A program made the position numbers and the translations under genes. The notes under the pieces were generated by a model that did not search any database, was not told the origin of the DNA, and saw only the letters and a program-made list of their open reading frames with translations. From Pirellula sp. (lineage in GTDB: Bacteria > Planctomycetota > Planctomycetia > Pirellulales > Pirellulaceae), in contig JAJTEK010000006.1 of the NCBI GenBank assembly GCA_021299695.1, forward strand, positions 1 to 60,393: a DNA stretch of 60,393 nt, given 5' to 3'. Shown here piece after piece: positions 1 through 60,393 of the stretch; the stretch's first letter is position 1, and the number at the start of each line of letters is the position of its first letter.

Positions 1-885
1 AAGATGATCGAAGCCAAGAAAGAAAAGAAAGATAGTTTGGATGCCAAGATGTGGGGGTACTCGAGTTTCGATTCGAGCGCGCCGTATGACATCTTTGACT
101 TCCGAGTGTCGCGCTATCGCGATGGGCCAGATGAGATCCTCGGTGGATACCAAGGGCATGTGATGGCAGACTGTTATTCGGGGAATATGAGCGTGGTGCT
201 TGCGCCTGGGTCGAAGATGACTCGGATGGCTTGTTGGGCCCATGCGCGCCGAAAGGTCTACGAGCATCAAGAGACGGATCCCCAGGTAAGCGCGCTGCCG
301 CTTGCGCTGATGAACCAACTCTATGACATCGAGCGTCGCGCGACGCAGAAAAGCGATCAGGAGCGAGGGGAGTTGCGCGATAAGGAGTCGCGCAGGATCC
401 TCGACCGATTAGAAGAGTATCTCGAAGGTCCGGTGGCCAAGAGCGTGCTACCATCGAGCAAGCTCGGGGGGGCTTTCAATTACATTCGCAACCATTGGGA
501 AGCATTGAATGTGTTCGTCAATGATGGAGCGTTGCCGATCGACAACAATCAGGTCGAGCGCCTGATGAAGCGCATCGCAGTGGGACGCAAGAATTGGTTG
601 TTCATTGGGAGCTTGCGCGCTGGGATCCGCAATGCGAGCTTGATGTCGCTGGTGGCCAGTGCCTTGCGCATGGAGCTCGATGTAGCGATGTACTTGGAGA
701 GTGTCATTACACACATGCTCCGAGGGACGGCCAAGCTCGAGGAGTTGTTACCCGATCGGTGGAAAGCGGCGCATCCCGAGGCGGTGCGTGAGTACCGTGC
801 GCAAGAGCGACGAGACAAGGCCGATACGGCCGTTATGCAAGCAGCACGGCGTCGGGTACGCGCCGAGCTCCGCAAAGGCAAGTAG
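1..885 (+). CDS. IS66-family transposase, C-terminal part (runs in from left edge)
   Basis: The reading frame is open to the left edge, so the N-terminal part of the transposase lies outside the window and the first visible ATG is not a real start. The visible ~294 residues match the IS66 TnpC catalytic core. They include a GHVMADCYSG segment with an acidic residue, a CWAHARRK motif, and the very typical PIDNNQVERLMKRIAVGRKNWLF block that carries the last acidic catalytic residue. After it comes the short IS66 C-terminal tail (LLPDRWKAAHPE). The protein would catalyse DDE cut-and-paste movement of the element. The right terminal inverted repeat was not fixed with certainty; a GCGCTTAC ending at 1046 is a candidate because IS66 ends begin GTAAGC on the opposite strand. 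Confidence 0.93.
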   Translation, partial: KMIEAKKEKKDSLDAKMWGYSSFDSSAPYDIFDFRVSRYRDGPDEILGGYQGHVMADCYSGNMSVVLAPGSKMTRMACWAHARRKVYEHQETDPQVSALPLALMNQLYDIERRATQKSDQERGELRDKESRRILDRLEEYLEGPVAKSVLPSSKLGGAFNYIRNHWEALNVFVNDGALPIDNNQVERLMKRIAVGRKNWLFIGSLRAGIRNASLMSLVASALRMELDVAMYLESVITHMLRGTAKLEELLPDRWKAAHPEAVREYRAQERRDKADTAVMQAARRRVRAELRKGK

Positions 886-1093
886 CAAACAAAAAGGGTC
901 GTGTTCGCAGGGCAATAGGCGTGGGCTCCTTGAGCCCTACGGTCAAAGCGCTCTTCGGGAACGGTGCGAGTCTGTGGGGCATCGCTTGATACCAACATTC
1001 AGGCCCGCTGGGCCACGAACCTCTCCGGTGGTGGCGCTGCGCTTACCACCGGCTAATGGCCTCGATCCCTCCGGGATCAGGTGCCCCGGACGG

Positions 1094-1522
1094 CTATAGC
1101 GGGTGACCCCTCTTAGCCCAATTTGCAAGCCCCACGGCCCCAAAAAACCGACTAGGCCGCTGTACGCTTACGCTCACCCAGTCATACAGCGTGCATCGGC
1201 GCATCTCCATTCCATGGCGGGAGAAGATATCTTCCTGCCGATACCCCGGCAGATGATCTCCGAACTTGCTGACCACGACCTGAGCTAGAAGCCCTGAAGT
1301 GGCCAAGGGAATGAACTGCAGGGCGTTCTCGGCAAGCTTGGCATCCGCGAGATTCTTCCGTTTCTTCGGCTTGGAATGACTCGCCAGTTTTCGGCGCCAG
1401 AAGTAGAAGGAGTGGACGGGGAGTTGGTGGTTTGCGCAGAAGTCAGCGACGGAAAAGTTGCTGAATGAACGATCCTGAATCCACTGGGCCCACTGATCTG
1501 GCTGGAAGCGACATCGAGGCAT
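1094..1522 (-). pseudogene. IS66 relic: TnpA-like N-terminus fused to a TnpC fragment
   Basis: The 142-residue frame is a chimera. Residues 1 to about 77 look like the small IS66 accessory protein with a helix-turn-helix: a WIQDRSFSNFSVADFC stretch, then SFYFWRRKLA. From about residue 78 it changes abruptly to an internal stretch of the large IS66 transposase (LLAQVVVSKFGDHLPGYRQE, then IFSRHGMEMRRCTLYDW). It ends in an unrelated tail. The join implies an internal deletion removing the end of orfA, all of orfB and the start of orfC. It lies opposite to the IS66 copy at the left edge, so it is a second, dead element rather than part of that one. Confidence 0.75.
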
Positions 1523-1622
1523 GGCATGAACTCAGCTGACTAGAAAGCCAGCAGTATCCCATGCCCGTCAACCTGTATTTCGCCGTACGCATACTTTTGG
1601 ATTCCAAATCCGGTCCAATTGA

Positions 1623-2132
1623 TCAAAGGTATTCGGGATGATTCTTAATGAATTCTTCAATTCGATTCTTGGCAGATTCTCGAACTTTCTGCTCGAGCAA
1701 ATCTTGGTGACCGGTCAAAGAACCAAAGACTTCGATGATCGGTGAAATGATTCCAAGGGCCTGATCAGCCCACGTCTCAAAATCGCACGTGTCCTGCTGG
1801 ACTCGAATAAGTCCGTTCTCAAATCGGATTTGAGTTTCGATTTTATTGTGAACGTGCCTAGGGGACGAGGTCGGTTCTCGCTGGAATTCGTAATCGCATT
1901 CCCATTTAACTCTACCAGTCTGATCGTCCACCGTCACTTCGCGATACATAACGCGAATGCCGCCTTCCCTTGCGCACAACATGTGCCACATTGCAGGGAC
2001 CTGCTTTCCTTTTAGGTCGAACCCAATGTCCTTGAACTCCGCTTTAGGATGCAGGCATTGCTGCATTGTTCGGAAATCGCCATAGGCGAATGCCCCAAAG
2101 AATCGGTGAATCGTCTGTTCGTTCTTGTGCAT
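1623..2132 (-). CDS. SnoaL/NTF2-like protein
   Basis: This 169-residue protein opens with a typical SnoaL/NTF2-like helix and strand pattern (TIHRFFGAFAYGDFRTMQQC, then HPKAEFKDIGFDLKGK). The fold forms a cone-shaped pocket used by isomerases, polyketide cyclases and many binding proteins. No catalytic residue can be assigned, so no reaction is claimed. There is no signal peptide, which suggests a cytoplasmic protein. It is the last gene of a minus-strand cluster, 20 bp after the DUF2235 gene. The fold call rests on the N-terminal half; the C-terminal 60 residues are helical and charged and are not recognised. Confidence 0.6.
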   Translation of the reverse strand: MHKNEQTIHRFFGAFAYGDFRTMQQCLHPKAEFKDIGFDLKGKQVPAMWHMLCAREGGIRVMYREVTVDDQTGRVKWECDYEFQREPTSSPRHVHNKIETQIRFENGLIRVQQDTCDFETWADQALGIISPIIEVFGSLTGHQDLLEQKVRESAKNRIEEFIKNHPEYL

Positions 2133-2152
2133 AGTAACTTTCGTGCTCTTAG

Positions 2153-3094
2153 TTATCTGCTTGCGGATTCGTGAATGATCGGTGTAGACGCCCCGGATGG
2201 TAGCTCGTGGGGAGTGCGCACCATACGGCCATTAATGCGGTCAAAAAAGGGATAGTCTTTCCAGCCGTGAATCTGACCACATCTCTGCCAACTCTTATCA
2301 ACTTGTACATCCACATGCTCAGCCCAATCTTCTATCAGAAACAAGCCGTGGGAGTAGGCCTCAGAAAGCATGTACCAAAGTGCGATCTTTCTCCTTCGAT
2401 ACAGATGATCTTGTTCTTGTTCATCTTTCCATCCGCCGCCGATATCGGCATGGTTGCCGCCCATCCACACTTCTTTGATTATTGTTTCCTGAGGATTGGT
2501 CGCGACCGCGTACGTTGGAGCAAAAACACTTCGGTCCTCGTGCATAGCTACCAAATGAACAACATTTCGAACAATTCTGGGAATAGCAAGATCATCAATC
2601 TGGTCATGAAACTCCTTTCGATAGCCGAGATAAGACTTGTCGCTCACCGCCAATCCTGGAAGCCCCATTGAAGCCACCGTGTCGTAGATCCCCAGGAATG
2701 GAAAGTCAATGCGATACTCCCTAACTAATGAACTTGATTGAAGCTTCTGTGCGACCAACCGAGCCGTTGCAGCTCCCCGACTAAATCCAAAAACAAAGAG
2801 TCGATCTCCCGACTTGGCGTTCTGCTGAATTGCCGATAGGGCTTCATCAACCTTGTCATCAACTTGCAGGCCAAACCATCGGTCAAACCTGTCACCCCAA
2901 TCATTGTCTGTGCCCACCCCTCGCTGATAAATGAGTTGCTGCTCACTTGACTTCTCAAGAAGGTTCCACATTCGAGCAATGTTTGTCGATTCTTCTTGGA
3001 TTAGAATCCTCGGGGCAGTGAATGAGTTGGCATTGCCTGGTTGAATCGAATTATTGCCAGTCCCATCAAGCAGCAGTACGAGGTTCTTAGGCAT
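2153..3094 (-). CDS. DUF2235 alpha/beta hydrolase (Tle1-like phospholipase fold)
   Basis: The 313-residue protein starts directly with the family hallmark KNLVLLLDGTGNN and carries the nucleophile elbow GFSRGAA (Ser105). Both are diagnostic for DUF2235. A later Asp/Gly-rich WMGGNHADIGGGW segment matches the family's acid and His region. Known relatives include fungal and bacterial uncharacterised hydrolases and the type VI secretion phospholipase Tle1. There is no signal peptide or membrane segment. It sits 22 bp after the GFSLG hydrolase gene and before the SnoaL-like gene. The substrate cannot be read from the sequence; a lipid ester is plausible from family knowledge only. The region is visibly AT-richer than the housekeeping genes further right. 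Confidence 0.85.
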   Translation of the reverse strand: MPKNLVLLLDGTGNNSIQPGNANSFTAPRILIQEESTNIARMWNLLEKSSEQQLIYQRGVGTDNDWGDRFDRWFGLQVDDKVDEALSAIQQNAKSGDRLFVFGFSRGAATARLVAQKLQSSSLVREYRIDFPFLGIYDTVASMGLPGLAVSDKSYLGYRKEFHDQIDDLAIPRIVRNVVHLVAMHEDRSVFAPTYAVATNPQETIIKEVWMGGNHADIGGGWKDEQEQDHLYRRRKIALWYMLSEAYSHGLFLIEDWAEHVDVQVDKSWQRCGQIHGWKDYPFFDRINGRMVRTPHELPSGASTPIIHESASR

Positions 3095-3116
3095 TGGTTT
3101 TCGATTTCCGTAAGTG

Positions 3117-3839
3117 TTAAAGGTGCTTTTTTAAAAACGCTATCGATGAAGTGATGGATTTCTGCTGGTCTACCACCGACCAGTCAGCATCCGGGAGGTG
3201 GGACAAAAACTCCCTCGCACGTTTTTGACCTGGATGCCCGGAACTAGAGTACGCCGCTCGATCAAAGTCACAGACAACACCCGCGGCCTTCAACCAGGAA
3301 TCAAGTTCAACACTCTCCGAAAACTTCACGATACCATCTTCTTTGCCATGATGAACCAGAACAGGAGGAAGCTGCACTGCCATCACTGAAGATATTTCGC
3401 TTTGCGGGATTGACTCAATGGGGCCAAAGAAGTCTATGACCGCACTCGGTTTGGGTGCGAAATCCGAAGCGGCGCGCAAGGCAAGGTTGGCACCTAGCGA
3501 AAACCCAACAAAGGCGAGCTTACCATTCGCCTTTGGAACTCCAAGACCATACTTTGCGGCATCTTTGATTGCTTCAACCCAATCACCAAATCTGCTAGGA
3601 GGGCCCGACTGAAAAACGCCCTGCATGCCTGGGGAAGTATTAGTCGCCTTGAAGTAGTCAGGTCGTATCACAGCAATTTCCGCCTTCGACAGTTCCAAGC
3701 AATAATCATCGATCAATCTATCGAATGGCGGGTTCATTCCTTCGGTGCCATACGATACGACAGCGACTGGGTAGGTTGTCGTTGTTGGTTCATACCAATC
3801 TGCAGTAATGCCATTTCCAAAGGTGATTAGTTTGCTCAC
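3117..3839 (-). CDS. Dienelactone-hydrolase-like alpha/beta hydrolase
   Basis: This is a 240-residue single-domain alpha/beta hydrolase. The nucleophile elbow is VGFSLGA (Ser114, where classical dienelactone hydrolases have Cys). The acid is in the HHGKEDGIV loop and the likely catalytic His is in SSSGHPG near the C-terminus, the spacing seen in the DLH/prolyl-oligopeptidase superfamily. The start codon is GTG, with AGGGA about 7 bases upstream. No signal peptide is visible, so it is probably cytoplasmic. It follows the M15-type peptidase gene by 40 bp and precedes the DUF2235 gene by 22 bp, suggesting co-transcription. The substrate is unknown; esterase or thioesterase activity is the general expectation. 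Confidence 0.8.
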   Translation of the reverse strand: MSKLITFGNGITADWYEPTTTTYPVAVVSYGTEGMNPPFDRLIDDYCLELSKAEIAVIRPDYFKATNTSPGMQGVFQSGPPSRFGDWVEAIKDAAKYGLGVPKANGKLAFVGFSLGANLALRAASDFAPKPSAVIDFFGPIESIPQSEISSVMAVQLPPVLVHHGKEDGIVKFSESVELDSWLKAAGVVCDFDRAAYSSSGHPGQKRAREFLSHLPDADWSVVDQQKSITSSIAFLKKHL

Positions 3840-3879
3840 TTGTCATTCCCTAAGAAGCAGTATCAATCGAGGGGCGGCG

Positions 3880-4386
3880 TCAATTGCCATCATTGAGCGC
3901 CTCCAGGTCGGCTTGGATCGCACTTGCGAAGCCGGTTCGCTTCGCGTCTGCAGATTGCTGATACGGATTCAAGTTGTACTCAGGCAGAGGGTTCTTGAGG
4001 TCAAAGTCCACCCAGTCGATGTGAAAGTGATCGGTATGTTTCTTGTCCTTTGTGTAGTTGTTGCGTTCCAATGGTTTGCCTCCATAACCGTGGCCGCCTC
4101 CGGGAATGTGGTAATAGTAGATCGAGCCGTCGTCACTCCAGTCGGAGTAAACAATGTCCGACCACCTCATCAAACTATGGTGCTTGATCAACACACTAAT
4201 GATACCGTCAGCGATCGCTTTCTGCTCAGGTTTTTCTATACTTAGCATAACATCCATCGCCAGCCCGGACGTGTGGCGGTCGGCAGGTGTCGGAAAACGA
4301 ATGGTCCCTATTTCCACCTCGGGAAAGACGGTCTTAAGTACCTTTTTCAGCTCGGCAATTGCCGGACACTCAATTCCACGTGTCAT
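3880..4386 (-). CDS. M15-type (D-Ala-D-Ala carboxypeptidase-like) zinc peptidase domain protein
   Basis: The 168-residue product shows the LAS/M15 zinc site: RHTSGLAMDVML supplies His38 and Asp45 (H-x6-D), and KHTDHFHIDW supplies the downstream His pair. Enzymes with this site cleave peptidoglycan stem peptides or act as endolysins. Start: ATG at 4386, because AAGGAG lies 6 bases before it; a longer frame from 4407 has no ribosome site. No signal peptide is visible, which is odd for a wall enzyme and would fit an effector or endolysin exported by another route. It lies 63 bp after the diheme cytochrome gene. Confidence 0.75.
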   Translation of the reverse strand: MTRGIECPAIAELKKVLKTVFPEVEIGTIRFPTPADRHTSGLAMDVMLSIEKPEQKAIADGIISVLIKHHSLMRWSDIVYSDWSDDGSIYYYHIPGGGHGYGGKPLERNNYTKDKKHTDHFHIDWVDFDLKNPLPEYNLNPYQQSADAKRTGFASAIQADLEALNDGN

Positions 4387-4449
4387 TTGTCTCTCCTTTT
4401 CAATCAATCGATCTCGGTTTAGTTTCTGTATACTCTTGTTGGTAGCGAT

Positions 4450-6189
4450 CTACAAACTCTTCAAATACTCAAGCAGAGCGAGTTTCTCTGGATCGCTAAG
4501 CTGGACGCCGAATTCGTGCCCCGCATTTCCCTTACCAAGCTCGCTAGTGTTGTACTCGTAGTCTCCCTGACTCCTGAGCCCAAGCTCGCTTGGTAGGTAT
4601 TCATTGCTCCCAGTCATAAATACTACCTCTCGCTCCTTGGCTGGCTTTATCACATCATGCAACTTTCGAACCGAACCGTTGTGAAAGTACGGCGACGTCG
4701 AAAAGATCCCTGCCATGGGAGGTGCCCAATATGCCGCACCACTGGTCTCCCAACGACCAGCCTGCAGCGTCGCAGATCTGTCGGTCGCTAACCCAAACTC
4801 GTTGGGCCTACCCCTAGATACCATGTTCATGTAGTTCTGCGCCAACGTCTCCCCAAAGCCGGTCTGCAACTGCGTGGACCTGAGCCCTAGTATCTGCTCA
4901 GAGAGTTTTTTAAGACCCATCGTCCGGTGCGCTCCATCCTTGGCAAATTGCTGATAAGCCACCGGGTCGGTACCGACATCGTAAGCTTGCCTCTGATTGA
5001 ATACCAATCCAAACTCATTCGGAGGAAGCGGTCGCGGATCGTGGCACATCCCGCAATGCTCGACGTACAACTTGCGACCATGCTGAGTCTTCGATGCATC
5101 CAACTTGCCAAACAACTCCTCAGGCCATTTAGGGGTCCGCAGTTTCTCAATAGCCAACTGAATATTTGCGACATTGTCGAAATGGACTGAGGAAAAAACG
5201 ACGGCACCTTTTTGCGAATCGATCATCTTGGGGGGGCGAACTTCGGACGAAGAGATCGCCTGGACCCAATTCCTAGGTCCAGGATGATGGATCTCGACAA
5301 ACCACTGAGCCCAATCGTCCGACCACGAAAACCATACCGGTGGGTAATTGTCCGCCCCGTCAAACGCAGGCATCGGCACCATCATCGGACTCGATGGAAC
5401 AGCACCCTTTTGAACGAGCCACTCGATCAAACCTAAGTTATTGTAGTAGCCTTGAGTCAACGCATTCAGATTCCCGGGGCCTGAGGTCGTCTGCTGAACC
5501 TTGGCCGACCGGATGATCTTTCGGGTCTCCATGACCGGTCCAAGCAACTCCGTGAGCTCCAGCTTGATCGAATCTATTTCATGGACAAACGGTGCCCTTC
5601 CCAGTAGATTTAACGCAAACTGATTCAACAGCTCTTCGCTTTCAAGCAGTTTTGCAAAAGCATCGTACAGCTCCGTCTTGAATTTAGGGATATCCACTAA
5701 CGCAGGTCCTCCATGCACCGATAATCTCCAAAGCCGCTGGCTACCAGACACATCCACAGCTTTATAGGTCAACTCTCGGGTATGGCACGCCGAACAGGTC
5801 AGTCCGACATAGATGCGATCACCAAAGGCTTGTGGTCGAGGGTCCGTCGCAAAACCGATCGGTAAACCATGGTCATTGAGCGGCGACTTTTCTGACGCGA
5901 TGAAGCCATACCGAGAAACCAGTCGGGAAGAAAATTTTTGCAACGGATTCTCGGGGTCTGGAAGGCTCAAAAAGAACTCAAGCGGTGCTAGATTCGTCCC
6001 CTCGGTGCTGTGGTTGTAAAGCTCCACTTCTGCTCTGGACCAACCTTGGTTCAATTGAATCAATCCTTCGTAGGGCACAATCGCTGGGGATTGCCCCAGC
6101 GTTGCATCTGTCCAGAGGACCGCTACAAACCCAATGAAACACCACTTGAGTCTCTTTCCGATGGTCATGATTCTTCGATCCTGCGCCAT
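4450..6189 (-). CDS. Exported diheme c-type cytochrome (RoxA / cytochrome c peroxidase-like)
   Basis: The 579-residue protein starts with a signal peptide (hydrophobic segment about residues 15-28, cleavage near TLGQS). It has two CXXCH haem sites, CSACH at 132-136 and CGMCH at about residue 375. The large spacing and the region between them (PPVWFSWSDDWAQWF, KWPEELFG) resemble RoxA-type oxygenases and di-haem peroxidase-like proteins more than small electron carriers. It should act in the periplasm. An alternative start at 6168 is also reasonable. It is the first gene of the five-gene minus-strand cluster and diverges from the sigma factor gene. Whether it is an oxygenase, a peroxidase or only an electron carrier cannot be decided here. 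Confidence 0.75.
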   Translation of the reverse strand: MAQDRRIMTIGKRLKWCFIGFVAVLWTDATLGQSPAIVPYEGLIQLNQGWSRAEVELYNHSTEGTNLAPLEFFLSLPDPENPLQKFSSRLVSRYGFIASEKSPLNDHGLPIGFATDPRPQAFGDRIYVGLTCSACHTRELTYKAVDVSGSQRLWRLSVHGGPALVDIPKFKTELYDAFAKLLESEELLNQFALNLLGRAPFVHEIDSIKLELTELLGPVMETRKIIRSAKVQQTTSGPGNLNALTQGYYNNLGLIEWLVQKGAVPSSPMMVPMPAFDGADNYPPVWFSWSDDWAQWFVEIHHPGPRNWVQAISSSEVRPPKMIDSQKGAVVFSSVHFDNVANIQLAIEKLRTPKWPEELFGKLDASKTQHGRKLYVEHCGMCHDPRPLPPNEFGLVFNQRQAYDVGTDPVAYQQFAKDGAHRTMGLKKLSEQILGLRSTQLQTGFGETLAQNYMNMVSRGRPNEFGLATDRSATLQAGRWETSGAAYWAPPMAGIFSTSPYFHNGSVRKLHDVIKPAKEREVVFMTGSNEYLPSELGLRSQGDYEYNTSELGKGNAGHEFGVQLSDPEKLALLEYLKSL

Positions 6190-6268
6190 TGTGAATCCCT
6201 GGCTTACGTTTTCAGTTCCTAGAGTCCCCTGGAGTTTCCATCAAGGATCACCTTGGACACCTAAGTTC

Positions 6269-6286
6269 GCCCCCCAGTATGGGGGC
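6269..6286. promoter_or_regulatory. GC hairpin between divergent cytochrome and sigma-factor genes
   Basis: GCCCCC and GGGGGC face each other across a 6-base loop. The element lies upstream of both divergent genes, so it is more likely an operator or 5' leader hairpin than a terminator. No T-run follows. Confidence 0.25.
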
Positions 6287-6481
6287 AGCATACGAATCGC
6301 TCGGTATGAAATTCTCGGAAATTTTCTTTCCTGTCGCCTGCTTTTTTTTATAATCGCGAAGCTGTGAACCAACTGAGACAAAAATTGTCTTACTTTGGAA
6401 AGAAATGCCATTTTTCATTTTCGGTTGCGATTGCGAATCGAATGCAATCAGCCGACTCGGTCCGCTAACTCTTGATACCAA

Positions 6482-7144
6482 ATGCCCATCAACCCCCTCG
6501 ACTTCAGCGGCACCTTTCGGCGTGCTACCGACGGTGATCATTACGCGACCCTTGAGTTGCTCGAACACTTCCGCTTGAAATTGACGCACGATCTCGAGAC
6601 CGAGATCCATCCGAGGCTCAAAACGCGCTTCAGCTTGGCCGATGTGCTCCAAGAGATGTCCTTACAACTTCTCGCTCGCAAGAATCCACAATTGAGTCCC
6701 AGAAAGAGAAAATCAACGGGTTCGACCTCGGACTCTTCGAGGGGTGCTTACCGCTGGATTCGAAAGTTGATTATCAGACGCATCATCGACCTGTATCGCA
6801 GGCACATGGGTACCAAGATGCGCGACGCCAGGCGAGAGCTTTCTCTGAGCCAGTTGGAGCAAAGTGGATCGGAGACCGGAAGATCGATCGATCGACCTTG
6901 CGTATTCGTGCTTCAACCACCTTCGGAGAGACTCAGAGATTACGAAACACGCTGCGTGGTCCAAAATGCCATCTATCGACTCAGTCCCATCTATCGCGAC
7001 GTGATCCTGTTGAAGTTCTATGATGGACTTAGTACACCGGAAATAGCGCAGCGACTTCATCTAAGCGATGCGACCGTTGCCAAGCGATTCCGTCGCGGAA
7101 TTGAAAAACTCAAAGAATGCTCCGCGATCAAAAATCTCGTCTAA
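6482..7144 (+). CDS. ECF-type RNA polymerase sigma factor
   Basis: This 220-residue protein has the two-domain sigma-70 layout. The N-terminal half carries region 2 (RFSLADVLQEMSLQLL, then AYRWIRKLIIRRIIDLYRRH). The C-terminal region 4 helix-turn-helix lies around residues 170-210 (LKFYDGLSTPEIAQRLHLS, then DATVAKRFRRGIEKLKE). The linker is long and Ser/Arg-rich, as in planctomycete ECF factors. It would direct RNA polymerase to a specific regulon. No anti-sigma gene is adjacent. It is divergent from the cytochrome cluster and could control it, but nothing in the sequence proves that. No good ribosome site precedes the ATG. Confidence 0.88.
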   Translation: MPINPLDFSGTFRRATDGDHYATLELLEHFRLKLTHDLETEIHPRLKTRFSLADVLQEMSLQLLARKNPQLSPRKRKSTGSTSDSSRGAYRWIRKLIIRRIIDLYRRHMGTKMRDARRELSLSQLEQSGSETGRSIDRPCVFVLQPPSERLRDYETRCVVQNAIYRLSPIYRDVILLKFYDGLSTPEIAQRLHLSDATVAKRFRRGIEKLKECSAIKNLV

Positions 7145-7457
7145 AACACTCATTAGCAGTCTTTTTTTCCGACAATCCAAGGGCAGGTTCAACGCGGGAA
7201 TTCGAAATCGCCTAATACGGTTAACCTGGCGATGGTGCCACTTATGGATATATTTCGCGGGATCGCATTGTAGTATGGCGTCTTCGACGGGTGTTTCATT
7301 CCCTCGTATCAAAACATCACTCATCTCGTTTTTTACCTTCCTTGATGAAAATCGTCGCGGAGGATCCGCTTTGAGGTTCTCTTTCGTCTGGAGGGGCATG
7401 CAGTATCTGCCAGTCTAACCCTAGCTCACCAAGCCTAGCATGCACTTGCGGCAAGCT
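7145..7457. other. Intergenic stretch without a recognisable gene
   Basis: About 310 bases lie between the convergent sigma-factor gene and the BlaR1-like remnant. Open frames on both strands were inspected and none shows a protein pattern, a ribosome site or a hairpin with a T-run. Confidence 0.5.
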
Positions 7458-8015
7458 CTAAGGTTGATTCGCATCAATCGCGATCCACAAATCCTTTCGC
7501 AATACATTAATCACATCGGCCGATACTCCGGCCTTGGTCAGTCTTGCGATGATTGCTTGAGCAATCGGCTCTGAAACGATATTCGTGTCGACAATAGGTT
7601 GCTGAACTGCCAAGATTGTTGCCCCAGACTGATTTTCATTTTTGGCGTTTGCGGGATCAATGAATAACAAGCGCGTAAATACCATTGCTGCTAAGCAAAA
7701 GCAAGCGAAGAAGGCTGCTGCAAGTTTCGCAGGTGAAGAATGGGGCTGATCCATTCCAGCGATTCGACGAATACGATGGATGAGCTTTCCACCGTTTGCA
7801 GCCATCGCAAAAGCCGACAGGTTCCGATTCTGTTCAAGGGTAAGAAGGGATTGAGCGTAGAGAACTCGAGAACCGATGTTCGCAGATTCCATGGCCCTAA
7901 TCGCTAGTTCATCCGCGCCTTGCCAAATCGAATGAAGGCACACCCAACCTAATTTTTTTGCAAAAAGTTCCAGTGTAACCCCCAGAAGTTGCGCAGATGC
8001 CTGAAAACTCACCAT
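7458..8015 (-). pseudogene. BlaR1/MecR1-like M56 sensor with internal deletion (protease domain lost)
   Basis: M56 sensors normally run: membrane helices starting near a W..HS.WQGA motif, an HExxH zinc site, then a C-terminal D(D/E)LA... helix. Here the N-terminal LGWVCLHSIWQGA joins straight to DELAIRAMESANIGSRVLYA, which normally lies more than 200 residues later. The HExxH site and most membrane helices are therefore missing. One hydrophobic helix (AAFFACFCLAAMVFTRLLFI) remains near the C-terminus, followed by a tail (IAQAIIARLTKAGVSADVIN) like repeats found in the decayed gene to the right. ATG at 8015 is taken as the start; a TTG at 8042 is in frame. It follows blaI by 42 bp. A short functional variant is not excluded. 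Confidence 0.65.
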
Positions 8016-8057
8016 TGGAATTACTTCTGGACCAACGACCAAAAAGGAATGTAACCG

Positions 8058-8468
8058 TTAGTTTTTCGATTTCATTGGTTTACTGGTAGACTCTTTTTCA
8101 AGCTGATCAAGGATCTTTCTTATCTCGGCAAGTTCCTCCGGAGTCGACTTGCGATCCTCCAATGCTTGCAAAACTAGTTCAGCCGCAACACCGCCAAATG
8201 CTCTTTGCAGTAAGTCATCGACAAGTTGCTTTTGGGTTTGTGGTCTAGGTGTTGTGGCTCGGTATAAGTGGGAGCGACTGGTGACATCGAGTCGAACCAG
8301 ATTTTTCTCGGTCATGATTTGCATCTGTTTTAGCACAGTAGTGTAAGCTACCGAGCGCCCTTGTCGGAGAAATGCTTCATGCACATCGCGCACGGAGCAG
8401 GACTCGTGTTTCCAGAGAATTCGCAATATTTCCAATTCGGAGTCTGTTGGCAGTACAGGTTGCGTCAT
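8058..8468 (-). CDS. BlaI/MecI/CopY-family transcriptional repressor
   Basis: The 136-residue protein has the winged helix of BlaI: LPTDSELEILRILWKHESCS, then VRDVHEAFLRQGRSVAYTTV and LKQMQIMTEKNLVRL. A C-terminal helical dimerisation part follows (LLQRAFGGVAAELVLQALED). These dimers repress their own promoter until the partner BlaR1 peptidase cleaves them. The start is set at ATG 8468 because family members begin just before the PTDSE segment; the frame extends 17 codons further without support. A dyad at 8533-8544 fits as operator. The partner sensor next door has lost its protease domain, so the normal release mechanism appears broken or supplied from elsewhere. Confidence 0.9.
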   Translation of the reverse strand: MTQPVLPTDSELEILRILWKHESCSVRDVHEAFLRQGRSVAYTTVLKQMQIMTEKNLVRLDVTSRSHLYRATTPRPQTQKQLVDDLLQRAFGGVAAELVLQALEDRKSTPEELAEIRKILDQLEKESTSKPMKSKN

Positions 8469-8532
8469 TGCGTATACTTTTCGTCTAGGCTTCGTATCTA
8501 AAATCGTTATCGGTATCAAGCAGGCGATTATT

Positions 8533-8544
8533 ACTAAGTGTAGT
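8533..8544 (-). promoter_or_regulatory. Candidate BlaI operator dyad
   Basis: ACTA and TAGT are inverted around AGTG (ACTAAGTGTAGT), 65 bases upstream of blaI. Known BlaI/MecI boxes have the form TACTA-N-TAGTA, so both the match and the position fit autorepression. Only one box is seen. Confidence 0.4.
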
Positions 8545-8601
8545 TTAGCGGAGTAACCGCATGGTGATCGATAGGCAAGTTTCAGGATTTACTACTTGGT
8601 A

Positions 8602-9043
8602 TTAAGCGCCCAGTTCGTGGAGCCGCATCCGAACCTTGAGCATATCTAAGGGCCGATCAGCGTTGATCGCGTCCCAGATTTCCAGGGTGATGATAGTCAG
8701 GATTTCCTCGGAAAGACCAGCCTCTGCTAGCCTTGCCAAGAGGGATTCCGCTACCGGCTGTGTAACCATCACGGTAGGAGCGATTATCGAAGGTGGTTGC
8801 GGGGCGTTCAGGACGAGTCGGTTGATCTTGCACAGGCAAGACACAAATCGGAGGATTCCACTCCGGTAGACTTGCCGATACAGGCATGATCTTCTGAACA
8901 TCGACACCTAATTCGCTGAGCCGACCACGGACCTGTGGCTAGTCCATTGGCTTACCGTCTTGTGCCGCCTTGCGGATTTCCAACGAGATTTTTTCAATGA
9001 TGTCGGTAGAAACATTGAATGCCTGCAAACGCTGAGATACCGC
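8602..9043 (-). pseudogene. Decayed 3' continuation of the dockerin-like gene (two in-frame TAG, one frameshift)
   Basis: Reading on from the stop of the dockerin-like gene in the same frame gives 34 sensible codons (VSQRLQAFNVSTDIIEKISL, then EIRKAAQDGKPMD). A TAG at 8939-8941 follows, then more coding-like sequence (PQVRGRLSELGVDVQKIMPV). A frameshift near 8800-8850 leads to VAESLLARLAEAGLSEEILT and KVRMRLHELGA, ending with TAA at 8602. Two copies of a ~50-residue repeat are thus recognisable: RL..(A/F)..S..I...I.LEI..A......(M/L)D..(Q/K)VR.RL.ELG. The same repeat forms the tail of the BlaR1-like remnant. The pattern of stops and a shift indicates decay rather than a working gene. Confidence 0.6.
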
Positions 9044-9505
9044 CTAGGTGAATGGATTGAATTCTACAGGGTCATTCTGAGAAAATGATGGTCGCTCATC
9101 TGATCCCGGGTCGTTGTCTTGCCCCCAGCGAAGCGATCCGTTTTCAATCCTATCGCCAAGTTCGGGTCTGCCACCTTGTCTGAGCGTTTCTAGGATTGTG
9201 TTCGCATCTTGGATGCTAAGCTCGGGAGGTAGGGTATTTAATTCAATTGCCTTTTCGATGAACTCGATGCGTCGTTGGGAGTCAATGCGACTGGCAATGA
9301 AACCATTGGACTCGATTGAGTTTTGAGTATTCAGTGCATCGATCACAATGAGTGCATCAAGAGGCGTAACCACACCACTTGCATTCGCATCTTCCGGCAT
9401 GGTGAAGTTGTGAAACGCATCGGCCGCCATCATCGCTCGGCTTTCAAGACTCTCGACAATCATTTTTCGCGAAAGCGACTTTCGCGACAACCTCGACTTG
9501 CTCAT
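9044..9505 (-). pseudogene. Dockerin-like secreted protein, 5' part, cut short by TAG
   Basis: The N-terminus has the planctomycete surface-protein leader: basic RKSLSRKMIVE followed by SLESRAMMAAD, comparable to the LEPRxLL export motif. Residues ~33-60 form one dockerin-type calcium loop (MPEDANASGVVTPLDALIVI, then DALN), and a second related helix follows (IQDANTILETLRQGG). The frame stops with TAG at 9044-9046, but the next 34 codons in the same frame still look coding. The protein was probably longer and is now truncated. It could still make a 153-residue product. No neighbour suggests a cohesin partner. Confidence 0.6.
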
Positions 9506-9550
9506 TTATAAAAACCTTTCGCATTCTGGTCAAAAAACACAACTTTCGTA

Positions 9551-9597
9551 GTACGTCCTAGGGCGTACGTAAATAACAGTACGAAGAATGTCGTACT
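9551..9597 (+). promoter_or_regulatory. Two palindromes directly upstream of the DUF2924 gene
   Basis: The first (9551-9568) reads GTACG-T-CCTAGG-G-CGTAC, palindromic except for one pair. The second (9578-9597) is AGTACGA, six bases, then TCGTACT, a perfect 7-bp inverted repeat ending one base before the ATG at 9598. The position over the translation start suggests binding of a regulator that could block expression. Confidence 0.45.
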
Positions 9598-9912
9598 ATG
9601 TCCGCCCCTTACAGCAGTTTTTTGCAAATTTCAATCGATAGGTTAGGGTTTGAGCGTGTTACGACGAGGTGCTACGATCCGGAACTGCGAGGGGATCGCT
9701 ACGCAGAAGTGTTCGGCGAGACGACCAACGCCCGCAATAAACAATGGTTGCTCAAGAAAATCATCTGGCGAATCCAATCGATCGCCGAGGGGGATCTCTC
9801 TGAGAGAGCGCGAGCTCGGGCGATGGAAATCGTTAACGACTCTGACATCCGAAGGCGTCCGCCCAAGGCTCCTGCTATCAAGCCAGAAGCCCGTGTCGGG
9901 GGTTCTTCGTGA
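9598..9912 (+). CDS. DUF2924-family small protein
   Basis: The 104-residue product has the DUF2924 core: NKQWLLKKIIWRIQSIAEGD followed by LSERARARAMEI. This corresponds to the family pattern of a basic RRIAWRLQ helix followed by G-LS-RAR. DUF2924 proteins are of unknown function and often occur near recombinases of phage-like elements. No recombinase is seen here. The region before the core is not recognisable, so the start may be misplaced. The ATG at 9598 is used because the palindrome ends just before it. The family call is from memory of the pattern only. Confidence 0.5.
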   Translation: MSAPYSSFLQISIDRLGFERVTTRCYDPELRGDRYAEVFGETTNARNKQWLLKKIIWRIQSIAEGDLSERARARAMEIVNDSDIRRRPPKAPAIKPEARVGGSS

Positions 9913-9972
9913 TGAGTTTGGATTTGGCTTTGTCAGTCATCTAGTTTTCCTGAGACCTTTCGATTCGTTAGG

Positions 9973-11115
9973 TCACGGCGATTTGTTCGAGGATTGTTTG
10001 TCTTTCGCGGCAGTGGGGACCTGCAAGCGATGTACTTCAGGACCGATCGCGTAACCGGTGACACCCGCGTCGGAACGTATCAGCCGAATCTTGTTCACTG
10101 CGTTTCCAAACGCGACCTTACTCCAGGTTTTTCCTCCATCGGTCGTACCAAAGCCCTGAGGGACGGCTCCAACCCATCCGATGTTCTCGTCGAGGAAGGC
10201 AACTCCGAATTCGCGAACTCCATGGTCGTCGATGAGCGGGACTTCGCTCCAGGTCTTGCCTCCGTCGATCGTCTTGGCCACAAATCGAGCGGAAGCTGCG
10301 GGGGATGGATCATACGACTGGACTGTGCAGTAACCGACGTCCCGGGTTGGAAAACTGAGCTTCCAAGTCAGTTCAAAAGGCCGAGCCGATCGATAGACCT
10401 CTCGCCAAGTTGCGCCACCATCATCAGTCGCGAGGATCAGGCCATACGATTGTGATACGTCCGCATGCGTTGCCGATGCGATGAAGCCGTGCTTGTCGTC
10501 GAGAAACTTAACATCGAATGCCATCGCTCCGACCCTGGGTATATTCCCTTGCTTCCAGGTCTTGCCGAGATCATCTGACCAGATGTAGGCAGTCGGTCCA
10601 CCCACGCGGCCTACACCGATGATCCGAGGTCGATGATCGAGGTTGCCAGCGTTGACGAAAGGCACTTGGACAATGTCAAAAGCGCACAAGCCGACGATAG
10701 GTTCGCCTTCGATGTTCGTCACGGGAGACCAGGTCGCGCCTCCATCCTCGGTGCGATAGAGCGGGTTGGCATCAGTGACTCCAGGGAAATACCCCGGTCC
10801 TATGTTGCCCATGACTCCATGCTGCTCATCGGCGAAGGCCAGGCAACGGACAAACGTTCCCTTCTGCTCGAAAACTTTTTGCCATGTGTCGCCACCATCG
10901 GTCGTATGAAAGATCTTCCCCGCACCATTCCCATAGAAACCTAAACTCGAATTGACGAAAAAGATATCGTCTTGCTTACCTGGATAGGATTCGGTGGTAA
11001 GTTTGACCCAAGTCGATTCCTGAGCCTGCGACCTCGGCAAAGAGACAAGGAAGATTAAAATCAGGAAACAAGCAACGTGAAAGCGAGGACGGAAGAGTAA
11101 GTTGTAGTGAGCCAT
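9973..11115 (-). CDS. Secreted Ycf48-like BNR/Asp-box beta-propeller protein
   Basis: About 380 residues with an N-terminal signal peptide (helix VACFLILIFLVSLP, cleavage near SQAQE). At least six Asp-box (BNR) motifs of the form DGG-TW follow: DGGDTWQKV, EDGGATWSPV, DDLGKTWKQG, DDGGATWREV, IDGGKTWSEV and TDGGKTWSKV. This is the layout of sialidase-like propellers and of photosystem assembly factor Ycf48 homologues found in non-photosynthetic bacteria. It should be exported. Start chosen at ATG 11115 because it begins the signal peptide; the frame reaches 11235 without support. Enzymatic activity is not indicated; such propellers usually bind or scaffold. Confidence 0.8.
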   Translation of the reverse strand: MAHYNLLFRPRFHVACFLILIFLVSLPRSQAQESTWVKLTTESYPGKQDDIFFVNSSLGFYGNGAGKIFHTTDGGDTWQKVFEQKGTFVRCLAFADEQHGVMGNIGPGYFPGVTDANPLYRTEDGGATWSPVTNIEGEPIVGLCAFDIVQVPFVNAGNLDHRPRIIGVGRVGGPTAYIWSDDLGKTWKQGNIPRVGAMAFDVKFLDDKHGFIASATHADVSQSYGLILATDDGGATWREVYRSARPFELTWKLSFPTRDVGYCTVQSYDPSPAASARFVAKTIDGGKTWSEVPLIDDHGVREFGVAFLDENIGWVGAVPQGFGTTDGGKTWSKVAFGNAVNKIRLIRSDAGVTGYAIGPEVHRLQVPTAAKDKQSSNKSP

Positions 11116-11600
11116 GGTCAAGTAGGATGCTCGAGAATCTTCGAGAGGATAGGAAATGTCAGTGTGTCGATCGCGTTCCGCCATCTCTTGAGTCGTCAAG
11201 GGTCTCTGGCGAACTGTTGTATCAGATATCAACACCCGCGAGCCGCAGTCGACCCGTGGGTTTTAAGTCTCAAGTATACAGCAATTGGACCGGAGTCCAA
11301 CTCGCGTTTACAGTTCGATCGCTTCAACTTCAACTACAGCGTCGAGCCGATGACTGGATTCCCGAAGGAGGAAATGTTAGTCCATCCCGCATTATTGTGG
11401 GTGATGGTACAATTGCCAGGGAAAGGCCCTCCTAGCAATTCAAGACAATCCTCATTGGAAGTATTTCCCGAGTGGACTGTCCCGAGCATGGAGTCAAGAC
11501 CGTGACTCTGCCATGGGCTCTGCCGCATCGTCGATTCACGATCCTGTTTGAGAGATTTGCTATCGAAGTGCTACTGATGACTCAAACCGTCGAAGCTACT

Positions 11601-13406
11601 ATGAATCAACTGCTGCTTGCGATCACCCTGTCTCTGGTTCCGACGCTCACACTCCATGCGCAATTGCTTGGACCACCCACCAACGTCAAAGAATTATGGG
11701 AGGATTTCGATCCTAGGCGAGAACCTCTCGATCCCCAAATCGTGCGGCAGTGGGAAAAAGACGACGTTGTCTTCCGTTATGTAACCTTTCATATCGGATC
11801 GTTCAAAAACTCTTCTGCTCGATTAGCCGGCTTCTACGCCTTTCCGAAATCTGCCGAGAAACGACCCGCTTTGCTCCATATTCATGGCGGCGGACAACGG
11901 GCGTTTCTTCACGAAGTCGAATTTTATGCCAAGCATGGTTACGCTTGCTTGTCGATCAACTGGGGGGCTCGAGAAATGGAGGATGCGACCTCAAGTGATC
12001 CAAACACCGATTGGGGCGCGGTCGATCCTACCCAGAATAATGTTGCTGGTTACTCAAACCTAAAACCCGGAAACCTCTACCTCGACCCCTTCGATTCACC
12101 ACGCAATAACAATTGGTACCTTCTAACCCTAGGGGCTCGAAGAGGTTTATCGTTCCTCGAACAACAACCAGAAGTCGACCCAGAACGCTTAGGTGTTTAT
12201 GGTCATTCCATGGGCGGAAGCCTAGCTGTCTACGTCGCGGGTTGTGATGAACGAATCAAAGCCGCTGCTCCTTCTGTGGGTGGCTCTGGTTTCCGAACCC
12301 AACCGAATCCCTTGTCTGGACAACAAGCCATCGAAAAACCGAATGGCGATATACGCCTCTTCGATGCCACCTTGGGCTTTGAGTCCTATGCACCACGGAT
12401 CTCGGCTCCTCTTCTCTGGCTCGGTGCAACGAACGATTTCCACGGAATCATGGACGATACCTACCGCACCGGCAAGTTAATTCCCCACAGCAAAGTTCGG
12501 TATGCGTTCTGTGCTCATATGAATCACCGCTTCATGCCGGAATTCGCGGTTACAAGGCGACTTTGGTTCGACCACATACTGAAAGATTCTTGTACTTTCC
12601 CCAATACACCCCAGACAAAACTAGATCTGTATTCAGACGACCATATCCCGGTGTTTCACGTCACGCCCGATTCGTCTCATGAAATCGCGCAGGTCGACAT
12701 TTATTACTCGACCGATCCAGATCCCAGACCTAGATTCTGGCGTTCCGTTGATGCAATCCCGCAAGGTGAGACGTGGTCTTCCAAACTCCCCATCCTATCG
12801 ACCGATAAACCGCTCCTGGTGTTTGCAAACGTTAGTTACCGCATGGAGCAAGCCAAATCCGAGCCCTTTGGACGCCCCACTGAGCGCTTTGCTATCAGCT
12901 CGCTCCTGCACACCCGAACACCAAAAGAGCTCAAGGATGCGCATGTCCAAGCGACTGACAAATCTGAATCTCTGGTCGATGATTTTCAGCATGCATGGCG
13001 CGATTGGTACCGTCTCGAAGTTGGAAATCCTCACCACTGGGAATTTTCCACTCGGAAAATTAATGATCCCAAATGGCAAGGATTACCGGATCAGAAACTC
13101 GGCCTGAACTTGCAAATCGATCGACCGAATGTTCTGGTGATCCTTCTGACAGAGAACTTCTTCCGGCCAGACCGCGGTAAGTCGATGGAATACTCCGCAG
13201 TCGTCAAACTTGACGGCGGACCTCAATACCAGACGCTCTTGTTGGAACCAAAAGACTTCTTCACACCCGACGGGAACGTTTTACAAGATTGGAGTCAAAT
13301 CGACTTGCTCTCGCTGAGGGCTTATCACCAAAGCGGCGACAAGCTTCTGGGTAGCCAAGCTTGGTCAGGCCCTTTGCCGGTCTTTGAAAAGCTCTATTGG
13401 CGATAA
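11601..13406 (+). CDS. Secreted alpha/beta hydrolase, acetyl-esterase type
   Basis: About 601 residues from ATG 11601, which begins a clear signal peptide (MNQLLLAITLSLVPTLTLHA). An alpha/beta hydrolase core follows: oxyanion-type segment HIHGGGQRAF, nucleophile elbow VYGHSMGGS near residue 200, and the catalytic His probably in CAHMNHRFM. The core resembles the acetyl-xylan esterase/PhoPQ-like group. The last ~200 residues are a separate beta-rich part of unknown role. An in-frame ATG at 11577 is an alternative start. It is divergent from the Ycf48-like gene; the ~365 bp between them show no further gene. The substrate is unknown, though acetylated polysaccharide would fit the lifestyle of planctomycetes. 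Confidence 0.75.
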   Translation: MNQLLLAITLSLVPTLTLHAQLLGPPTNVKELWEDFDPRREPLDPQIVRQWEKDDVVFRYVTFHIGSFKNSSARLAGFYAFPKSAEKRPALLHIHGGGQRAFLHEVEFYAKHGYACLSINWGAREMEDATSSDPNTDWGAVDPTQNNVAGYSNLKPGNLYLDPFDSPRNNNWYLLTLGARRGLSFLEQQPEVDPERLGVYGHSMGGSLAVYVAGCDERIKAAAPSVGGSGFRTQPNPLSGQQAIEKPNGDIRLFDATLGFESYAPRISAPLLWLGATNDFHGIMDDTYRTGKLIPHSKVRYAFCAHMNHRFMPEFAVTRRLWFDHILKDSCTFPNTPQTKLDLYSDDHIPVFHVTPDSSHEIAQVDIYYSTDPDPRPRFWRSVDAIPQGETWSSKLPILSTDKPLLVFANVSYRMEQAKSEPFGRPTERFAISSLLHTRTPKELKDAHVQATDKSESLVDDFQHAWRDWYRLEVGNPHHWEFSTRKINDPKWQGLPDQKLGLNLQIDRPNVLVILLTENFFRPDRGKSMEYSAVVKLDGGPQYQTLLLEPKDFFTPDGNVLQDWSQIDLLSLRAYHQSGDKLLGSQAWSGPLPVFEKLYWR

Positions 13407-13437
13407 GCCGATCAGGCTGGAACTGTGCGTTCAGTCT

Positions 13438-13466
13438 CCGCCGGACAAGTCCGACGGTAGGCATCA
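13438..13466 (+). repeat. Dispersed palindromic (REP-like) repeat, copy 1
   Basis: It shares the core GGRCAAGYCCGACGGTAGG with copies at 15699 and 15934. It lies between the esterase stop and the ATPase, and its last three bases form the TGA stop of the minus-strand ATPase gene. Confidence 0.7.
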
Positions 13467-15185
13467 GGCATCCCCAAGCGATCGGTTCAACAAGGGGCGA
13501 ATCAGACCGCGAAGCTCCAGTGGCAATCGAAACAGGGCGCGATCGGAACGTGGATCGGAGTTCATGACATCGACGGCCACATCAAGACAGCGCAGCGGGA
13601 TCTCTAGAGCGTCAGAACCTTGGCCGGCCTGCTGCCATGCGGCATTCCAGCTCTCGATCTGGGACTTGGAAAAACCGCCCTCATCTAGATGCTGAATCGA
13701 TTTCGTGATTCCCTGACCAAGCTTATCCGCACACCCGTGTTCGATGTACATCGACGAGATCACCGAGATGTAGTTTTCCCACTGGGAAGGACTGCGCCCG
13801 AGCACCATCCAAAGCAGGTCGTGGGGTGCCCCACCGTATTCGCTGGTTTCCCGAGCACCCTCGTTAAACGCTCTTGCAAGTGCTGTTTTCACGTCTTCCA
13901 AAGAGCAATGATCGATCATCGCAAGGTTGCCTTTGAAGCCATCTCCTGACTCGATGGCTAGCTTGCAGTACTCGTTGGCTCGCGCGGTGTTATTTCCGTT
14001 CAACTTCGACTCAAGCTCGCTCACCGGGAACCATGCACGAAGAAATCGGGCAAGCAGTTGGAGTGGACGTCCTCGCTGGTTTTTGACCTCGAGGCACAAC
14101 CGCATCAGTGGCTCGGACATGTCGTAGTAAGACTCCTTACCCCGTTTCTCCGATCGAACATAACCTTTGTCCTTGAGGTTGCCAAGTTGTTTCGAACAGA
14201 CGCGTTCATCGATGAACGTCTCGCTGGCAATCTCTTTGACGGTTAAGGCTCCTTGGGCATCGCAGAGGCATTGGACAAGCTGCCTTTGCTGATCCGGCAG
14301 GGCTCGGATCCTCTCCTGAAAAAACGGTGTCATGTCGTTGGCAAGACTGTCAAAGGCCGCGACGAGATCGTCAAGAGACTCCTTGGTGAGAAACTCCGAG
14401 AGCAGCACGTACATGCGATGGTTGCCACCCGCCAGGTAGTGCAAGGCGCGAATCCGAAACTGCCCTTCGGCGGACTTCAAATATCGGATAAGTTCCCGAT
14501 TCGAATGCTCTACGCTGATCCGAGTGATCAGCTCGACGGCTTCGTCGACCGACAAGGGTTTCAAGTGCTGGATATCAAAGAACCCAAAAAAGGCTTCGTT
14601 GCGATCGGATACACCTGAAAACAACTGCTGAGCGGTGGCCAAGGTGGCTATTTTCCTCGTCTCTTGCAAAAAGGCTCGCCACTTCTTCTGACCCGAATCG
14701 CCAAGGCTGTGGAATGTTTGGTCCATGTTCTCGGTGACAAGCAACAAGTTGCGAGCCCCCAGTTGACCGACGGTGGATTGCAAAACGGCCAACGCGGCAT
14801 CGTCGTTGGGTAGCCCGCGCACGGCTGTCTTGAAGTCTGCGGGGAACTCGCTGGGATACTCCTTGGCCAATTGACTCGCGATGCCAAAGGCCAAGTGGAT
14901 AAGACTCGTAAAAGAGTCATCTTCTCCCAACCAAGCAATCCGCATGCAATCGGCTAGCTGGTTTTTTTTTTGAAGTTCCCAGACCGCAAGACTTACCAGA
15001 TTGGTTTTCCCGCATCCACGAGGTCCGATGAGCAGGATATGGTGCTTGTCCCCCGTCGTCATGCTGAGGGATAATCGCTCCACGATGCGTTCCAGAAGCT
15101 TTTCGCGCTGGACGAAGATCCGCTTGAGCAACTCCGGATCGGTGTTGCTCGGGGTGTAGGTCGATAGGATCGGTCGTCGGTTCAT
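13464..15185 (-). CDS. P-loop ATPase with C-terminal winged helix (ORC/STAND-like)
   Basis: The protein has 573 residues from ATG 15185, two bases after the stop of the remnant upstream. Walker A is GPRGCGKT at 54-61, and a Walker B-like strand is NLLLVTENMD near residue 150. A winged-helix part follows (LVQCLCDAQGALTVKEIASE, then KQLGNLKDKGYVR), then a ~180-residue helical C-terminal region. This is the architecture of ORC/Cdc6- or STAND-type NTPases used in DNA-linked or sensory switches. The likely partner, a related ATPase encoded just upstream, is broken. Function is unknown. An alternative start at 15215 overlaps the upstream frame. Its TGA stop lies inside a dispersed repeat. Confidence 0.75.
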   Translation of the reverse strand: MNRRPILSTYTPSNTDPELLKRIFVQREKLLERIVERLSLSMTTGDKHHILLIGPRGCGKTNLVSLAVWELQKKNQLADCMRIAWLGEDDSFTSLIHLAFGIASQLAKEYPSEFPADFKTAVRGLPNDDAALAVLQSTVGQLGARNLLLVTENMDQTFHSLGDSGQKKWRAFLQETRKIATLATAQQLFSGVSDRNEAFFGFFDIQHLKPLSVDEAVELITRISVEHSNRELIRYLKSAEGQFRIRALHYLAGGNHRMYVLLSEFLTKESLDDLVAAFDSLANDMTPFFQERIRALPDQQRQLVQCLCDAQGALTVKEIASETFIDERVCSKQLGNLKDKGYVRSEKRGKESYYDMSEPLMRLCLEVKNQRGRPLQLLARFLRAWFPVSELESKLNGNNTARANEYCKLAIESGDGFKGNLAMIDHCSLEDVKTALARAFNEGARETSEYGGAPHDLLWMVLGRSPSQWENYISVISSMYIEHGCADKLGQGITKSIQHLDEGGFSKSQIESWNAAWQQAGQGSDALEIPLRCLDVAVDVMNSDPRSDRALFRLPLELRGLIRPLLNRSLGDA

Positions 15186-15187
15186 CC

Positions 15188-15563
15188 CTATAGCCCCTGC
15201 GCAAGCTTCCACCACCTCTGAATGAGGGGGAATCGAAAGAGATATCGCTTTTTGTCGTTGCTATCCAAGTCGTCAACCAAGTAGTGATCTAATGCTAGCG
15301 ACCCTAGCAGCTTGACAATGTGATTTCGATCCGTGATTTGGAAGTGGCTTTTGACAACCGCCCAGACTTGATCGATCGACTGGGGTTCAGATACTGTAGC
15401 CATATGATCGAGAATCGTTCGAGCGATGTCTTCGTTTCGGAGTGGCTTTCCGGACACATCGTTCTGCGGTGAACTGCAGAGACCGAGTTTCGAGCTTTTT
15501 CCAGATCGTTTCGATGAGTTTATCGCGTCCGACGACGTTTTGCGGACCAACCTGCCTTGCCAT
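15188..15563 (-). pseudogene. Remnant of a second ATPase gene (P-loop decayed, centre deleted)
   Basis: From ATG 15561-15563 the frame gives MARQVGPQNVVGRDKLIETI and KKLETRSLQFTAER, the usual opening of an archaeal-type ATPase just before its P-loop. The expected ERR(V/I)GKT motif reads ERCVRKAT, so the glycine and threonine are lost. The frame then shifts near 15445 and continues as a C-terminal domain (LRNEDIARTILDHMATVSEP to RFPLIQRWWKLAQGL). The usual ATPase core between these parts is missing. The C-terminal part ends two bases before the intact ATPase start, consistent with a former two-gene operon. Confidence 0.65.
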
Positions 15564-15593
15564 TTTACCACCTCCAAACCACAACGATCAAGC

Positions 15594-15632
15594 TCGTACG
15601 ACAAAACCATCGTACGACTTTTTTGTCGTGCG
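15594..15632 (-). promoter_or_regulatory. TCGTACGA repeats upstream of the ATPase pair
   Basis: CGTACGAC occurs at 15595-15602 and again at 15611-15618, exactly 16 bases apart, and GTCGTGCG (an inverted near-copy) lies at 15625-15632. Two of these contain the 8-bp palindrome TCGTACGA. They sit about 30-70 bases upstream of the first ATPase start, where an operator would be expected. Confidence 0.45.
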
Positions 15633-15698
15633 TCAAGTCTTTTCGTGGAAAAACGTAGGTGCTCCCGACCATCGAAGAGGGCAAGACGATCTACGCGT

Positions 15699-15962
15699 CG
15701 GCCGGGCAAGTCCGACGGTAGGCATCAAGTTCGTGCCTCGCATCGGATCTGGTCGTACTCGTACTCGATGGCTGCTCAAACTGCGACGATGCCGATCGTT
15801 GATCGAGGCGGTTCGCAGGATACTGCAGACCGATGGGATCGTTTCGAGTACGAGTACCGTCCGCCGCGGCGGACTGAGTACGAGTACGAGTACGAAAAGA
15901 GGCACGAACAAAGTGTATCCGGCAGTTACGCCTCGGCTGGGCAAGCCCGACGGTAGGCATCA
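15699..15962. repeat. Repeat-rich intergenic block: two REP-like copies, GAGTAC hexamers and a 16-bp palindrome
   Basis: REP-like copies 2 (15699-15727) and 3 (15934-15962) are in the same orientation as copy 1 at 13438. In copy 2, CGTCGG and CCGACG can pair around CCGGGCAAGT. Between them are hexamer runs: TCGTACTCGTACTCG near 15751-15765, and GAGTAC units at about 15846-15857 and 15876-15895. These flank a perfect palindrome GTCCGCCGCGGCGGAC at 15859-15874. No coding pattern is visible apart from low-complexity EYEYE readings. Confidence 0.75.
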
Positions 15963-16011
15963 GGATGGACAAATGACTTAGGTGCAGCCCCCCTGAGTTG
16001 AGGACCAGGAG

Positions 16012-19000
16012 TTATACCGACTTGTGAATCGACTTGTGAACAGTGCACGATGCATTGGCCTCTTGGTCAAAAACTTCACGAAGGAACACGACGATTTCAT
16101 GGCGTCGGCGGTCATCGACCAGCGTGATAAAATCCTGAGCAATCACCGTTCCGTCCAAGACCAGTTGCGTAAGACGTTTGGAGGTGGCTGCCGATTGCTG
16201 GTAAGGGGCGTCGACATGCGACTCGATTCGGACGTGATAAAAGGTCTCGCGATACCGAAAGTGAAGTTCGACATGAGACCAATGGTGTGGCAAACAAGGG
16301 TGGATGCTCCAGCGGTCGGCACGCTGATCGATACCGAGCAAGGACTCGGTGATTAAACGATACATCCAGGAGGCCGAACCGGTGTACCAAGTCCATCCTC
16401 CGCGGCCCGCGTGGGGTTCCACCCCGTAGACATCGGCAGCCACGACGTAGGGTTCCACGCGATAGCGATCGATCGATTCTTTTCGGTCCGCATGAGACAA
16501 TGGATTGATCAGAGCGAATAGTTCCCAAGCGCGATCGCAGTCCCCGAGTTTCGCAGCAGCCATAACCGCCCAAATAGCACTGTGGGTGTATTGCCCGCCG
16601 TTTTCGCGCACCCCGGGCACGTAGCCTTTGATGTAACCCGGATTCAGTGACGAGCGATCGAAGGGTGGATCTAACAACTTGATCAATCGCGAATTGCGAT
16701 CTACCAATCGCCGTTCCAAACTATCCATCGCCAGTTGCGATCGCTCCAAATTCGCAGCACCGGACAGAACCGCCCAGCTTTGCGAGATGGCATCGATTTG
16801 GCATTCGTCGTTTTGCATCGACCCCAAGGGGGTCGCGTCATCGAAGTAGGCCCGTCGGTACCATTCTCCATCCCAGCCGTGACGTTCCAATTGGACCCGG
16901 AGTTGCTCCGATTCGGTCGCCAACTGCTGTGCCAGCGCGGTGTCTCCCCGGAGATCTGCCAGCTCGATGAATTGGCGCATGGCGTCGTACAGAAAGAAAC
17001 CAAGCCAAACACTTTCCCCTTTGCCATGCTGGCCGATCAAGTTCATACCGTCGTTCCAGTCACCGCATCCGATCAAGGGCAAGCCATGTTCACCAAATCG
17101 CAAACCATGTCGGATTGCTCGAACACCGTGTTCGTAGAGCGATGCGCGATCCTCCGAGATGGTAGGTAAGTCATAATTCGACTCTTCATCCTCGCGGAGG
17201 GGGCGATCGCTGAGGAAGGGGATGACCTCGTCGAGCACACCGGTGTCCCCGGTCTTTTGAACGTAGCGGCAGATCGCGACGGGCAACCATAAATAGTCAT
17301 CCGAAAAGTGGGTGCGCACACCGCGACCCTTGGGTGGGTGCCACCAATGTTGAACATCTCCTTCGCGAAACTGATGCGCGGCGGCTCGCAACAAATGCTC
17401 TCGGAGCAAGTGGGGTTGAGAAGAGGTCAGGGCCATTGCATCTTGCAATTGATCACGGAATCCGTACGCGCCACCCGATTGGTAGAAACCCGACCGAGCC
17501 CACATGCGACTGGCCAACGTTTGGTAGATCAACCAACCGTTGGCGAGGAAATTGACGGCCGGATCGGGGGTTTCGATGCGCAAAGTGCCCAGGGTGTGGC
17601 TCCAATAATCCCAAACCTGGTGGATCGCTTGATCGGCACTTTCCAGGCTACCAAAACGCAGGGCCAGCGACCGGGCTTGGTCCATGTTCTTTCCTGCACC
17701 GAGGGTCAACGTAGCGGTTCGTTCCTGTCCGACGGCTAGTTCCAGCGGCATTTGCAGGGCTGCACATGGATCGTATCCAGCGCCTGTTCTGCACGAGAGC
17801 CGGATACGTTTCATGGCTGCGGGTTCTGACAACGATCCATTTCGGCCGATGAATTCCGTTCGGTCACCGGACCAGGAACGGACAGGCTCGCTGCAATGGG
17901 CAAATGCAACACGATCTCCAAAGTCCGGGTTGTAGACGTTTCGGGCCATGATCGCCCCGCTGGCAGGATCGATTTCGGTCACGACATGCTGTAGAGTTTT
18001 GCTTCTGATTTCCCCGAGGACCCATTCCCAAAAACCGATGACCGAAATCTTTCGCGGTCGGTCCGAGCGGTTGGTGATTTTCAGTTTCGAAATTTTGACC
18101 GGTGCATCGGTAGCCACATAGACCATCAATTCCGTCGAGATCCCATCCTCGGTCGTCTCAAAGATGGTGTAACCAAAGCCATGCCGAATCGTGTAATGAT
18201 TCGAGCGTGGAGTCGGGGACGGGCAGGGAGACCAAAAGTGGCCCGTCTCGTCATCGCGTAGGTAGATCGCTTCGCCACCGACATCCGATACAGGATCGTT
18301 ATGCCATGGAGTCAAACGGTACTCGTGACTGTTTTCAGCCCACGTATAGGCACTACCGGCTTCGGAGACGACGGTACCAAATTCGGGATTGGCGATGACG
18401 TTGACCCACGGCGCTGGGGTAGATTGTCCGGGAGCTAGGTGAGTGATGTACTCGCGACCGTCCTGAGAAAAGCCACCCAGTCCGTTGAAGAGGGCCAGAT
18501 TGTTAGTCGAAGCTTGTCGAGCGATCGGGCTATCGAGGGTCCGCCGAGTCGGGAGCAGTGGGGGGCTGGTCGATTCCAAGCGACTGCGTCGCTCGGTTTG
18601 TTCAGCCATGGTTCCGTTTTCACCGTAAAGCACGATTCTCGCGACCGATTGCAGCAGCACGCGATCTTCGTTGGACATCTGTTCACCGCGTCGAATGAAT
18701 ACGCCGCCCGGTCGATCGATGCCGACCGTTTCGTTGCTTGATGCAACCAAATTGGAAATCATTTCCTGGAGATTCTGACGATAGACCGAATCGTCTTCGT
18801 TCCAGATTACCAGATCGGACACGAGTCCTTTGAGGCGCCAATAGGCGTGGGCTTGGATCGCTTGGCGAATCAAATCGAGCTGATCGGCGTTTCGGATCCG
18901 TACCAGCAGGATCGGTAGGTCCCCGGAAATACCGTACCCCCACAACCCAGATTGCCCCTTCTGGTTGCCAAGGAGAATGCTGGGGTTGGCCCGTCGGAGG

Positions 19001-22000
19001 GAGGAGGCTACGAGCATTGACGATGCGAGCCTCCCGTAGGTTTGCGCTTCACCTTCGGTGATACCGAGTTGCTGCAGCAAGATATGGCTATGGGTCCAGG
19101 CCAAGTCAAATACGCGGTTGGCCAAGTTGGAATCGTGATACCGTTCGGTTAGGACTTCGATATTGGCTCGCGAATCGGCGATCCCAGTAACGATATCGAT
19201 TGTGATCGATTCATTGGGTTGCAAGGAGACGGTTTGCCGAATAGCGACCACGGGATCGAGAACCGATCCGGCCGTGTCGGAAAGCCCGGCCAACGAATCG
19301 AAAGCCTGCGGCGATGCAAGGGTTCGACGCCTGCCGATGAACCGCATGCGGTCGGTTTCGTAAGTTGCACCACCGATCGTCGGCCCTCGCACCTGCATCA
19401 TGTGAGTCATCCAAGGTGGCTGCTCATCGGTCGATCGAGGGCGGCGGGTGCAGAAGATGGCATTGCGATCGCGATACAATTCGGTTTGCACAAACAGATT
19501 GCTGAAGGCAGGGTGCGATTCATCTTGAGCTAGGGTAGCAAGAACCACCTCCGAATAGCTGGTGATCTCGATCGATCGCCGACTGCCGGACCGATTGGTC
19601 AGTATCACACGCCGCAGTTCCACATCGTCTTCCGGAGAGATACTGATCTGCGTGTAGGTTTCGATCTCCGCATCCATCCTTCGAAATTCAGCTCGGGATT
19701 GAGTGAAGATGGCTTCGTACTTGGTCGGAGTTGTTCGGGTTGGCTGGTAGGTATTGGACCACAGTTTGTTCCGTTGGATATCACGGATGTAGCAAAAGCT
19801 GCCCAACGCATCGCGGGTGGCATCCTCCCGCCATCGCGTGATGGAGAGGTTTCCCCATCGGCTCGTACCGCCTCCTGCGCTGCTGACGGCGACGTGGTAG
19901 CGGCCGTTGGATAACCAATGGGATTCGACCGTGGGACTGCTCGGGTCGGTGATGACTCGCATGGTTGCGGTAGCTTGCGTGGTTACCGGTCTGAGGGCTG
20001 CGACCTCGCTGGCATGGGGATAAACCGGAGCGGTGGTTTTAGGGATGCGCTCTTGGAGGAGCATTTCCCCAGCGAGCAACGTCGGGCTGGCTTGGAAACG
20101 CCGTTGCATCGGTTGGTCGATTAGCAGGTGGGTTAGGGATAGCAGGTTCATCCCTTCATGGTGGGCCATGAATTGGCGAACCGTGACTCGGTCGCTTCCA
20201 GGCGGCATGCGGTGGGGTGTATAGTCGACCGCCTCGAACATGCCATAGGGACCTAGTTGCCCATCGTTGGCTAGACGCTGAAGATTCGCGCAGGCAGCTT
20301 CCGGGGCGACCATCAGCGCCAGGGCACTGGCGTAGGGTGCAATCACTAGATCATCCGCCAATCCTCGCTTCAATCCCAATCCAGGGACGCCAAAGGCGCG
20401 GTACTGGTAAGTGCGAAACTGATCGATCGCGTTGTAACCCGACTCCGAAATACCCCAAGGTACACCTCGATGTCGGCCATACTCGATCTGTCGACTGACG
20501 GCGGCATGGTAGGTCCGGTCGAGCAGCGTATTGGGAAAGTTCGGCATGATCAGCAGCGGCATCAAGTACTCGAACATCGAGCCGCTCCAACTGAGCAATG
20601 TCGGGAGTCTTCCACTGCTGGTCAGCAGTCTGCCCAGGGCGAACCAGTGCTCCTGGTCGATCTGGCCTTGAGTGACGGCGATAAAACTCGCCAACCGAGC
20701 TTCGGATGCGAGCAAGTCATAGCAGCTAGCATCCATGCGCCGATCGCTGACGTTGTAGCCGGTAAAAAACAATTCTCGCGGTGGACTGTAGAGAAGTGTG
20801 AAGTCCATCGTTGCCAACTCTTGCGATTGGTTTGCAAGTTGCTCCAGACGACGGATCTGGTCGCATGCATATTCGGATGCATTTCGAACGGAGTCTGCGA
20901 TCGCGTCGATCCACGCGACGATCTCGGGATGCCAATCCTCGCGCCGAGCCGTCTGGAGGATCGTAGAGATCTCCGGCAATTGGGTCACCTGAAGTTTCGC
21001 GATCGAAGCCAATGTCGACGAGTGATTGAGAGAGTTTTGAATCGAGCGGATACGCACGATGGCATCGGCGGCTGAGCGCTCGGAAGCCAGTTGCATGGAG
21101 TTCTCGACGATCGACGGCTCATTGCATCGCAACCAGGGAGCTAGATGCATCAATTCGGATTGATGGTCGACGCATGCTCTATGGAAGGCCTCTATCCACC
21201 ATGACGTTGCTCGGCTCGATTCGCCATCCAAGCACTCAGCCCAAGCGATCAGACGTCTTATCAGTTCATCGGATTCGCGAAGCCCAGAGGGTTCGTTTCG
21301 CAGTCGTGTTATCCAATCTTGCAGTTCGATTCGAATGGAATTCAGCCCATCTTCGATCGGCAGTGAAGTGCTGACCTCTAGGAGCACATCCAAGGTATCT
21401 CGCAGTCCACGCGCCCAACGGGGTGAGAGGACAGGGGCCTCGATCAATTCGCGGCATCCACTCGATAGTACCAATAAACAACCTGCGAGATTGCCGCTGT
21501 CGACGGTGGAAACATACCGTGGTAGCAAGGGAGCGAGCGTTCGAGTGTGATACCAATTCAACCAGTGGCCGTTGTACCGCTCCAGCTTTGCCATCGTGGT
21601 CAGCGTCCTGGACGTTTTTTCTGCAAAAACAGAGGAGGAACAATAACCGAAATCGTAGGCAGCAAGATTCGACAGAAGGGACATGCCGATGTTGGTAGGG
21701 CTGGTACGGGAGGCTACCAAGGGATCTTTTAGCAGGTGGATGTTATCGGGAGGCAACCAGTTTTCTTCTTCGTTGACAAACTCTTCGAAGTACCTCCAGG
21801 TTCGCCTTGCCAATCGGCCCATGAAATCGACTTGGTCGATCGTCCATCGAATCGCTTTGGGCTTGAGCGGCATGCTGATCCACCAAGCGATGGCAGGAGA
21901 TGCAATCCATAACCCGATCCATGGTAGAAACGCATCCATGCGACTTCGGTGCAATGCCAACGCCAGGAGCGCAACGACGATCGCTAGGGCGGGTGCCATG

Positions 22001-24864
22001 AGCATGTGCCGATAGTTCGCGACCAGACTCCGAGGGGTCTTGATCTGCGAGTCGCCGGCTGTTTGCCACTCCAATAAGTTTTGGCGAGTGATGAGCATAC
22101 GAACGGCTGTGCGAAAGATCGCATCGATGCTCACGGCAGCCTCGTAAGGGACGAAGGCCAGGGTCAAAAGCCCGTGCAGCAGCGGATTCCAGAGGGATGC
22201 CAACGAGCGTTGGAGATGCAATCGGATTGGCAAATCGGTGGGCTTTGCAAAAAGCTGAGCGACTAAGCTCAGGAAAACCGAGGTATATACGGCAAGCAAG
22301 ATCAGGACCATCGCGCCAAGGCTCGAACGGCTTGAAGTCATCCACGCGCCGATCAAGAGGGCGAGCATGGCGATAGGCACGAGGCTTCGGCGCATGTTGT
22401 CGAGTAACTTCCATGCCGACAGCCATGAGATAGGGTTCGGGACGCGCCGCTGCTCGTGGTTCAGAATCGAAGGTCGAAGCCAACCTCCGATCTGCCAGTC
22501 TCCTCGTATCCAACGATGGCGCCTGGCCATATCGGTGGCATAGCGCGATGGGTACTCCTCATAGAGCGTGACGTCGCTGATCAACGCTGAGCGTCCATAA
22601 GCGCCCTCGATCAAATCATGACTGAGAATGGTGTTTTCGGGAAAATCCGTGCACCATCGTTCAAACGCATCGACCTCATAAATCCCTTTTCCGATGAATG
22701 AACCTTCGCCAAAAAGGTCTTGATAGACATCGGAAACGACGCGAGTGTAGGGATCCACTCCGACATCAACCGCATTCCATTTCGCGAACAGAGACCGTTG
22801 TGAGCCGGGTAAACTGACGTCCACCCGAGGTTGTAGGATGGTGTATCCATCGCGGACGCGGCCAGTTTTCGGACAGACTGTAGCTCGATTCAGAGGGTGG
22901 GCCAGTGTTCCGATCATGTGACGGGCCGCATCGCGTGGCAGTTGTGTATCGGTATCCAAGGTGATGACGTAGCGGATCTTCGACAAGATACTCGGCTTGC
23001 CCACCACAACTAGAAAGCGATCGGTTGCGCCTCGGAGAGTGGCATTGAGATCTGCCAACTTGCCCCGTTTTCTCTCGTAACCCATCCAGCAATTCTCGGA
23101 GGGGTTCCAGCGTCGATCGCGATGGAACAGATAGAAGATATCATCCCGTACATGAGCGTACTTGGCATTCAATCGATGAATGCCCTCCTGCACCAAATCC
23201 AATCGTTCGCGATCGCTCGGAGCGATGTGCGAAGACGAATCGACCCAATCGGTCACCAGTGCGAAATGAAGATTAGGTTCATCGTTATTGAGAAAACGCA
23301 GCTCGAGGCCAGTGAGCAACCCTTCGATCCCCGCAGCGCTTGAAAGCATCGTCGGTACCACGACCATGGTTCGATGATCGGACGGAATTCCAGATCGATA
23401 GTCCATTCTTGCCAAAGATTGAGGCACGAAACATTGGATCGCAAGCCAATTCGCAATCACAACCCCAAGGTGCGATGCGACCAAAAATGCGGGTAGCCAA
23501 AGCAACCATCCAAGCGGATTGTCAAACGCGGCCAATCGATCGAAGAGAAATGTGGCAAAACATGTGATCGTCAAAATGACCGACAGATGGATCAGCAGTG
23601 GGTAGCGACGACGGAGTCGATCGAGCAGAACCCAAATGGTAGTACGCATCCGCGCCGCACGCTCCAATTCGGGTCTCCCTCGGTCGATCAGAAAGTAACC
23701 GACATGCGTTTGTCGATCATGGTCCGGGATACCTTGGTTTGCTGCGGCTAAGCGAACGACAATTTGGCTGACTTCCAACTCGCTGGCATCACTCCGCCGA
23801 GCAATTCCCTCGATCGCATGGCGGTAGCGATTGCGGGAGGCAAAGTCCATTTGGCTATATATGCCAGCAGGGTCGCAGGCCAGGGCCTTTTCAACCACGC
23901 TTTGATCGCCGACAAAGGCGCGCCAGTCGAAGGCATTAAGGAAGCGAAGACTTGAAAAACTGTTGCCGACGCTTAATTGGTCGGCGGCTTGAAGCTGTCC
24001 ATCGGCGCGAATGAGTTGCTCGGACGATAACCCTTGATCGTTCAATCGATTTTCGACCCAGTTACTCGCCAGGGAGTAAGGCGAGCCCTGGGTTTGAAGA
24101 TGCCGCATCAACTCCGATACAAAGGGCCCCGTTAGATCGATTTTGGAGCGTGCCAATTCCGCCAGTTCGATGACCAGATCGGTCGGTTGACGATCGACGA
24201 CTTCGACCATGCGATGGCTCCATTGGATGGCCAAGTCCCGTTCGCAACGGGCTTTCCCAATCCGCACGCACACACGTCGCAAGTTCTCAATCAGTGCCAT
24301 CCGCAACATGAGAGGCAATGCCCAGAGCTCACCGATTTTCAGGGGCCGAATCGATTGATAGGCCGTTATAAAGCCATCGAGGCTATTTGCATCGATACGG
24401 CCATCGACGTGAGCGATCAGCTCTAATGCAATGCCATAAACCCGCGGACGAAGTAGGTCGTTTCCGTTCTTTATCCTGGGCAATTCTCGGCAAAACGACG
24501 GGGGAAACAATCGCTCGATGGCATGGATCTGTTCTTCAACAAGATAGAAATTATCCAGTAGCCATTCTGCAGCAGGCTCGATCGCAGCACCATTGGCCGT
24601 CGCTGCAACGATCAAGTCATAGGTTTCGGTAATAAGCCGCTTGTTCTCTGCCAGCCGCTTTAAAAGATCGTCGGGCTCTCGCCGAGCGACGGATTCGTGC
24701 AAGGCAGCAATCTTTTTGGCGTGCCGCTCAAGCTGTTCGACACTGTAAAGCTCCGCACGGAGCGGTGGCTCGACCACAGCAGGTGCAGCACCCCATTTTC
24801 GGCCCGTTATTCGACGCACCGCAATGTACCAAGCTCGAGTTAAAAAACCCAAAAACTCATGCAC
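16012..24864 (-). CDS. ndvB: Cyclic beta-1,2-glucan synthase (NdvB type, GT84 + GH94)
   Basis: A single frame of 2950 residues, the usual size of NdvB/Cgs. Order: a helical N-terminal region; GT84 glycosyltransferase with membrane helices around 430-470 and 840-1010, carrying DTDTQLP (DxD) and RHRWIRGDWQ; a DUF3131/glucoamylase-like region (SPTNIGMSLLSNLAAYDFGY); then two GH94-type carbohydrate-binding parts; and the GH94 phosphorylase domain with GCGDWNDGMNLIG and GGWTWYTGSASWMYRL. The enzyme makes beta-1,2-glucan from UDP-glucose at the inner membrane, and the phosphorylase part trims chain length. GAGGAGG lies just before the ATG. Neighbours give no export partner such as NdvA. The many frames on the opposite strand are shadows. 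Confidence 0.93.
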   Translation of the reverse strand: MHEFLGFLTRAWYIAVRRITGRKWGAAPAVVEPPLRAELYSVEQLERHAKKIAALHESVARREPDDLLKRLAENKRLITETYDLIVAATANGAAIEPAAEWLLDNFYLVEEQIHAIERLFPPSFCRELPRIKNGNDLLRPRVYGIALELIAHVDGRIDANSLDGFITAYQSIRPLKIGELWALPLMLRMALIENLRRVCVRIGKARCERDLAIQWSHRMVEVVDRQPTDLVIELAELARSKIDLTGPFVSELMRHLQTQGSPYSLASNWVENRLNDQGLSSEQLIRADGQLQAADQLSVGNSFSSLRFLNAFDWRAFVGDQSVVEKALACDPAGIYSQMDFASRNRYRHAIEGIARRSDASELEVSQIVVRLAAANQGIPDHDRQTHVGYFLIDRGRPELERAARMRTTIWVLLDRLRRRYPLLIHLSVILTITCFATFLFDRLAAFDNPLGWLLWLPAFLVASHLGVVIANWLAIQCFVPQSLARMDYRSGIPSDHRTMVVVPTMLSSAAGIEGLLTGLELRFLNNDEPNLHFALVTDWVDSSSHIAPSDRERLDLVQEGIHRLNAKYAHVRDDIFYLFHRDRRWNPSENCWMGYERKRGKLADLNATLRGATDRFLVVVGKPSILSKIRYVITLDTDTQLPRDAARHMIGTLAHPLNRATVCPKTGRVRDGYTILQPRVDVSLPGSQRSLFAKWNAVDVGVDPYTRVVSDVYQDLFGEGSFIGKGIYEVDAFERWCTDFPENTILSHDLIEGAYGRSALISDVTLYEEYPSRYATDMARRHRWIRGDWQIGGWLRPSILNHEQRRVPNPISWLSAWKLLDNMRRSLVPIAMLALLIGAWMTSSRSSLGAMVLILLAVYTSVFLSLVAQLFAKPTDLPIRLHLQRSLASLWNPLLHGLLTLAFVPYEAAVSIDAIFRTAVRMLITRQNLLEWQTAGDSQIKTPRSLVANYRHMLMAPALAIVVALLALALHRSRMDAFLPWIGLWIASPAIAWWISMPLKPKAIRWTIDQVDFMGRLARRTWRYFEEFVNEEENWLPPDNIHLLKDPLVASRTSPTNIGMSLLSNLAAYDFGYCSSSVFAEKTSRTLTTMAKLERYNGHWLNWYHTRTLAPLLPRYVSTVDSGNLAGCLLVLSSGCRELIEAPVLSPRWARGLRDTLDVLLEVSTSLPIEDGLNSIRIELQDWITRLRNEPSGLRESDELIRRLIAWAECLDGESSRATSWWIEAFHRACVDHQSELMHLAPWLRCNEPSIVENSMQLASERSAADAIVRIRSIQNSLNHSSTLASIAKLQVTQLPEISTILQTARREDWHPEIVAWIDAIADSVRNASEYACDQIRRLEQLANQSQELATMDFTLLYSPPRELFFTGYNVSDRRMDASCYDLLASEARLASFIAVTQGQIDQEHWFALGRLLTSSGRLPTLLSWSGSMFEYLMPLLIMPNFPNTLLDRTYHAAVSRQIEYGRHRGVPWGISESGYNAIDQFRTYQYRAFGVPGLGLKRGLADDLVIAPYASALALMVAPEAACANLQRLANDGQLGPYGMFEAVDYTPHRMPPGSDRVTVRQFMAHHEGMNLLSLTHLLIDQPMQRRFQASPTLLAGEMLLQERIPKTTAPVYPHASEVAALRPVTTQATATMRVITDPSSPTVESHWLSNGRYHVAVSSAGGGTSRWGNLSITRWREDATRDALGSFCYIRDIQRNKLWSNTYQPTRTTPTKYEAIFTQSRAEFRRMDAEIETYTQISISPEDDVELRRVILTNRSGSRRSIEITSYSEVVLATLAQDESHPAFSNLFVQTELYRDRNAIFCTRRPRSTDEQPPWMTHMMQVRGPTIGGATYETDRMRFIGRRRTLASPQAFDSLAGLSDTAGSVLDPVVAIRQTVSLQPNESITIDIVTGIADSRANIEVLTERYHDSNLANRVFDLAWTHSHILLQQLGITEGEAQTYGRLASSMLVASSLRRANPSILLGNQKGQSGLWGYGISGDLPILLVRIRNADQLDLIRQAIQAHAYWRLKGLVSDLVIWNEDDSVYRQNLQEMISNLVASSNETVGIDRPGGVFIRRGEQMSNEDRVLLQSVARIVLYGENGTMAEQTERRSRLESTSPPLLPTRRTLDSPIARQASTNNLALFNGLGGFSQDGREYITHLAPGQSTPAPWVNVIANPEFGTVVSEAGSAYTWAENSHEYRLTPWHNDPVSDVGGEAIYLRDDETGHFWSPCPSPTPRSNHYTIRHGFGYTIFETTEDGISTELMVYVATDAPVKISKLKITNRSDRPRKISVIGFWEWVLGEIRSKTLQHVVTEIDPASGAIMARNVYNPDFGDRVAFAHCSEPVRSWSGDRTEFIGRNGSLSEPAAMKRIRLSCRTGAGYDPCAALQMPLELAVGQERTATLTLGAGKNMDQARSLALRFGSLESADQAIHQVWDYWSHTLGTLRIETPDPAVNFLANGWLIYQTLASRMWARSGFYQSGGAYGFRDQLQDAMALTSSQPHLLREHLLRAAAHQFREGDVQHWWHPPKGRGVRTHFSDDYLWLPVAICRYVQKTGDTGVLDEVIPFLSDRPLREDEESNYDLPTISEDRASLYEHGVRAIRHGLRFGEHGLPLIGCGDWNDGMNLIGQHGKGESVWLGFFLYDAMRQFIELADLRGDTALAQQLATESEQLRVQLERHGWDGEWYRRAYFDDATPLGSMQNDECQIDAISQSWAVLSGAANLERSQLAMDSLERRLVDRNSRLIKLLDPPFDRSSLNPGYIKGYVPGVRENGGQYTHSAIWAVMAAAKLGDCDRAWELFALINPLSHADRKESIDRYRVEPYVVAADVYGVEPHAGRGGWTWYTGSASWMYRLITESLLGIDQRADRWSIHPCLPHHWSHVELHFRYRETFYHVRIESHVDAPYQQSAATSKRLTQLVLDGTVIAQDFITLVDDRRRHEIVVFLREVFDQEANASCTVHKSIHKSV

Positions 24865-25404
24865 AGGTCCTCCTCAATGCTCAGAGAGCCACATACCTTC
24901 AACGGGCCGAACCCGTTCATGGTAGCGACCCTTTGGATTCCTTGTTAGCCATAATTCTTGATTTAAAACCAATGCATGGGCTTTAAGGTCAAAGGCTTGT
25001 TATCCGGTAACCTAAATTTTCAATGAGCTTGCACCACCGTTGAGCGCACTGGCAAGACAAACTTCAGTTCTGGTTAAATCCACCATGGAGGATTGGGGTT
25101 TTCTCTGATACCAAATACGGACGGTCTATGTGAGGATAGAATGGTTTTCTGTTGAACGAACCGAGCACCTGAGACAAATCAAATTGCATGTGGAGCGATT
25201 ATCTAAGTAGGGGGCGAGCGGCCGGGAGACTCCTACGATTCGGATTTCTGCGTTCATTTAGCAGTAAGAAGCTGCTAAGCTGTAGGAAAGGTGCACATGG
25301 CACGCACGTCGGAGTTATCATAGAGCACCTCGCCAAGGGACGCTGCAGGGCATCCCGAGCCTCCCCTCGCATCCAGCCTCAAATATTGCCCCCAGGAGAT
25401 AACC
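24865..25404. other. 540-bp divergent intergenic region with two hairpin elements
   Basis: The region separates ndvB and the DUF1549 operon. Two structures stand out: the hairpin at 24901-24917, and a nested dyad at 25231-25287. In the dyad, TCCTAC/GTAGGA form outer arms and TTAGCAG/CTGCTAA inner arms around TAAGAAG. No open frame has coding character. Confidence 0.45.
24901..24917 (-). promoter_or_regulatory. Inverted repeat in the ndvB leader
   Basis: AACGGG and CCCGTT are perfectly inverted around CCGAA, 37-53 bases upstream of the ndvB start. It could be an operator or a leader hairpin. There is no direct evidence of function. Confidence 0.35.
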
Positions 25405-28071
25405 TTGGTCGGTCGAGTCCACTTTTTTCCAAATATTGGCACTTTGCCACACTTCGGTAATCGGACCACCGCACTTTACCGAATCCACTTTGCTCTATGC
25501 TTGCTATCCTGCTTGCTCTTCTCGACCCTCAACGCGGCTGAGTTGACGGTTCTTCCTGATCGGTTGGAGCTGACTGGCCAAGACCCAAGCCACGGCGTGA
25601 TTGTATCCTTCATCGACGCACAGGGTCATGTGACCGATGTTACGCGTCGCGTCGTGTTCGAGGTTGACGATCCGCAATTGGCGTCGGTCGACGAGCGTGG
25701 CATGGTGACCGGACGAGCCGATGGAAACACTCTTCTGAAGGTAACGCTCGAGACTTGGTCGGTAACGGTTCCGATCTCGGTGAGAGCATCACTCGAGAAA
25801 CGCGTGCTGTCCTTCAAACAAGATGTGTTACCAATCTTGACCCGCAGTGGCTGTAACACAGGATCCTGCCACGGCAAGTTGTCGGGCCAAAACGGATTTC
25901 GACTTTCGCTGCGAGGTTACGCACCGCAGTGGGATCACGAGTGGATCACGCAGGAAGTCAGTGGTCGTCGCATCGACCTGGGGTTCCCCGACCAGAGCCT
26001 ACTGCTTACCAAACCATCCGGTGGTGTGCCTCACGAAGGTGGCGTTCGATTTCGACCTGGATCGCGCATGTGGCAAACGCTAAGGGACTGGGTTGCCGAC
26101 CGTGCCCCGGCACCGATTGCAGACGAGGCCGATGCGGTGCGGCTGGAAGTGCTGCCCGGGGGACGCGTTGTGAGGCCGAACCAAGCCCAGCAATTGCTGG
26201 TGCGAGCCCACTATGCCAACGGCCGCGTTCGCGATGTGACTTGGTTGGCCCAGTTTTTTTCCAACGACTCGGCCGTGCTATCGGTCGACACCAAAGGAAT
26301 CGTAAAGACACTGGGCCATGGCCAAGCCGGCGTGCGAGTCCATTTCCAGGGGCTAGTGGAAGTCGTAAGTTTTACGATGCCGTTCACCAATGCGATTGAT
26401 CCACAGGTTTATGTGGCCAAGCAAAACGTGCTCGACGGTCCATTGTTTGAGAAATTGAAGCAGCTTAAGCTGCCGCCGGTCGGAGCGTGCAACGACGAAA
26501 CGTTTTTGCGTCGTGCTTATTTGGATGCTGCTGGCATCCTTCCGACACCCGCCGAAGTGATAGCGTTTCAATCCGATACCGACCCCAACAAGCGAGCTCG
26601 TACGATTGACGCTTTGCTTGAGCGGCCTGAATTCACCGACTACTGGACGCTGCAACTTGCAGATCTACTTCAAAATCGCAAGGAGCGTGACCATGATGTT
26701 CGCGGCCCAAAAGGGGTCAAAGCGTTCCATCGATGGCTGCGGCAACAGGTGGCCGCCAATCGCCCGTGGAGCGAAATTGCCCGCGATGTGTTATTGGCAA
26801 GGGGTGATGTTGTCTCGCACCCTCAAGCTGGCTATTTCGTGACCGTCGTCGGAGAGTTCAATAAGATCGAAGAGAGCGAACTGCCCGATAGCGTTGCGCA
26901 ATCATTCCTCGGCACTCGAATCGGTTGCGCCCGCTGCCATAATCACCCGCTTGAACGTTATACCCAAGACGATTTTTATCATTTCGCTGCTTGCTTTGCA
27001 AAGGTCAATCTCGATCGCCAGAATCCGCAAACCGATGCCAGCGCAGTGACCACTACAAGCCGAGAGGAACAGGAGCAACACAAGCGGATCGCGGAAGCGG
27101 CGAAGAAATTCGCCGATGCGTGTTTAACGAAGTTGCCCGAAGAGGAAAAGAAAAAGCAGATCGCCGACAAGCGACGGGAGCTCGACGATCAAGTCCGTCG
27201 GCTCGATGAAATTCGCCAGCAGCCGCCGGGGGTCAATCAGCCGCGCACAGGCAAATTCATGGTCCCGCAACCACTCGATGGCCTGCCGCTGGTGTTTGAA
27301 CCAGGCACCGATCCTCGTGCTGCGTTTGTGAAATGGGCAATTGAAAGCGAGAATTTTTCCGGAGCGATGACCAATCGGTTGTGGAAACACTTCTTTGCCG
27401 TAGGCTTGGTCGAGCCCGTCGATGATTTGCGAGCCAGCAATCCGCCGTCGAACCCTGAACTGTGGAAGGTGCTCAACGAGGAGTTTCGCAGCCACAATTT
27501 CGATATGCGGCACATCATCCGATTGATCCTCAATTCGCGGGCTTGGCAACTCGATTCAGCGAACACACCGGAGAACGAGTTGGATGGCAAATACTATTCG
27601 CACTACTATGCCAAGCGTTTGCCGGCCGAGGTGATTCTCGATTCGATCGCTGGGGCCACTGAGGTACCGAACCGATTTCCAGGTTATCCCATCGGTTTGC
27701 GTGCAGTGCAGATTCCCGATCCGGCCGCAGACTCTTATTTTCTGACGCTGTTTGGGCGCAGCGATCGAGTGACCGCGTGTGCTTGCGAACGCAAAGGGGA
27801 AGTGACGTTGCCGCAGTTGCTGCATTTGAGCAACGATGAAAATCTCATCACCAATATTCGTTCGAAATCGGGCCGATTAGCGAAACTACTCGAGAACCCT
27901 GATGTGGATGCCGTGATCACAGAGATTTTCTTAGCGACCGTCAGTCGAATGCCCAATGGCAAAGAGCGCACAGCAGTGCATGCTGTCTTGACGGCGGACA
28001 ACCGCAATGACGTATTTGCAGACCTCTTTTGGGCCTTGCTGAACTCCAAAGAATTCACCTTCAACCATTGA
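25405..28071 (+). CDS. DUF1549/DUF1553 protein with Ig-like domain and CX4CH motif
   Basis: 888 residues starting with TTG, chosen because AGGAG lies 6 bases upstream. A signal peptide (IHFALCLLSCLLFSTLNAAE) is followed by a BIG2-type Ig domain, then CNTGSCHG (a CX4CH motif) typical of planctomycete proteins. A second BIG2-like part follows, then DUF1549 (FLRRAYLDAAGILPTPAEVI; IGCARCHNHPLERYTQDDFY) and DUF1553 towards the C-terminus (NRLWKHFFAVGLVEPVDDLR). The family is greatly expanded in planctomycetes, is exported, and has no proven biochemical role; links to polysaccharide degradation have been suggested. First gene of a four-gene operon. Confidence 0.93.
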   Translation: MVGRVHFFPNIGTLPHFGNRTTALYRIHFALCLLSCLLFSTLNAAELTVLPDRLELTGQDPSHGVIVSFIDAQGHVTDVTRRVVFEVDDPQLASVDERGMVTGRADGNTLLKVTLETWSVTVPISVRASLEKRVLSFKQDVLPILTRSGCNTGSCHGKLSGQNGFRLSLRGYAPQWDHEWITQEVSGRRIDLGFPDQSLLLTKPSGGVPHEGGVRFRPGSRMWQTLRDWVADRAPAPIADEADAVRLEVLPGGRVVRPNQAQQLLVRAHYANGRVRDVTWLAQFFSNDSAVLSVDTKGIVKTLGHGQAGVRVHFQGLVEVVSFTMPFTNAIDPQVYVAKQNVLDGPLFEKLKQLKLPPVGACNDETFLRRAYLDAAGILPTPAEVIAFQSDTDPNKRARTIDALLERPEFTDYWTLQLADLLQNRKERDHDVRGPKGVKAFHRWLRQQVAANRPWSEIARDVLLARGDVVSHPQAGYFVTVVGEFNKIEESELPDSVAQSFLGTRIGCARCHNHPLERYTQDDFYHFAACFAKVNLDRQNPQTDASAVTTTSREEQEQHKRIAEAAKKFADACLTKLPEEEKKKQIADKRRELDDQVRRLDEIRQQPPGVNQPRTGKFMVPQPLDGLPLVFEPGTDPRAAFVKWAIESENFSGAMTNRLWKHFFAVGLVEPVDDLRASNPPSNPELWKVLNEEFRSHNFDMRHIIRLILNSRAWQLDSANTPENELDGKYYSHYYAKRLPAEVILDSIAGATEVPNRFPGYPIGLRAVQIPDPAADSYFLTLFGRSDRVTACACERKGEVTLPQLLHLSNDENLITNIRSKSGRLAKLLENPDVDAVITEIFLATVSRMPNGKERTAVHAVLTADNRNDVFADLFWALLNSKEFTFNH

Positions 28072-28092
28072 TCCTTAAAGGACCCGATTGTT

Positions 28093-29409
28093 ATGTTTGA
28101 CGTCTCTCTTGCCAAAAAGAGCAGCCGGCTTTGCAGTGGTGTTTCGCGACGGAACTTCATTCGCGTTGGTGCCCTCGCGCCGCTGGGACTCTCGCTAAGT
28201 GAATTGTTGGCCTCTGAAGTTCATCCGCAACGCGCCCGGGCCAAATCGGTCATCCTGGTCTTTCTTGGAGGTGGGCTTTCACACCACGATTCGTTTGACA
28301 TGAAGCCCGATGCGGTCGAGCAGATCCGTGGCAAGTATCAGAGCATCGCGACCAACGTGGCTGGTTTGCATGTGTGCGAGCTGTTGCCTAAAACGGCCCA
28401 AGTGATGAACAAGGTAACGCTTGTGCGAAGCGGAACGCACGAGAACGACCATCATGAGACCGCAACCAATTGGGTCTTATCAGGTCGCTTCGGCACACCC
28501 TTTGGAGATCACCCGGCGATCGGTGCGGTCGTGGCTCACGAGACAGGATTCGATGGTGTGGTACCCCCATATGTTGCGGTGCCTCGCAATCCTTCGTTCA
28601 CATGGGAGTTGGGTAAAAGCGTTTGGTTGGGAGGGCGCTGTGAATCGTTCAAAGCGGGAAACCCCAATGACGCCAACTACCGAGTACGCGATCTTGCCGC
28701 GCCCCAGAACGCTACGCCGGAAGTCCTCGAACGACGCAAGTCCTTGCTTGCCGCCGTCGGTCAACTTTCAGATCGGGTCAAGCGTAACGACCAACTCGAA
28801 ACGTATGACGAATTCAGCCGTAAGGCCGCCGAAATGGTCCTCTCGCCACAGGCCCAAGCGGCGTTTGCGATGGATCGCGAAGAGACCAAGACTCGGGATG
28901 AGTATGGTCGCCATGAATTTGGACAGAGTGCCCTGCTTGCCAGACGTTTGGTTGAAAACGGCGTGCGGTTCGTAACGATCAATTACGGGGGATGGGATCA
29001 TCATGGAGAGATATTTAAAGGGCTCGACGCCAAGTTGCCCGAGTTCGACCAAGGCTACAGTGCCTTGATCCGTGATTTGGATCAACGAGGTTTGCTCGAC
29101 AGTACGTTGGTGCTGGCCATGGGCGAGTTCGGTCGGACACCGAAAGTCAACGACAAGGCGGGACGCGATCATTGGGGCCGCGCCGGATCGATGCTTTGGG
29201 CCGGAGCCGGGGTTGGGCGTGGGCAAGTGATCGGCTCGACCGATAAGAACGGAGCTTTCGTCACCGATCGACCCATCAGCCCAGCCGACGTCGCCTGGAC
29301 GGTTTATGATTCGCTCGGCATCGATCCTGCAAAAGAGTTGATTACGCCCGAAGGTCGCCCGGTTTCTATCCTGGCCGAGGGAGCCCGCATTTCGGAGCTG
29401 TTTGCATGA
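28093..29409 (+). CDS. DUF1501 protein (Tat-exported, sulfatase-like fold)
   Basis: 438 residues. A twin-arginine signal is at the N-terminus: SRRNFIRVGALAPLGLSLSE. The body shows the DUF1501 hallmarks HHDSFDMKPDA and IRGKY early, HENDHHETATNW, GGWDHHGEIF, and MGEFGRTPKVN followed by GRDHWG. These His/Asp clusters resemble alkaline-phosphatase/sulfatase metal sites. DUF1501 genes nearly always follow DUF1549/DUF1553 genes in planctomycetes, as here with a 21-bp gap. The stop overlaps the start of the next gene by four bases (ATGA). Confidence 0.95.
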   Translation: MFDVSLAKKSSRLCSGVSRRNFIRVGALAPLGLSLSELLASEVHPQRARAKSVILVFLGGGLSHHDSFDMKPDAVEQIRGKYQSIATNVAGLHVCELLPKTAQVMNKVTLVRSGTHENDHHETATNWVLSGRFGTPFGDHPAIGAVVAHETGFDGVVPPYVAVPRNPSFTWELGKSVWLGGRCESFKAGNPNDANYRVRDLAAPQNATPEVLERRKSLLAAVGQLSDRVKRNDQLETYDEFSRKAAEMVLSPQAQAAFAMDREETKTRDEYGRHEFGQSALLARRLVENGVRFVTINYGGWDHHGEIFKGLDAKLPEFDQGYSALIRDLDQRGLLDSTLVLAMGEFGRTPKVNDKAGRDHWGRAGSMLWAGAGVGRGQVIGSTDKNGAFVTDRPISPADVAWTVYDSLGIDPAKELITPEGRPVSILAEGARISELFA

Positions 29410-30227
29410 GACGCAGGGAGTTAGTCGTCTTGACCTTGGTAGGAATTCTCTTGAGCATGAGGCTGGCGGCTGGACCGTCGTTGTTCGTGATCCGTACATT
29501 TGCGCAAGATGCAAAAAGCATAACGCCGAGGATCACCGCCACCGAGCCGGCCGCGCTGGCCGGTGGCAGCAAGGTGATTTTTAAGGTGCGAGGCTTTGAA
29601 CTCAAGGGGGCCACGGAACTACGGTTCGTCAGACCCGTTGAACCCGGTGGGACTGAACCCAATGCGGCGCCGATTCGTGTCGAAATCAAAGAGACCAAAG
29701 ATGCTGGGCAAGCCAAAGGACTCGATAACAAGGTTGTCGGAGGCACCCAGCTCGTCGCCGACTTGACATTACCCGACGACTTGCCAGCAGGCCTCTATGA
29801 ATATGTGATCGTGACGCCAGCGGGCGAAGCGAAAGAAAAAATCAGGGTGCTCGCGCCAGACACGGTAGTTGACGAGAAAGAATCGAACAACGGGTTCGAT
29901 GAGGCTCAAGAATTAATGCAAGGCAAATTTTCGCTAGGCAGTATCCAAAGCGACAAAGATGTCGATGTCTTTGCGCTACCTACTCGAGCGGGCCAGCACT
30001 TGAAGATCACCCTGATCAGCGGTGGTCCTTTACTGATCGATGCGCAATTGGACTGTTACGATTCGCGTCGGCAATTTTTGGCGGCTTGCGATGACGAAAA
30101 ATCCAGAGATCCGGCTACCACGTTCAAGACGCTCGCCGACGGTGTCGTCTATATCTGCGTTAGCAGTGCGCATGATATCGGCGGCGAATGGCACAGCTAT
30201 CTGTTGGCCGTGGAGGAAGTGAAATGA
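29406..30227 (+). CDS. Secreted PPC-like protein of the DUF1501 operon
   Basis: 273 residues with an N-terminal hydrophobic signal (ELVVLTLVGILLSMRLAAG). An Ig/IPT-like part follows (ITATEPAALAGGSKVIFKVR). The C-terminus is a pre-peptidase C-terminal (PPC) type domain: ESNNGFDEAQ, then DVDVFALPTRAGQHLKI and YDSRRQFLAACDDEKSRDP. PPC domains are beta-sandwich modules that bind or assist folding of secreted enzymes. It is translationally coupled at both ends, overlapping the DUF1501 stop and the following ATG by four bases each. No catalytic residues are seen, so a structural or carbohydrate-binding role is more likely. Confidence 0.8.
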   Translation: MRRRELVVLTLVGILLSMRLAAGPSLFVIRTFAQDAKSITPRITATEPAALAGGSKVIFKVRGFELKGATELRFVRPVEPGGTEPNAAPIRVEIKETKDAGQAKGLDNKVVGGTQLVADLTLPDDLPAGLYEYVIVTPAGEAKEKIRVLAPDTVVDEKESNNGFDEAQELMQGKFSLGSIQSDKDVDVFALPTRAGQHLKITLISGGPLLIDAQLDCYDSRRQFLAACDDEKSRDPATTFKTLADGVVYICVSSAHDIGGEWHSYLLAVEEVK

Positions 30228-31576
30228 TACGTTTGCTTTGCGGAATCGTCGGTGTTTTGATGTTCCAACCCAATGGGACGCATGCGATCGCCGATGATGC
30301 TCAGGTCTCGTTTCACCGTGACGTGATGCCGATACTGCGGATCCACTGTGTCGCTTGTCATAAGCCGGGTAAGTTGAAGGGTGGACTCGATCTTACCACT
30401 GCGGCTGCTTTGTTCGCCGGCAGTGATACCGGAGAGGTGATCAAGCCGGGCTATCCGGAGGCGAGTCGGTTGATCGAGACGATTCATGGCGACGAGCCAG
30501 AGATGCCTCAAGAAAGCGAACCGCTGTTGGCTGCGGAGGTCGAGTTGATTCGTCGCTGGGTTGTGCAAGGTGCTAAAGTGGACGAGCCGATCAGCAATCC
30601 TTTGCGGCAATCGCGCAAGCCGCCCGTTTACAAATCACTACCCGCGGTCCATGCGTTAGCCTTTTCTCCAGACGGAAGTTGGTTGGCGGTGGGGGGCCAT
30701 TACGAAATACTGTTGCACCATACCGATGGCTCGGCCATTGCGTCGCGTTTGCCTGGCGATTCACCTCGTTTGGAATCGGTCGCCTTTTCGAACGATGGAA
30801 CGTTGTTGGTGGCCAGTGGTGGCGCGGCTTCGGAGTTTGGCGAAGTGCAAGTTTGGGACGTTGCCAAACGCGAGCTAGTTCGTTCGATCAAAGGCTCGAA
30901 CGACACGTTTTACGGTGTCTCGATTTCGCGCGATAATCGTCAAGTTGCTGTCGGATGTGCCGATAAGCTGGTTCGGGTGTTCAACGTCGCAGATGGAAAT
31001 GAGGTCATGCGGTGCGACAACCATTTGGACTGGGTGTTCGGAGCTGCATTCAGTAACGATGGCACGCGGTTAGCGACGGTAAGTCGCGATAAAGCCACGA
31101 AGCTGATTGATGTATCCACCGGTCATTTGATCGACGACATCAATCGCACACGCGATCCGTTGATCTGTTTTGCTCGACATCCGATCGACGATCTCGTCGC
31201 CACGGGTGGAACCGAAGGAAAGATTCGGATGTTTCGGATGCAGCCACGTGGAGGACGGTTGGCTGAAGGGGACAACAAAGAAGAGAGCTTTGTTCGCGAG
31301 TTCGAGCACATGGCTTCGCCGATTCAAGCGATCGCGTTGAGCCCTGACGGAACGGCGGTAGCTTGCGGTGCAGCAAATGGCGAGGTGCGGATCTTCAAAA
31401 CGGAGAACGGACAACGCATTGCGCAAATCAAATCGGAGCAAGGCCCCGTATTTGCGATTGCATTTTCGAGCGATGGGGAACGAATCGCAACTGGGGGCTA
31501 TGACGGACGGATTCGTTTCTACAAGGCAGCTAATGGTGAAGCGATTCAAGACTTTGCCAGCGTCCCAATTCTCTGA
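30224..31576 (+). CDS. PSCyt1-type cytochrome with C-terminal WD40 repeats
   Basis: 450 residues from ATG 30224, which overlaps the previous stop and follows GAGGAAG. After a short signal peptide comes the planctomycete cytochrome C domain: FHRDVMPILRIHCVACHKPG (CVACH haem site), then GGLDLTTAAALFAGSDTG. WD40-type repeats fill the rest (HALAFSPDGSWLAVGG, VAFSNDGTLLVASGG, AAFSNDGTRLATVS, IAFSSDGERIATGGYDG). It should be periplasmic. Together with the DUF1549 and DUF1501 genes it makes a standard planctomycete operon, perhaps an exported redox or sensing assembly. No terminator is obvious after it. Confidence 0.9.
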   Translation: MIRLLCGIVGVLMFQPNGTHAIADDAQVSFHRDVMPILRIHCVACHKPGKLKGGLDLTTAAALFAGSDTGEVIKPGYPEASRLIETIHGDEPEMPQESEPLLAAEVELIRRWVVQGAKVDEPISNPLRQSRKPPVYKSLPAVHALAFSPDGSWLAVGGHYEILLHHTDGSAIASRLPGDSPRLESVAFSNDGTLLVASGGAASEFGEVQVWDVAKRELVRSIKGSNDTFYGVSISRDNRQVAVGCADKLVRVFNVADGNEVMRCDNHLDWVFGAAFSNDGTRLATVSRDKATKLIDVSTGHLIDDINRTRDPLICFARHPIDDLVATGGTEGKIRMFRMQPRGGRLAEGDNKEESFVREFEHMASPIQAIALSPDGTAVACGAANGEVRIFKTENGQRIAQIKSEQGPVFAIAFSSDGERIATGGYDGRIRFYKAANGEAIQDFASVPIL

Positions 31577-31749
31577 AAGGGGCGATTTTGGTTAACACGC
31601 TCGCAGTTCCTCACCGCGCCAATGACCACGCGAAACGCTCTAGAGCTCAAACCATAGACTTGCCGCTTCGGCTACCATAGGATTCGAACCCGACGAAGGT
31701 ATTTTGGACCCATTCCCGCTTTTGAAGACCCGTTTTTGAAGTTTCATCG

Positions 31750-32520
31750 ATGCCAGCAGTTGCGATAGAGTGCGAGGGTTTGCGGGTTGTATTTTCTCAA
31801 GGGGGGGCCAAGCAGACGATCCTCGATGGTCTGGATCTCGACGTTCCTCTCGGGCAGATCACAACCCTGCTGGGTCCTAGCGGTTGTGGAAAAAGCACTT
31901 TGCTGCGGGTCATCGCAGGCTTGACCGAACCGACCAGCGGCACGGTCCGAATTGAAGGCCAAAGCGTGCGAGCTTCCCAACATAAACTTGCGTTTGTCTT
32001 CCAAGAATCGGCGTTGCTCCCTTGGCGCAGTGTCTGGCAAAACGTCCGTTTGCCTTGGGAATTGCGTCGAGGAGTCTCTGGCCAGGGGCTCGAATCTCGG
32101 ATCCAAGAAGTCCTGGATTTGGTGGGATTCAAAGGGACCGACTGGCACAAAAAACCCCATCAACTTTCCGGTGGGATGAAGATGCGCGCATCGATCGCCA
32201 GGGCTCTGATCACCCAGCCGGACATCCTGCTTTTGGATGAACCTTTTGCCGCCCTGGACGATATGCTCCGATCCAAACTCAACGATTTGCTTTTGCGCAT
32301 CGTCGCGCAGACCAAAACGACCATGCTATTTGTGACCCACAATATCTCCGAAGCGATCTACCTGAGCCATTCGATCGCGGTGTTCAGGCAAGGGACCATC
32401 GGCGAGCAGATCGCTGTCGATTTGCCTTTCCCGAGAAATCCTCAGGTCCGAAGTTCGCCCGAGTTTGCCGCTTATTATGGCCGTCTGAGCGAATCGTTGA
32501 TCAGGAATTCTACGGTATGA
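31750..32520 (+). CDS. ABC importer ATPase, nitrate/sulfonate/taurine type
   Basis: 256 residues with Walker A GPSGCGKST (42-50), a Q-loop, signature LSGGMKMRASIARAL and Walker B DILLLDEPFAALDD, followed by VTHNISEA. The order and details match the SsuB/TauB/NrtD group, which powers uptake of sulfonates, nitrate or thiamine precursors. The stop overlaps the permease start by four bases (ATGA). A periplasmic binding protein is not encoded on either side, so the substrate cannot be inferred. Confidence 0.92.
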   Translation: MPAVAIECEGLRVVFSQGGAKQTILDGLDLDVPLGQITTLLGPSGCGKSTLLRVIAGLTEPTSGTVRIEGQSVRASQHKLAFVFQESALLPWRSVWQNVRLPWELRRGVSGQGLESRIQEVLDLVGFKGTDWHKKPHQLSGGMKMRASIARALITQPDILLLDEPFAALDDMLRSKLNDLLLRIVAQTKTTMLFVTHNISEAIYLSHSIAVFRQGTIGEQIAVDLPFPRNPQVRSSPEFAAYYGRLSESLIRNSTV

Positions 32521-33314
32521 ACAGCAAGTCCCCGCTTTGGATACGCATCGCAGCCCCAATCGGCGTACTGGTCGCAGTGGCCATCGCTTGGCACTTGGCC
32601 GTCGACTGGTTCAAGCTTCCGCCGATCCTCTTGCCAAAACCAGTCCGGGTGCTTCAAGCCATCTGGACCGAGCGAGTCCGGTTAGTCCAGGGCTCTTGGG
32701 TTACCCTCCAGGCCTCCATGCTAGGTCTCGGAGCCAGCGCCCTGATCGGGTCGCTCGTGGCGATACTCTTCAGCCAATCGGCTTGGATCCGAACGGCACT
32801 TTACCCCTATGTCATCTTCCTACAGACCGTTCCGATCGTGGCCATTGCGCCGTTGCTGATCGTCTGGAGCGGCGCGGAGTTCAGGACCGTGGTGCTCGTT
32901 TCGTGCATCATCAGCATCTTTCCGATCATTTCGAACGTCACGAGCGGATTGCTTTCGATCGATTCGAATCACCTGGATTTGTTCCGCCTCCAAGGGGCAT
33001 CGCGTTGGCAAACGCTTTTGAAATTGCGGATCCCATCGGCCATGCGTGCTCTGGTCCAGGGCTTGAGAATCAGTTGCGGCTTGGCGGTCATCGGGGCGAT
33101 TGTCGGAGAGCTTTTCGTGGGAAATTCCGGAACCAGCGATGGACTCGGATCCCTCATGAACGCGATGCAGGCAAACCTTCGAACCGCCGAACTCATCGGA
33201 GCGATCTTGGCATGCACGCTGCTTGGTATCCTGCTTTTTCTGGGTGTCGAACTGCTCAATCGATGGGCCCTGCGACGCTGGACGATCGACACGGGCTTTG
33301 AATCGGCCGCCTGA
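32517..33314 (+). CDS. ABC importer permease, SsuC/TauC type
   Basis: 265 residues with about six membrane helices and the inner-membrane EAA loop (GASRWQTLLKLRIPSAMRAL), which contacts the ATPase. The sequence fits the BPD_transp_1 permeases of the sulfonate/nitrate/thiamine-precursor family. It is translationally coupled to the ATPase gene. As no binding protein follows, the transporter either borrows one from another locus or is a two-component energising module. The next gene (nrnA) is unrelated. Confidence 0.92.
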   Translation: MNSKSPLWIRIAAPIGVLVAVAIAWHLAVDWFKLPPILLPKPVRVLQAIWTERVRLVQGSWVTLQASMLGLGASALIGSLVAILFSQSAWIRTALYPYVIFLQTVPIVAIAPLLIVWSGAEFRTVVLVSCIISIFPIISNVTSGLLSIDSNHLDLFRLQGASRWQTLLKLRIPSAMRALVQGLRISCGLAVIGAIVGELFVGNSGTSDGLGSLMNAMQANLRTAELIGAILACTLLGILLFLGVELLNRWALRRWTIDTGFESAA

Positions 33315-33456
33315 GTCACTTCGACGGTCACCCCGAGGCGTCTCCCACACTTTAGAGGCATATTCGGTTATACTGAAAACTGAGTCGTACCCAAGTTTCC
33401 TTGACTAAGAGTCTGTGGATCGATCTGGAGATCCCCTACTAGAAAACCGCAATGAC

Positions 33457-34467
33457 ATGACACTAGCCTGGGACCGACTGATTCCAATACTTCGTTCGCA
33501 CGAGCGTTTCATCCTCACGAGCCATATCCGACCCGATTGCGATGCGATCGGGAGCGAAATTGGGATGGCCGGTATACTCGCTGGTTTGGGCAAGCAAGTC
33601 ACGATCGTCAACGGGCATCCTACCCCACCGACCCTGACGTTTTTGGACCCACGTCAAAACATCCGCGTGCTCGGTGAGAGCATCGATCTCGACGAGGTCA
33701 CCGGCGATTGTCTGATCGTCTTGGACACAAGCGCCTGGGCGCAACTCGGCCCCATGGCCGAAGCCCTTCGTCGTTTCCCTGGCCGTAAAATCGTCATCGA
33801 CCATCATGTGGGCGAGGATGACCTCGGTACCGAGTTTTTCAAGGACACCAGCGCCGAGGCGACCGGCCATCTGGTGACCCTCTGCGCCAAGCATGCCCAA
33901 GTCCCCATCACCAAATCGATGGCCAATGCGCTCTATGCGGCGATCGCCACGGATACCGGTTGGTTCCGTTTCAACTCGACGACCAGCGAGACCTACCGAG
34001 TGATCGCCGAGTTGGTCGATCAGGGAGCATCCCCATCGACGATCTACGGCGATCTATACGAGCGCGATACGATCGGAAGAGTCCGACTACGCGGTCGAAT
34101 TCTTGCTCGCGCAACCGACGAGTGCAACGGTCAACTGGTCCACACGTATGTTCGCAAGGAGGACTTTGCCGAATCTGGGGCACTTGCAAGCGACACCGAA
34201 GATGCGATCAATTTGACGCTGGCCGTCGAAGGGACTAAGGTCGCAGTGATCTTCATCGAACAGCTCAAGGGTGGCTTTAAAATCAGCTTCCGCTCCCGCT
34301 GCCATGTCGATTGCAATGAGTTGGCAAGGCAGTTCGGTGGGGGCGGGCACCGGGCCGCCGCCGGGGCGTTTCTCGATGGCGAATTTGGTGAAGTCCAATC
34401 CAGGGTCCTGCAGGCCGTCCGCAGCGCCATTGCTCGTCCCGCACAGGCCCTTGGTAGTCCCAAATAG
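33457..34467 (+). CDS. nrnA: DHH/DHHA1 phosphoesterase NrnA (oligoribonuclease / pAp phosphatase)
   Basis: 336 residues from ATG 33457; an in-frame GTG at 33415 would add 14. Motifs run in order: SHIRPDCDAIGSE (metal-binding DxD), LDTSAW, the diagnostic VIDHHVG, ATDTGWFRF, and the DHHA1 part with GGGGHRAAAGAFL. NrnA degrades short RNA fragments (2-5 nt) and hydrolyses pAp left from sulfate activation. It is cytoplasmic and needs Mn2+. It lies alone downstream of the ABC importer. A GC-rich hairpin follows the stop. Confidence 0.93.
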   Translation: MTLAWDRLIPILRSHERFILTSHIRPDCDAIGSEIGMAGILAGLGKQVTIVNGHPTPPTLTFLDPRQNIRVLGESIDLDEVTGDCLIVLDTSAWAQLGPMAEALRRFPGRKIVIDHHVGEDDLGTEFFKDTSAEATGHLVTLCAKHAQVPITKSMANALYAAIATDTGWFRFNSTTSETYRVIAELVDQGASPSTIYGDLYERDTIGRVRLRGRILARATDECNGQLVHTYVRKEDFAESGALASDTEDAINLTLAVEGTKVAVIFIEQLKGGFKISFRSRCHVDCNELARQFGGGGHRAAAGAFLDGEFGEVQSRVLQAVRSAIARPAQALGSPK

Positions 34468-34510
34468 CCCCCGAAGACGATCCCGGGGGTATCGCGGGGG
34501 CTGCTTTTGG
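34466..34510 (+). terminator. Probable terminator after nrnA
   Basis: AGCCCCCG and CGGGGGCT pair across about 21 bases that contain further C/G runs, followed by GCTTTT. The T-run is short, so confidence is moderate. Confidence 0.45.
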
Positions 34511-34733
34511 GTCTTCACCTGGGGAAGTAACCGGAATCTTGGGATAAATCAGGTCGGAGCAGCGCGTTAAATCTTGCCCAGTCGCCTTGAATTGCCCAGC
34601 TTTTGGTTTATTCTCAAGGAACGAATCGGCGCGTTACGCGTCGAAAGCTTGCGCTGCGTTGAGGCTGCGCAAGTCCTAGTTCAAGCACAACGCAGATGCA
34701 CCCCTTGAGTACACGTACAGGAGCGATCAAAAG

Positions 34734-35846
34734 ATGATCAAACGGATGTTGTTGACGGCCCTTGCCGTCGTGACCGCAGGATGGGTCGGAGCCGATGCTT
34801 TGGCCGGCCATGGTTCGAGTGGTGGATACGGTTCGAGCGGTGGATACGGCTCGAGTGGACACTATGGATCTTCAGGTGGATCTTCGGGCGGCTATGTCGG
34901 ACCGTTGCGTCGCCTGCACGATCGCATTCATACGCATATTGCGGCCAAGCATGCTCGGCACGCGGCGCGTTGGAATGCGAGCCACGGCAGCTCGGGCGGT
35001 TACGGATCCTCCGGATCGTACCGTGTCAGCAGCTATGGATCCTCTGGCGGAGGATCTTCAGGGGGCAGCTACTACGGAAGCGGTTCGTCCGGCGGTGGTT
35101 CCTCTGGTAGTAGTTACTACCGCAGTGGCTATACCAGTCATTACGGTAGCGGTTCCTCAGGCGGTGGTTCGTCCGGTGGCAGCTACGGTGGCTCGAGCTA
35201 CTACGTTCCGTCCTATGAATACGGGGCAACCGAAGGTGGCTACACCGTTCCGATGAACTCGACGAACGACGGTTATATCGGCGGCCAGACGTTCTCGGCC
35301 AGCCGAGCTTGGTCGACCAAGCCGTCGGTCTCGGGCACCGAAGTGCAGCTTACAGTAGACGTACCGATGGATGCGAAAGTTTTCGTCAACGGAAATCCGA
35401 CCAAGGCGACCGGAACCTCGCGTCAATTCGTCAGCAAGGATCTCAATCCGAGCGAAGCGTATCGATTTGAAGTCCAAGCTGTCTACGAAGTCGACGGTAA
35501 GGAAGTCAGCCAGACCAAGACCGTCATTGCCAAGTCCGGCAGTGCCGAATCCTTGGTTTTCGACCCTTCGTCCAGCGATGACCCTGTCGAGACGACGCTG
35601 ACGCTCAACGTTCCCGAGGGCGCCTCTGTGGTCCTGGCCAACAACTCGACCAAGAGCGACGGGAGCTTGCGCGTCTACCGCACCAAGCAGCTCAAGGTCG
35701 GCGAAGCTTGGGATGACTACAAAATCCAAGTCACCCTCAACGGGGTTACCAAGGAAAAGACCATCCGATTGATCGGCGGGGACAAGCTCGAGATGAGCTT
35801 CAATTTCGCGGATATCCAGGCCAACAAGTTGGCTTCGAACGATTAG
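34734..35846 (+). CDS. TIGR03000-domain secreted protein with Gly/Ser-rich N-terminal half
   Basis: 370 residues. A signal peptide (MIKRMLLTALAVVTAGWVGA) leads into a long Gly/Ser/Tyr repeat region with many GSSGG and GYGSSG units, interrupted by a basic helix (LHDRIHTHIAAKHARHAARW). The C-terminal half holds two TIGR03000-type beta domains: TVDVPMDAKVFVNGNPTKAT, then LNVPEGASVVLANNSTKSDG. TIGR03000 is known essentially only from planctomycetes; it is exported and of unknown function. The repeat half could make an extended, flexible linker or envelope anchor. A strong terminator follows. Confidence 0.9.
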   Translation: MIKRMLLTALAVVTAGWVGADALAGHGSSGGYGSSGGYGSSGHYGSSGGSSGGYVGPLRRLHDRIHTHIAAKHARHAARWNASHGSSGGYGSSGSYRVSSYGSSGGGSSGGSYYGSGSSGGGSSGSSYYRSGYTSHYGSGSSGGGSSGGSYGGSSYYVPSYEYGATEGGYTVPMNSTNDGYIGGQTFSASRAWSTKPSVSGTEVQLTVDVPMDAKVFVNGNPTKATGTSRQFVSKDLNPSEAYRFEVQAVYEVDGKEVSQTKTVIAKSGSAESLVFDPSSSDDPVETTLTLNVPEGASVVLANNSTKSDGSLRVYRTKQLKVGEAWDDYKIQVTLNGVTKEKTIRLIGGDKLEMSFNFADIQANKLASND

Positions 35847-35874
35847 TTTCCGATCACCGGTTTTCATCCACTGG

Positions 35875-35911
35875 AACCCTGCTGGATTTTTGCATCCAGC
35901 AGGGTTTTTTT
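35875..35911 (+). terminator. Strong intrinsic terminator
   Basis: CCCTGCTGGAT (35877-35887) and ATCCAGCAGGG (35894-35904) form a perfect 11-bp stem with a 6-base loop, followed by seven T. It ends the TIGR03000 gene. Confidence 0.93.
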
Positions 35912-36009
35912 ACGCCCGTTTGTACCAAGTTCCGTTCAAGTCGTATCGGAAATCCGATACACTAAGAGAGGTCTTGGTTTGTTCGGAATGCATATCGGAG
36001 GTTTCTAAC

Positions 36010-36810
36010 GTGGACATGCGCCAAACCCGCTTTGGAAAAACGTTCTGGATCGGACTATGTTCGGGTGTTGCCCTTTGTGCGATGCTTGCGAGTTTCTACT
36101 TCGTCGGACGATGGTCGGCCAGCTCTGCGGCTCTGGTGGAGCTTGAAAGTTCCAAGAGCATACCAGGCAACCGTCTTCATCCCGACCTACCCGTCGAGTG
36201 GCTCAAAGCCACCGCAACGCATGGGGGTGCGAACATCGCTGTTTGCACCGCGGCTGCCGGGGAGGAGGCCGAGGGCTTCTTCGCACTAGATTTCCTCACA
36301 GGTGACCTTAAAGGTTGGGTTTACTACCCACGAATGCAAGCCTTCGGTGGATTGTTCGCTACGAATGTCATTCAGTATCTAGGTACCGCAGGTGGTAAGA
36401 ATCCCGAATACCTACTTGTAAGCGGAGCTTCCGCATCGGGTCCAACCGGAGGTCAAGTTCGAGCCGCCCAATCGCTGATCTATGTCGTCGACGTCAAGCT
36501 TGGGACTTTCGTCGCTTTCGCGATTCCGTGGAACCGCGCGATGGAAAATTCTGGCGTCGCCCAAATGAATACCCTACTTCCTGTCGGTGGCGATGCGATC
36601 CGTCCGATGACCAATGCTGGCCAGCGTAAAGCTCCCGCATTGGATCCGAACCAAAAGGCCAACCAAGCCAACCCCAACGCCGTCAATCCGCCCAACGCGA
36701 ACCCGAACGCCAATCCCAATCAGGCCAACCCGAACGCGAATCCGAACGCCAATCCCAATCAGGCGAATCCGAATCAGGTACCCAACAACCAGAATCGCAA
36801 ACAACCTTAG
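36010..36810 (+). CDS. Membrane-anchored protein with NPNAN repeat tail
   Basis: 266 residues. Start: GTG at 36010, because GGAGG (35997-36001) lies 8 bases before it; an upstream frame would run through the terminator. One membrane helix (IGLCSGVALCAMLASFYFV) near the N-terminus is followed by a globular part (~90-220) that is not recognised, with pieces like VVDVKLGTFVAFAIPWNRAM. The last ~60 residues are almost only Asn, Pro, Ala and Gln in NPNAN/NPNQA units. It probably faces the periplasm. The repeat is coded by near-identical DNA units, so its length may vary between strains. Confidence 0.65.
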   Translation: MDMRQTRFGKTFWIGLCSGVALCAMLASFYFVGRWSASSAALVELESSKSIPGNRLHPDLPVEWLKATATHGGANIAVCTAAAGEEAEGFFALDFLTGDLKGWVYYPRMQAFGGLFATNVIQYLGTAGGKNPEYLLVSGASASGPTGGQVRAAQSLIYVVDVKLGTFVAFAIPWNRAMENSGVAQMNTLLPVGGDAIRPMTNAGQRKAPALDPNQKANQANPNAVNPPNANPNANPNQANPNANPNANPNQANPNQVPNNQNRKQP

Positions 36811-36839
36811 ACCGCTAGCAACTTAGATTTTTCAAGCCG

Positions 36840-38030
36840 ATGCCAATTAGTGAATGGGTCAGTCGACGTGTATTCCAGTTCGTCCATGGAAACAACCTCG
36901 TATACAACACTTGTTGGGAGGACCCAAGGCTTGATCGCCAAACGCTCAACCTGACTTCTCAAGACAGGTTGTTGGTCATCACCTCGGCCGGCTGCAACGC
37001 CTTGGACTACCTGCTAGCCGGTGCGGGCCAAGTCTATGCCGTCGACATGAACCCTCGTCAAAACGCGTTGCTGGAGCTTAAGGCTTCGGCGATTCGCAAT
37101 CTGAGCTACGAGCAGTTCTTCGACATGTTCGGACGCGGGCATCTCCCGATGGCCGAGTCTCTCTATGCAGCGAAACTTCGCGAAAGCCTATCGTCGCAGT
37201 CCCGCAAGTACTGGGACCGTTGGATCAAGTTCTTCGATCATCCCAAGAAGTCTTTTTACTTCCGAGGGACTTCGGGTACCTTTGCCCACATGGTCGGCAA
37301 TTACATCGACAAAGTCGCCCGATGCCGAGGCGAAATCAACGAACTTCTCGACGCTTCCTCGCTCGATACCCAGCGCGAGCTCTATGCGGATCTGAAAGAA
37401 AAGGTCTGGTCAAAGACCCTGCAGTTTGCGATGAACCGCGACACAACCTTGAGCCTTTTGGGGGTACCCAAAGCCCAACGCAAACAGATCGATGATCAGT
37501 ACCCGGGCGGGATCGTCAAGTTCGTCGAAGACTCGATCGATACGGTCTTTTCCAAGCTGCCCATCCAAGACAACTACTTCTGGCGAGTTTACATCACCGG
37601 ATCCTACACCCCGGCGTGTTGTCCGGAATATCTCAAGCCGGAGAACTTCCAAAAACTTCGCGACGGCTTGCTCGATCAACTCACGGTTCGCACCGATTCG
37701 GTCGAAGGATTCCTGCGAAAACACCAAGGCACAATCTCCCGTTTCGTCCTCCTGGATCATATGGATTGGCTCAGCGACCACTACTTCCCGCTTTTGGAAT
37801 CCGAGTGGCAAGCCATCCTCGATCGAGCCGCTCCGAACACCCGAATCCTTTGGCGATCGGGCGGTCTGCGCACCGATTTTCTCAACGATGTGACCGTCAC
37901 GCGAAACGGCAAATCCTATCTGCTCCCCGAGCTTTTGACCTACCATACCGATCTGGCTTCCCAACTCCATCAGCTCGATCGAGTCCACACCTACGGAAGC
38001 TTTTACATCGCCGATCTGGCCAACGCCTGA
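36840..38030 (+). CDS. DUF3419 protein, BtaA-like 3-amino-3-carboxypropyl transferase
   Basis: 396 residues. The start of the protein (FVHGNNLVYNTCWEDPRLDR) and the SAM-binding stretch (ITSAGCNALDYLLAGAGQVY, then AVDMNPRQNALLEL) are characteristic of DUF3419. That family includes BtaA, which transfers the aminocarboxypropyl group of SAM to diacylglycerol in betaine-lipid synthesis. The length fits BtaA (about 400). A BtaB-like N-methyltransferase, needed to finish the betaine lipid, is not nearby. So either the product is used differently or BtaB is elsewhere. The gene lies 29 bp after the repeat protein and 24 bp before argJ. Confidence 0.85.
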   Translation: MPISEWVSRRVFQFVHGNNLVYNTCWEDPRLDRQTLNLTSQDRLLVITSAGCNALDYLLAGAGQVYAVDMNPRQNALLELKASAIRNLSYEQFFDMFGRGHLPMAESLYAAKLRESLSSQSRKYWDRWIKFFDHPKKSFYFRGTSGTFAHMVGNYIDKVARCRGEINELLDASSLDTQRELYADLKEKVWSKTLQFAMNRDTTLSLLGVPKAQRKQIDDQYPGGIVKFVEDSIDTVFSKLPIQDNYFWRVYITGSYTPACCPEYLKPENFQKLRDGLLDQLTVRTDSVEGFLRKHQGTISRFVLLDHMDWLSDHYFPLLESEWQAILDRAAPNTRILWRSGGLRTDFLNDVTVTRNGKSYLLPELLTYHTDLASQLHQLDRVHTYGSFYIADLANA

Positions 38031-38054
38031 TCGCTTTCCAAGGAGTCTTCTACG

Positions 38055-39257
38055 ATGCAGTTGCCTAAGGGTTTTCGTTTTGCTGGCGTCAGCGCCGGGA
38101 TCAAGAGTCGAGCCGGAGCCAAAGACGTCGCAATGATCGTCTCAGACCTGCCCTGCACCGCCGCCGGGGTCTATACGACCAATCAGATCGTCGCTGCCCC
38201 TGTCGTGCTCTCGCGGTCCCGTACCCCGTCCTCCTCACTCCGTGGCATCGTGATCAACAGCGGAAACGCGAACGCTTGCACCGGACTCCAAGGGGACCTC
38301 GACGCGGCCGAAATGACTCGCTTGGCGGCCGCCTGTGTCCCGAACTCTGACGGCCTCAAAGCGGATGATTTCCTCGTCATGAGCACTGGCATCATCGGTC
38401 GCAAACTACCGATGAACAAAATCAAATCCGGGATCGAACTGGCGGCCAAAAGCCTCGGGCCAAGCGATGGTCATTTCCTAGACGCCTGCGATGGGATCAT
38501 GACCACCGACGCCTTTCGCAAGACCGCCCACCGAAACATCACCACCTCGCGCGGCTCGCATGCGATCGTCGGTATGTGCAAAGGTGCCGGGATGATCGGT
38601 CCCAAAATGGCCACCATGCTCGCGATCGTCGTGACCGATGCACCCATCGAAGCGACCCGAGCGCAAAGGATCTTGCAAGCGGCCGCAAACCGATCGTTCA
38701 ACTGCATCAGTGTCGAAGGCCACATGAGCACCAACGACTCTCTGGTTTTGCTGGCCCAAGCTCCCTCGTCCAAACAACCGTCGCTCAACGATGAAGATCT
38801 TGCGCTGTTCGAAGCGGAACTGACTCAACTGTGCATCGATCTAGCGAAAATGATCCCCGACGACGGCGAAGGTGCAACGCACCTGATCGAAATCTGCGTC
38901 CACGGGGCCAACACCCAAGCCGATGCCGATGCGATCGCTCGCAACATCGCGTTGAGCAACTTGGTCAAAACCGCGATCACCGGCGGGGATCCAAACTGGG
39001 GACGCATCGTCTCGGCAGCAGGCTTTGCCGGGGTCCCGATCCAACCGAAAAGAACCGCTCTGAAGATCAACTCCATCCCTTTGTTCGACGCTGGTGAACC
39101 TTTAGAGTTTGATGCCAAAGTAGTCAGCGAATCGATTCGATCGAGCAAACTTACTTCGATCGACCTTCAAGTCGGCTTAGGACCCGGCTCGGCTACCCAT
39201 TGGACTACCGACCTGAACACCGAGTACGTCCGCTTCAACTCAGAGTACTCGACGTGA
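38055..39257 (+). CDS. argJ: Glutamate N-acetyltransferase / amino-acid acetyltransferase ArgJ
   Basis: 400 residues, the usual ArgJ length. The self-cleavage site is in GPKMATMLAIVVTDA: cleavage before Thr187 frees the catalytic nucleophile and gives alpha and beta subunits. Other family blocks are SGNANACTG near the N-terminus and GGDPNWGRIVSAAG near the C-terminus. The enzyme recycles the acetyl group in arginine synthesis, from acetylornithine to glutamate. AAGGAG lies before the ATG. No other arg gene is in the window. Confidence 0.96.
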   Translation: MQLPKGFRFAGVSAGIKSRAGAKDVAMIVSDLPCTAAGVYTTNQIVAAPVVLSRSRTPSSSLRGIVINSGNANACTGLQGDLDAAEMTRLAAACVPNSDGLKADDFLVMSTGIIGRKLPMNKIKSGIELAAKSLGPSDGHFLDACDGIMTTDAFRKTAHRNITTSRGSHAIVGMCKGAGMIGPKMATMLAIVVTDAPIEATRAQRILQAAANRSFNCISVEGHMSTNDSLVLLAQAPSSKQPSLNDEDLALFEAELTQLCIDLAKMIPDDGEGATHLIEICVHGANTQADADAIARNIALSNLVKTAITGGDPNWGRIVSAAGFAGVPIQPKRTALKINSIPLFDAGEPLEFDAKVVSESIRSSKLTSIDLQVGLGPGSATHWTTDLNTEYVRFNSEYST

Positions 39258-39455
39258 ACGCCAAGGTGCGAAGAGAAGAGAAGCGAAGAGAAAAACGCAA
39301 AGGTGCAAAGGCGCAAGGACGCAAAGAAGAAGGAAGTAGGTTGAAGGAAGTAGGAAGTGTGGCATGCTCTGCTTCTTATCTACTTTACCTCTTTCTCTTT
39401 CTTCCTCTCTGTGTTCTCTGGTGCCTCTGTGTTTCACTCTCTTCGACTGTTTGAC
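39257..39455. repeat. Composite purine/pyrimidine repeat between convergent genes
   Basis: The left half has loose ~9-10-base units (AAGGTGCGAAG, AAAGGTGCAAAGGCGCAAGG, ACGCAAAG). The right half has the complementary type (CTCTGTGTTCTCTGGTGCC, CTCTGTGTTT). Such CGCAAAG/CACAGAG-type units are a common dispersed element in many bacteria. It sits between argJ and the convergent M28 peptidase gene and may help to end both transcripts. Confidence 0.55.
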
Positions 39456-39467
39456 CCTCTTCGGGCT

Positions 39468-41327
39468 TTAGGTCCCGATTTGCGACTTCAGGACGATCAT
39501 CTCCTGATCTCGCTGGACTTGGACCTCGAGATCGTCGCCGGGTTTATAGGTCTGGAGAGCTTGGTCCATCTCCTCTCGGTTTGCGATTTCGCGATCACCG
39601 ATCTTGAGGATGCGGTCATTGGGTTCGACACCGGCTTTCTTGGCCCAGCCGCCTGGCATGACCCGTTCGACGACCACACCTTGCTCCCCTTGTTTGATCC
39701 GCACGCCTAGGCGAATTTTGTTCGACCCGCTTCTGAGGAACGTCGGTCGCTCTGGGTTATGGGCGATATGGTCGGTCAGGAAGACAACCATTTCGGAGAT
39801 CTTGGAGATTCCCTCGACATTGATCTTCTCGAAGTCATCGCTGGGTCGGTGGTAATCGGGATGGAAGCCTGAGAAGAAGTGGTAGACTGGAATCCCTTTC
39901 AAGAAAAAGGATTGGTGATCGCTCGGACCGACCCCTTCGGGTTGGCGCTTGATGTCAAAACCTTGCTTCTCGTTCGAACGGGTTAGCAGATCATCGAATT
40001 CTTTGGCCGTACCGGTGCCGTAGACCGTCAGGATGTTCTCGGAGATTCGTCCTACCATGTCGAGGTTGAGCATTGCGACGGTTTGGGCAAGATCGAATCG
40101 TGGGTGATTGACGTAGTATTCGCTACCGATGAGGCCGAGTTCCTCGGCGCTGAAGGTCATAAAGAGGATACTTCGACGAGGCTTATCGGCAGGTGACTCT
40201 TTGGCCATTTCGACAATGCGACGCGCGGTTTCCAGGAGTCCGACGGTTCCAGAAGCGTTGTCGTCGGCCCCGTTGTGGATCGCGAATGTTCCTGGGGCCA
40301 GGGAGCCTGCGCCCCCCATGCCGACGTGGTCAAAGTGAGCTCCGACGACGACGTACTCTTGGGCCAATGCTCCTTGGCCAGGCAAAAGGCCCAAAACGTT
40401 CATCGAGGGGATTTTTCGTCGGGTCACATCCGACTGTCCGCTTGCGGACCAACCGGTCATCTCAAAAGACTGCGGTTGGAGTTTCTCATCGATGGCCGCT
40501 TCGAGTTCGACCAGGGATTTGCCGGCCTCTTGGAGCCAAGCTTCAGCCATCGAGCGACTGACAAAGAAGGTAGGGATCTTATCGCCCTCGGGGTTATTGC
40601 CTGCTCCTGAGACAGGCAAGAGCGCTCCGGGATTCTCTTTTTCGGACGCAGCGTCGTTGATCAGGATCAAGGCAGCGGCGCCATGCTTGGCCGCATTGGA
40701 TTCCTTGCTGGTGAAGAAAGCGTATTGGCTAGGCTGGGTTCCTATGAAAGGGCCGGTATCTGTTGCGGGCTTGGGCTGCTTGCGAATCACCAGGACCGCT
40801 TTGCCTTGGACATCGAGTCCCTCGTAGTCGTCGTATTTGAAATTCTCTTCGTTGGCACTGATGCCGTAACCGGCAAAGACCAGCGGGGCGTCGAACTTTC
40901 CGTTCGTTCCGATGGCTTGTGGTTGAAAATCGTCGGCAAGAGCAAGCGGCAGCTTGGTGCCGTCGGGTTTGGTCAGAACCAGTTGGTTCGTTTCGGGCGA
41001 GGCTCCAGGTTCGCCAGTGACTTCGAAGTACTGAAAGGGTTTTCCGTCGAACAGATCGGTTTGGAGGCCTAGTTCTCCGAAACGCTTGGCGATGAAATCG
41101 GCAGCGAGCTTCAGACCTGGGGTTTCTGCGGCTCGGCCTTTGAGGTCGTCGGAAGCCAGATAGGAGATATCGGCGTAGATCCGTTCCTCAGCAGGTGTCT
41201 TGAGAACCGGTCCTTTGGCCACGGGGTTTTCATCCGCCGAGCTTTGCCCCCAGAGGAATCCACCTAGCGTCAAAGAAAGAAGAGCGACGGGTGCAAATGA
41301 TTTCGACCTATTCGACGTATTCGACAT
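39468..41327 (-). CDS. Secreted M28-family aminopeptidase with PDZ domain
   Basis: About 619 residues from ATG 41327; a signal peptide (SFAPVALLSLTLGGFLWGQ) follows. A protease-associated (PA) domain is inserted (AALILINDAAS region). The M28 zinc-peptidase core has GAHFDHVGM (His/Asp ligands), HNGADDNASGT, SAEELGLIGSEYY (general base Glu and ligand Glu) and NLDMVGR, with a last His in VGPSDHQSFF. The C-terminal ~90 residues form a PDZ domain (GVRIKQGEQGVVVERVMPGG). It should remove N-terminal residues from peptides outside the cytoplasm. The PDZ domain probably binds substrate ends. Confidence 0.9.
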   Translation of the reverse strand: MSNTSNRSKSFAPVALLSLTLGGFLWGQSSADENPVAKGPVLKTPAEERIYADISYLASDDLKGRAAETPGLKLAADFIAKRFGELGLQTDLFDGKPFQYFEVTGEPGASPETNQLVLTKPDGTKLPLALADDFQPQAIGTNGKFDAPLVFAGYGISANEENFKYDDYEGLDVQGKAVLVIRKQPKPATDTGPFIGTQPSQYAFFTSKESNAAKHGAAALILINDAASEKENPGALLPVSGAGNNPEGDKIPTFFVSRSMAEAWLQEAGKSLVELEAAIDEKLQPQSFEMTGWSASGQSDVTRRKIPSMNVLGLLPGQGALAQEYVVVGAHFDHVGMGGAGSLAPGTFAIHNGADDNASGTVGLLETARRIVEMAKESPADKPRRSILFMTFSAEELGLIGSEYYVNHPRFDLAQTVAMLNLDMVGRISENILTVYGTGTAKEFDDLLTRSNEKQGFDIKRQPEGVGPSDHQSFFLKGIPVYHFFSGFHPDYHRPSDDFEKINVEGISKISEMVVFLTDHIAHNPERPTFLRSGSNKIRLGVRIKQGEQGVVVERVMPGGWAKKAGVEPNDRILKIGDREIANREEMDQALQTYKPGDDLEVQVQRDQEMIVLKSQIGT

Positions 41328-41521
41328 GTTCGTAGGTTGGTTTTTAAGAAGGTGCAAACAAAGACCGAGCGGGCTGTCAGTTTAGTAGATTTTCAGGGAA
41401 TCGTCACACGGATATTGGCGGTTTCTCAGCTCTCGAGAGCCGGTGCAGGGGGAAAACTGAACCAATTTCGTCTATTTTCTCCTGTCCTGCGTATAATCGG
41501 TGCAAGACAAAGGAGTGCGAC

Positions 41522-42604
41522 ATGCAGGAGTCATTCACGATCCCGTCGGATTTCGTCGACACGGAGCTCTTTGAAATCCCCAAGGGCTTGCCGGAGGACG
41601 AATTCTCCAAACGGGTTGTTCAGTTATTTCGTGACCAGTTTCGCCAGATGGGGGCCAAGGCCCAGGTGGCTTATGCCCCCCAGGATCGGGCGTATGTGGT
41701 CGATTGGAACAGGCCTGAGGATCTCATGGGGATCATCATCAAGGCTGGGGATCTGTGCAACGAAGGTAAGCCTCGGAAGGGCGCCTGCAGGCTTTGGATC
41801 TTGTTGCTTGTCCCGGAAATGACCGAAGACGAATCGGTGCACGCAGCCTTTGTCTTAGGCGGCGCCCTGAACATGCTCCGGTACTTTGGAGGAGCCATCA
41901 CCATTCTCGAACGTGTGATCCGTAAAAAACCTGACCATCACGAGGCGATGATCGCTTTGGGTTCGGCGGAATTGATGAGGGGCAACCGGCAGATCGGTGA
42001 AGCTTGGCTGCGCAAGGCCTTGTCGTTATCGGCTGAGAACGCGCAAGCGATCCGAAACCTAGGGGTCTGCCTGATGATGCAAAACAGGCATGCCGAGGCG
42101 ATCGTCGAATTCAAACGATGCATCCAACTAACCCCCAACGATGCGGCTTTGTATGTGACGCTCGGGCAATGCTACGAAGTGCTCGGACAGGAGCCCGAAC
42201 AAGCTGTTGCAATGTTTCAAAAAGCGCTAGATCTCGGTGGCCCCGAATCTCTTATGGAGACGGCCCGCAAGTACCAGTACAAGTATGCGGACTTGGAAGT
42301 CCCCTCGGATGAGGATTTTCGAGACGACGTCTACGAAGCCTACCTGGATGCTTTTGTGCGGATGAGAACCATGCCCCAAGAGCAACTCGGAAAGGTCATC
42401 AACGAGATCTACGGGTTGTTGAAGGCCAACGAAAGGCCGACCGATCCGCTCACAACCTACTTCCGGCTTGATTCGATCCAGGAGACGGTCAGTCACATGC
42501 ACATGATTTGCCTGATGAAGGTACTGGTTTTGGAGGTCGCGCCTCAGACGGACATCGGAACGGAATTCAGCCGCGAGTACCATGCAGCCAAAGAGCATCG
42601 CTAG
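41522..42604 (+). CDS. TPR protein of unknown function
   Basis: 360 residues with no signal peptide. Tetratricopeptide repeats lie in the centre, about residues 110-245 (AMIALGSAELMRGNRQIGEA, AQAIRNLGVCLMMQNRHAEA, AALYVTLGQCYEVLGQEPEQ). The N- and C-terminal parts are not recognised. TPRs build a helical scaffold for protein contacts; the partner cannot be inferred. AAGGAG stands 8 bases before the ATG. A REP hairpin follows the stop within 20 bases. Confidence 0.75.
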   Translation: MQESFTIPSDFVDTELFEIPKGLPEDEFSKRVVQLFRDQFRQMGAKAQVAYAPQDRAYVVDWNRPEDLMGIIIKAGDLCNEGKPRKGACRLWILLLVPEMTEDESVHAAFVLGGALNMLRYFGGAITILERVIRKKPDHHEAMIALGSAELMRGNRQIGEAWLRKALSLSAENAQAIRNLGVCLMMQNRHAEAIVEFKRCIQLTPNDAALYVTLGQCYEVLGQEPEQAVAMFQKALDLGGPESLMETARKYQYKYADLEVPSDEDFRDDVYEAYLDAFVRMRTMPQEQLGKVINEIYGLLKANERPTDPLTTYFRLDSIQETVSHMHMICLMKVLVLEVAPQTDIGTEFSREYHAAKEHR

Positions 42605-42605
42605 C

Positions 42606-42665
42606 AACACGCCTTGGGCTTCAGACGGGGCAAGCCCGCCTGGGAGCCCGCCTGGGAGGCTCCTG
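42606..42665 (+). repeat. Single REP element of the 43-45 kb family
   Basis: It repeats ACACGCCTTGGGCTTCAGAC and the hairpin of the tandem arrays, with one arm changed (CCCGCCTG instead of CCCGTCTG). It lies between the TPR gene and the convergent SOUL gene. Confidence 0.85.
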
Positions 42666-42688
42666 AAGCCTCTAGGTCACAGCAATTA

Positions 42689-43300
42689 CTATTTCAAGCG
42701 AATCAGGACTTCGTTGCGGCGAAGTGGGCTTGGTGTGAAGGGTGGATCGTAGCCGGCCGTTTCAACGCCGCTGGAGTCCTGTGCGTCGTCTGCGACCAAG
42801 CCCTTGGACTCCATCCAACTTCGCAGTTTGGTTTCTGCCTCTTTGGCCGCCTTGGCGCTCATCTGGCCGGAAAACCGCACGACCGCAAACCGACCCCCGA
42901 CGCGTTTGCGGACCTCGACTCCTGGGCCGGTGGGCGCGGGTACCTCGGAGTCGGCGATCTCCTTGGGCATCACAAAGCCCATCTGAACAGCCGATTCGCT
43001 CTTGTCATTTTCCATGAAGACAGGGGTCGTCATCGCTATTTTTTTGTCCGATGCGTTGGCGCCGCTGATGTACCGAAACAGCTTCATGAAGCTGCCGTCT
43101 CGGCCCTGCGCATCGAGCTTGGTGCGGGTCGCGACGAGCATCAAGTCGGTGTATTCGCGAACCTCGAACTTTCCGTCCTTTTCGACCACCTTGTACTCGG
43201 CCGACTCATAAGCCCCTCGCGCCATGGTGTTCCAGGCCGCTAAGGCGGTAAAAATCAGCAATCCGGCTGCCGATAGATAGATCATTCGACTGTACTTCAT
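42689..43300 (-). CDS. SOUL haem-binding family protein
   Basis: 203 residues. An N-terminal membrane helix or signal (YLSAAGLLIFTALAAWNTMA) precedes a SOUL domain: EYKVVEKDGKFEVREYTDLM, then FRYISGANASDKKIAMTTPV and RFAVVRFSGQMSAKAAKEAE. SOUL/p22HBP proteins bind haem or tetrapyrroles in eukaryotes; bacterial members are usually membrane-anchored and of unproven role. GGAGG lies about 10 bases before the ATG. Both sides are flanked by REP elements. Confidence 0.9.
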   Translation of the reverse strand: MKYSRMIYLSAAGLLIFTALAAWNTMARGAYESAEYKVVEKDGKFEVREYTDLMLVATRTKLDAQGRDGSFMKLFRYISGANASDKKIAMTTPVFMENDKSESAVQMGFVMPKEIADSEVPAPTGPGVEVRKRVGGRFAVVRFSGQMSAKAAKEAETKLRSWMESKGLVADDAQDSSGVETAGYDPPFTPSPLRRNEVLIRLK

Positions 43301-43365
43301 AGGGAAAACGCCCTCCGGCGATGAGGAATGGACCTTGTATTCTGTGTACTGTATCGCGGAGTCAA

Positions 43366-43740
43366 TCAGCCCGTCTGGGAGCCCGACAGGGTGCGTAGCT
43401 ACACGCCTTGGGCTTCAGACGGGGCAAGCCCGTCTGGGAGCCGTTGCGGGAGCCCGACTGGTGCTAGCTACGCGCCTTGGGCTTCAGACGGGGCAAGCCC
43501 GTCTGGGAGCCGTTGCGGGAGCCCGACTGGTGCTAGCTACACGCCTTGGGCTTCAGACGGGGCAAGCCCGTCTGGGAGCCGTTGCGGGAGCCCGACTGGT
43601 GCGTAGCTACACGCCTTGGGCTTCAGACGGGGCAAGCCCGTCTGGGAGCCGTTCGGGAGCCCGACTGGTGCTAGCTACATGCCTTGGGCTTCAGACGGGA
43701 CAAGCCCGTCTGGGAGCCGTTTGGGCGTTTCTGGGAGCCT
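43366..43740 (+). repeat. Upstream REP array: five tandem units, period ~69 bp
   Basis: REP hairpins lie at 43416-43436, 43485-43505, 43554-43574, 43624-43644 and 43692-43712. Each has stem CAGACGGG/CCCGTCTG around GCAAG, and the last unit has the variant core GACAAG. Spacing is 69, 69, 70 and 68. The rest of the unit contains CTAGCTACACGCC and GGAGCCCGACTGGTG. Frames reading GSPTGASY through it are repeat artefacts. Confidence 0.95.
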
Positions 43741-43806
43741 GACAAACTGTCCAACGACGCTCGAGCGTTACCCTGTCAGGCCATCCAACGAGGTGAGACG
43801 GCCCCC

Positions 43807-43924
43807 GACGGGCTTGCCCCGTCCGGTGCCCACGGTTCAAAGCTAGAGATGTAGCCCCTCCTACCCTCCACTCCTGCCTGACAACCCGACAGGGCATTCA
43901 AGACCCCGACGGGCTTGCCCCGTC
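43807..43924 (-). repeat. Two REP hairpins in inverted orientation before the transposase gene
   Basis: GACGGGCTTGCCCCGTC occurs at 43807-43823 and 43908-43924, the reverse orientation of the array hairpins, with flanking CCC...CGG. Together with the array they form a head-to-head REP arrangement upstream of the transposase. Confidence 0.85.
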
Positions 43925-44010
43925 CGGTGAATCAGGTTCCCAAGCTACAAACCCTCTCCGGCGCTAAAATTCAACGATCTCCAACACCCACTACAAAAAG
44001 GAGCTACCCA

Positions 44011-44889
44011 TTGTCCAACCCGAATTGCTATCACTCTGACTCGACGACGGCCGCTTACTCTCTACGCTGGTCATGGACCGGCTGGCCATCGATCGGCTCG
44101 ATGCCCTCCTTGACCGAAAACGACTGGAGAGAACTTGCGGATGCTTGGGAAAAAGACGGAATCCGATTATTGGAGCGAAACTGCCTGTCCGACTATTGGC
44201 AAGCTACCGTCAGTACGAAACCAGCCACCGACCCTAGCTTCATCGTAGGTCGTATCAAAGGTCGTATCGATCATCGATTCCGTAACCAAAAGATCCCTTT
44301 CAAGTTCTCTCGCAAGGTATCGCTCCGCGCGCTTGGTAACAACACGACTGCCGATGTTCTAGACTACATTCGCCGGCAAGTCGACTCCGCTCAATTCTGT
44401 CGTTCCGACTTCGCAGATAACCTCAAGCAGTTCACTCGCGTTTGGCAGGATGAGAAACTTCACGCACCGATCGAGGTCAGCAGTGGCCGTTATTGGTATC
44501 TGCTTCATCTGGTCCTGGTCGTCGAAGGTAGGCGTCGGATCGGCGACTTCCAGTTTTTGGGGGACCTGTTTGAAATCTGCCAAGCGATCGCGTTGGAACG
44601 TGATTATCTCTTAGGTGGCATTTCGGTAATGCCGGACCATCTTCACATGTGCCTACGTGGCGCACTGGAGGACTCTCCGGAGGCAATTGCGATCGCTTAT
44701 ATGAATGAATCGTGTCGTAAGCTCGGGGTGGTGGGTCTCTGGAGGCCGAGTTACTACGTCGGGACGACTGGAGCTTACAGCATGAATGCGGTACGTGGCC
44801 ACACACCTTTGGCTTCAGACGGGACAAGCCCGTCTGGGAGCCCGTCTGGGAGCCCGACTGGGAACCCGAATGGGAGCCCCAGGTCCTAG
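44011..44889 (+). CDS. REP-associated Y1/HUH transposase (RAYT), probably 3'-truncated
   Basis: 292 residues. Start: TTG at 44011, with AAGGAG (43998-44003) 7 bases before it; the frame extends back to 43915 but that part lies inside a REP. The HUH site is MPDHLHMCL (His210, His212), followed by SPEAIAIAYMNESC and the family segment RPSYYVGTTGAYSMNAVRG. In Y1 enzymes the nucleophilic Tyr lies in the helix right after this segment. Here the sequence turns into HTPLASDGTSPSGSPSGSPT, encoded by a REP unit, and stops. RAYTs cut and join single-stranded REP hairpins. This copy probably lost its tyrosine helix through a REP insertion or deletion. Confidence 0.85.
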   Translation: MSNPNCYHSDSTTAAYSLRWSWTGWPSIGSMPSLTENDWRELADAWEKDGIRLLERNCLSDYWQATVSTKPATDPSFIVGRIKGRIDHRFRNQKIPFKFSRKVSLRALGNNTTADVLDYIRRQVDSAQFCRSDFADNLKQFTRVWQDEKLHAPIEVSSGRYWYLLHLVLVVEGRRRIGDFQFLGDLFEICQAIALERDYLLGGISVMPDHLHMCLRGALEDSPEAIAIAYMNESCRKLGVVGLWRPSYYVGTTGAYSMNAVRGHTPLASDGTSPSGSPSGSPTGNPNGSPRS

Positions 44890-45135
44890 CTGCACGCCTT
44901 GGGCTTCAGACGGGGCAAGCCCGTCTGGGAGCCGTTCGGGAGCCCGACTGGTGCGTAGCTGCACGCCTTGGGCTTCAGACGGGGCAAGCCCGTCTGGGAG
45001 CCCGAGTTCCTAGCTGCACGCCTTGGGCTTCAGACGGGGCAAGCCCGTCTGGGAGCCCGAATGGGAGCCCCAGGTCCTAGCTGCACACCTTTGGCTTCAG
45101 ACGGGACAAGCCCGTCTGGGAGCCCGAATGGCTTA
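44797..45135 (+). repeat. Downstream REP array: five units, irregular spacing
   Basis: Hairpins with the same stem as the upstream array lie at 44816-44836, 44907-44927, 44976-44996, 45031-45051 and 45098-45118; the first and last have the GACAAG core. Intervals are 91, 69, 55 and 67. The first unit is inside the transposase reading frame. The flanking stretch 45136-45371 has no coding character. Confidence 0.95.
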
Positions 45136-45371
45136 CAGCCATCGCCCGCGGTTGGGCGCCTAGGCGGCTCACAAGCGGAACGACTCGCGACTTGGTAGAT
45201 TGATCCTTATACCGTCGTCATCAAGTCGGCGAGGGCTAGCGAACTCCTCGCCTTGTATGTGGGATTCACGGCTTTTCTGGTTCGATTGGTTCGTGGGCAA
45301 ACTCTAGCATGTGGGCAGATCGATTGTCCCCAATCGATCGGAGCCTGAAGCCACCGCAGCCTGTAAGGCAT

Positions 45372-45406
45372 AAAAAAAGCCGAGGTGACTTGATCACCCC
45401 GGCTTT
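45372..45406 (-). terminator. Intrinsic terminator of the glutathione peroxidase gene
   Basis: Read on the minus strand, AAAGCCGGGGTGA pairs with TCACCTCGGCTTT (one mismatch) around a short loop, followed by a run of seven T. It lies about 40 bases after the gpx stop. Confidence 0.85.
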
Positions 45407-45447
45407 GAGATTGCGATTTCAGACGAAGCGCTAAGGGACTAGCAGGA

Positions 45448-46047
45448 TTAGTTGCCCAGGGCCTTTTCGATCGCTGCGGTCAGTTCGGCCGACATGGGCT
45501 CGACACCCGACCCGTAGCGTCCCACGACGTTTCCTTTGCGATCGACGAGGAACTTCTCAAAGTTCCATTTGACGTTGCCTTTGCCTACGGGCTTGGTTTC
45601 GACTCCCGTTAGGTATCCGTATAGGGGGCAGGCTTTTCCTTTGGCATCGTCGTTGACGGTGACCTTATCGAGCATGTCGAACGTGACGTTGTATTTGCTC
45701 GAGCAGAACTGCTTGATCTCGTCGTTGGAGCCTGGTTCTTGGCCACCGAATTGGTTGCAAGGGACTCCGATGACAGCAAGGCCTTTGGAGCTGTACTTCT
45801 CGTGGAGTTGTTGCAGGCCAGTGTACTGCTTGGTGTAACCGCACTTGCTTGCGACGTTGACAAACAGGACAACTTTGCCCTCGTACTTGCTGAGATCGAC
45901 TGACTGGCCGTCGATGTTCTTCATGCTAAAGGCCAGGGCCGGTGGGGCTGGCTGGTTGGTTTCTTCGGCGAAACCCGAGGACATAATGGCCATAGCGACG
46001 ATACCTGCGAGAAGTTTACGGGAACTGAGGAAGGATCTGGGGGACAT
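45448..46047 (-). CDS. Exported glutathione peroxidase (Cys type)
   Basis: 199 residues. The signal peptide (KLLAGIVAMAIMSSGFAEE) is followed by a GPx fold with all three family blocks: NVASKCGYT (peroxidatic Cys, coded by TGC, not selenocysteine), GVPCNQFGGQEPGS and VKWNFEKFLVD (Trp/Asn of the active site). Such cysteine GPx enzymes usually take electrons from thioredoxin and remove lipid or hydrogen peroxides; export points to envelope protection. AGGAG stands before the ATG. It is the last gene of a long minus-strand run and is closed by the terminator at 45372. Confidence 0.93.
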   Translation of the reverse strand: MSPRSFLSSRKLLAGIVAMAIMSSGFAEETNQPAPPALAFSMKNIDGQSVDLSKYEGKVVLFVNVASKCGYTKQYTGLQQLHEKYSSKGLAVIGVPCNQFGGQEPGSNDEIKQFCSSKYNVTFDMLDKVTVNDDAKGKACPLYGYLTGVETKPVGKGNVKWNFEKFLVDRKGNVVGRYGSGVEPMSAELTAAIEKALGN

Positions 46048-46194
46048 GCGGTGCTCCTGTCAAATGACGGGTTGGGGGATTCACGAGACGATCGAGCTGG
46101 CTGGTCCACGATGGGCCAGAGCCTTTGCAATATAATCGTTGGGGGTCAAGCCCTGGGCGTTGAAGTTCCACTTTTTGGTTATCTTACCGGGAAT

Positions 46195-47481
46195 TCAGGC
46201 CTTGGGCGGCGGAGGGATCTGTTCGCCTCGGATCAGATCGTCGTAGGTTTCCCTAGCTCGGATGCAGTGGATCGAGCCGTTTTCGATGAGCAATTCGGGA
46301 GTTCGGAACCGGCCGTTGTAGTTGCTCGACATGACAAAACCGTACGCACCGGCGACTTCGAGGACCAGCAAATCCCCGACCTTGGCCACAGGGAGTTGCC
46401 GTTTGGCGACGAAGCCTCCTTCTTCTTGGGTAAAGATGTCACCGCTTTCGCAAAGGGGCCCACCGACGACGACTTCGATAAGATCTTTGTCCGATGGTTG
46501 GTGACCACGGTGGCAGATGGAGATCGGGTGGTAGGCGCCGTAGAGGATCGGCCTCGCCAGGTCGTTGAAACCTGCATCGAGGAGATAAAAAGTATTCTCG
46601 CCCATCTTTTTGACCGAGCGGATTTCGGCGACCAGGAAGCCGCTCTCGGCGACGAGGTACCTGCCCGGTTCGATTTCCAGACGGAGTGGATGTCCGAACA
46701 CCGAGGCGAGTCGGTTGCGGGTTTGGTCCCAAAGATGGTAGTAGCGATCGAGATCGACGTAGCTTTGGCCTTGGCGATAAGGGACCGGCAGTCCGCCTCC
46801 GGCGCTGATGGTCGTCAGAGTGCGACCGATCTGCAAGGCGATTTTCTCGAGTGCATCGCAGACTTGGGAAAGGTGTTCCAAATCGGTTCCCGAGCCGATA
46901 TGCATGTGGAGGCCTGTGATGACGATGTTGTGCAGGTCGGCCAAGCGGAGGCATTCGTCGATCTGGTCGTGCCAAATCCCGTGCTTGGATTGCGGGCCAC
47001 CGGTATTGGTTTTTTGGCTGTGGCCGTGACCGAACCCGGGGTTGATCCGCAGGGTGACACTTGAACCTGGAACGGCGCGTCCGAGTTGCTCGATCATGTC
47101 AGGGGAACCGCAGTTGACGTGCAGTCCTAGTTTTTTGATGATCGTTAGGGCTTCGTGGTCGAACACATCGGCCGTGTAGACAATCGAGTGAGGATTGGTC
47201 TTTGGGTCGTATCCTGCCGACAGCGCGCGTTGGACTTCACCGGCACTGACCGCATCGACGACCACGCCTAGGCGTCGCAAGCGATCGAGGATGGCGATGT
47301 TCGAGCAAGCTTTCTGTGCGTAGCGGATGACATCGAAGGCCTTCAGGTCGGCAACTTTTTGGGCGATCGTGGCCATGTCATAGATGTAGCATGGCGTACC
47401 GTACTGTTGGACGATCGACTCGATCGATTGCCCAGCGATATCGCGACGAAGAACGGGGAACAAAGAGTCTGGACTCGACAT
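46195..47481 (-). CDS. lysA: Diaminopimelate decarboxylase LysA
   Basis: 428 residues, the usual length. The PLP lysine is Lys57 in RYAQKACSN. The HMHIGSGT block, the phosphate-binding GGGLP, the EPGRYLV motif and CESGDIF (active-site Cys/Glu) all follow in order. The enzyme makes lysine from meso-diaminopimelate, the last step of the DAP pathway, which also supplies peptidoglycan. The gene follows the rhomboid gene by 46 bp and precedes gpx by 147 bp, so co-transcription is possible but no functional link is apparent. Confidence 0.95.
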   Translation of the reverse strand: MSSPDSLFPVLRRDIAGQSIESIVQQYGTPCYIYDMATIAQKVADLKAFDVIRYAQKACSNIAILDRLRRLGVVVDAVSAGEVQRALSAGYDPKTNPHSIVYTADVFDHEALTIIKKLGLHVNCGSPDMIEQLGRAVPGSSVTLRINPGFGHGHSQKTNTGGPQSKHGIWHDQIDECLRLADLHNIVITGLHMHIGSGTDLEHLSQVCDALEKIALQIGRTLTTISAGGGLPVPYRQGQSYVDLDRYYHLWDQTRNRLASVFGHPLRLEIEPGRYLVAESGFLVAEIRSVKKMGENTFYLLDAGFNDLARPILYGAYHPISICHRGHQPSDKDLIEVVVGGPLCESGDIFTQEEGGFVAKRQLPVAKVGDLLVLEVAGAYGFVMSSNYNGRFRTPELLIENGSIHCIRARETYDDLIRGEQIPPPPKA

Positions 47482-47527
47482 GAAAACTGACCAACTCCAA
47501 CGAGGAATGAAATATGGTTCAACGCGG

Positions 47528-48415
47528 CTAGGAATCCAACCGCTTCTTATTTCTAACGCTTTGGGAGTATTTCTCCAAGAACTTCTTTTCGCGACCCGTC
47601 AGAGAGTCTTTGCCCGAAGCATGGATTTTTTCGAGGATGCGGTCGGCTTCCTTGGACTCGAGTTCTTGGTCGCTCAGCGAGGCGTCGTCGAGGGGATGAA
47701 GCTTGAACTTGCGCCTTTTCCACCATCGTTGAATCGACTCGATTCCTTGGCGGGGATCCTGCAGTTTGGTGAAACTCCAACCGAGGAAAAAGTACAAGGT
47801 GGCAAAAAGGATTCCGAGCAGGTGTACGTCGTAGGCGATACCGGGGCCGGAACTCGAGAAGAAATTCGTTAAGACAAAGATCACCCCGAGGACCCAGGCA
47901 GGCATCGGGAAGACGATGAAGTAGACCGTCGCATTGGGATAGTTGTAGACAAAGAGCATCGAGATGCACAGCACAGCGCCCGAGGCCCCAAGAACCGTTG
48001 CGGCATCGGATCCAAGTCCTCGGAAGATCATAGAGCCGACGCCGCAGAACAGCGCTGCGAGGAGGTAGATCTTGAGGAACTCGGCCCGACCGTAGCGAGA
48101 CTCGACCGAACGGCCCATGAAGTAGAGGCTCAGCATGTTGAAGAAGATATGGCCGATGTTGCTCGACGAGTGGGCAAACGCGTAGGTGATGGTCTTGAAC
48201 CACAGCCACGGTTTCCACAGCGTATCGGAGCCCAAGGCGAGGGCTTCATTGACCGATCCTTGATTGGTCAGCGACGGGTTGCCGAAGAGCAGATTGACGA
48301 CAAAGACGATCACATTGAGGATGATCAGTTGAGCGACGGCCGATTGTTGGTTCCAGCCTGGTCGCAAATCAAGGTCTTGGTCGCTTTGATAATACCCTCT
48401 GTCTTGATAGCCCAT
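47528..48415 (-). CDS. Rhomboid-family intramembrane serine protease
   Basis: 295 residues with about six membrane helices. The catalytic dyad is visible: Ser145 in LGASGAV and His198 in YDVHLLGILFA. The conserved HIFFNMLSLYFMG region is at ~89-101. The last ~75 residues are a charged cytoplasmic tail (QELESKEADRILEKIHASGK) like that of many bacterial rhomboids with a DUF6576-type C-terminus. Rhomboids cleave membrane-anchored substrates inside the bilayer; the substrate is unknown. It lies 38 bp after the 618-residue protein gene and may share its transcript. Confidence 0.92.
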   Translation of the reverse strand: MGYQDRGYYQSDQDLDLRPGWNQQSAVAQLIILNVIVFVVNLLFGNPSLTNQGSVNEALALGSDTLWKPWLWFKTITYAFAHSSSNIGHIFFNMLSLYFMGRSVESRYGRAEFLKIYLLAALFCGVGSMIFRGLGSDAATVLGASGAVLCISMLFVYNYPNATVYFIVFPMPAWVLGVIFVLTNFFSSSGPGIAYDVHLLGILFATLYFFLGWSFTKLQDPRQGIESIQRWWKRRKFKLHPLDDASLSDQELESKEADRILEKIHASGKDSLTGREKKFLEKYSQSVRNKKRLDS

Positions 48416-48453
48416 ATGTTTGCCGGTTTGCCTCGAGGCTCCGAAGAGCGACG

Positions 48454-50310
48454 TTAGGAACCAGGATTCTCCAGAGCGGGTGGACGTGCCGGGTCGTTCG
48501 GGCTACTGGTGCTACTTGGAACGACAGCCTTGGGGGTTTCGGGCGACTCGGCTGGCATCGGCTCGGCAGTCTTAGGCTCGGTGGGCTTAGGCTCGGTTGG
48601 CATGGGCTCGGTTGGCATGGGCTCGGCAGGAACACTCGGAGAATCACCGGGCGATGGATTTGGGGACTTGTTGGTGATCCCGTAGGCTTTGGCCAGCGGT
48701 GTGCTGAAGAAGTCTTCTGGGCTTCCGAGTTTCAGAGCGTTGGCGTTCCATTCCGAAAGGGTTTTTTCGATACTGAAGTCGAGGTAGTCACCGTCGTAGG
48801 CGCGTCGGAAGAGCATGAACTCGTAGAGAACGAAACGCTCGTCGACGTCTTCATCCATGAGTTTCTTGTACCGGTTGATGGCCTTGAGGACATCCCCACC
48901 GACATCTTCGGTCATGATAATAGGGTAGAAGCGGAAAACTTTATCCCATCGGACGAAGGCTTCTTCGTACTTCTCGACTGCCCCTTTGATATCGGCGACA
49001 TCGATGAGTTTATTGGCTTCGTAGATCAAGCGTCGTGCGTCGACCATGATTTGTTGCTGTTCGGCCAGGGCTCGGGTTTCCCAGTAGGCGTAGTTGACTT
49101 GGTCTCGCAGGGAGTTGGTCGACTTGGCGTACTCTTCGGCTGCGCCGAGTTGGACGGCCAGTTCGAGGGCTTTGATTTGTTGCTCGCGGGGTAGTTCGTT
49201 GGCGAGTTCTTGGTAGGTCGGTTCGACGGCTAATTGGAACTCAGCGGCCCACATACGTTCTTCGGTGGTTCGTTGGTCATCGGGTTTTTCGAACGCCTTG
49301 GCTTTGCTTGGGTTGTTCGCACCGTATTTGGCTTTCTTGACTTCGATGACTTTGTCGCGACCGGCGCTGGTCATATCCATGAATTGGCGTTGGAGTCGTT
49401 CGACGTCTTTCCTCGCCGTATCGATGCTTCCAAGGGTCACAGGAACGTAGCCGGTGGTTGCCAATTCGCGGTTCCCGAAATCTTTCCACTCGCGGCTAGC
49501 TTTTTCCCAGACGAACTTGGCCCGTTCATCGAGGACACCTTCTTCTTCGATGGCTTCGCCATGATACATCTGCCAGAGTGGACCGTAGCTAAAGAGCAGG
49601 TGTGGGGACTTTTTGATCGCGATACCGGCCGAGACCAATTGGTAGGCTTGTTCAAACCATTGTTTTCCGACCAACCAGTTATCGGGCTTACGGTCTGGTC
49701 CTAGGGCGTCATCGGATTTGGCGTTGAGACCTTGTTCGACGAAGTACTTGTGAAATTCCTCATCGTTTCGGAACAGCTCGCGGTACTGGAGTTTTTCGTC
49801 GGCTTTGCCCATCTTGGCTCCGACGTATTGGCCTAGATCGTATTGAAGAATCGGCTTTCTCGCATTGAACTTGGTCCCTTTGACGAGGTAGTCGATTCCT
49901 TTTTTGACCCATTCGTAGCGTTGGCGGTAGTCTTCGAATTCGGGCGATACGTTGTAGCTCAAGTTGTGAGCTTGGTGTTGCCAGACGCTGATCATGTGGG
50001 GTTGGAGCAGCGCGATTTGGTTGAGTGTGGCGCTGAAGCGGTCGAAGTACTTTTCTTCCTTGTAATGATCGGCTTGCATCCAGAGGATACTCGCTGCGAT
50101 GCCTCGCATGCCGAGGGTGGCGAGTTTCATGCTCTCGCTGGCTGGATCGAGTTTCCCAAGATCCGCTTGCCCGATCGAGTAGCGGCTGCGAAGTTCCGCG
50201 ATCTTACCGGATCCCTTGGTAGGCGGCTTCCCTAGGTAGAACAGGGGGAAGAGCAAAGCCACCATCGCGAGGATGTAGATAATTTTCCGACTAAGAGATC
50301 GATTGTTCAC
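48454..50310 (-). CDS. Single-pass protein with TPR-like helical body, exporter operon
   Basis: 618 residues. An N-terminal membrane helix (IIYILAMVALLFPLFYLG) is followed by a long helical, repeat-like body resembling TPR/SEL1 scaffolds (ILWMQADHYKEEKYFDRFSA is typical). A Pro/Glu/Thr-rich tail at ~555-618 contains MPTEP repeats. The family is known to me only from planctomycetes and has no assigned role. Its ATG overlaps the stop of the ABC-2 permease by four bases, so it is translationally coupled to it and is likely a partner of that exporter. A periplasmic location is inferred from the single N-terminal helix. Confidence 0.6.
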   Translation of the reverse strand: MNNRSLSRKIIYILAMVALLFPLFYLGKPPTKGSGKIAELRSRYSIGQADLGKLDPASESMKLATLGMRGIAASILWMQADHYKEEKYFDRFSATLNQIALLQPHMISVWQHQAHNLSYNVSPEFEDYRQRYEWVKKGIDYLVKGTKFNARKPILQYDLGQYVGAKMGKADEKLQYRELFRNDEEFHKYFVEQGLNAKSDDALGPDRKPDNWLVGKQWFEQAYQLVSAGIAIKKSPHLLFSYGPLWQMYHGEAIEEEGVLDERAKFVWEKASREWKDFGNRELATTGYVPVTLGSIDTARKDVERLQRQFMDMTSAGRDKVIEVKKAKYGANNPSKAKAFEKPDDQRTTEERMWAAEFQLAVEPTYQELANELPREQQIKALELAVQLGAAEEYAKSTNSLRDQVNYAYWETRALAEQQQIMVDARRLIYEANKLIDVADIKGAVEKYEEAFVRWDKVFRFYPIIMTEDVGGDVLKAINRYKKLMDEDVDERFVLYEFMLFRRAYDGDYLDFSIEKTLSEWNANALKLGSPEDFFSTPLAKAYGITNKSPNPSPGDSPSVPAEPMPTEPMPTEPKPTEPKTAEPMPAESPETPKAVVPSSTSSPNDPARPPALENPGS

Positions 50311-52100
50311 GCTGCCATCTCCCGCGTTTTGAGGAAGAAGTAACTAACCAGGGCCGTCAACACAAAGTAGCCGAACGCGATCGTCAGGTGCCGAGCCAGC
50401 AACCCTCCGAAGAGATTGTAGCCGTAGGCCACAAAGTTGGATGTGTCGAGTTGGGAAAAATTGGGCACGGCATTCTTCAACTGCGAGACGGCCAGGAGGA
50501 TCCCACGGTCTGCCGTCGCGATGGCATTTTGAAGCGTCTCGTTGCCGAGTTCCATTTCGATTTGGGAGCCCATTTGCGTGGGCAACCGGATGAGCGACTC
50601 GATCGGACCGCCTCCCTTGGAGGTGGTGGTGACCAAGTTATCGACGAAGAAGCCGAAGAAGCCCAGGACCAGTGCGGCGACCGTCGCGATGATCGCAACC
50701 GGACCGGAAAGGAACGTCGAGAACATCACCCCAAAACAGATCACGATGAACATTTGGAGCCAAATGCTGATGTAGCCTTTGACGAAGTTCCACCAGAACT
50801 GCAGGTCAGCCGGACGCAGGTAGATATCGGCAGCGGCCATCCCAAGATACTGGCCTCGGTCTTGGCATCGGACGACCACTTCAAAGCTTCCGTTTGGAGC
50901 GATGTCCTGGAAGAAATCCAGGTCGGTCGCGATGTCCTTGCCTGTTGCGTCTTGTTTGAACCCCTTGAGCTTGGTGCGGACCGAGCGTCGATCGACTTGA
51001 AACTCTTTGACCTTGAAAGGCTCGTCTTCGCTTTTGACTTTGCCATCGGTGCTACGGAAGTGGATCAGACCGCCGACGGGGGTGACGATATCCCCTTTGT
51101 AGGTGCGAAACGCGCTGATTGTCAAATCGTAGAGGATGACATCGCGGAACAAGGTGGGTTGGACCCCTTCGAATCGCCATACGGCACGCGAGAGCGAATC
51201 GCCTTCGATGTACTTTTGGTACTCGGACATGTATCCGACGTTGTAGCCCTCGTTTTTCTCTCCGTCGCGACCGGTGAATTCGAGACTTTTTGCATAGATC
51301 GGAATCCGTGCCGTCAAGTCATCGATGGGGCTACCGATGACAACCTTGTCACCCACCTTGGTCACGATATGCCGGTGGCCTTTGACTTCGTTGGTCGTCC
51401 CGCGACCTTCGGAGTTCAGGGTGAAACTGTGGCGGTGTCGGTTGTTGTAGGAGGACTCCCCGGACTTGCCCGTCGGGTCGATCGAGACCAGTTCGTGGTT
51501 GTGATCGAGGCCTCGGACGACGAAGACGTAGCTCAAGAGGCCCATGGTTGCAAGAACCAGCGTACCGATGGCCGTAAAACCGAATACCCGTCCGAGGAAG
51601 ATTTCGAGGGGTCGGACCGGTTTGGTGGTGATGGTGTAGATCGTGCGGCTCTTGATATCTGCTGGGATGCTAAAGCAACTGATGAAAAGCCCCAAGAGGA
51701 TCACTAGGTAATTCGTCGCCGTGAGGACAAACACCAAGTACAGACGCGCTGGGCTGTCGGCATCCGGATCGAGGTACCAACCGGCGAACATCATCGCGAC
51801 GATGAAGATCCCGATGAGGACCAAAATCTTCTTTCGGATCGATTCCTTGACGGCCAATTTCGCCATAGCGAAAATTCGCCGAAACGAGAGCTTAGGAATG
51901 TCGACCGTAAAGAGCTGGCCGATGATCTGCGAGACTCGCAGGAAACCCTCGGATGGACCGTACTTGAACACCGAGACGATGTATCCGATGATGAACCCAA
52001 GCAGGGCTAGAGTCACCGAAAGAATCGCGCCGTCTCGCAAGGCGTTTTTCTCGAACAACCATTCGCTGTAGGTCCAAAAATGATCGGGATTAAGCCGCAT
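50307..52100 (-). CDS. ABC-2 type exporter permease with large extracytoplasmic insert
   Basis: 597 residues. Membrane helices occur near the N-terminus (SVTLALLGFIIGYIVSVF), at ~110-200 (KILVLIGIFIVAMMFAGWYL; LVILLGLFISCFSIPADIKS) and at the C-terminus (FVIAFGYF-like region). Between them, about residues 210-430, lies a soluble beta-rich insert facing outside. The ADIKSRTIYTITTKPVRPLE block is typical of ABC-2/NosY-like permeases. With the ATPase encoded upstream it would form an exporter; the substrate is unknown. It overlaps the next gene by four bases. Confidence 0.8.
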   Translation of the reverse strand: MRLNPDHFWTYSEWLFEKNALRDGAILSVTLALLGFIIGYIVSVFKYGPSEGFLRVSQIIGQLFTVDIPKLSFRRIFAMAKLAVKESIRKKILVLIGIFIVAMMFAGWYLDPDADSPARLYLVFVLTATNYLVILLGLFISCFSIPADIKSRTIYTITTKPVRPLEIFLGRVFGFTAIGTLVLATMGLLSYVFVVRGLDHNHELVSIDPTGKSGESSYNNRHRHSFTLNSEGRGTTNEVKGHRHIVTKVGDKVVIGSPIDDLTARIPIYAKSLEFTGRDGEKNEGYNVGYMSEYQKYIEGDSLSRAVWRFEGVQPTLFRDVILYDLTISAFRTYKGDIVTPVGGLIHFRSTDGKVKSEDEPFKVKEFQVDRRSVRTKLKGFKQDATGKDIATDLDFFQDIAPNGSFEVVVRCQDRGQYLGMAAADIYLRPADLQFWWNFVKGYISIWLQMFIVICFGVMFSTFLSGPVAIIATVAALVLGFFGFFVDNLVTTTSKGGGPIESLIRLPTQMGSQIEMELGNETLQNAIATADRGILLAVSQLKNAVPNFSQLDTSNFVAYGYNLFGGLLARHLTIAFGYFVLTALVSYFFLKTREMAA

Positions 52101-52172
52101 GATGAGAGGGTCTCGTGAGCGATTTCGCAGGCAACAGAATCAAAGGCAACAAAAGGGGATCAAAAGCAGGGA

Positions 52173-53108
52173 CTAGTTACCGCCTCGGCCGCCTCGGCGA
52201 CCCGGACGTTGCTCGCTCTCCTTGACGATCTCGAGGAACAGGTCCTCCATCGTGGTCGTCGGATTGTCCATCCGATCGAGTTTGCCACCGGATTTTTCAA
52301 TGATCTCGCGGATCTGGGTCTTCGCCTCGTCGGTCAGGCCACTGGCGTGGATCTCGGTAAGATCCTGGATCTTCAGAAGGCTATCGACGCGTCCGAGCTC
52401 CTTGAGCTCCCCTTGATGCAAGATTGCGACCCGGTCGCAGACGTCTTGGACGTCAGCCAGTTGGTGCGAGCACATGAGGATCGTCTTTCCTTCGTCGCGA
52501 AGCCGAAGAATCAAATCCTTCATATCGCGGGTTCCGAGCGGATCGAGACCCGTTGTCGGTTCATCGAGCACCAGAAACTCCGGCTCGTTGATCAGGGCTT
52601 GAGCCAGACCGATTCGTCGTGTCATCCCTTTGGAGTATTCCTTGAGCTGTCGGCGGCGGGCGTGCTCGAGTTTGACCATCTTGATCAGGCTCTCGATGCG
52701 TTGCCTGCGGACATCGGCGGGGATGTCAAAGAGCCGGCCGTAGAAATCGAGGGTCTCTTCGGCGTTGAGAAACTTGTACAGGTAGGATTCTTCGGGCAGA
52801 TACCCGATCCGTTCGTTCTTCGAAACATCGGTCGCTTCTTTGCCGAAGACAAACACCCGCCCTTGGGTCGGAAAAAGCAAGCCGAGCATCAGCTTGATCG
52901 TCGTCGACTTGCCCGATCCGTTGGGACCCAGGAGCCCGAAGATTTCGCCTCGGCGGACCTCCAGGTCCAAAGACTTCAGGGCCTGAACTTTCTTGCGACC
53001 CCAAAAGTCTCGGTAGACTTTGCCTAGATTTCGGGTTTCAACGATCGTTTGGGTTGGATCGTTGTCGTGGGCCAAAGGGCGGTTTTCCTGGTCCAGTGAG
53101 GTTGCCAT
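52173..53108 (-). CDS. ABC exporter ATPase
   Basis: 311 residues. Walker [10 protein letters not shown] (61-69), a Q-loop (LPEESYL), signature [15 protein letters not shown] and Walker [13 protein letters not shown], followed by MCSHQLADV (H-loop), place it with the ABC-2 exporter ATPases (CcmA/NatA/GldA-like). The C-terminal extension ends in an Arg/Gly-rich tail (GRRGGRGG). First gene of the exporter operon, 72 bp before the permease gene, and divergent from folC. Confidence 0.93.
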
Positions 53109-53293
53109 GGGATCAATCGACGGTTGAAGTCAAAGGGACAAGTGGTCTGGGGACCGAAAAGAACAGGCAGACCCCAGGGATTGGCTGAACTACGATGAAA
53201 TTCCCGTTGCGGTTCAGCGACAAGCTGGCTGAATCAAGGAAAAATCAACCCCCGGCGCATCGCCGAACCCCCTATGGTTTCTATAATCCGCAC

Positions 53294-54745
53294 ATGCAAC
53301 GATCCGACCAACGCTACCAAGACACCCTTTGCTTCCTGCTCGACCGAGTCAATTTTGAAAAGTCGACCGATCGCGCCTGCACCAAAAACAACTTCCAGCT
53401 CGCCAGGATGGCTTATCTTTTGGAGTTGCTCGAAAACCCCCAGTTGGCAGCACCGGTGATCCATGTCGCAGGGACCAAGGGAAAAGGCTCCGTCTGTTGG
53501 TTGTTGGCCGAGGCCTTCCGCCACAACGGGCTGCGAACCGGCCTTTTCACCTCCCCGCATCTGGTCGACCTCGAAGAGCGTTTCGCCATCGATTCCCAAG
53601 CCATCGAGCCTGGAGAACTTGTCGAAATCGTCGACCAAATCCGAGCGGCAGATCGGCTCTGTAGCGACAGCCCACATGGCCAACCGACCTTCTTCGAACT
53701 GACCAACGCCATCGGCTGGTTGGCTTTCCGCAACCACAAGACCCAGGTCAACGTCATCGAGGTCGGACTCGGTGGACGTCTAGACAGCACGAATGTCTGC
53801 GAGCCGGAGCTTTGCATCATCACGAGCATCAGCTACGACCACCAACTCCAATTGGGGAACACCCTCGCTGAAATCGCGGGGGAAAAGGCCGGGATCATCA
53901 AGCCCAACATCCCAGTCATCTGCGGAGCCAGAACCCCTGAGGCCTCGAAGGTGATCCAATCCCGGGCGGAGCATCAAGGGTCCGAGCTTCTGCAGTTGGG
54001 ACGGGATTTCGATGCTCGATGGACCCCAGATCCAAAGTCCCTTCGGGCCAGACTCGATTACACCGAATACGAATACGAATACGAATATGCAGGGCATCCG
54101 CAGGGAAAGCAAACAAGCTTCGAACAACCTGCGAACGTCAGGATGCTTGGCAAGCACCAGTGCGAAAATGCCGCGATCGCCATGAGAGCTTGGCGAAAGC
54201 TCAAGCAACTCGGTTGGGATCTCCAGGACCGTGCCATCGCAGAATCGCTAGCCCAGACGCAAGTTCCAGCGAGGCTTGAAGTCCTCGGGCTCGACCCGAC
54301 TTGGATCCTCGACAGCGCGCACAACGAGGCCTCGATCGACGCCCTTGTCGATGCCCTCGAGAGCTATTTCCCCTCGCGGCCCAAAACCATCCTATTTGCT
54401 TGCGCGAAAGACAAGAAAGCACCCGAAATGCTCGAACGTTTGGTCGCTTCGGTCGATCGAATCGTCCTGACTCAGTTCCGCTCGAACCCCCGTTTCACGC
54501 CGGTCGAAAAACTTCTAGAGATCGCCAACTCGCTGGTCTCCAAGGCTCGCAGGGCCGATCAACGCGTTGCAACAATCCTCTCGTGCAACGATCTGCCCGG
54601 CGCCTTGGAGCTCGTCGGCCAGTCCGCCGGGTATCGCAGCCAGACCAACGACCCGTCGATGGTCTATGTCATCACCGGTTCGTTCTTCATCGCCAGCGAG
54701 GCGAAAGCTTATTTCACCTCGTGCGGCCAAATCGGACCTAGCTAA
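53294..54745 (+). CDS. folC: Bifunctional folylpolyglutamate / dihydrofolate synthase FolC
   Basis: 483 residues from ATG 53294, where homologues begin; the frame reaches 53195. P-loop GTKGKGS (60-66), TSPHLVDLEERF, GLGGRLDSTN, SYDHQLQLG and EKAGIIK follow in the usual order, then LGKHQCENAAIA and LDSAHNEAS. The enzyme adds glutamates to folates. Between RARLDY and GHPQGK is an unusual TEYEYEYEY insert from four GAATAC-type hexamers, in the loop before the HQ..NA motif; it keeps the frame. It is divergent from the exporter operon. Confidence 0.93.
   Translation: MQRSDQRYQDTLCFLLDRVNFEKSTDRACTKNNFQLARMAYLLELLENPQLAAPVIHVAGTKGKGSVCWLLAEAFRHNGLRTGLFTSPHLVDLEERFAIDSQAIEPGELVEIVDQIRAADRLCSDSPHGQPTFFELTNAIGWLAFRNHKTQVNVIEVGLGGRLDSTNVCEPELCIITSISYDHQLQLGNTLAEIAGEKAGIIKPNIPVICGARTPEASKVIQSRAEHQGSELLQLGRDFDARWTPDPKSLRARLDYTEYEYEYEYAGHPQGKQTSFEQPANVRMLGKHQCENAAIAMRAWRKLKQLGWDLQDRAIAESLAQTQVPARLEVLGLDPTWILDSAHNEASIDALVDALESYFPSRPKTILFACAKDKKAPEMLERLVASVDRIVLTQFRSNPRFTPVEKLLEIANSLVSKARRADQRVATILSCNDLPGALELVGQSAGYRSQTNDPSMVYVITGSFFIASEAKAYFTSCGQIGPS
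54065..54088 (+). repeat. GAATAC hexamer repeat inside folC
   Basis: Four tandem units (three GAATAC and one GAATAT) encode alternating Glu-Tyr. It resembles the GAGTAC repeats at 15.75-15.9 kb by composition and by the EYEYE peptide. Confidence 0.85.
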
Positions 54746-54900
54746 CCGATTTTTAACAAAAAAACGGGAGTTTTGGATCTAGGATTAGAACAGATTAAAT
54801 AAGATTAGATTTGTAGTGGGCTCGTCTCGTCTCCGAGGGTCGAATCGAGCGTGTTGAATCGAGCGTTGGGTGTTAGGCATTTTGGAGTTGGGCCAAAAGC

Positions 54901-55590
54901 ATGCGATTGACTCTCCGGACCTTGTTGTCGTATCGCGATGGCGTGCTGCCTCAAAAGGCCCACGAGGAGCTTGGACTCAAGTTCCGTGAGAGCCAAACCG
55001 CACAAAACCTTGCAAGCAGGATCGACCGATCGCAGACGCCCCCTGCGTCGCTCGCCAGCGAACTGGCTCAAATCGAACAAACCTGTTCGCCGAACGAAGT
55101 CTCTGAGTTTCTCGATGGCGGGATGTCGCTCGATCGGGTCTTTGCGATGGAGCGAAAGTGCATCGGGTCCGACGCGATGCTCGCCGAGTTGGCGACGGTT
55201 CATACGATTTTGGCTCGCGAGTTGCTCGGCACAAGCAAAAACCCTTCGAGCGAACCGACCGCCGCATTTCTCGCACGTCTCCATGCCTTGCATGAACCGG
55301 GCGAGATACCTGCCGGGTATGCTTCCCAACGCGACGCTTCGAATCAGGACCTTGGCCCAAGGGACATGGATCGGTCAAGCAATGGAACCAACGCCAGCAG
55401 CACGAGCGCTGGCAGTACTTCTGCGACTGCTTATTCAAAGTACCGCGAGGATGGGATCGGAATCGACTTGGAGGATGGTCCGCCGGATATGGACATGGGG
55501 ACCAGGGGGCTTTTCCTTCAAACGGTGGTCTTGGCCATCGCCTTGGCGATTCTGGGATGGTGGATTCTCAGCAACACTTCATTTTCATGA
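54901..55590 (+). CDS. Planctomycete membrane protein with MRLTLRTLL N-terminus
   Basis: 229 residues. The N-terminal ~100 residues are helical, starting MRLTLRTLLSYRDG; I recall this opening from conserved planctomycete proteins of unknown role. A Ser/Asn/Thr-rich linker (NASSTSAGSTS) at ~160-180 precedes a single C-terminal membrane helix (FLQTVVLAIALAILGWWIL). The tail-anchored layout and SNEVSEFLDGGMSL-like helical body are loosely like an anti-sigma regulator, but no ZAS zinc motif is present. It precedes the secretin-like gene by 56 bp and may act with it. Confidence 0.6.
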   Translation: MRLTLRTLLSYRDGVLPQKAHEELGLKFRESQTAQNLASRIDRSQTPPASLASELAQIEQTCSPNEVSEFLDGGMSLDRVFAMERKCIGSDAMLAELATVHTILARELLGTSKNPSSEPTAAFLARLHALHEPGEIPAGYASQRDASNQDLGPRDMDRSSNGTNASSTSAGSTSATAYSKYREDGIGIDLEDGPPDMDMGTRGLFLQTVVLAIALAILGWWILSNTSFS

Positions 55591-55646
55591 GCATTAAGCC
55601 TTAGCGTTGCACTGCGCGCAATGGATACTGACACGATTCGAACACG

Positions 55647-58600
55647 ATGAACATCAAGATGAACGCAACGCCCGGTTTCTTCAATAAAGTTGATTTCGAC
55701 ATGAGCCTCTTTGGTTTTGCTGGTCGTCGGAGCGTGGCGCTCCATTCGGTATGCCGGTTGGCAATGTCGCTTGCGATGGTTTGGGCGTTGTTTTTTGGGG
55801 CGTTGGTCGACGGTTTGCCAATCGCAAGAAGCTATGCGTTGAGCCAAGACCCCAACGAGCTGAATCCATCCCAAGACCCCAACGCATCGAGTCCACCGAA
55901 TGGTGCGCCCGGTGCCGGGGCGCCTGGCAGTGGTGCGCCCGGTGCTGGAGCGCCCGGGAGTGGAGCGCCTGGTGCTGGTGCTGGTGCGCCCAAGGATTCC
56001 GCGACGCTCAAGCGACCGACCGAGCCCAAGCAAGCGCCCAACCCTCGGGCATTTGATATCAAGCCAGACGAGCAGGGAATGATTCAGTTCCAGTTCCGCG
56101 ATCAGGCTTGGCCCGATGTCCTGCAGTGGGTGGCTGATGTATCGGGATTGGCCCTGGACTGGCAGGAGTTGCCTTCGGATCTGCTGAGCATCTCAACACC
56201 AGGAAAAGCATCCTTGAGCGAAACGCGCGACATGATCAATCGCCATTTGCTCACCCGAGGCTTTACGATCTTGGAGTTCCCCGGTGTTTTGCAAGTCGTC
56301 AAGACCAAGGAAGTCAATGCTTCGTTGATCCCTCGCGTCGATCCCGAGGAGCTCGAATCGCTTCCTGCGAATCGTTTTGTCCGTACGACCTACAAGCTCG
56401 ACACCTTGATCGCCAAAGACCTGATCGAGGAGCTCAAGCAGTTGATCAGTGCGAATGGATCGATGAGAGCCTTGAGCAAAACCAATCGACTCGAAGCGAT
56501 GGACACCGCAGCGAACCTTGCAGAGATCCATCGGATTATCAGCCAGGAGCAGTCCGATGAGGTTTTGAACAATTTGGCTCGCGAGTTTGAGGTGCAGCAT
56601 GTGCGAGCCACGGACGTCCGAGAGCAGCTCGCCCAGTTCCTGAAACTCGAACCTTCCAAGAACTCCAATCCGCAACCGGGCCGAATGAGCCCCGAGGAAA
56701 TGGAGGCACAACAGCAGATGATGATGCAACAACAGCTCGCACAGCAGCAAGGCCGCCAGGGAGCGCCCAAGCCGGCTACCCCGAGTCGCGCTGAGGTCTA
56801 TTTGATCGCCAATACCCGACGCAACAGCATCATCGTCAATGCCCCCCCCGACAAAATGGCGATCGTCGCCGCGTTTATCACACGCGTCGATGTCTCCAAT
56901 CCAGACGAGGACTACCAAGCGTTGACAACTCGGATGAAGGTCTATCGCTTGAGCAGTTTGGACCCCAAGCAGTTTGTCAGTTCGCTCATGGCACTGAACG
57001 TCTTGGAACCGACAACCCGCCTCGAAGCCGATGACAAGAACAAGTCGATGATCGCTTACGCTTCGCTGGCCGACCATTTGACGATCCAAGAGACGCTCAA
57101 GAAGCTCGACGGTTCGGCAAGGCAAGCCGAGGTGATCGCCCTGCGACGACTTCGAGCCGACGAGGTCGCTGGAACCATACGCATGCTTATGGGAGTCGAC
57201 CAAGACAAAAAGGACGACAACCAAAGGCGAAACTACTTCTCCTATGACTTCTACAACCAACGCAACAAAGAAACCTCGAAAGATATGCTGCGAATTGGAG
57301 TCAATGCCGAGAGCAACCAACTGATCCTCTGGGCCAACGAGTACGAGTCGGAGGAGATCAAAAAGCTGCTGCTCAAACTCGGCGAACTCCCCCCCGAGGC
57401 CAGGAGCGATCAACGGATCCGAACCATCGATGGGAACCGCAGCGAGCAGATGCGCGAGTATCTAGAACGACTCAAGCGGACGTTTGACCAGAAGGGGATC
57501 GAGCTGGAAATCCCTGCTGAATCGGAGTTCAAGAGCGACGAGCCGACCGATGGCGCAAAACCCAGCGATTCAGACAAGCCCGTTCCCAAAGCGCCCGAGC
57601 TGATCCAGATCGGGGCAAACGAGCCCAAAAGCAAGTCGCACGATGCGACCCGAGCCAACGTCTTTGTCGCAACCGAAACCACTCAACAAACCAGCAACAG
57701 CGATGCTCCCGGCAAAAGCGCTGCTGCTGGCAAAAGCGCTGTGAAAATCCGGTTCGATGAACAAGGCAATTTGGTGTTGGAATCCGACGATACCAAGGCC
57801 CTCGATCGGCTCGAAGAATGGATGATCAGCAATACCCCTCCGGAAAAGGAATACGACGTCTTCCAGATCCGTCACGCGAGAGCTTATTGGATCAAACTCA
57901 ACCTCGAAGAGTACTTCAAGGACGATTCGAACAAGAAAAACGATGGAGACGTGTTGCTCGGCTTCCTTTTCGGTATGGAGTCGAGCAAGCGGGACGACGA
58001 TGGGCCCCAGCTCGGCAAGAAGCGCAAGCTCAAGCTCATGAGCGACTCGGACTCCAATACACTTTTGATCAGCGGTGCGAGTCCCTCCCAATTGAAGACC
58101 ATTCAGAGGCTTGTCGATCTTTGGGATAAACCCGAAAAGCAAGACAAGCAGAACCTGCGATACACCAAGACCGTCAAGGTCGAGTACTCGAAGGCTCAGA
58201 ACGTCGCCGACGCGATCAAGGACGCATTCCGAGACCTCTTGAGCTCCAACGACAAGGCCTTGGCCCGCGGCCAAAAGGAGTCAGGTCAAGCCGGGGCAGG
58301 CAAGGAGTCCAAGCATCAATCCGAGGACTCGATCTCCGAAGGAGGGATGAATTACGATTTCTCAGGAAAACTCAGTTTGGGGGTCGATGCGATCACCAAC
58401 ACGATCATCGTCAGTGCCAAGGGGGAAGATCTGCTGAAATTGGTCAGCGATATGATCCAAGAGCTCGATCTGAAGGCCAAACGGAACGAAGCCGTCGAGG
58501 TCCTGGCCGTCGGGGGCACGAGCACCATCGCCTTGGAAAAAGCCCTTAAGAATCTGCTCCGTCCCCAAAATGGTATGGACCCAAACGCTCGGTCCCCTCA

Positions 58601-58673
58601 AAATCTCAAACTCTCACCCGAGGGCCAAGGCGGCCTTCCAAGCAATCCACAGCGGCAAGAAGCAAATCGATGA
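55647..58673 (+). CDS. Exported protein with repeated secretin N-domains, no barrel seen
   Basis: 1008 residues. A hydrophobic signal (LAMSLAMVWALFFGALVDGL) leads to an Ala/Pro/Gly repeat (GAPGAGAPGSG) and an N0-like STN domain (PDVLQWVADVSGLALDWQEL). Several secretin_N domains follow: VRTTYKLDTLIAKDLIEELK, KVYRLSSLDPKQFVSSLMAL, and EVIALRRLRADEVAGTIRML. More beta/alpha units with Lys/Asp-rich linkers follow, ending near residue 970. The C-terminal secretin pore domain was not found. It may form a periplasmic ring or scaffold rather than an outer-membrane channel. Its stop overlaps the SDR start by four bases. Confidence 0.75.
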   Translation: MNIKMNATPGFFNKVDFDMSLFGFAGRRSVALHSVCRLAMSLAMVWALFFGALVDGLPIARSYALSQDPNELNPSQDPNASSPPNGAPGAGAPGSGAPGAGAPGSGAPGAGAGAPKDSATLKRPTEPKQAPNPRAFDIKPDEQGMIQFQFRDQAWPDVLQWVADVSGLALDWQELPSDLLSISTPGKASLSETRDMINRHLLTRGFTILEFPGVLQVVKTKEVNASLIPRVDPEELESLPANRFVRTTYKLDTLIAKDLIEELKQLISANGSMRALSKTNRLEAMDTAANLAEIHRIISQEQSDEVLNNLAREFEVQHVRATDVREQLAQFLKLEPSKNSNPQPGRMSPEEMEAQQQMMMQQQLAQQQGRQGAPKPATPSRAEVYLIANTRRNSIIVNAPPDKMAIVAAFITRVDVSNPDEDYQALTTRMKVYRLSSLDPKQFVSSLMALNVLEPTTRLEADDKNKSMIAYASLADHLTIQETLKKLDGSARQAEVIALRRLRADEVAGTIRMLMGVDQDKKDDNQRRNYFSYDFYNQRNKETSKDMLRIGVNAESNQLILWANEYESEEIKKLLLKLGELPPEARSDQRIRTIDGNRSEQMREYLERLKRTFDQKGIELEIPAESEFKSDEPTDGAKPSDSDKPVPKAPELIQIGANEPKSKSHDATRANVFVATETTQQTSNSDAPGKSAAAGKSAVKIRFDEQGNLVLESDDTKALDRLEEWMISNTPPEKEYDVFQIRHARAYWIKLNLEEYFKDDSNKKNDGDVLLGFLFGMESSKRDDDGPQLGKKRKLKLMSDSDSNTLLISGASPSQLKTIQRLVDLWDKPEKQDKQNLRYTKTVKVEYSKAQNVADAIKDAFRDLLSSNDKALARGQKESGQAGAGKESKHQSEDSISEGGMNYDFSGKLSLGVDAITNTIIVSAKGEDLLKLVSDMIQELDLKAKRNEAVEVLAVGGTSTIALEKALKNLLRPQNGMDPNARSPQNLKLSPEGQGGLPSNPQRQEANR

Positions 58674-59458
58674 GTATTTTAGAAGGACAAACAGCAATCG
58701 TTTCAGGCGCAGCGCGAGGGATCGGAGCGGCGATCGCTAAATCGCTGGCCGCCGAAGGAGCCAATGTCGCCGTCAACGATATTCGTGAACCTACCGAGAC
58801 CGTCGAGGCGATTCGTGCCATGGGGCGCAAGTCGATCTCCTTGGTCGGGGATGTCTCGGACCAAGCGGCTGTCGAAGCGATGGTCCAACGATGCAAAGAC
58901 GAACTCGGCCCAATCTCGATCCTCGTGTCCAACGCCGCTTTCAGCGATCGCGAACTTTTCTATCAAGCGAATATGGATGGTTTCCGCAAGACCATCGATG
59001 TGTGCATGTGGGGACCCTACTATCTTGCCCGAGCCGTGGCCAACCAAATGATCGCTCAGAAGGTGCAAGGGAACATGGTCTTTGTCAGCTCCCCACACGC
59101 CTACAAGCCGATCCCCGGCGCGACGGCTTACAACATGGCCAAAGCCGCTTTGGATCAGCTCGCCAAAACCGCTGCCGTGGAACTCTCCGAGTACCGCATC
59201 CGAGTCAATTTGGTCCATCCAGGCTGGACTGATACGCCAGGAGAACGAAAGTTCTTCTACGAAAACGAACTGCAGGAGCATGGTAGCAACCTGCCTTGGG
59301 GACGCCTTGCGAAACCCGAAGACATCGCCCACGGCGTGGTCTTTCTGTGCGACCCCCGCAGCGACTACATCACCGGAGCGACCCTCTCGATCGATGGCGG
59401 TATCGTCCTGCCTTATCAGGAGATGTTCCGGATCCGTAACCGGCCCAAAACAACCTAG
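58670..59458 (+). CDS. SDR-family oxidoreductase
   Basis: 262 residues. The nucleotide-binding site is SGAARGIGAAIA (13-19 region), the NAA motif is SNAAF, and the catalytic Ser/Tyr/Lys lie in VFVSSPHAYKPIPGATAY with Tyr154 and Lys158. The C-terminal DYITGATLSIDGG is typical of classical SDRs. The Asp after the second strand (VAVNDI) suggests NAD+ preference. The substrate is unknown; sugar or acyl alcohol dehydrogenases are closest by pattern. It is translationally coupled to the secretin-like gene, which is an unexpected pairing. Confidence 0.92.
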   Translation: MSILEGQTAIVSGAARGIGAAIAKSLAAEGANVAVNDIREPTETVEAIRAMGRKSISLVGDVSDQAAVEAMVQRCKDELGPISILVSNAAFSDRELFYQANMDGFRKTIDVCMWGPYYLARAVANQMIAQKVQGNMVFVSSPHAYKPIPGATAYNMAKAALDQLAKTAAVELSEYRIRVNLVHPGWTDTPGERKFFYENELQEHGSNLPWGRLAKPEDIAHGVVFLCDPRSDYITGATLSIDGGIVLPYQEMFRIRNRPKTT

Positions 59459-59519
59459 AGCCACGAAAATCTAGAGTCCCGAGTTTGCAAGCTCACCTCC
59501 AAATGGATTTGGATGCTCG

Positions 59520-60393
59520 ATGCATGAGTTCGATATCATCACGACATTGGCCGGCGGTTTCACCGCCGCGTTGATATTCGGGTATATCTGCCATAGGATC
59601 CGCATCTCGCCGATCGTCGGTTTTCTCGTCGCCGGGATCGTCGTCGGCCCGACGACTCCAGGGTTCACGGCCAATGAGCAAATCGCCGCTCAACTTGCTG
59701 AAATCGGCGTGGTTCTGTTGCTATTCGACGTCGGACTCCATTTCGATTTGCAGGAGCTCGGGCGCGTTCGCAGAATCGCCCTCCCGGGTGCTCTGCTCCA
59801 ATGCGCCGGCTCCTTCCTGGCCACCTTCCTGATGATGCTCTGGTTTGCCTCAAGCTGGCAGGAAGCTTTATCGATGGGAATCGCAATGTCGTTTGCCAGC
59901 ACCGTGGTCGTCACGCGCGTGCTGAGCGATGTCAATGAACTTCAGACACCGACGGGGAACTTGGCCATCGGCTGGCTGATCGTCCAGGATGTCTTGGCCG
60001 TTCTGGCGTTGGTCCTATTGCCGAATCTCAAAGGGATCGAAGGAGCTTCGTGGTTCAGCTTGATCGGGGTCCTGGAGATCGCCGCTTTGAAGATCGTGAT
60101 CTTGATCGCAGCGGTGATGTTTCTCGGTGGACGATTGATTCCCAGGATCCTCCATAGAGTCGCCGAGACCCGTTCTCGGGAACTTTTCACGCTGACGATT
60201 TTGGTCATCGTACTGGGCTTGGCGCTGGTCTCCTCGAAGGGCTTTGGTGTGTCGATGGCCTTGGGGGCTTTTTTGGCAGGGGTAGTCATCGGGCAATCGG
60301 ACTTCTCCGTGCGAGCCACGACCGATGCCTTGCCGATGCGGGACGCCTTTGCTGCCCTGTTTTTTGTATCGGTCGGGATGCTCTTCGATCCGG
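59520..60393 (+). CDS. CPA2-family cation:proton antiporter (KefB/RosB type), 5' part
   Basis: The frame opens at ATG 59520 (MHEFDIITTLAGGFTAALIF) and runs off the right edge after 291 codons, so it is partial. About nine membrane helices are visible. Typical CPA2 blocks are RISPIVGFLVAGIVVGPTTP, EIGVVLLLFDVGLHFDL, SFASTVVVTRVLSDVNELQT and WLIVQDVLAVLALVLLP (the ion-binding QD), with ALGAFLAGVVIGQSDF near the edge. It would exchange K+ or Na+ for protons across the inner membrane. No regulatory TrkA-N domain is seen yet; it would lie further right. Confidence 0.93.
   Translation, partial: MHEFDIITTLAGGFTAALIFGYICHRIRISPIVGFLVAGIVVGPTTPGFTANEQIAAQLAEIGVVLLLFDVGLHFDLQELGRVRRIALPGALLQCAGSFLATFLMMLWFASSWQEALSMGIAMSFASTVVVTRVLSDVNELQTPTGNLAIGWLIVQDVLAVLALVLLPNLKGIEGASWFSLIGVLEIAALKIVILIAAVMFLGGRLIPRILHRVAETRSRELFTLTILVIVLGLALVSSKGFGVSMALGAFLAGVVIGQSDFSVRATTDALPMRDAFAALFFVSVGMLFDP

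Follow-up and report, generated by a model that had tools for sequence, protein, structure and literature searches.

What kind of element is a Y1 transposase gene that sits between two tandem arrays of REP hairpins? We addressed this question for a locus of Pirellula sp. (GenBank assembly GCA_021299695.1, here genome G000) that lies in a 60,393-nucleotide stretch of contig JAJTEK010000006.1; we refer to this whole stretch as the window. The sequence-only reading of the locus had taken it for a REPtron of the type known from Pseudomonas and the enterobacteria. The IS608 transposase, a canonical TnpA, is a dimer that has two trans sites. According to the excerpted text of the papers cited here and below, the active site of this dimer is assembled in trans between two Y1 domains or subunits (PMC5934647), whereas the RAYT protein of E. 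coli is by description a monomer (PMC6006769). Motif classes have been distinguished as class 1 (IS200 TnpA, Y---Q), class 2 (RAYT, Y---NP), and class 3 (Y----Q) (PMC6006769). RAYT genes are flanked by two inverted REPs whose palindrome is directly preceded by GTAG (PMC2817692), a tetranucleotide thought to act as a guide or cleavage site (PMC8266576).

RESULTS

Tandem hairpin arrays flank the transposase gene

A pattern search and TRF recovered the layout given by the sequence-only reading, which had described five hairpins in units of about 69 bp before the gene, five more after it, an inverted pair, and a solo copy. The upstream array of five tandem REP units (positions 43377 to 43721, plus strand) carries plus-strand hairpins at 43416, 43485, 43554, 43624, and 43692, with spacings of 69, 69, 70, and 68 bp, and was reported by TRF as 5.0 copies of 69 bp (score 628). 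The downstream array (44801 to 45131, plus strand) also holds five REP units and overlaps the 3′ end of the gene; its hairpins, at 44816, 44907, 44976, 45031, and 45098, are less evenly spaced (91, 69, 55, and 67 bp). The statement that all copies share one stem held for these 10 hairpins, each of which is exactly CAGACGGGNCAAGCCCGTCTG, and nearly so for the solo copy at 42622 to 42642, which differs by one mismatch. It did not hold for the inverted pair (43805 to 43825 and 43906 to 43926, both on the minus strand and found by pattern search), which is a second hairpin type, CGGACGGGGCAAGCCCGTCGG, with two mismatches and stem arms CGGACGGG..CCCGTCGG. Nearest to the gene, copies upstream are therefore on the minus strand and copies downstream on the plus strand.

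As single strands, the window units form an outer 4-bp stem and contain an asymmetric bulge, a fold that is only moderately better than that of shuffled sequences (z about −1.7 to −2.3). One such REP (43464 to 43505, plus strand) is made up of a CTAG tag (43464 to 43467), a 17-nt arm, and the 21-nt hairpin, and it folds with the extra 4-bp outer stem and the asymmetric bulge. No hairpin stem in the window sequence is followed by a T-run.

We searched the draft genome of the host (G000, 5.49 Mb) for the window hairpin, allowing up to two mismatches, and found 13 copies, 13 of which were inside positions 42622 to 45118. Because all of them fall within these 2.5 kb, the hairpin family is not dispersed in the host genome. 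The reversed control pattern of the hairpin gave 0 matches in the host genome, indicating that the window hairpins are not a product of chance.

A gene with two Y1 domains

The gene between the arrays (44011 to 44889, plus strand, TTG start) encodes a Y1 transposase with the architecture of a fused dimer. Although the open reading frame list begins this frame at TTG 43915, alignment with ATG-started relatives suggests that its start is best placed at TTG 44011. The natural end of the gene is at about 44796; the last 30 residues and the stop codon of the open reading frame are encoded by the downstream REPs, with the CTAG tag of the second downstream REP (44886 to 44889, plus strand) supplying the stop codon TAG at 44887 to 44889. 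The protein matched Pfam Y1_Tnp (1e-14) over two stretches, which, together with the inverted copies nearest the gene, bears out the earlier description of a Y1/HUH transposase flanked by hairpins of its own. The host genome has one copy of the transposase; the only other match there, a weak one (43367 to 43465), is a reading frame through the REPs.

The N-terminal Y1 domain (44053 to 44394, plus strand) has lost the HUH and keeps the catalytic Tyr (codon 44365 to 44367) and Gln (44377 to 44379), and the C-terminal Y1 domain (44455 to 44796, plus strand) ends before the Tyr helix and keeps two His codons (44638 to 44640 and 44644 to 44646). Counted from TTG 44011, these residues are Tyr119, Gln123, His210, and His212, which correspond to Y117, Q121, H208, and H210 of alignment A3; the HUH of the window protein reads DHLH. 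We had also considered that the gene was a truncated pseudogene, given that it seemed to lack the Tyr helix, and dropped this idea once the homologs proved to have the Tyr in their N half.

The active site is split between the halves across the family

We searched 147 related genomes for homologs and obtained matches at 45 places in 24 genomes. Thirty of these places were aligned; the 15 left out included partial matches and a few full-length distant ones. From the 30 we set aside two members with an in-frame stop (L023 and L025) and a truncated one (L038), so that 27 homologs were counted. In 27/27 the N half kept Y[IVL]xxQ without an HUH at its position, and in 27/27 the C half kept the HUH and ended at the point where a Tyr helix would be expected to start; the Tyr and Gln of the N half and both His of the C half were invariant. 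A stray HTH in the N half of L024 and a stray YAFDQ in the C half of L021 lie outside the HUH position and the Tyr-helix position, respectively, in the alignment. Two members found later, L123 and L125, follow the same rule of complementary loss. The distant member L126 has KYIQDW at the Tyr position of the C half (Tyr without Gln), and the loss is thus not identical in every distant member; judged from its sequence, L126 looks like an intermediate.

We then assessed each half by itself. When the N halves alone were compared with Pfam, Y1_Tnp was the sole family at the cut-off of E ≤ 0.001 and was matched by 15 of the 27 (best E value, 1.8e-8; window member, 1.3e-5), with 12 missing it; at E ≤ 1, 26 of the 27 matched. 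A profile of the N halves matched eight solved IS200/IS605-type transposase sequences (E values of 7e-7 to 0.0034), the best being 2ec2 (7e-7) and 2f4f (1.4e-6), with ISDra2 and IS608 also among them; a single further match up to an E value of 1 was at 0.91. The YxxxQ of the N half falls on Tyr132 of ISDra2, the residue named as mutated in entry 2xo6, and in the alignment to the solved TnpAs the HUH position of the N half has no histidines. The C half can be aligned to canonical TnpAs over their HUH and stops short of their KYIExQ helix. A direct HHalign comparison of N with C halves was weak (local E value, 0.033), so the kinship of the halves rests on the match of each to TnpA. In a joint alignment with 12 canonical TnpAs, both halves were in register. 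A quick tree of these (101 columns and 66 rows, including the 12 canonical TnpAs, with warnings on few columns and on long branches such as L027) placed the N halves in one clade and the C halves in another (SH-aLRT of 100 each), which, in our view, supports a single origin of the fused form and nothing beyond that.

Between the window copy and its counterpart in the sister species G010, dN/dS was 0.20 (18 synonymous and 12 nonsynonymous changes), with values of 0.26 for the N half and 0.15 for the C half, versus 0.07 for the neighboring SOUL gene. These values indicate that both halves are under constraint, less strict than that on SOUL. Structure prediction from the single sequence was useless (pLDDT of 36). 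A second prediction used 29 rows (the window protein, L056, and fragments of canonical TnpAs from viral contigs) and was reliable for the C half alone (10-residue means of 68 to 89 over residues 161 to 250), since MAFFT had placed every canonical fragment on the C half. With this second model, Foldseek matched TnpA and was uninformative on the N half.

A match was obtained in 52 of 392 genomes from the phylum, and only G260, G000, G207, and G275 reached at least 80 bits; the rest were partial matches, putatively ordinary single-domain proteins. A search of genome contigs returned one relative, the 96% copy described below. Viral contigs gave no match to A4 or A6 and 19 loci with A5, all matching on the C half only and being ordinary TnpAs where translated. 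From sequence comparison, there is good support for reading the protein as a tandem of two IS200/IS605-type Y1 domains whose losses are complementary. With one Tyr/Gln helix and one HUH in different domains, there is at most one site per chain, and it is an inter-domain one; this single composite site may form within one chain or between two chains.

Hairpins of one class accompany the homologs

Next, we scanned the surroundings of 33 homolog genes (all 30 aligned loci plus L123, L125, and L126) for hairpins with a stem of at least 8 and any loop of 3 to 7. The 38,052 bases within 600 bp of these genes contained 154 hairpins, 132 of them with a five-base NCRRG loop on varied stems, whereas 56,393 window bases away from the locus, used as a control, contained 27 hairpins and 0 of the NCRRG loop class. 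A looser scan (stem of 6, loop RCRRG) found 137 near the homologs versus 1 in the control. At least one such hairpin was present at 22 of the 33 loci; within 600 bp none was found at the other 11, of which 4 had a flank cut by a contig end. The nearest upstream hairpin was on the minus strand in 19/22 loci, and the nearest downstream hairpin was on the plus strand in 20/24.

The spacing and the tag recurred as well. Within 600 bp, 60 of 75 same-strand neighbors were 64 to 79 bp apart, and within 1,200 bp, 70 of 115 were 60 to 80 bp apart (median of those, 70). At least one spacing of 60 to 80 bp occurred at 17 of the 33 loci (the window and 16 others) and in 12 of 23 protein clusters at 70% identity. 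The dense arrays of about 69 bp had been called unlike classical BIMEs, and the recurrence of a period of about 70 bp in the family bears this out. Of 142 hairpins at the 22 loci that have them, 63% had a TAG at 17 to 21 nt on the 5′ side, against an expected 4.2%; the tag was mostly [C/G]TAGCT, and 18 of these loci had at least one tagged hairpin. Covariation of the stems is partly built in, because the hairpins were chosen by pairing; the independent observation is that the 31 distinct stems in the 22 loci have their loop, tag, and spacing in common.

Hairpins are dispersed in some relatives, and the cassette differs in place

The core of the window hairpin was found in 14 of the 147 genomes, including 11 of the 27 in the genus (G000 among them); with the host set aside, the counts are 13 of 146 genomes and 10 of the 26 others of the genus. 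In the three matches from beyond the genus the loop is different, and these may be chance matches. Searching beyond the locus with the hairpin, as the sequence-only reading had suggested, had a divided outcome: the hairpin is absent outside the locus in the host, which is one half of the outcome that this reading had named as refuting it, and hairpins of the same class are dispersed in relatives. Dispersed copies of a locus's own hairpin numbered 52 in G137, 36 in G035, and 34 in G062, the last with 16 hairpins at the gene and 18 elsewhere as six triplets of the same sequences. In G076, as in the window, all hairpins (9/9) were at the gene. In genome G041, a hairpin of this class occurs 57 times but never in the 3.76 kb around the homolog, so these copies cannot be tied to the fused protein.

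We also compared the place of the cassette between genomes. The order in the window is TPR gene, solo REP, SOUL gene, REPs, transposase, REPs; in G010, whose transposase protein is 96% identical, it is TPR, REPs, transposase, REPs, SOUL, and three REPs, with orientations as in the window. The cassette is thus on opposite sides of SOUL in G000 and G010, with REPs alone at the other site. In the window, that site is the solo REP between the TPR and SOUL genes (42600 to 42658, plus strand), and because a single REP spans it, the absence of the gene there is safe. Genomes G001 and G018 have a SOUL gene 96% identical, no match to the transposase, and no REP of this kind in the 3.6 kb surrounding SOUL. 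Synteny with G010 breaks at window position 45372, upstream of GSHPx. Contig G010:C111 carries REPs, the inverted pair, and the upstream region but lacks the gene; the sequence on its left flank runs on in G000:C174 with no REPs, and its right flank has no match there, which makes it a one-sided empty site. G009 has the upstream region a second time, with an internally deleted gene after it. Two draft assemblies underlie the change of place, which homologous recombination between REPs could have produced.

DISCUSSION

Both the arrays and the REP-like association are genuine, and the main surprise of this locus is a TnpA that throughout the family is a single chain with its active site split in two. 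Our preferred reading, to which we assign a probability of about 0.7, is that the locus represents a distinct kind of REP-making element, run by a duplicated and fused class 1 Y1 transposase with a split site. We give nearly as much credence to the broader proposal that the family is a class of HUH (Y1) transposases that our searches did not turn up elsewhere, in which a single polypeptide has replaced the TnpA homodimer, with its active site divided between domains and one obligatory inter-domain site per chain, and which is the engine of a hairpin-repeat system with an enzyme-set tandem unit of about 70 nt. We infer a REP-processing, mobile, single-chain TnpA, including its catalysis and its part in amplification.

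The family would have arisen when an IS200/IS605-type (class 1) Y1 transposase was duplicated in tandem and the copies fused, after which each half would have lost one catalytic element, leaving the Tyr/Gln helix in the N half and the HUH in the C half. The two would meet across the domain interface as the subunits of the IS608 dimer do. The protein would bind a single-stranded hairpin with an 8-bp stem, a five-base NCRRG loop, a bulge, and a [C/G]TAGC tag about 19 nt upstream. This tag may serve as a guide or as the cleavage site, and the composite site would cut near it through a phosphotyrosine bond. Transfer of the strand to a place beside another REP would yield head-to-tail units, and repeated rounds would build the arrays, with the unit of about 70 nt fixed by the enzyme and not by chance. 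The arrays could also grow by slippage or recombination without the enzyme. The whole cassette would relocate by cutting at the flanking REPs or by recombination between them.

With the class 1 TnpAs of IS200/IS605 elements (IS608 and ISDra2), the family shares the Y1 fold, the HUH, Y---Q, a trans site, and hairpin-bearing ends. Those TnpAs, however, are homodimers of about 150 residues with two sites and with both motifs in one domain, whereas here one chain with complementary losses has one site and its motifs in different domains. The IS200/IS605 elements have one hairpin per end; the window family has many tandem hairpins, the nearest mostly inverted. Those elements move by single-strand excision and insertion beside a fixed tetranucleotide, a mode that may or may not apply to the cassette that differs in place between G000 and G010. 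Among NCBIfam models at E ≤ 0.01, the IS200 model matched 27/27 homologs and the RAYT model 8/27, the window member scoring 46 bits against the IS200 model, which is below its curated cut-off of 55. REP/RAYT systems resemble the family in having a single gene between inverted hairpins, repeats that are dispersed in some genomes, and a TAG-containing tag 5′ of the hairpin. They differ in that RAYTs have Y---NP and a single catalytic domain where the window family has Y---Q and two, that GTAG adjoins the palindrome where here the [C/G]TAGC tag lies 17 to 21 nt upstream, and that REPs are dispersed at high copy in the host, unlike the window hairpins with 13/13 copies at the locus. A family with Y---Q that is laid out like a REPtron lacks a defining feature of RAYTs and perhaps works like one. 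REPINs and BIMEs have counterparts in the hairpins of G041, G016, and G062, which form short-spaced inverted pairs or fixed triplets at several places; they are unlike the window and 16 others of the 33 loci, where same-strand neighbors stand 60 to 80 bp apart beside the transposase.

Also close are the class 3 TnpA-Y1 proteins that excerpts of PMC6006769 describe from Planctomycetes, Acidobacteria, and Proteobacteria, with a class-1-like Tyr/Gln motif and several atypical hairpins around the gene, sometimes at high copy. They are given there as single domain (HMM of 178) with Y----Q, NHVH, and a hairpin foot of CnGA, whereas the window family has Y---Q (Y117 to Q121), the tag [C/G]TAGC, and, in the window, DHLH. 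In titles and abstract openings of open-licence full-text literature, we found neither a fused or two-domain Y1 transposase nor tandem REP arrays with such a gene. R. baltica, a planctomycete, is a place where some of these hairpins may have been sighted before. Several REP families and many tyrosine transposases are reported from it (PMC3733652). As far as its excerpted text goes, the study of PMC6006769 discarded a few unexpectedly long proteins that it regarded as fusions of genes or as errors of annotation; this may explain why such fused proteins stayed undescribed.

The locus could instead be an ordinary REPtron, with a class 2 RAYT and GTAG-type REPs as in Pseudomonas, Stenotrophomonas, and the enterobacteria. 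The mostly inverted hairpins nearest the gene, the TAG tag, and the dispersed hairpins and close inverted pairs of some relatives all fit such an assignment, which we nevertheless consider unlikely: the motif is Y---Q and not Y---NP, the active site is split between two domains of the chain, no more than 8/27 homologs match the RAYT model at E ≤ 0.01, 4er8 (a RAYT structure) ranks last among nine PDB sequence matches (E value, 0.11), the tag stands about 19 nt from the hairpin, and the hairpins are confined to the locus in the host genome. The REPtron claim of the sequence-only reading could not be upheld on these points, and the classical RAYT label is, to go by its sequence, wrong for the protein. 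A domesticated protein that binds or nicks hairpins and has lost transposition, with arrays arising by replication slippage and unequal recombination and the cassette shifting by REP recombination, is a possibility that we take seriously and still doubt. Only one complete site per chain would be in keeping with it, as would near-gene REP copies that are nearly identical and in tandem and a solo REP at the empty site that resembles the product of a REP × REP deletion. Domestication accounts less readily for Tyr, Gln, and both His conserved in 27/27, for a similar period of about 70 bp in arrays with unrelated stems, and for copies at many places in G062, G035, and G137.

Two further explanations concern the hairpins more than the protein. 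That they are transcription terminators or mRNA-stability elements of neighboring genes, with the transposase incidental, draws on several being intergenic (after TPR and before SOUL) and on effects of REPs on mRNA reported in the excerpted PMC6006769; it is scarcely credible for hairpins that are confined to the gene in the host genome, whose orientation and spacing track the transposase over many loci, and whose stems in the window have no following T-run. Misjoining of the arrays or of the gene in a draft is conceivable for assemblies of 229 contigs (G000) and about 250 (G010) and for five-unit arrays longer than a short read. It is nonetheless very improbable, as the empty site in the window is a single REP of about 50 bp between unique sequences, similar arrays occur in other assemblies, including on contigs of 996 kb and 2.19 Mb, and the protein architecture is independent of the arrays.

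If the family is indeed a set of REP-making elements run by a fused TnpA, a single-chain protein with exactly one trans site would separate features of the two-site IS608 dimer from those of the RAYT monomer. Such a one-site protein would make it testable how many sites are needed for excising, joining, or only nicking a hairpin, and it would be a ready single-chain scaffold for the biochemistry of single-strand transposition. The recurrent tandem unit of about 70 nt would offer direct access to a problem of long standing, the growth of REP arrays.

Additional dispersed hairpin families

We found that positions 45302-45383 of the window have matches at many places in the genome of the window (G000) and in the related genome G010, and that the copies are often arrayed, approximately 150 bp apart (for example, G000:C214:6508-7256 and C101:31816-32168). 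The hairpin involved, CGATTG-TCCC-CAATCG, defines a second repeat family that is dispersed and whose sequence is unrelated to that of the REPs surrounding the transposase gene. A third dispersed hairpin family, of the CCCGGGGACAGTCCCCGAG type, was observed in G000 on contig C66, with several short matches in that genome, and at locus L057 of G010 (contig C111, 4790-4815), where the hairpin adjoins a REP cluster. Furthermore, a short stretch beside the array (GCCATCGCCCGCGGTTGGGCGCC, window 45130-45175) has about 12 other short matches across G000 and G010.

Dispersed hairpins were also observed in other relatives. Six dispersed, REPIN-like hairpin triplets, whose members are consistently spaced 67 and 40 bp apart, are present in G062 (C2:543955, C2:922923, C5:365070, C5:381140, C7:212080, and C8:264699), and their stem differs from the stem at the transposase locus. 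In G041, a hairpin sharing the loop class of the REPs at the transposase locus (a five-base NCRRG loop) is dispersed at 57 places, often as inverted pairs, and none of these lies within the 3.76 kb around that genome's homolog of the fused transposase.

Variant loci and homologs

At locus L058 of G009 (contig C13, 8470-8960), the upstream region of the element is present as a tandem second copy, which is followed by a transposase gene with an internal deletion. The N half of the G040 homolog (C279:10315-11048) adjoins the C half in a different frame, which points either to a pseudogene carrying a frameshift or to a protein made as two separate chains. Lastly, in L126 (G275:C233:54323-54997), a distant two-domain member, the C half retains the tyrosine helix KYIQDW without the glutamine; L126 is possibly an evolutionary intermediate.
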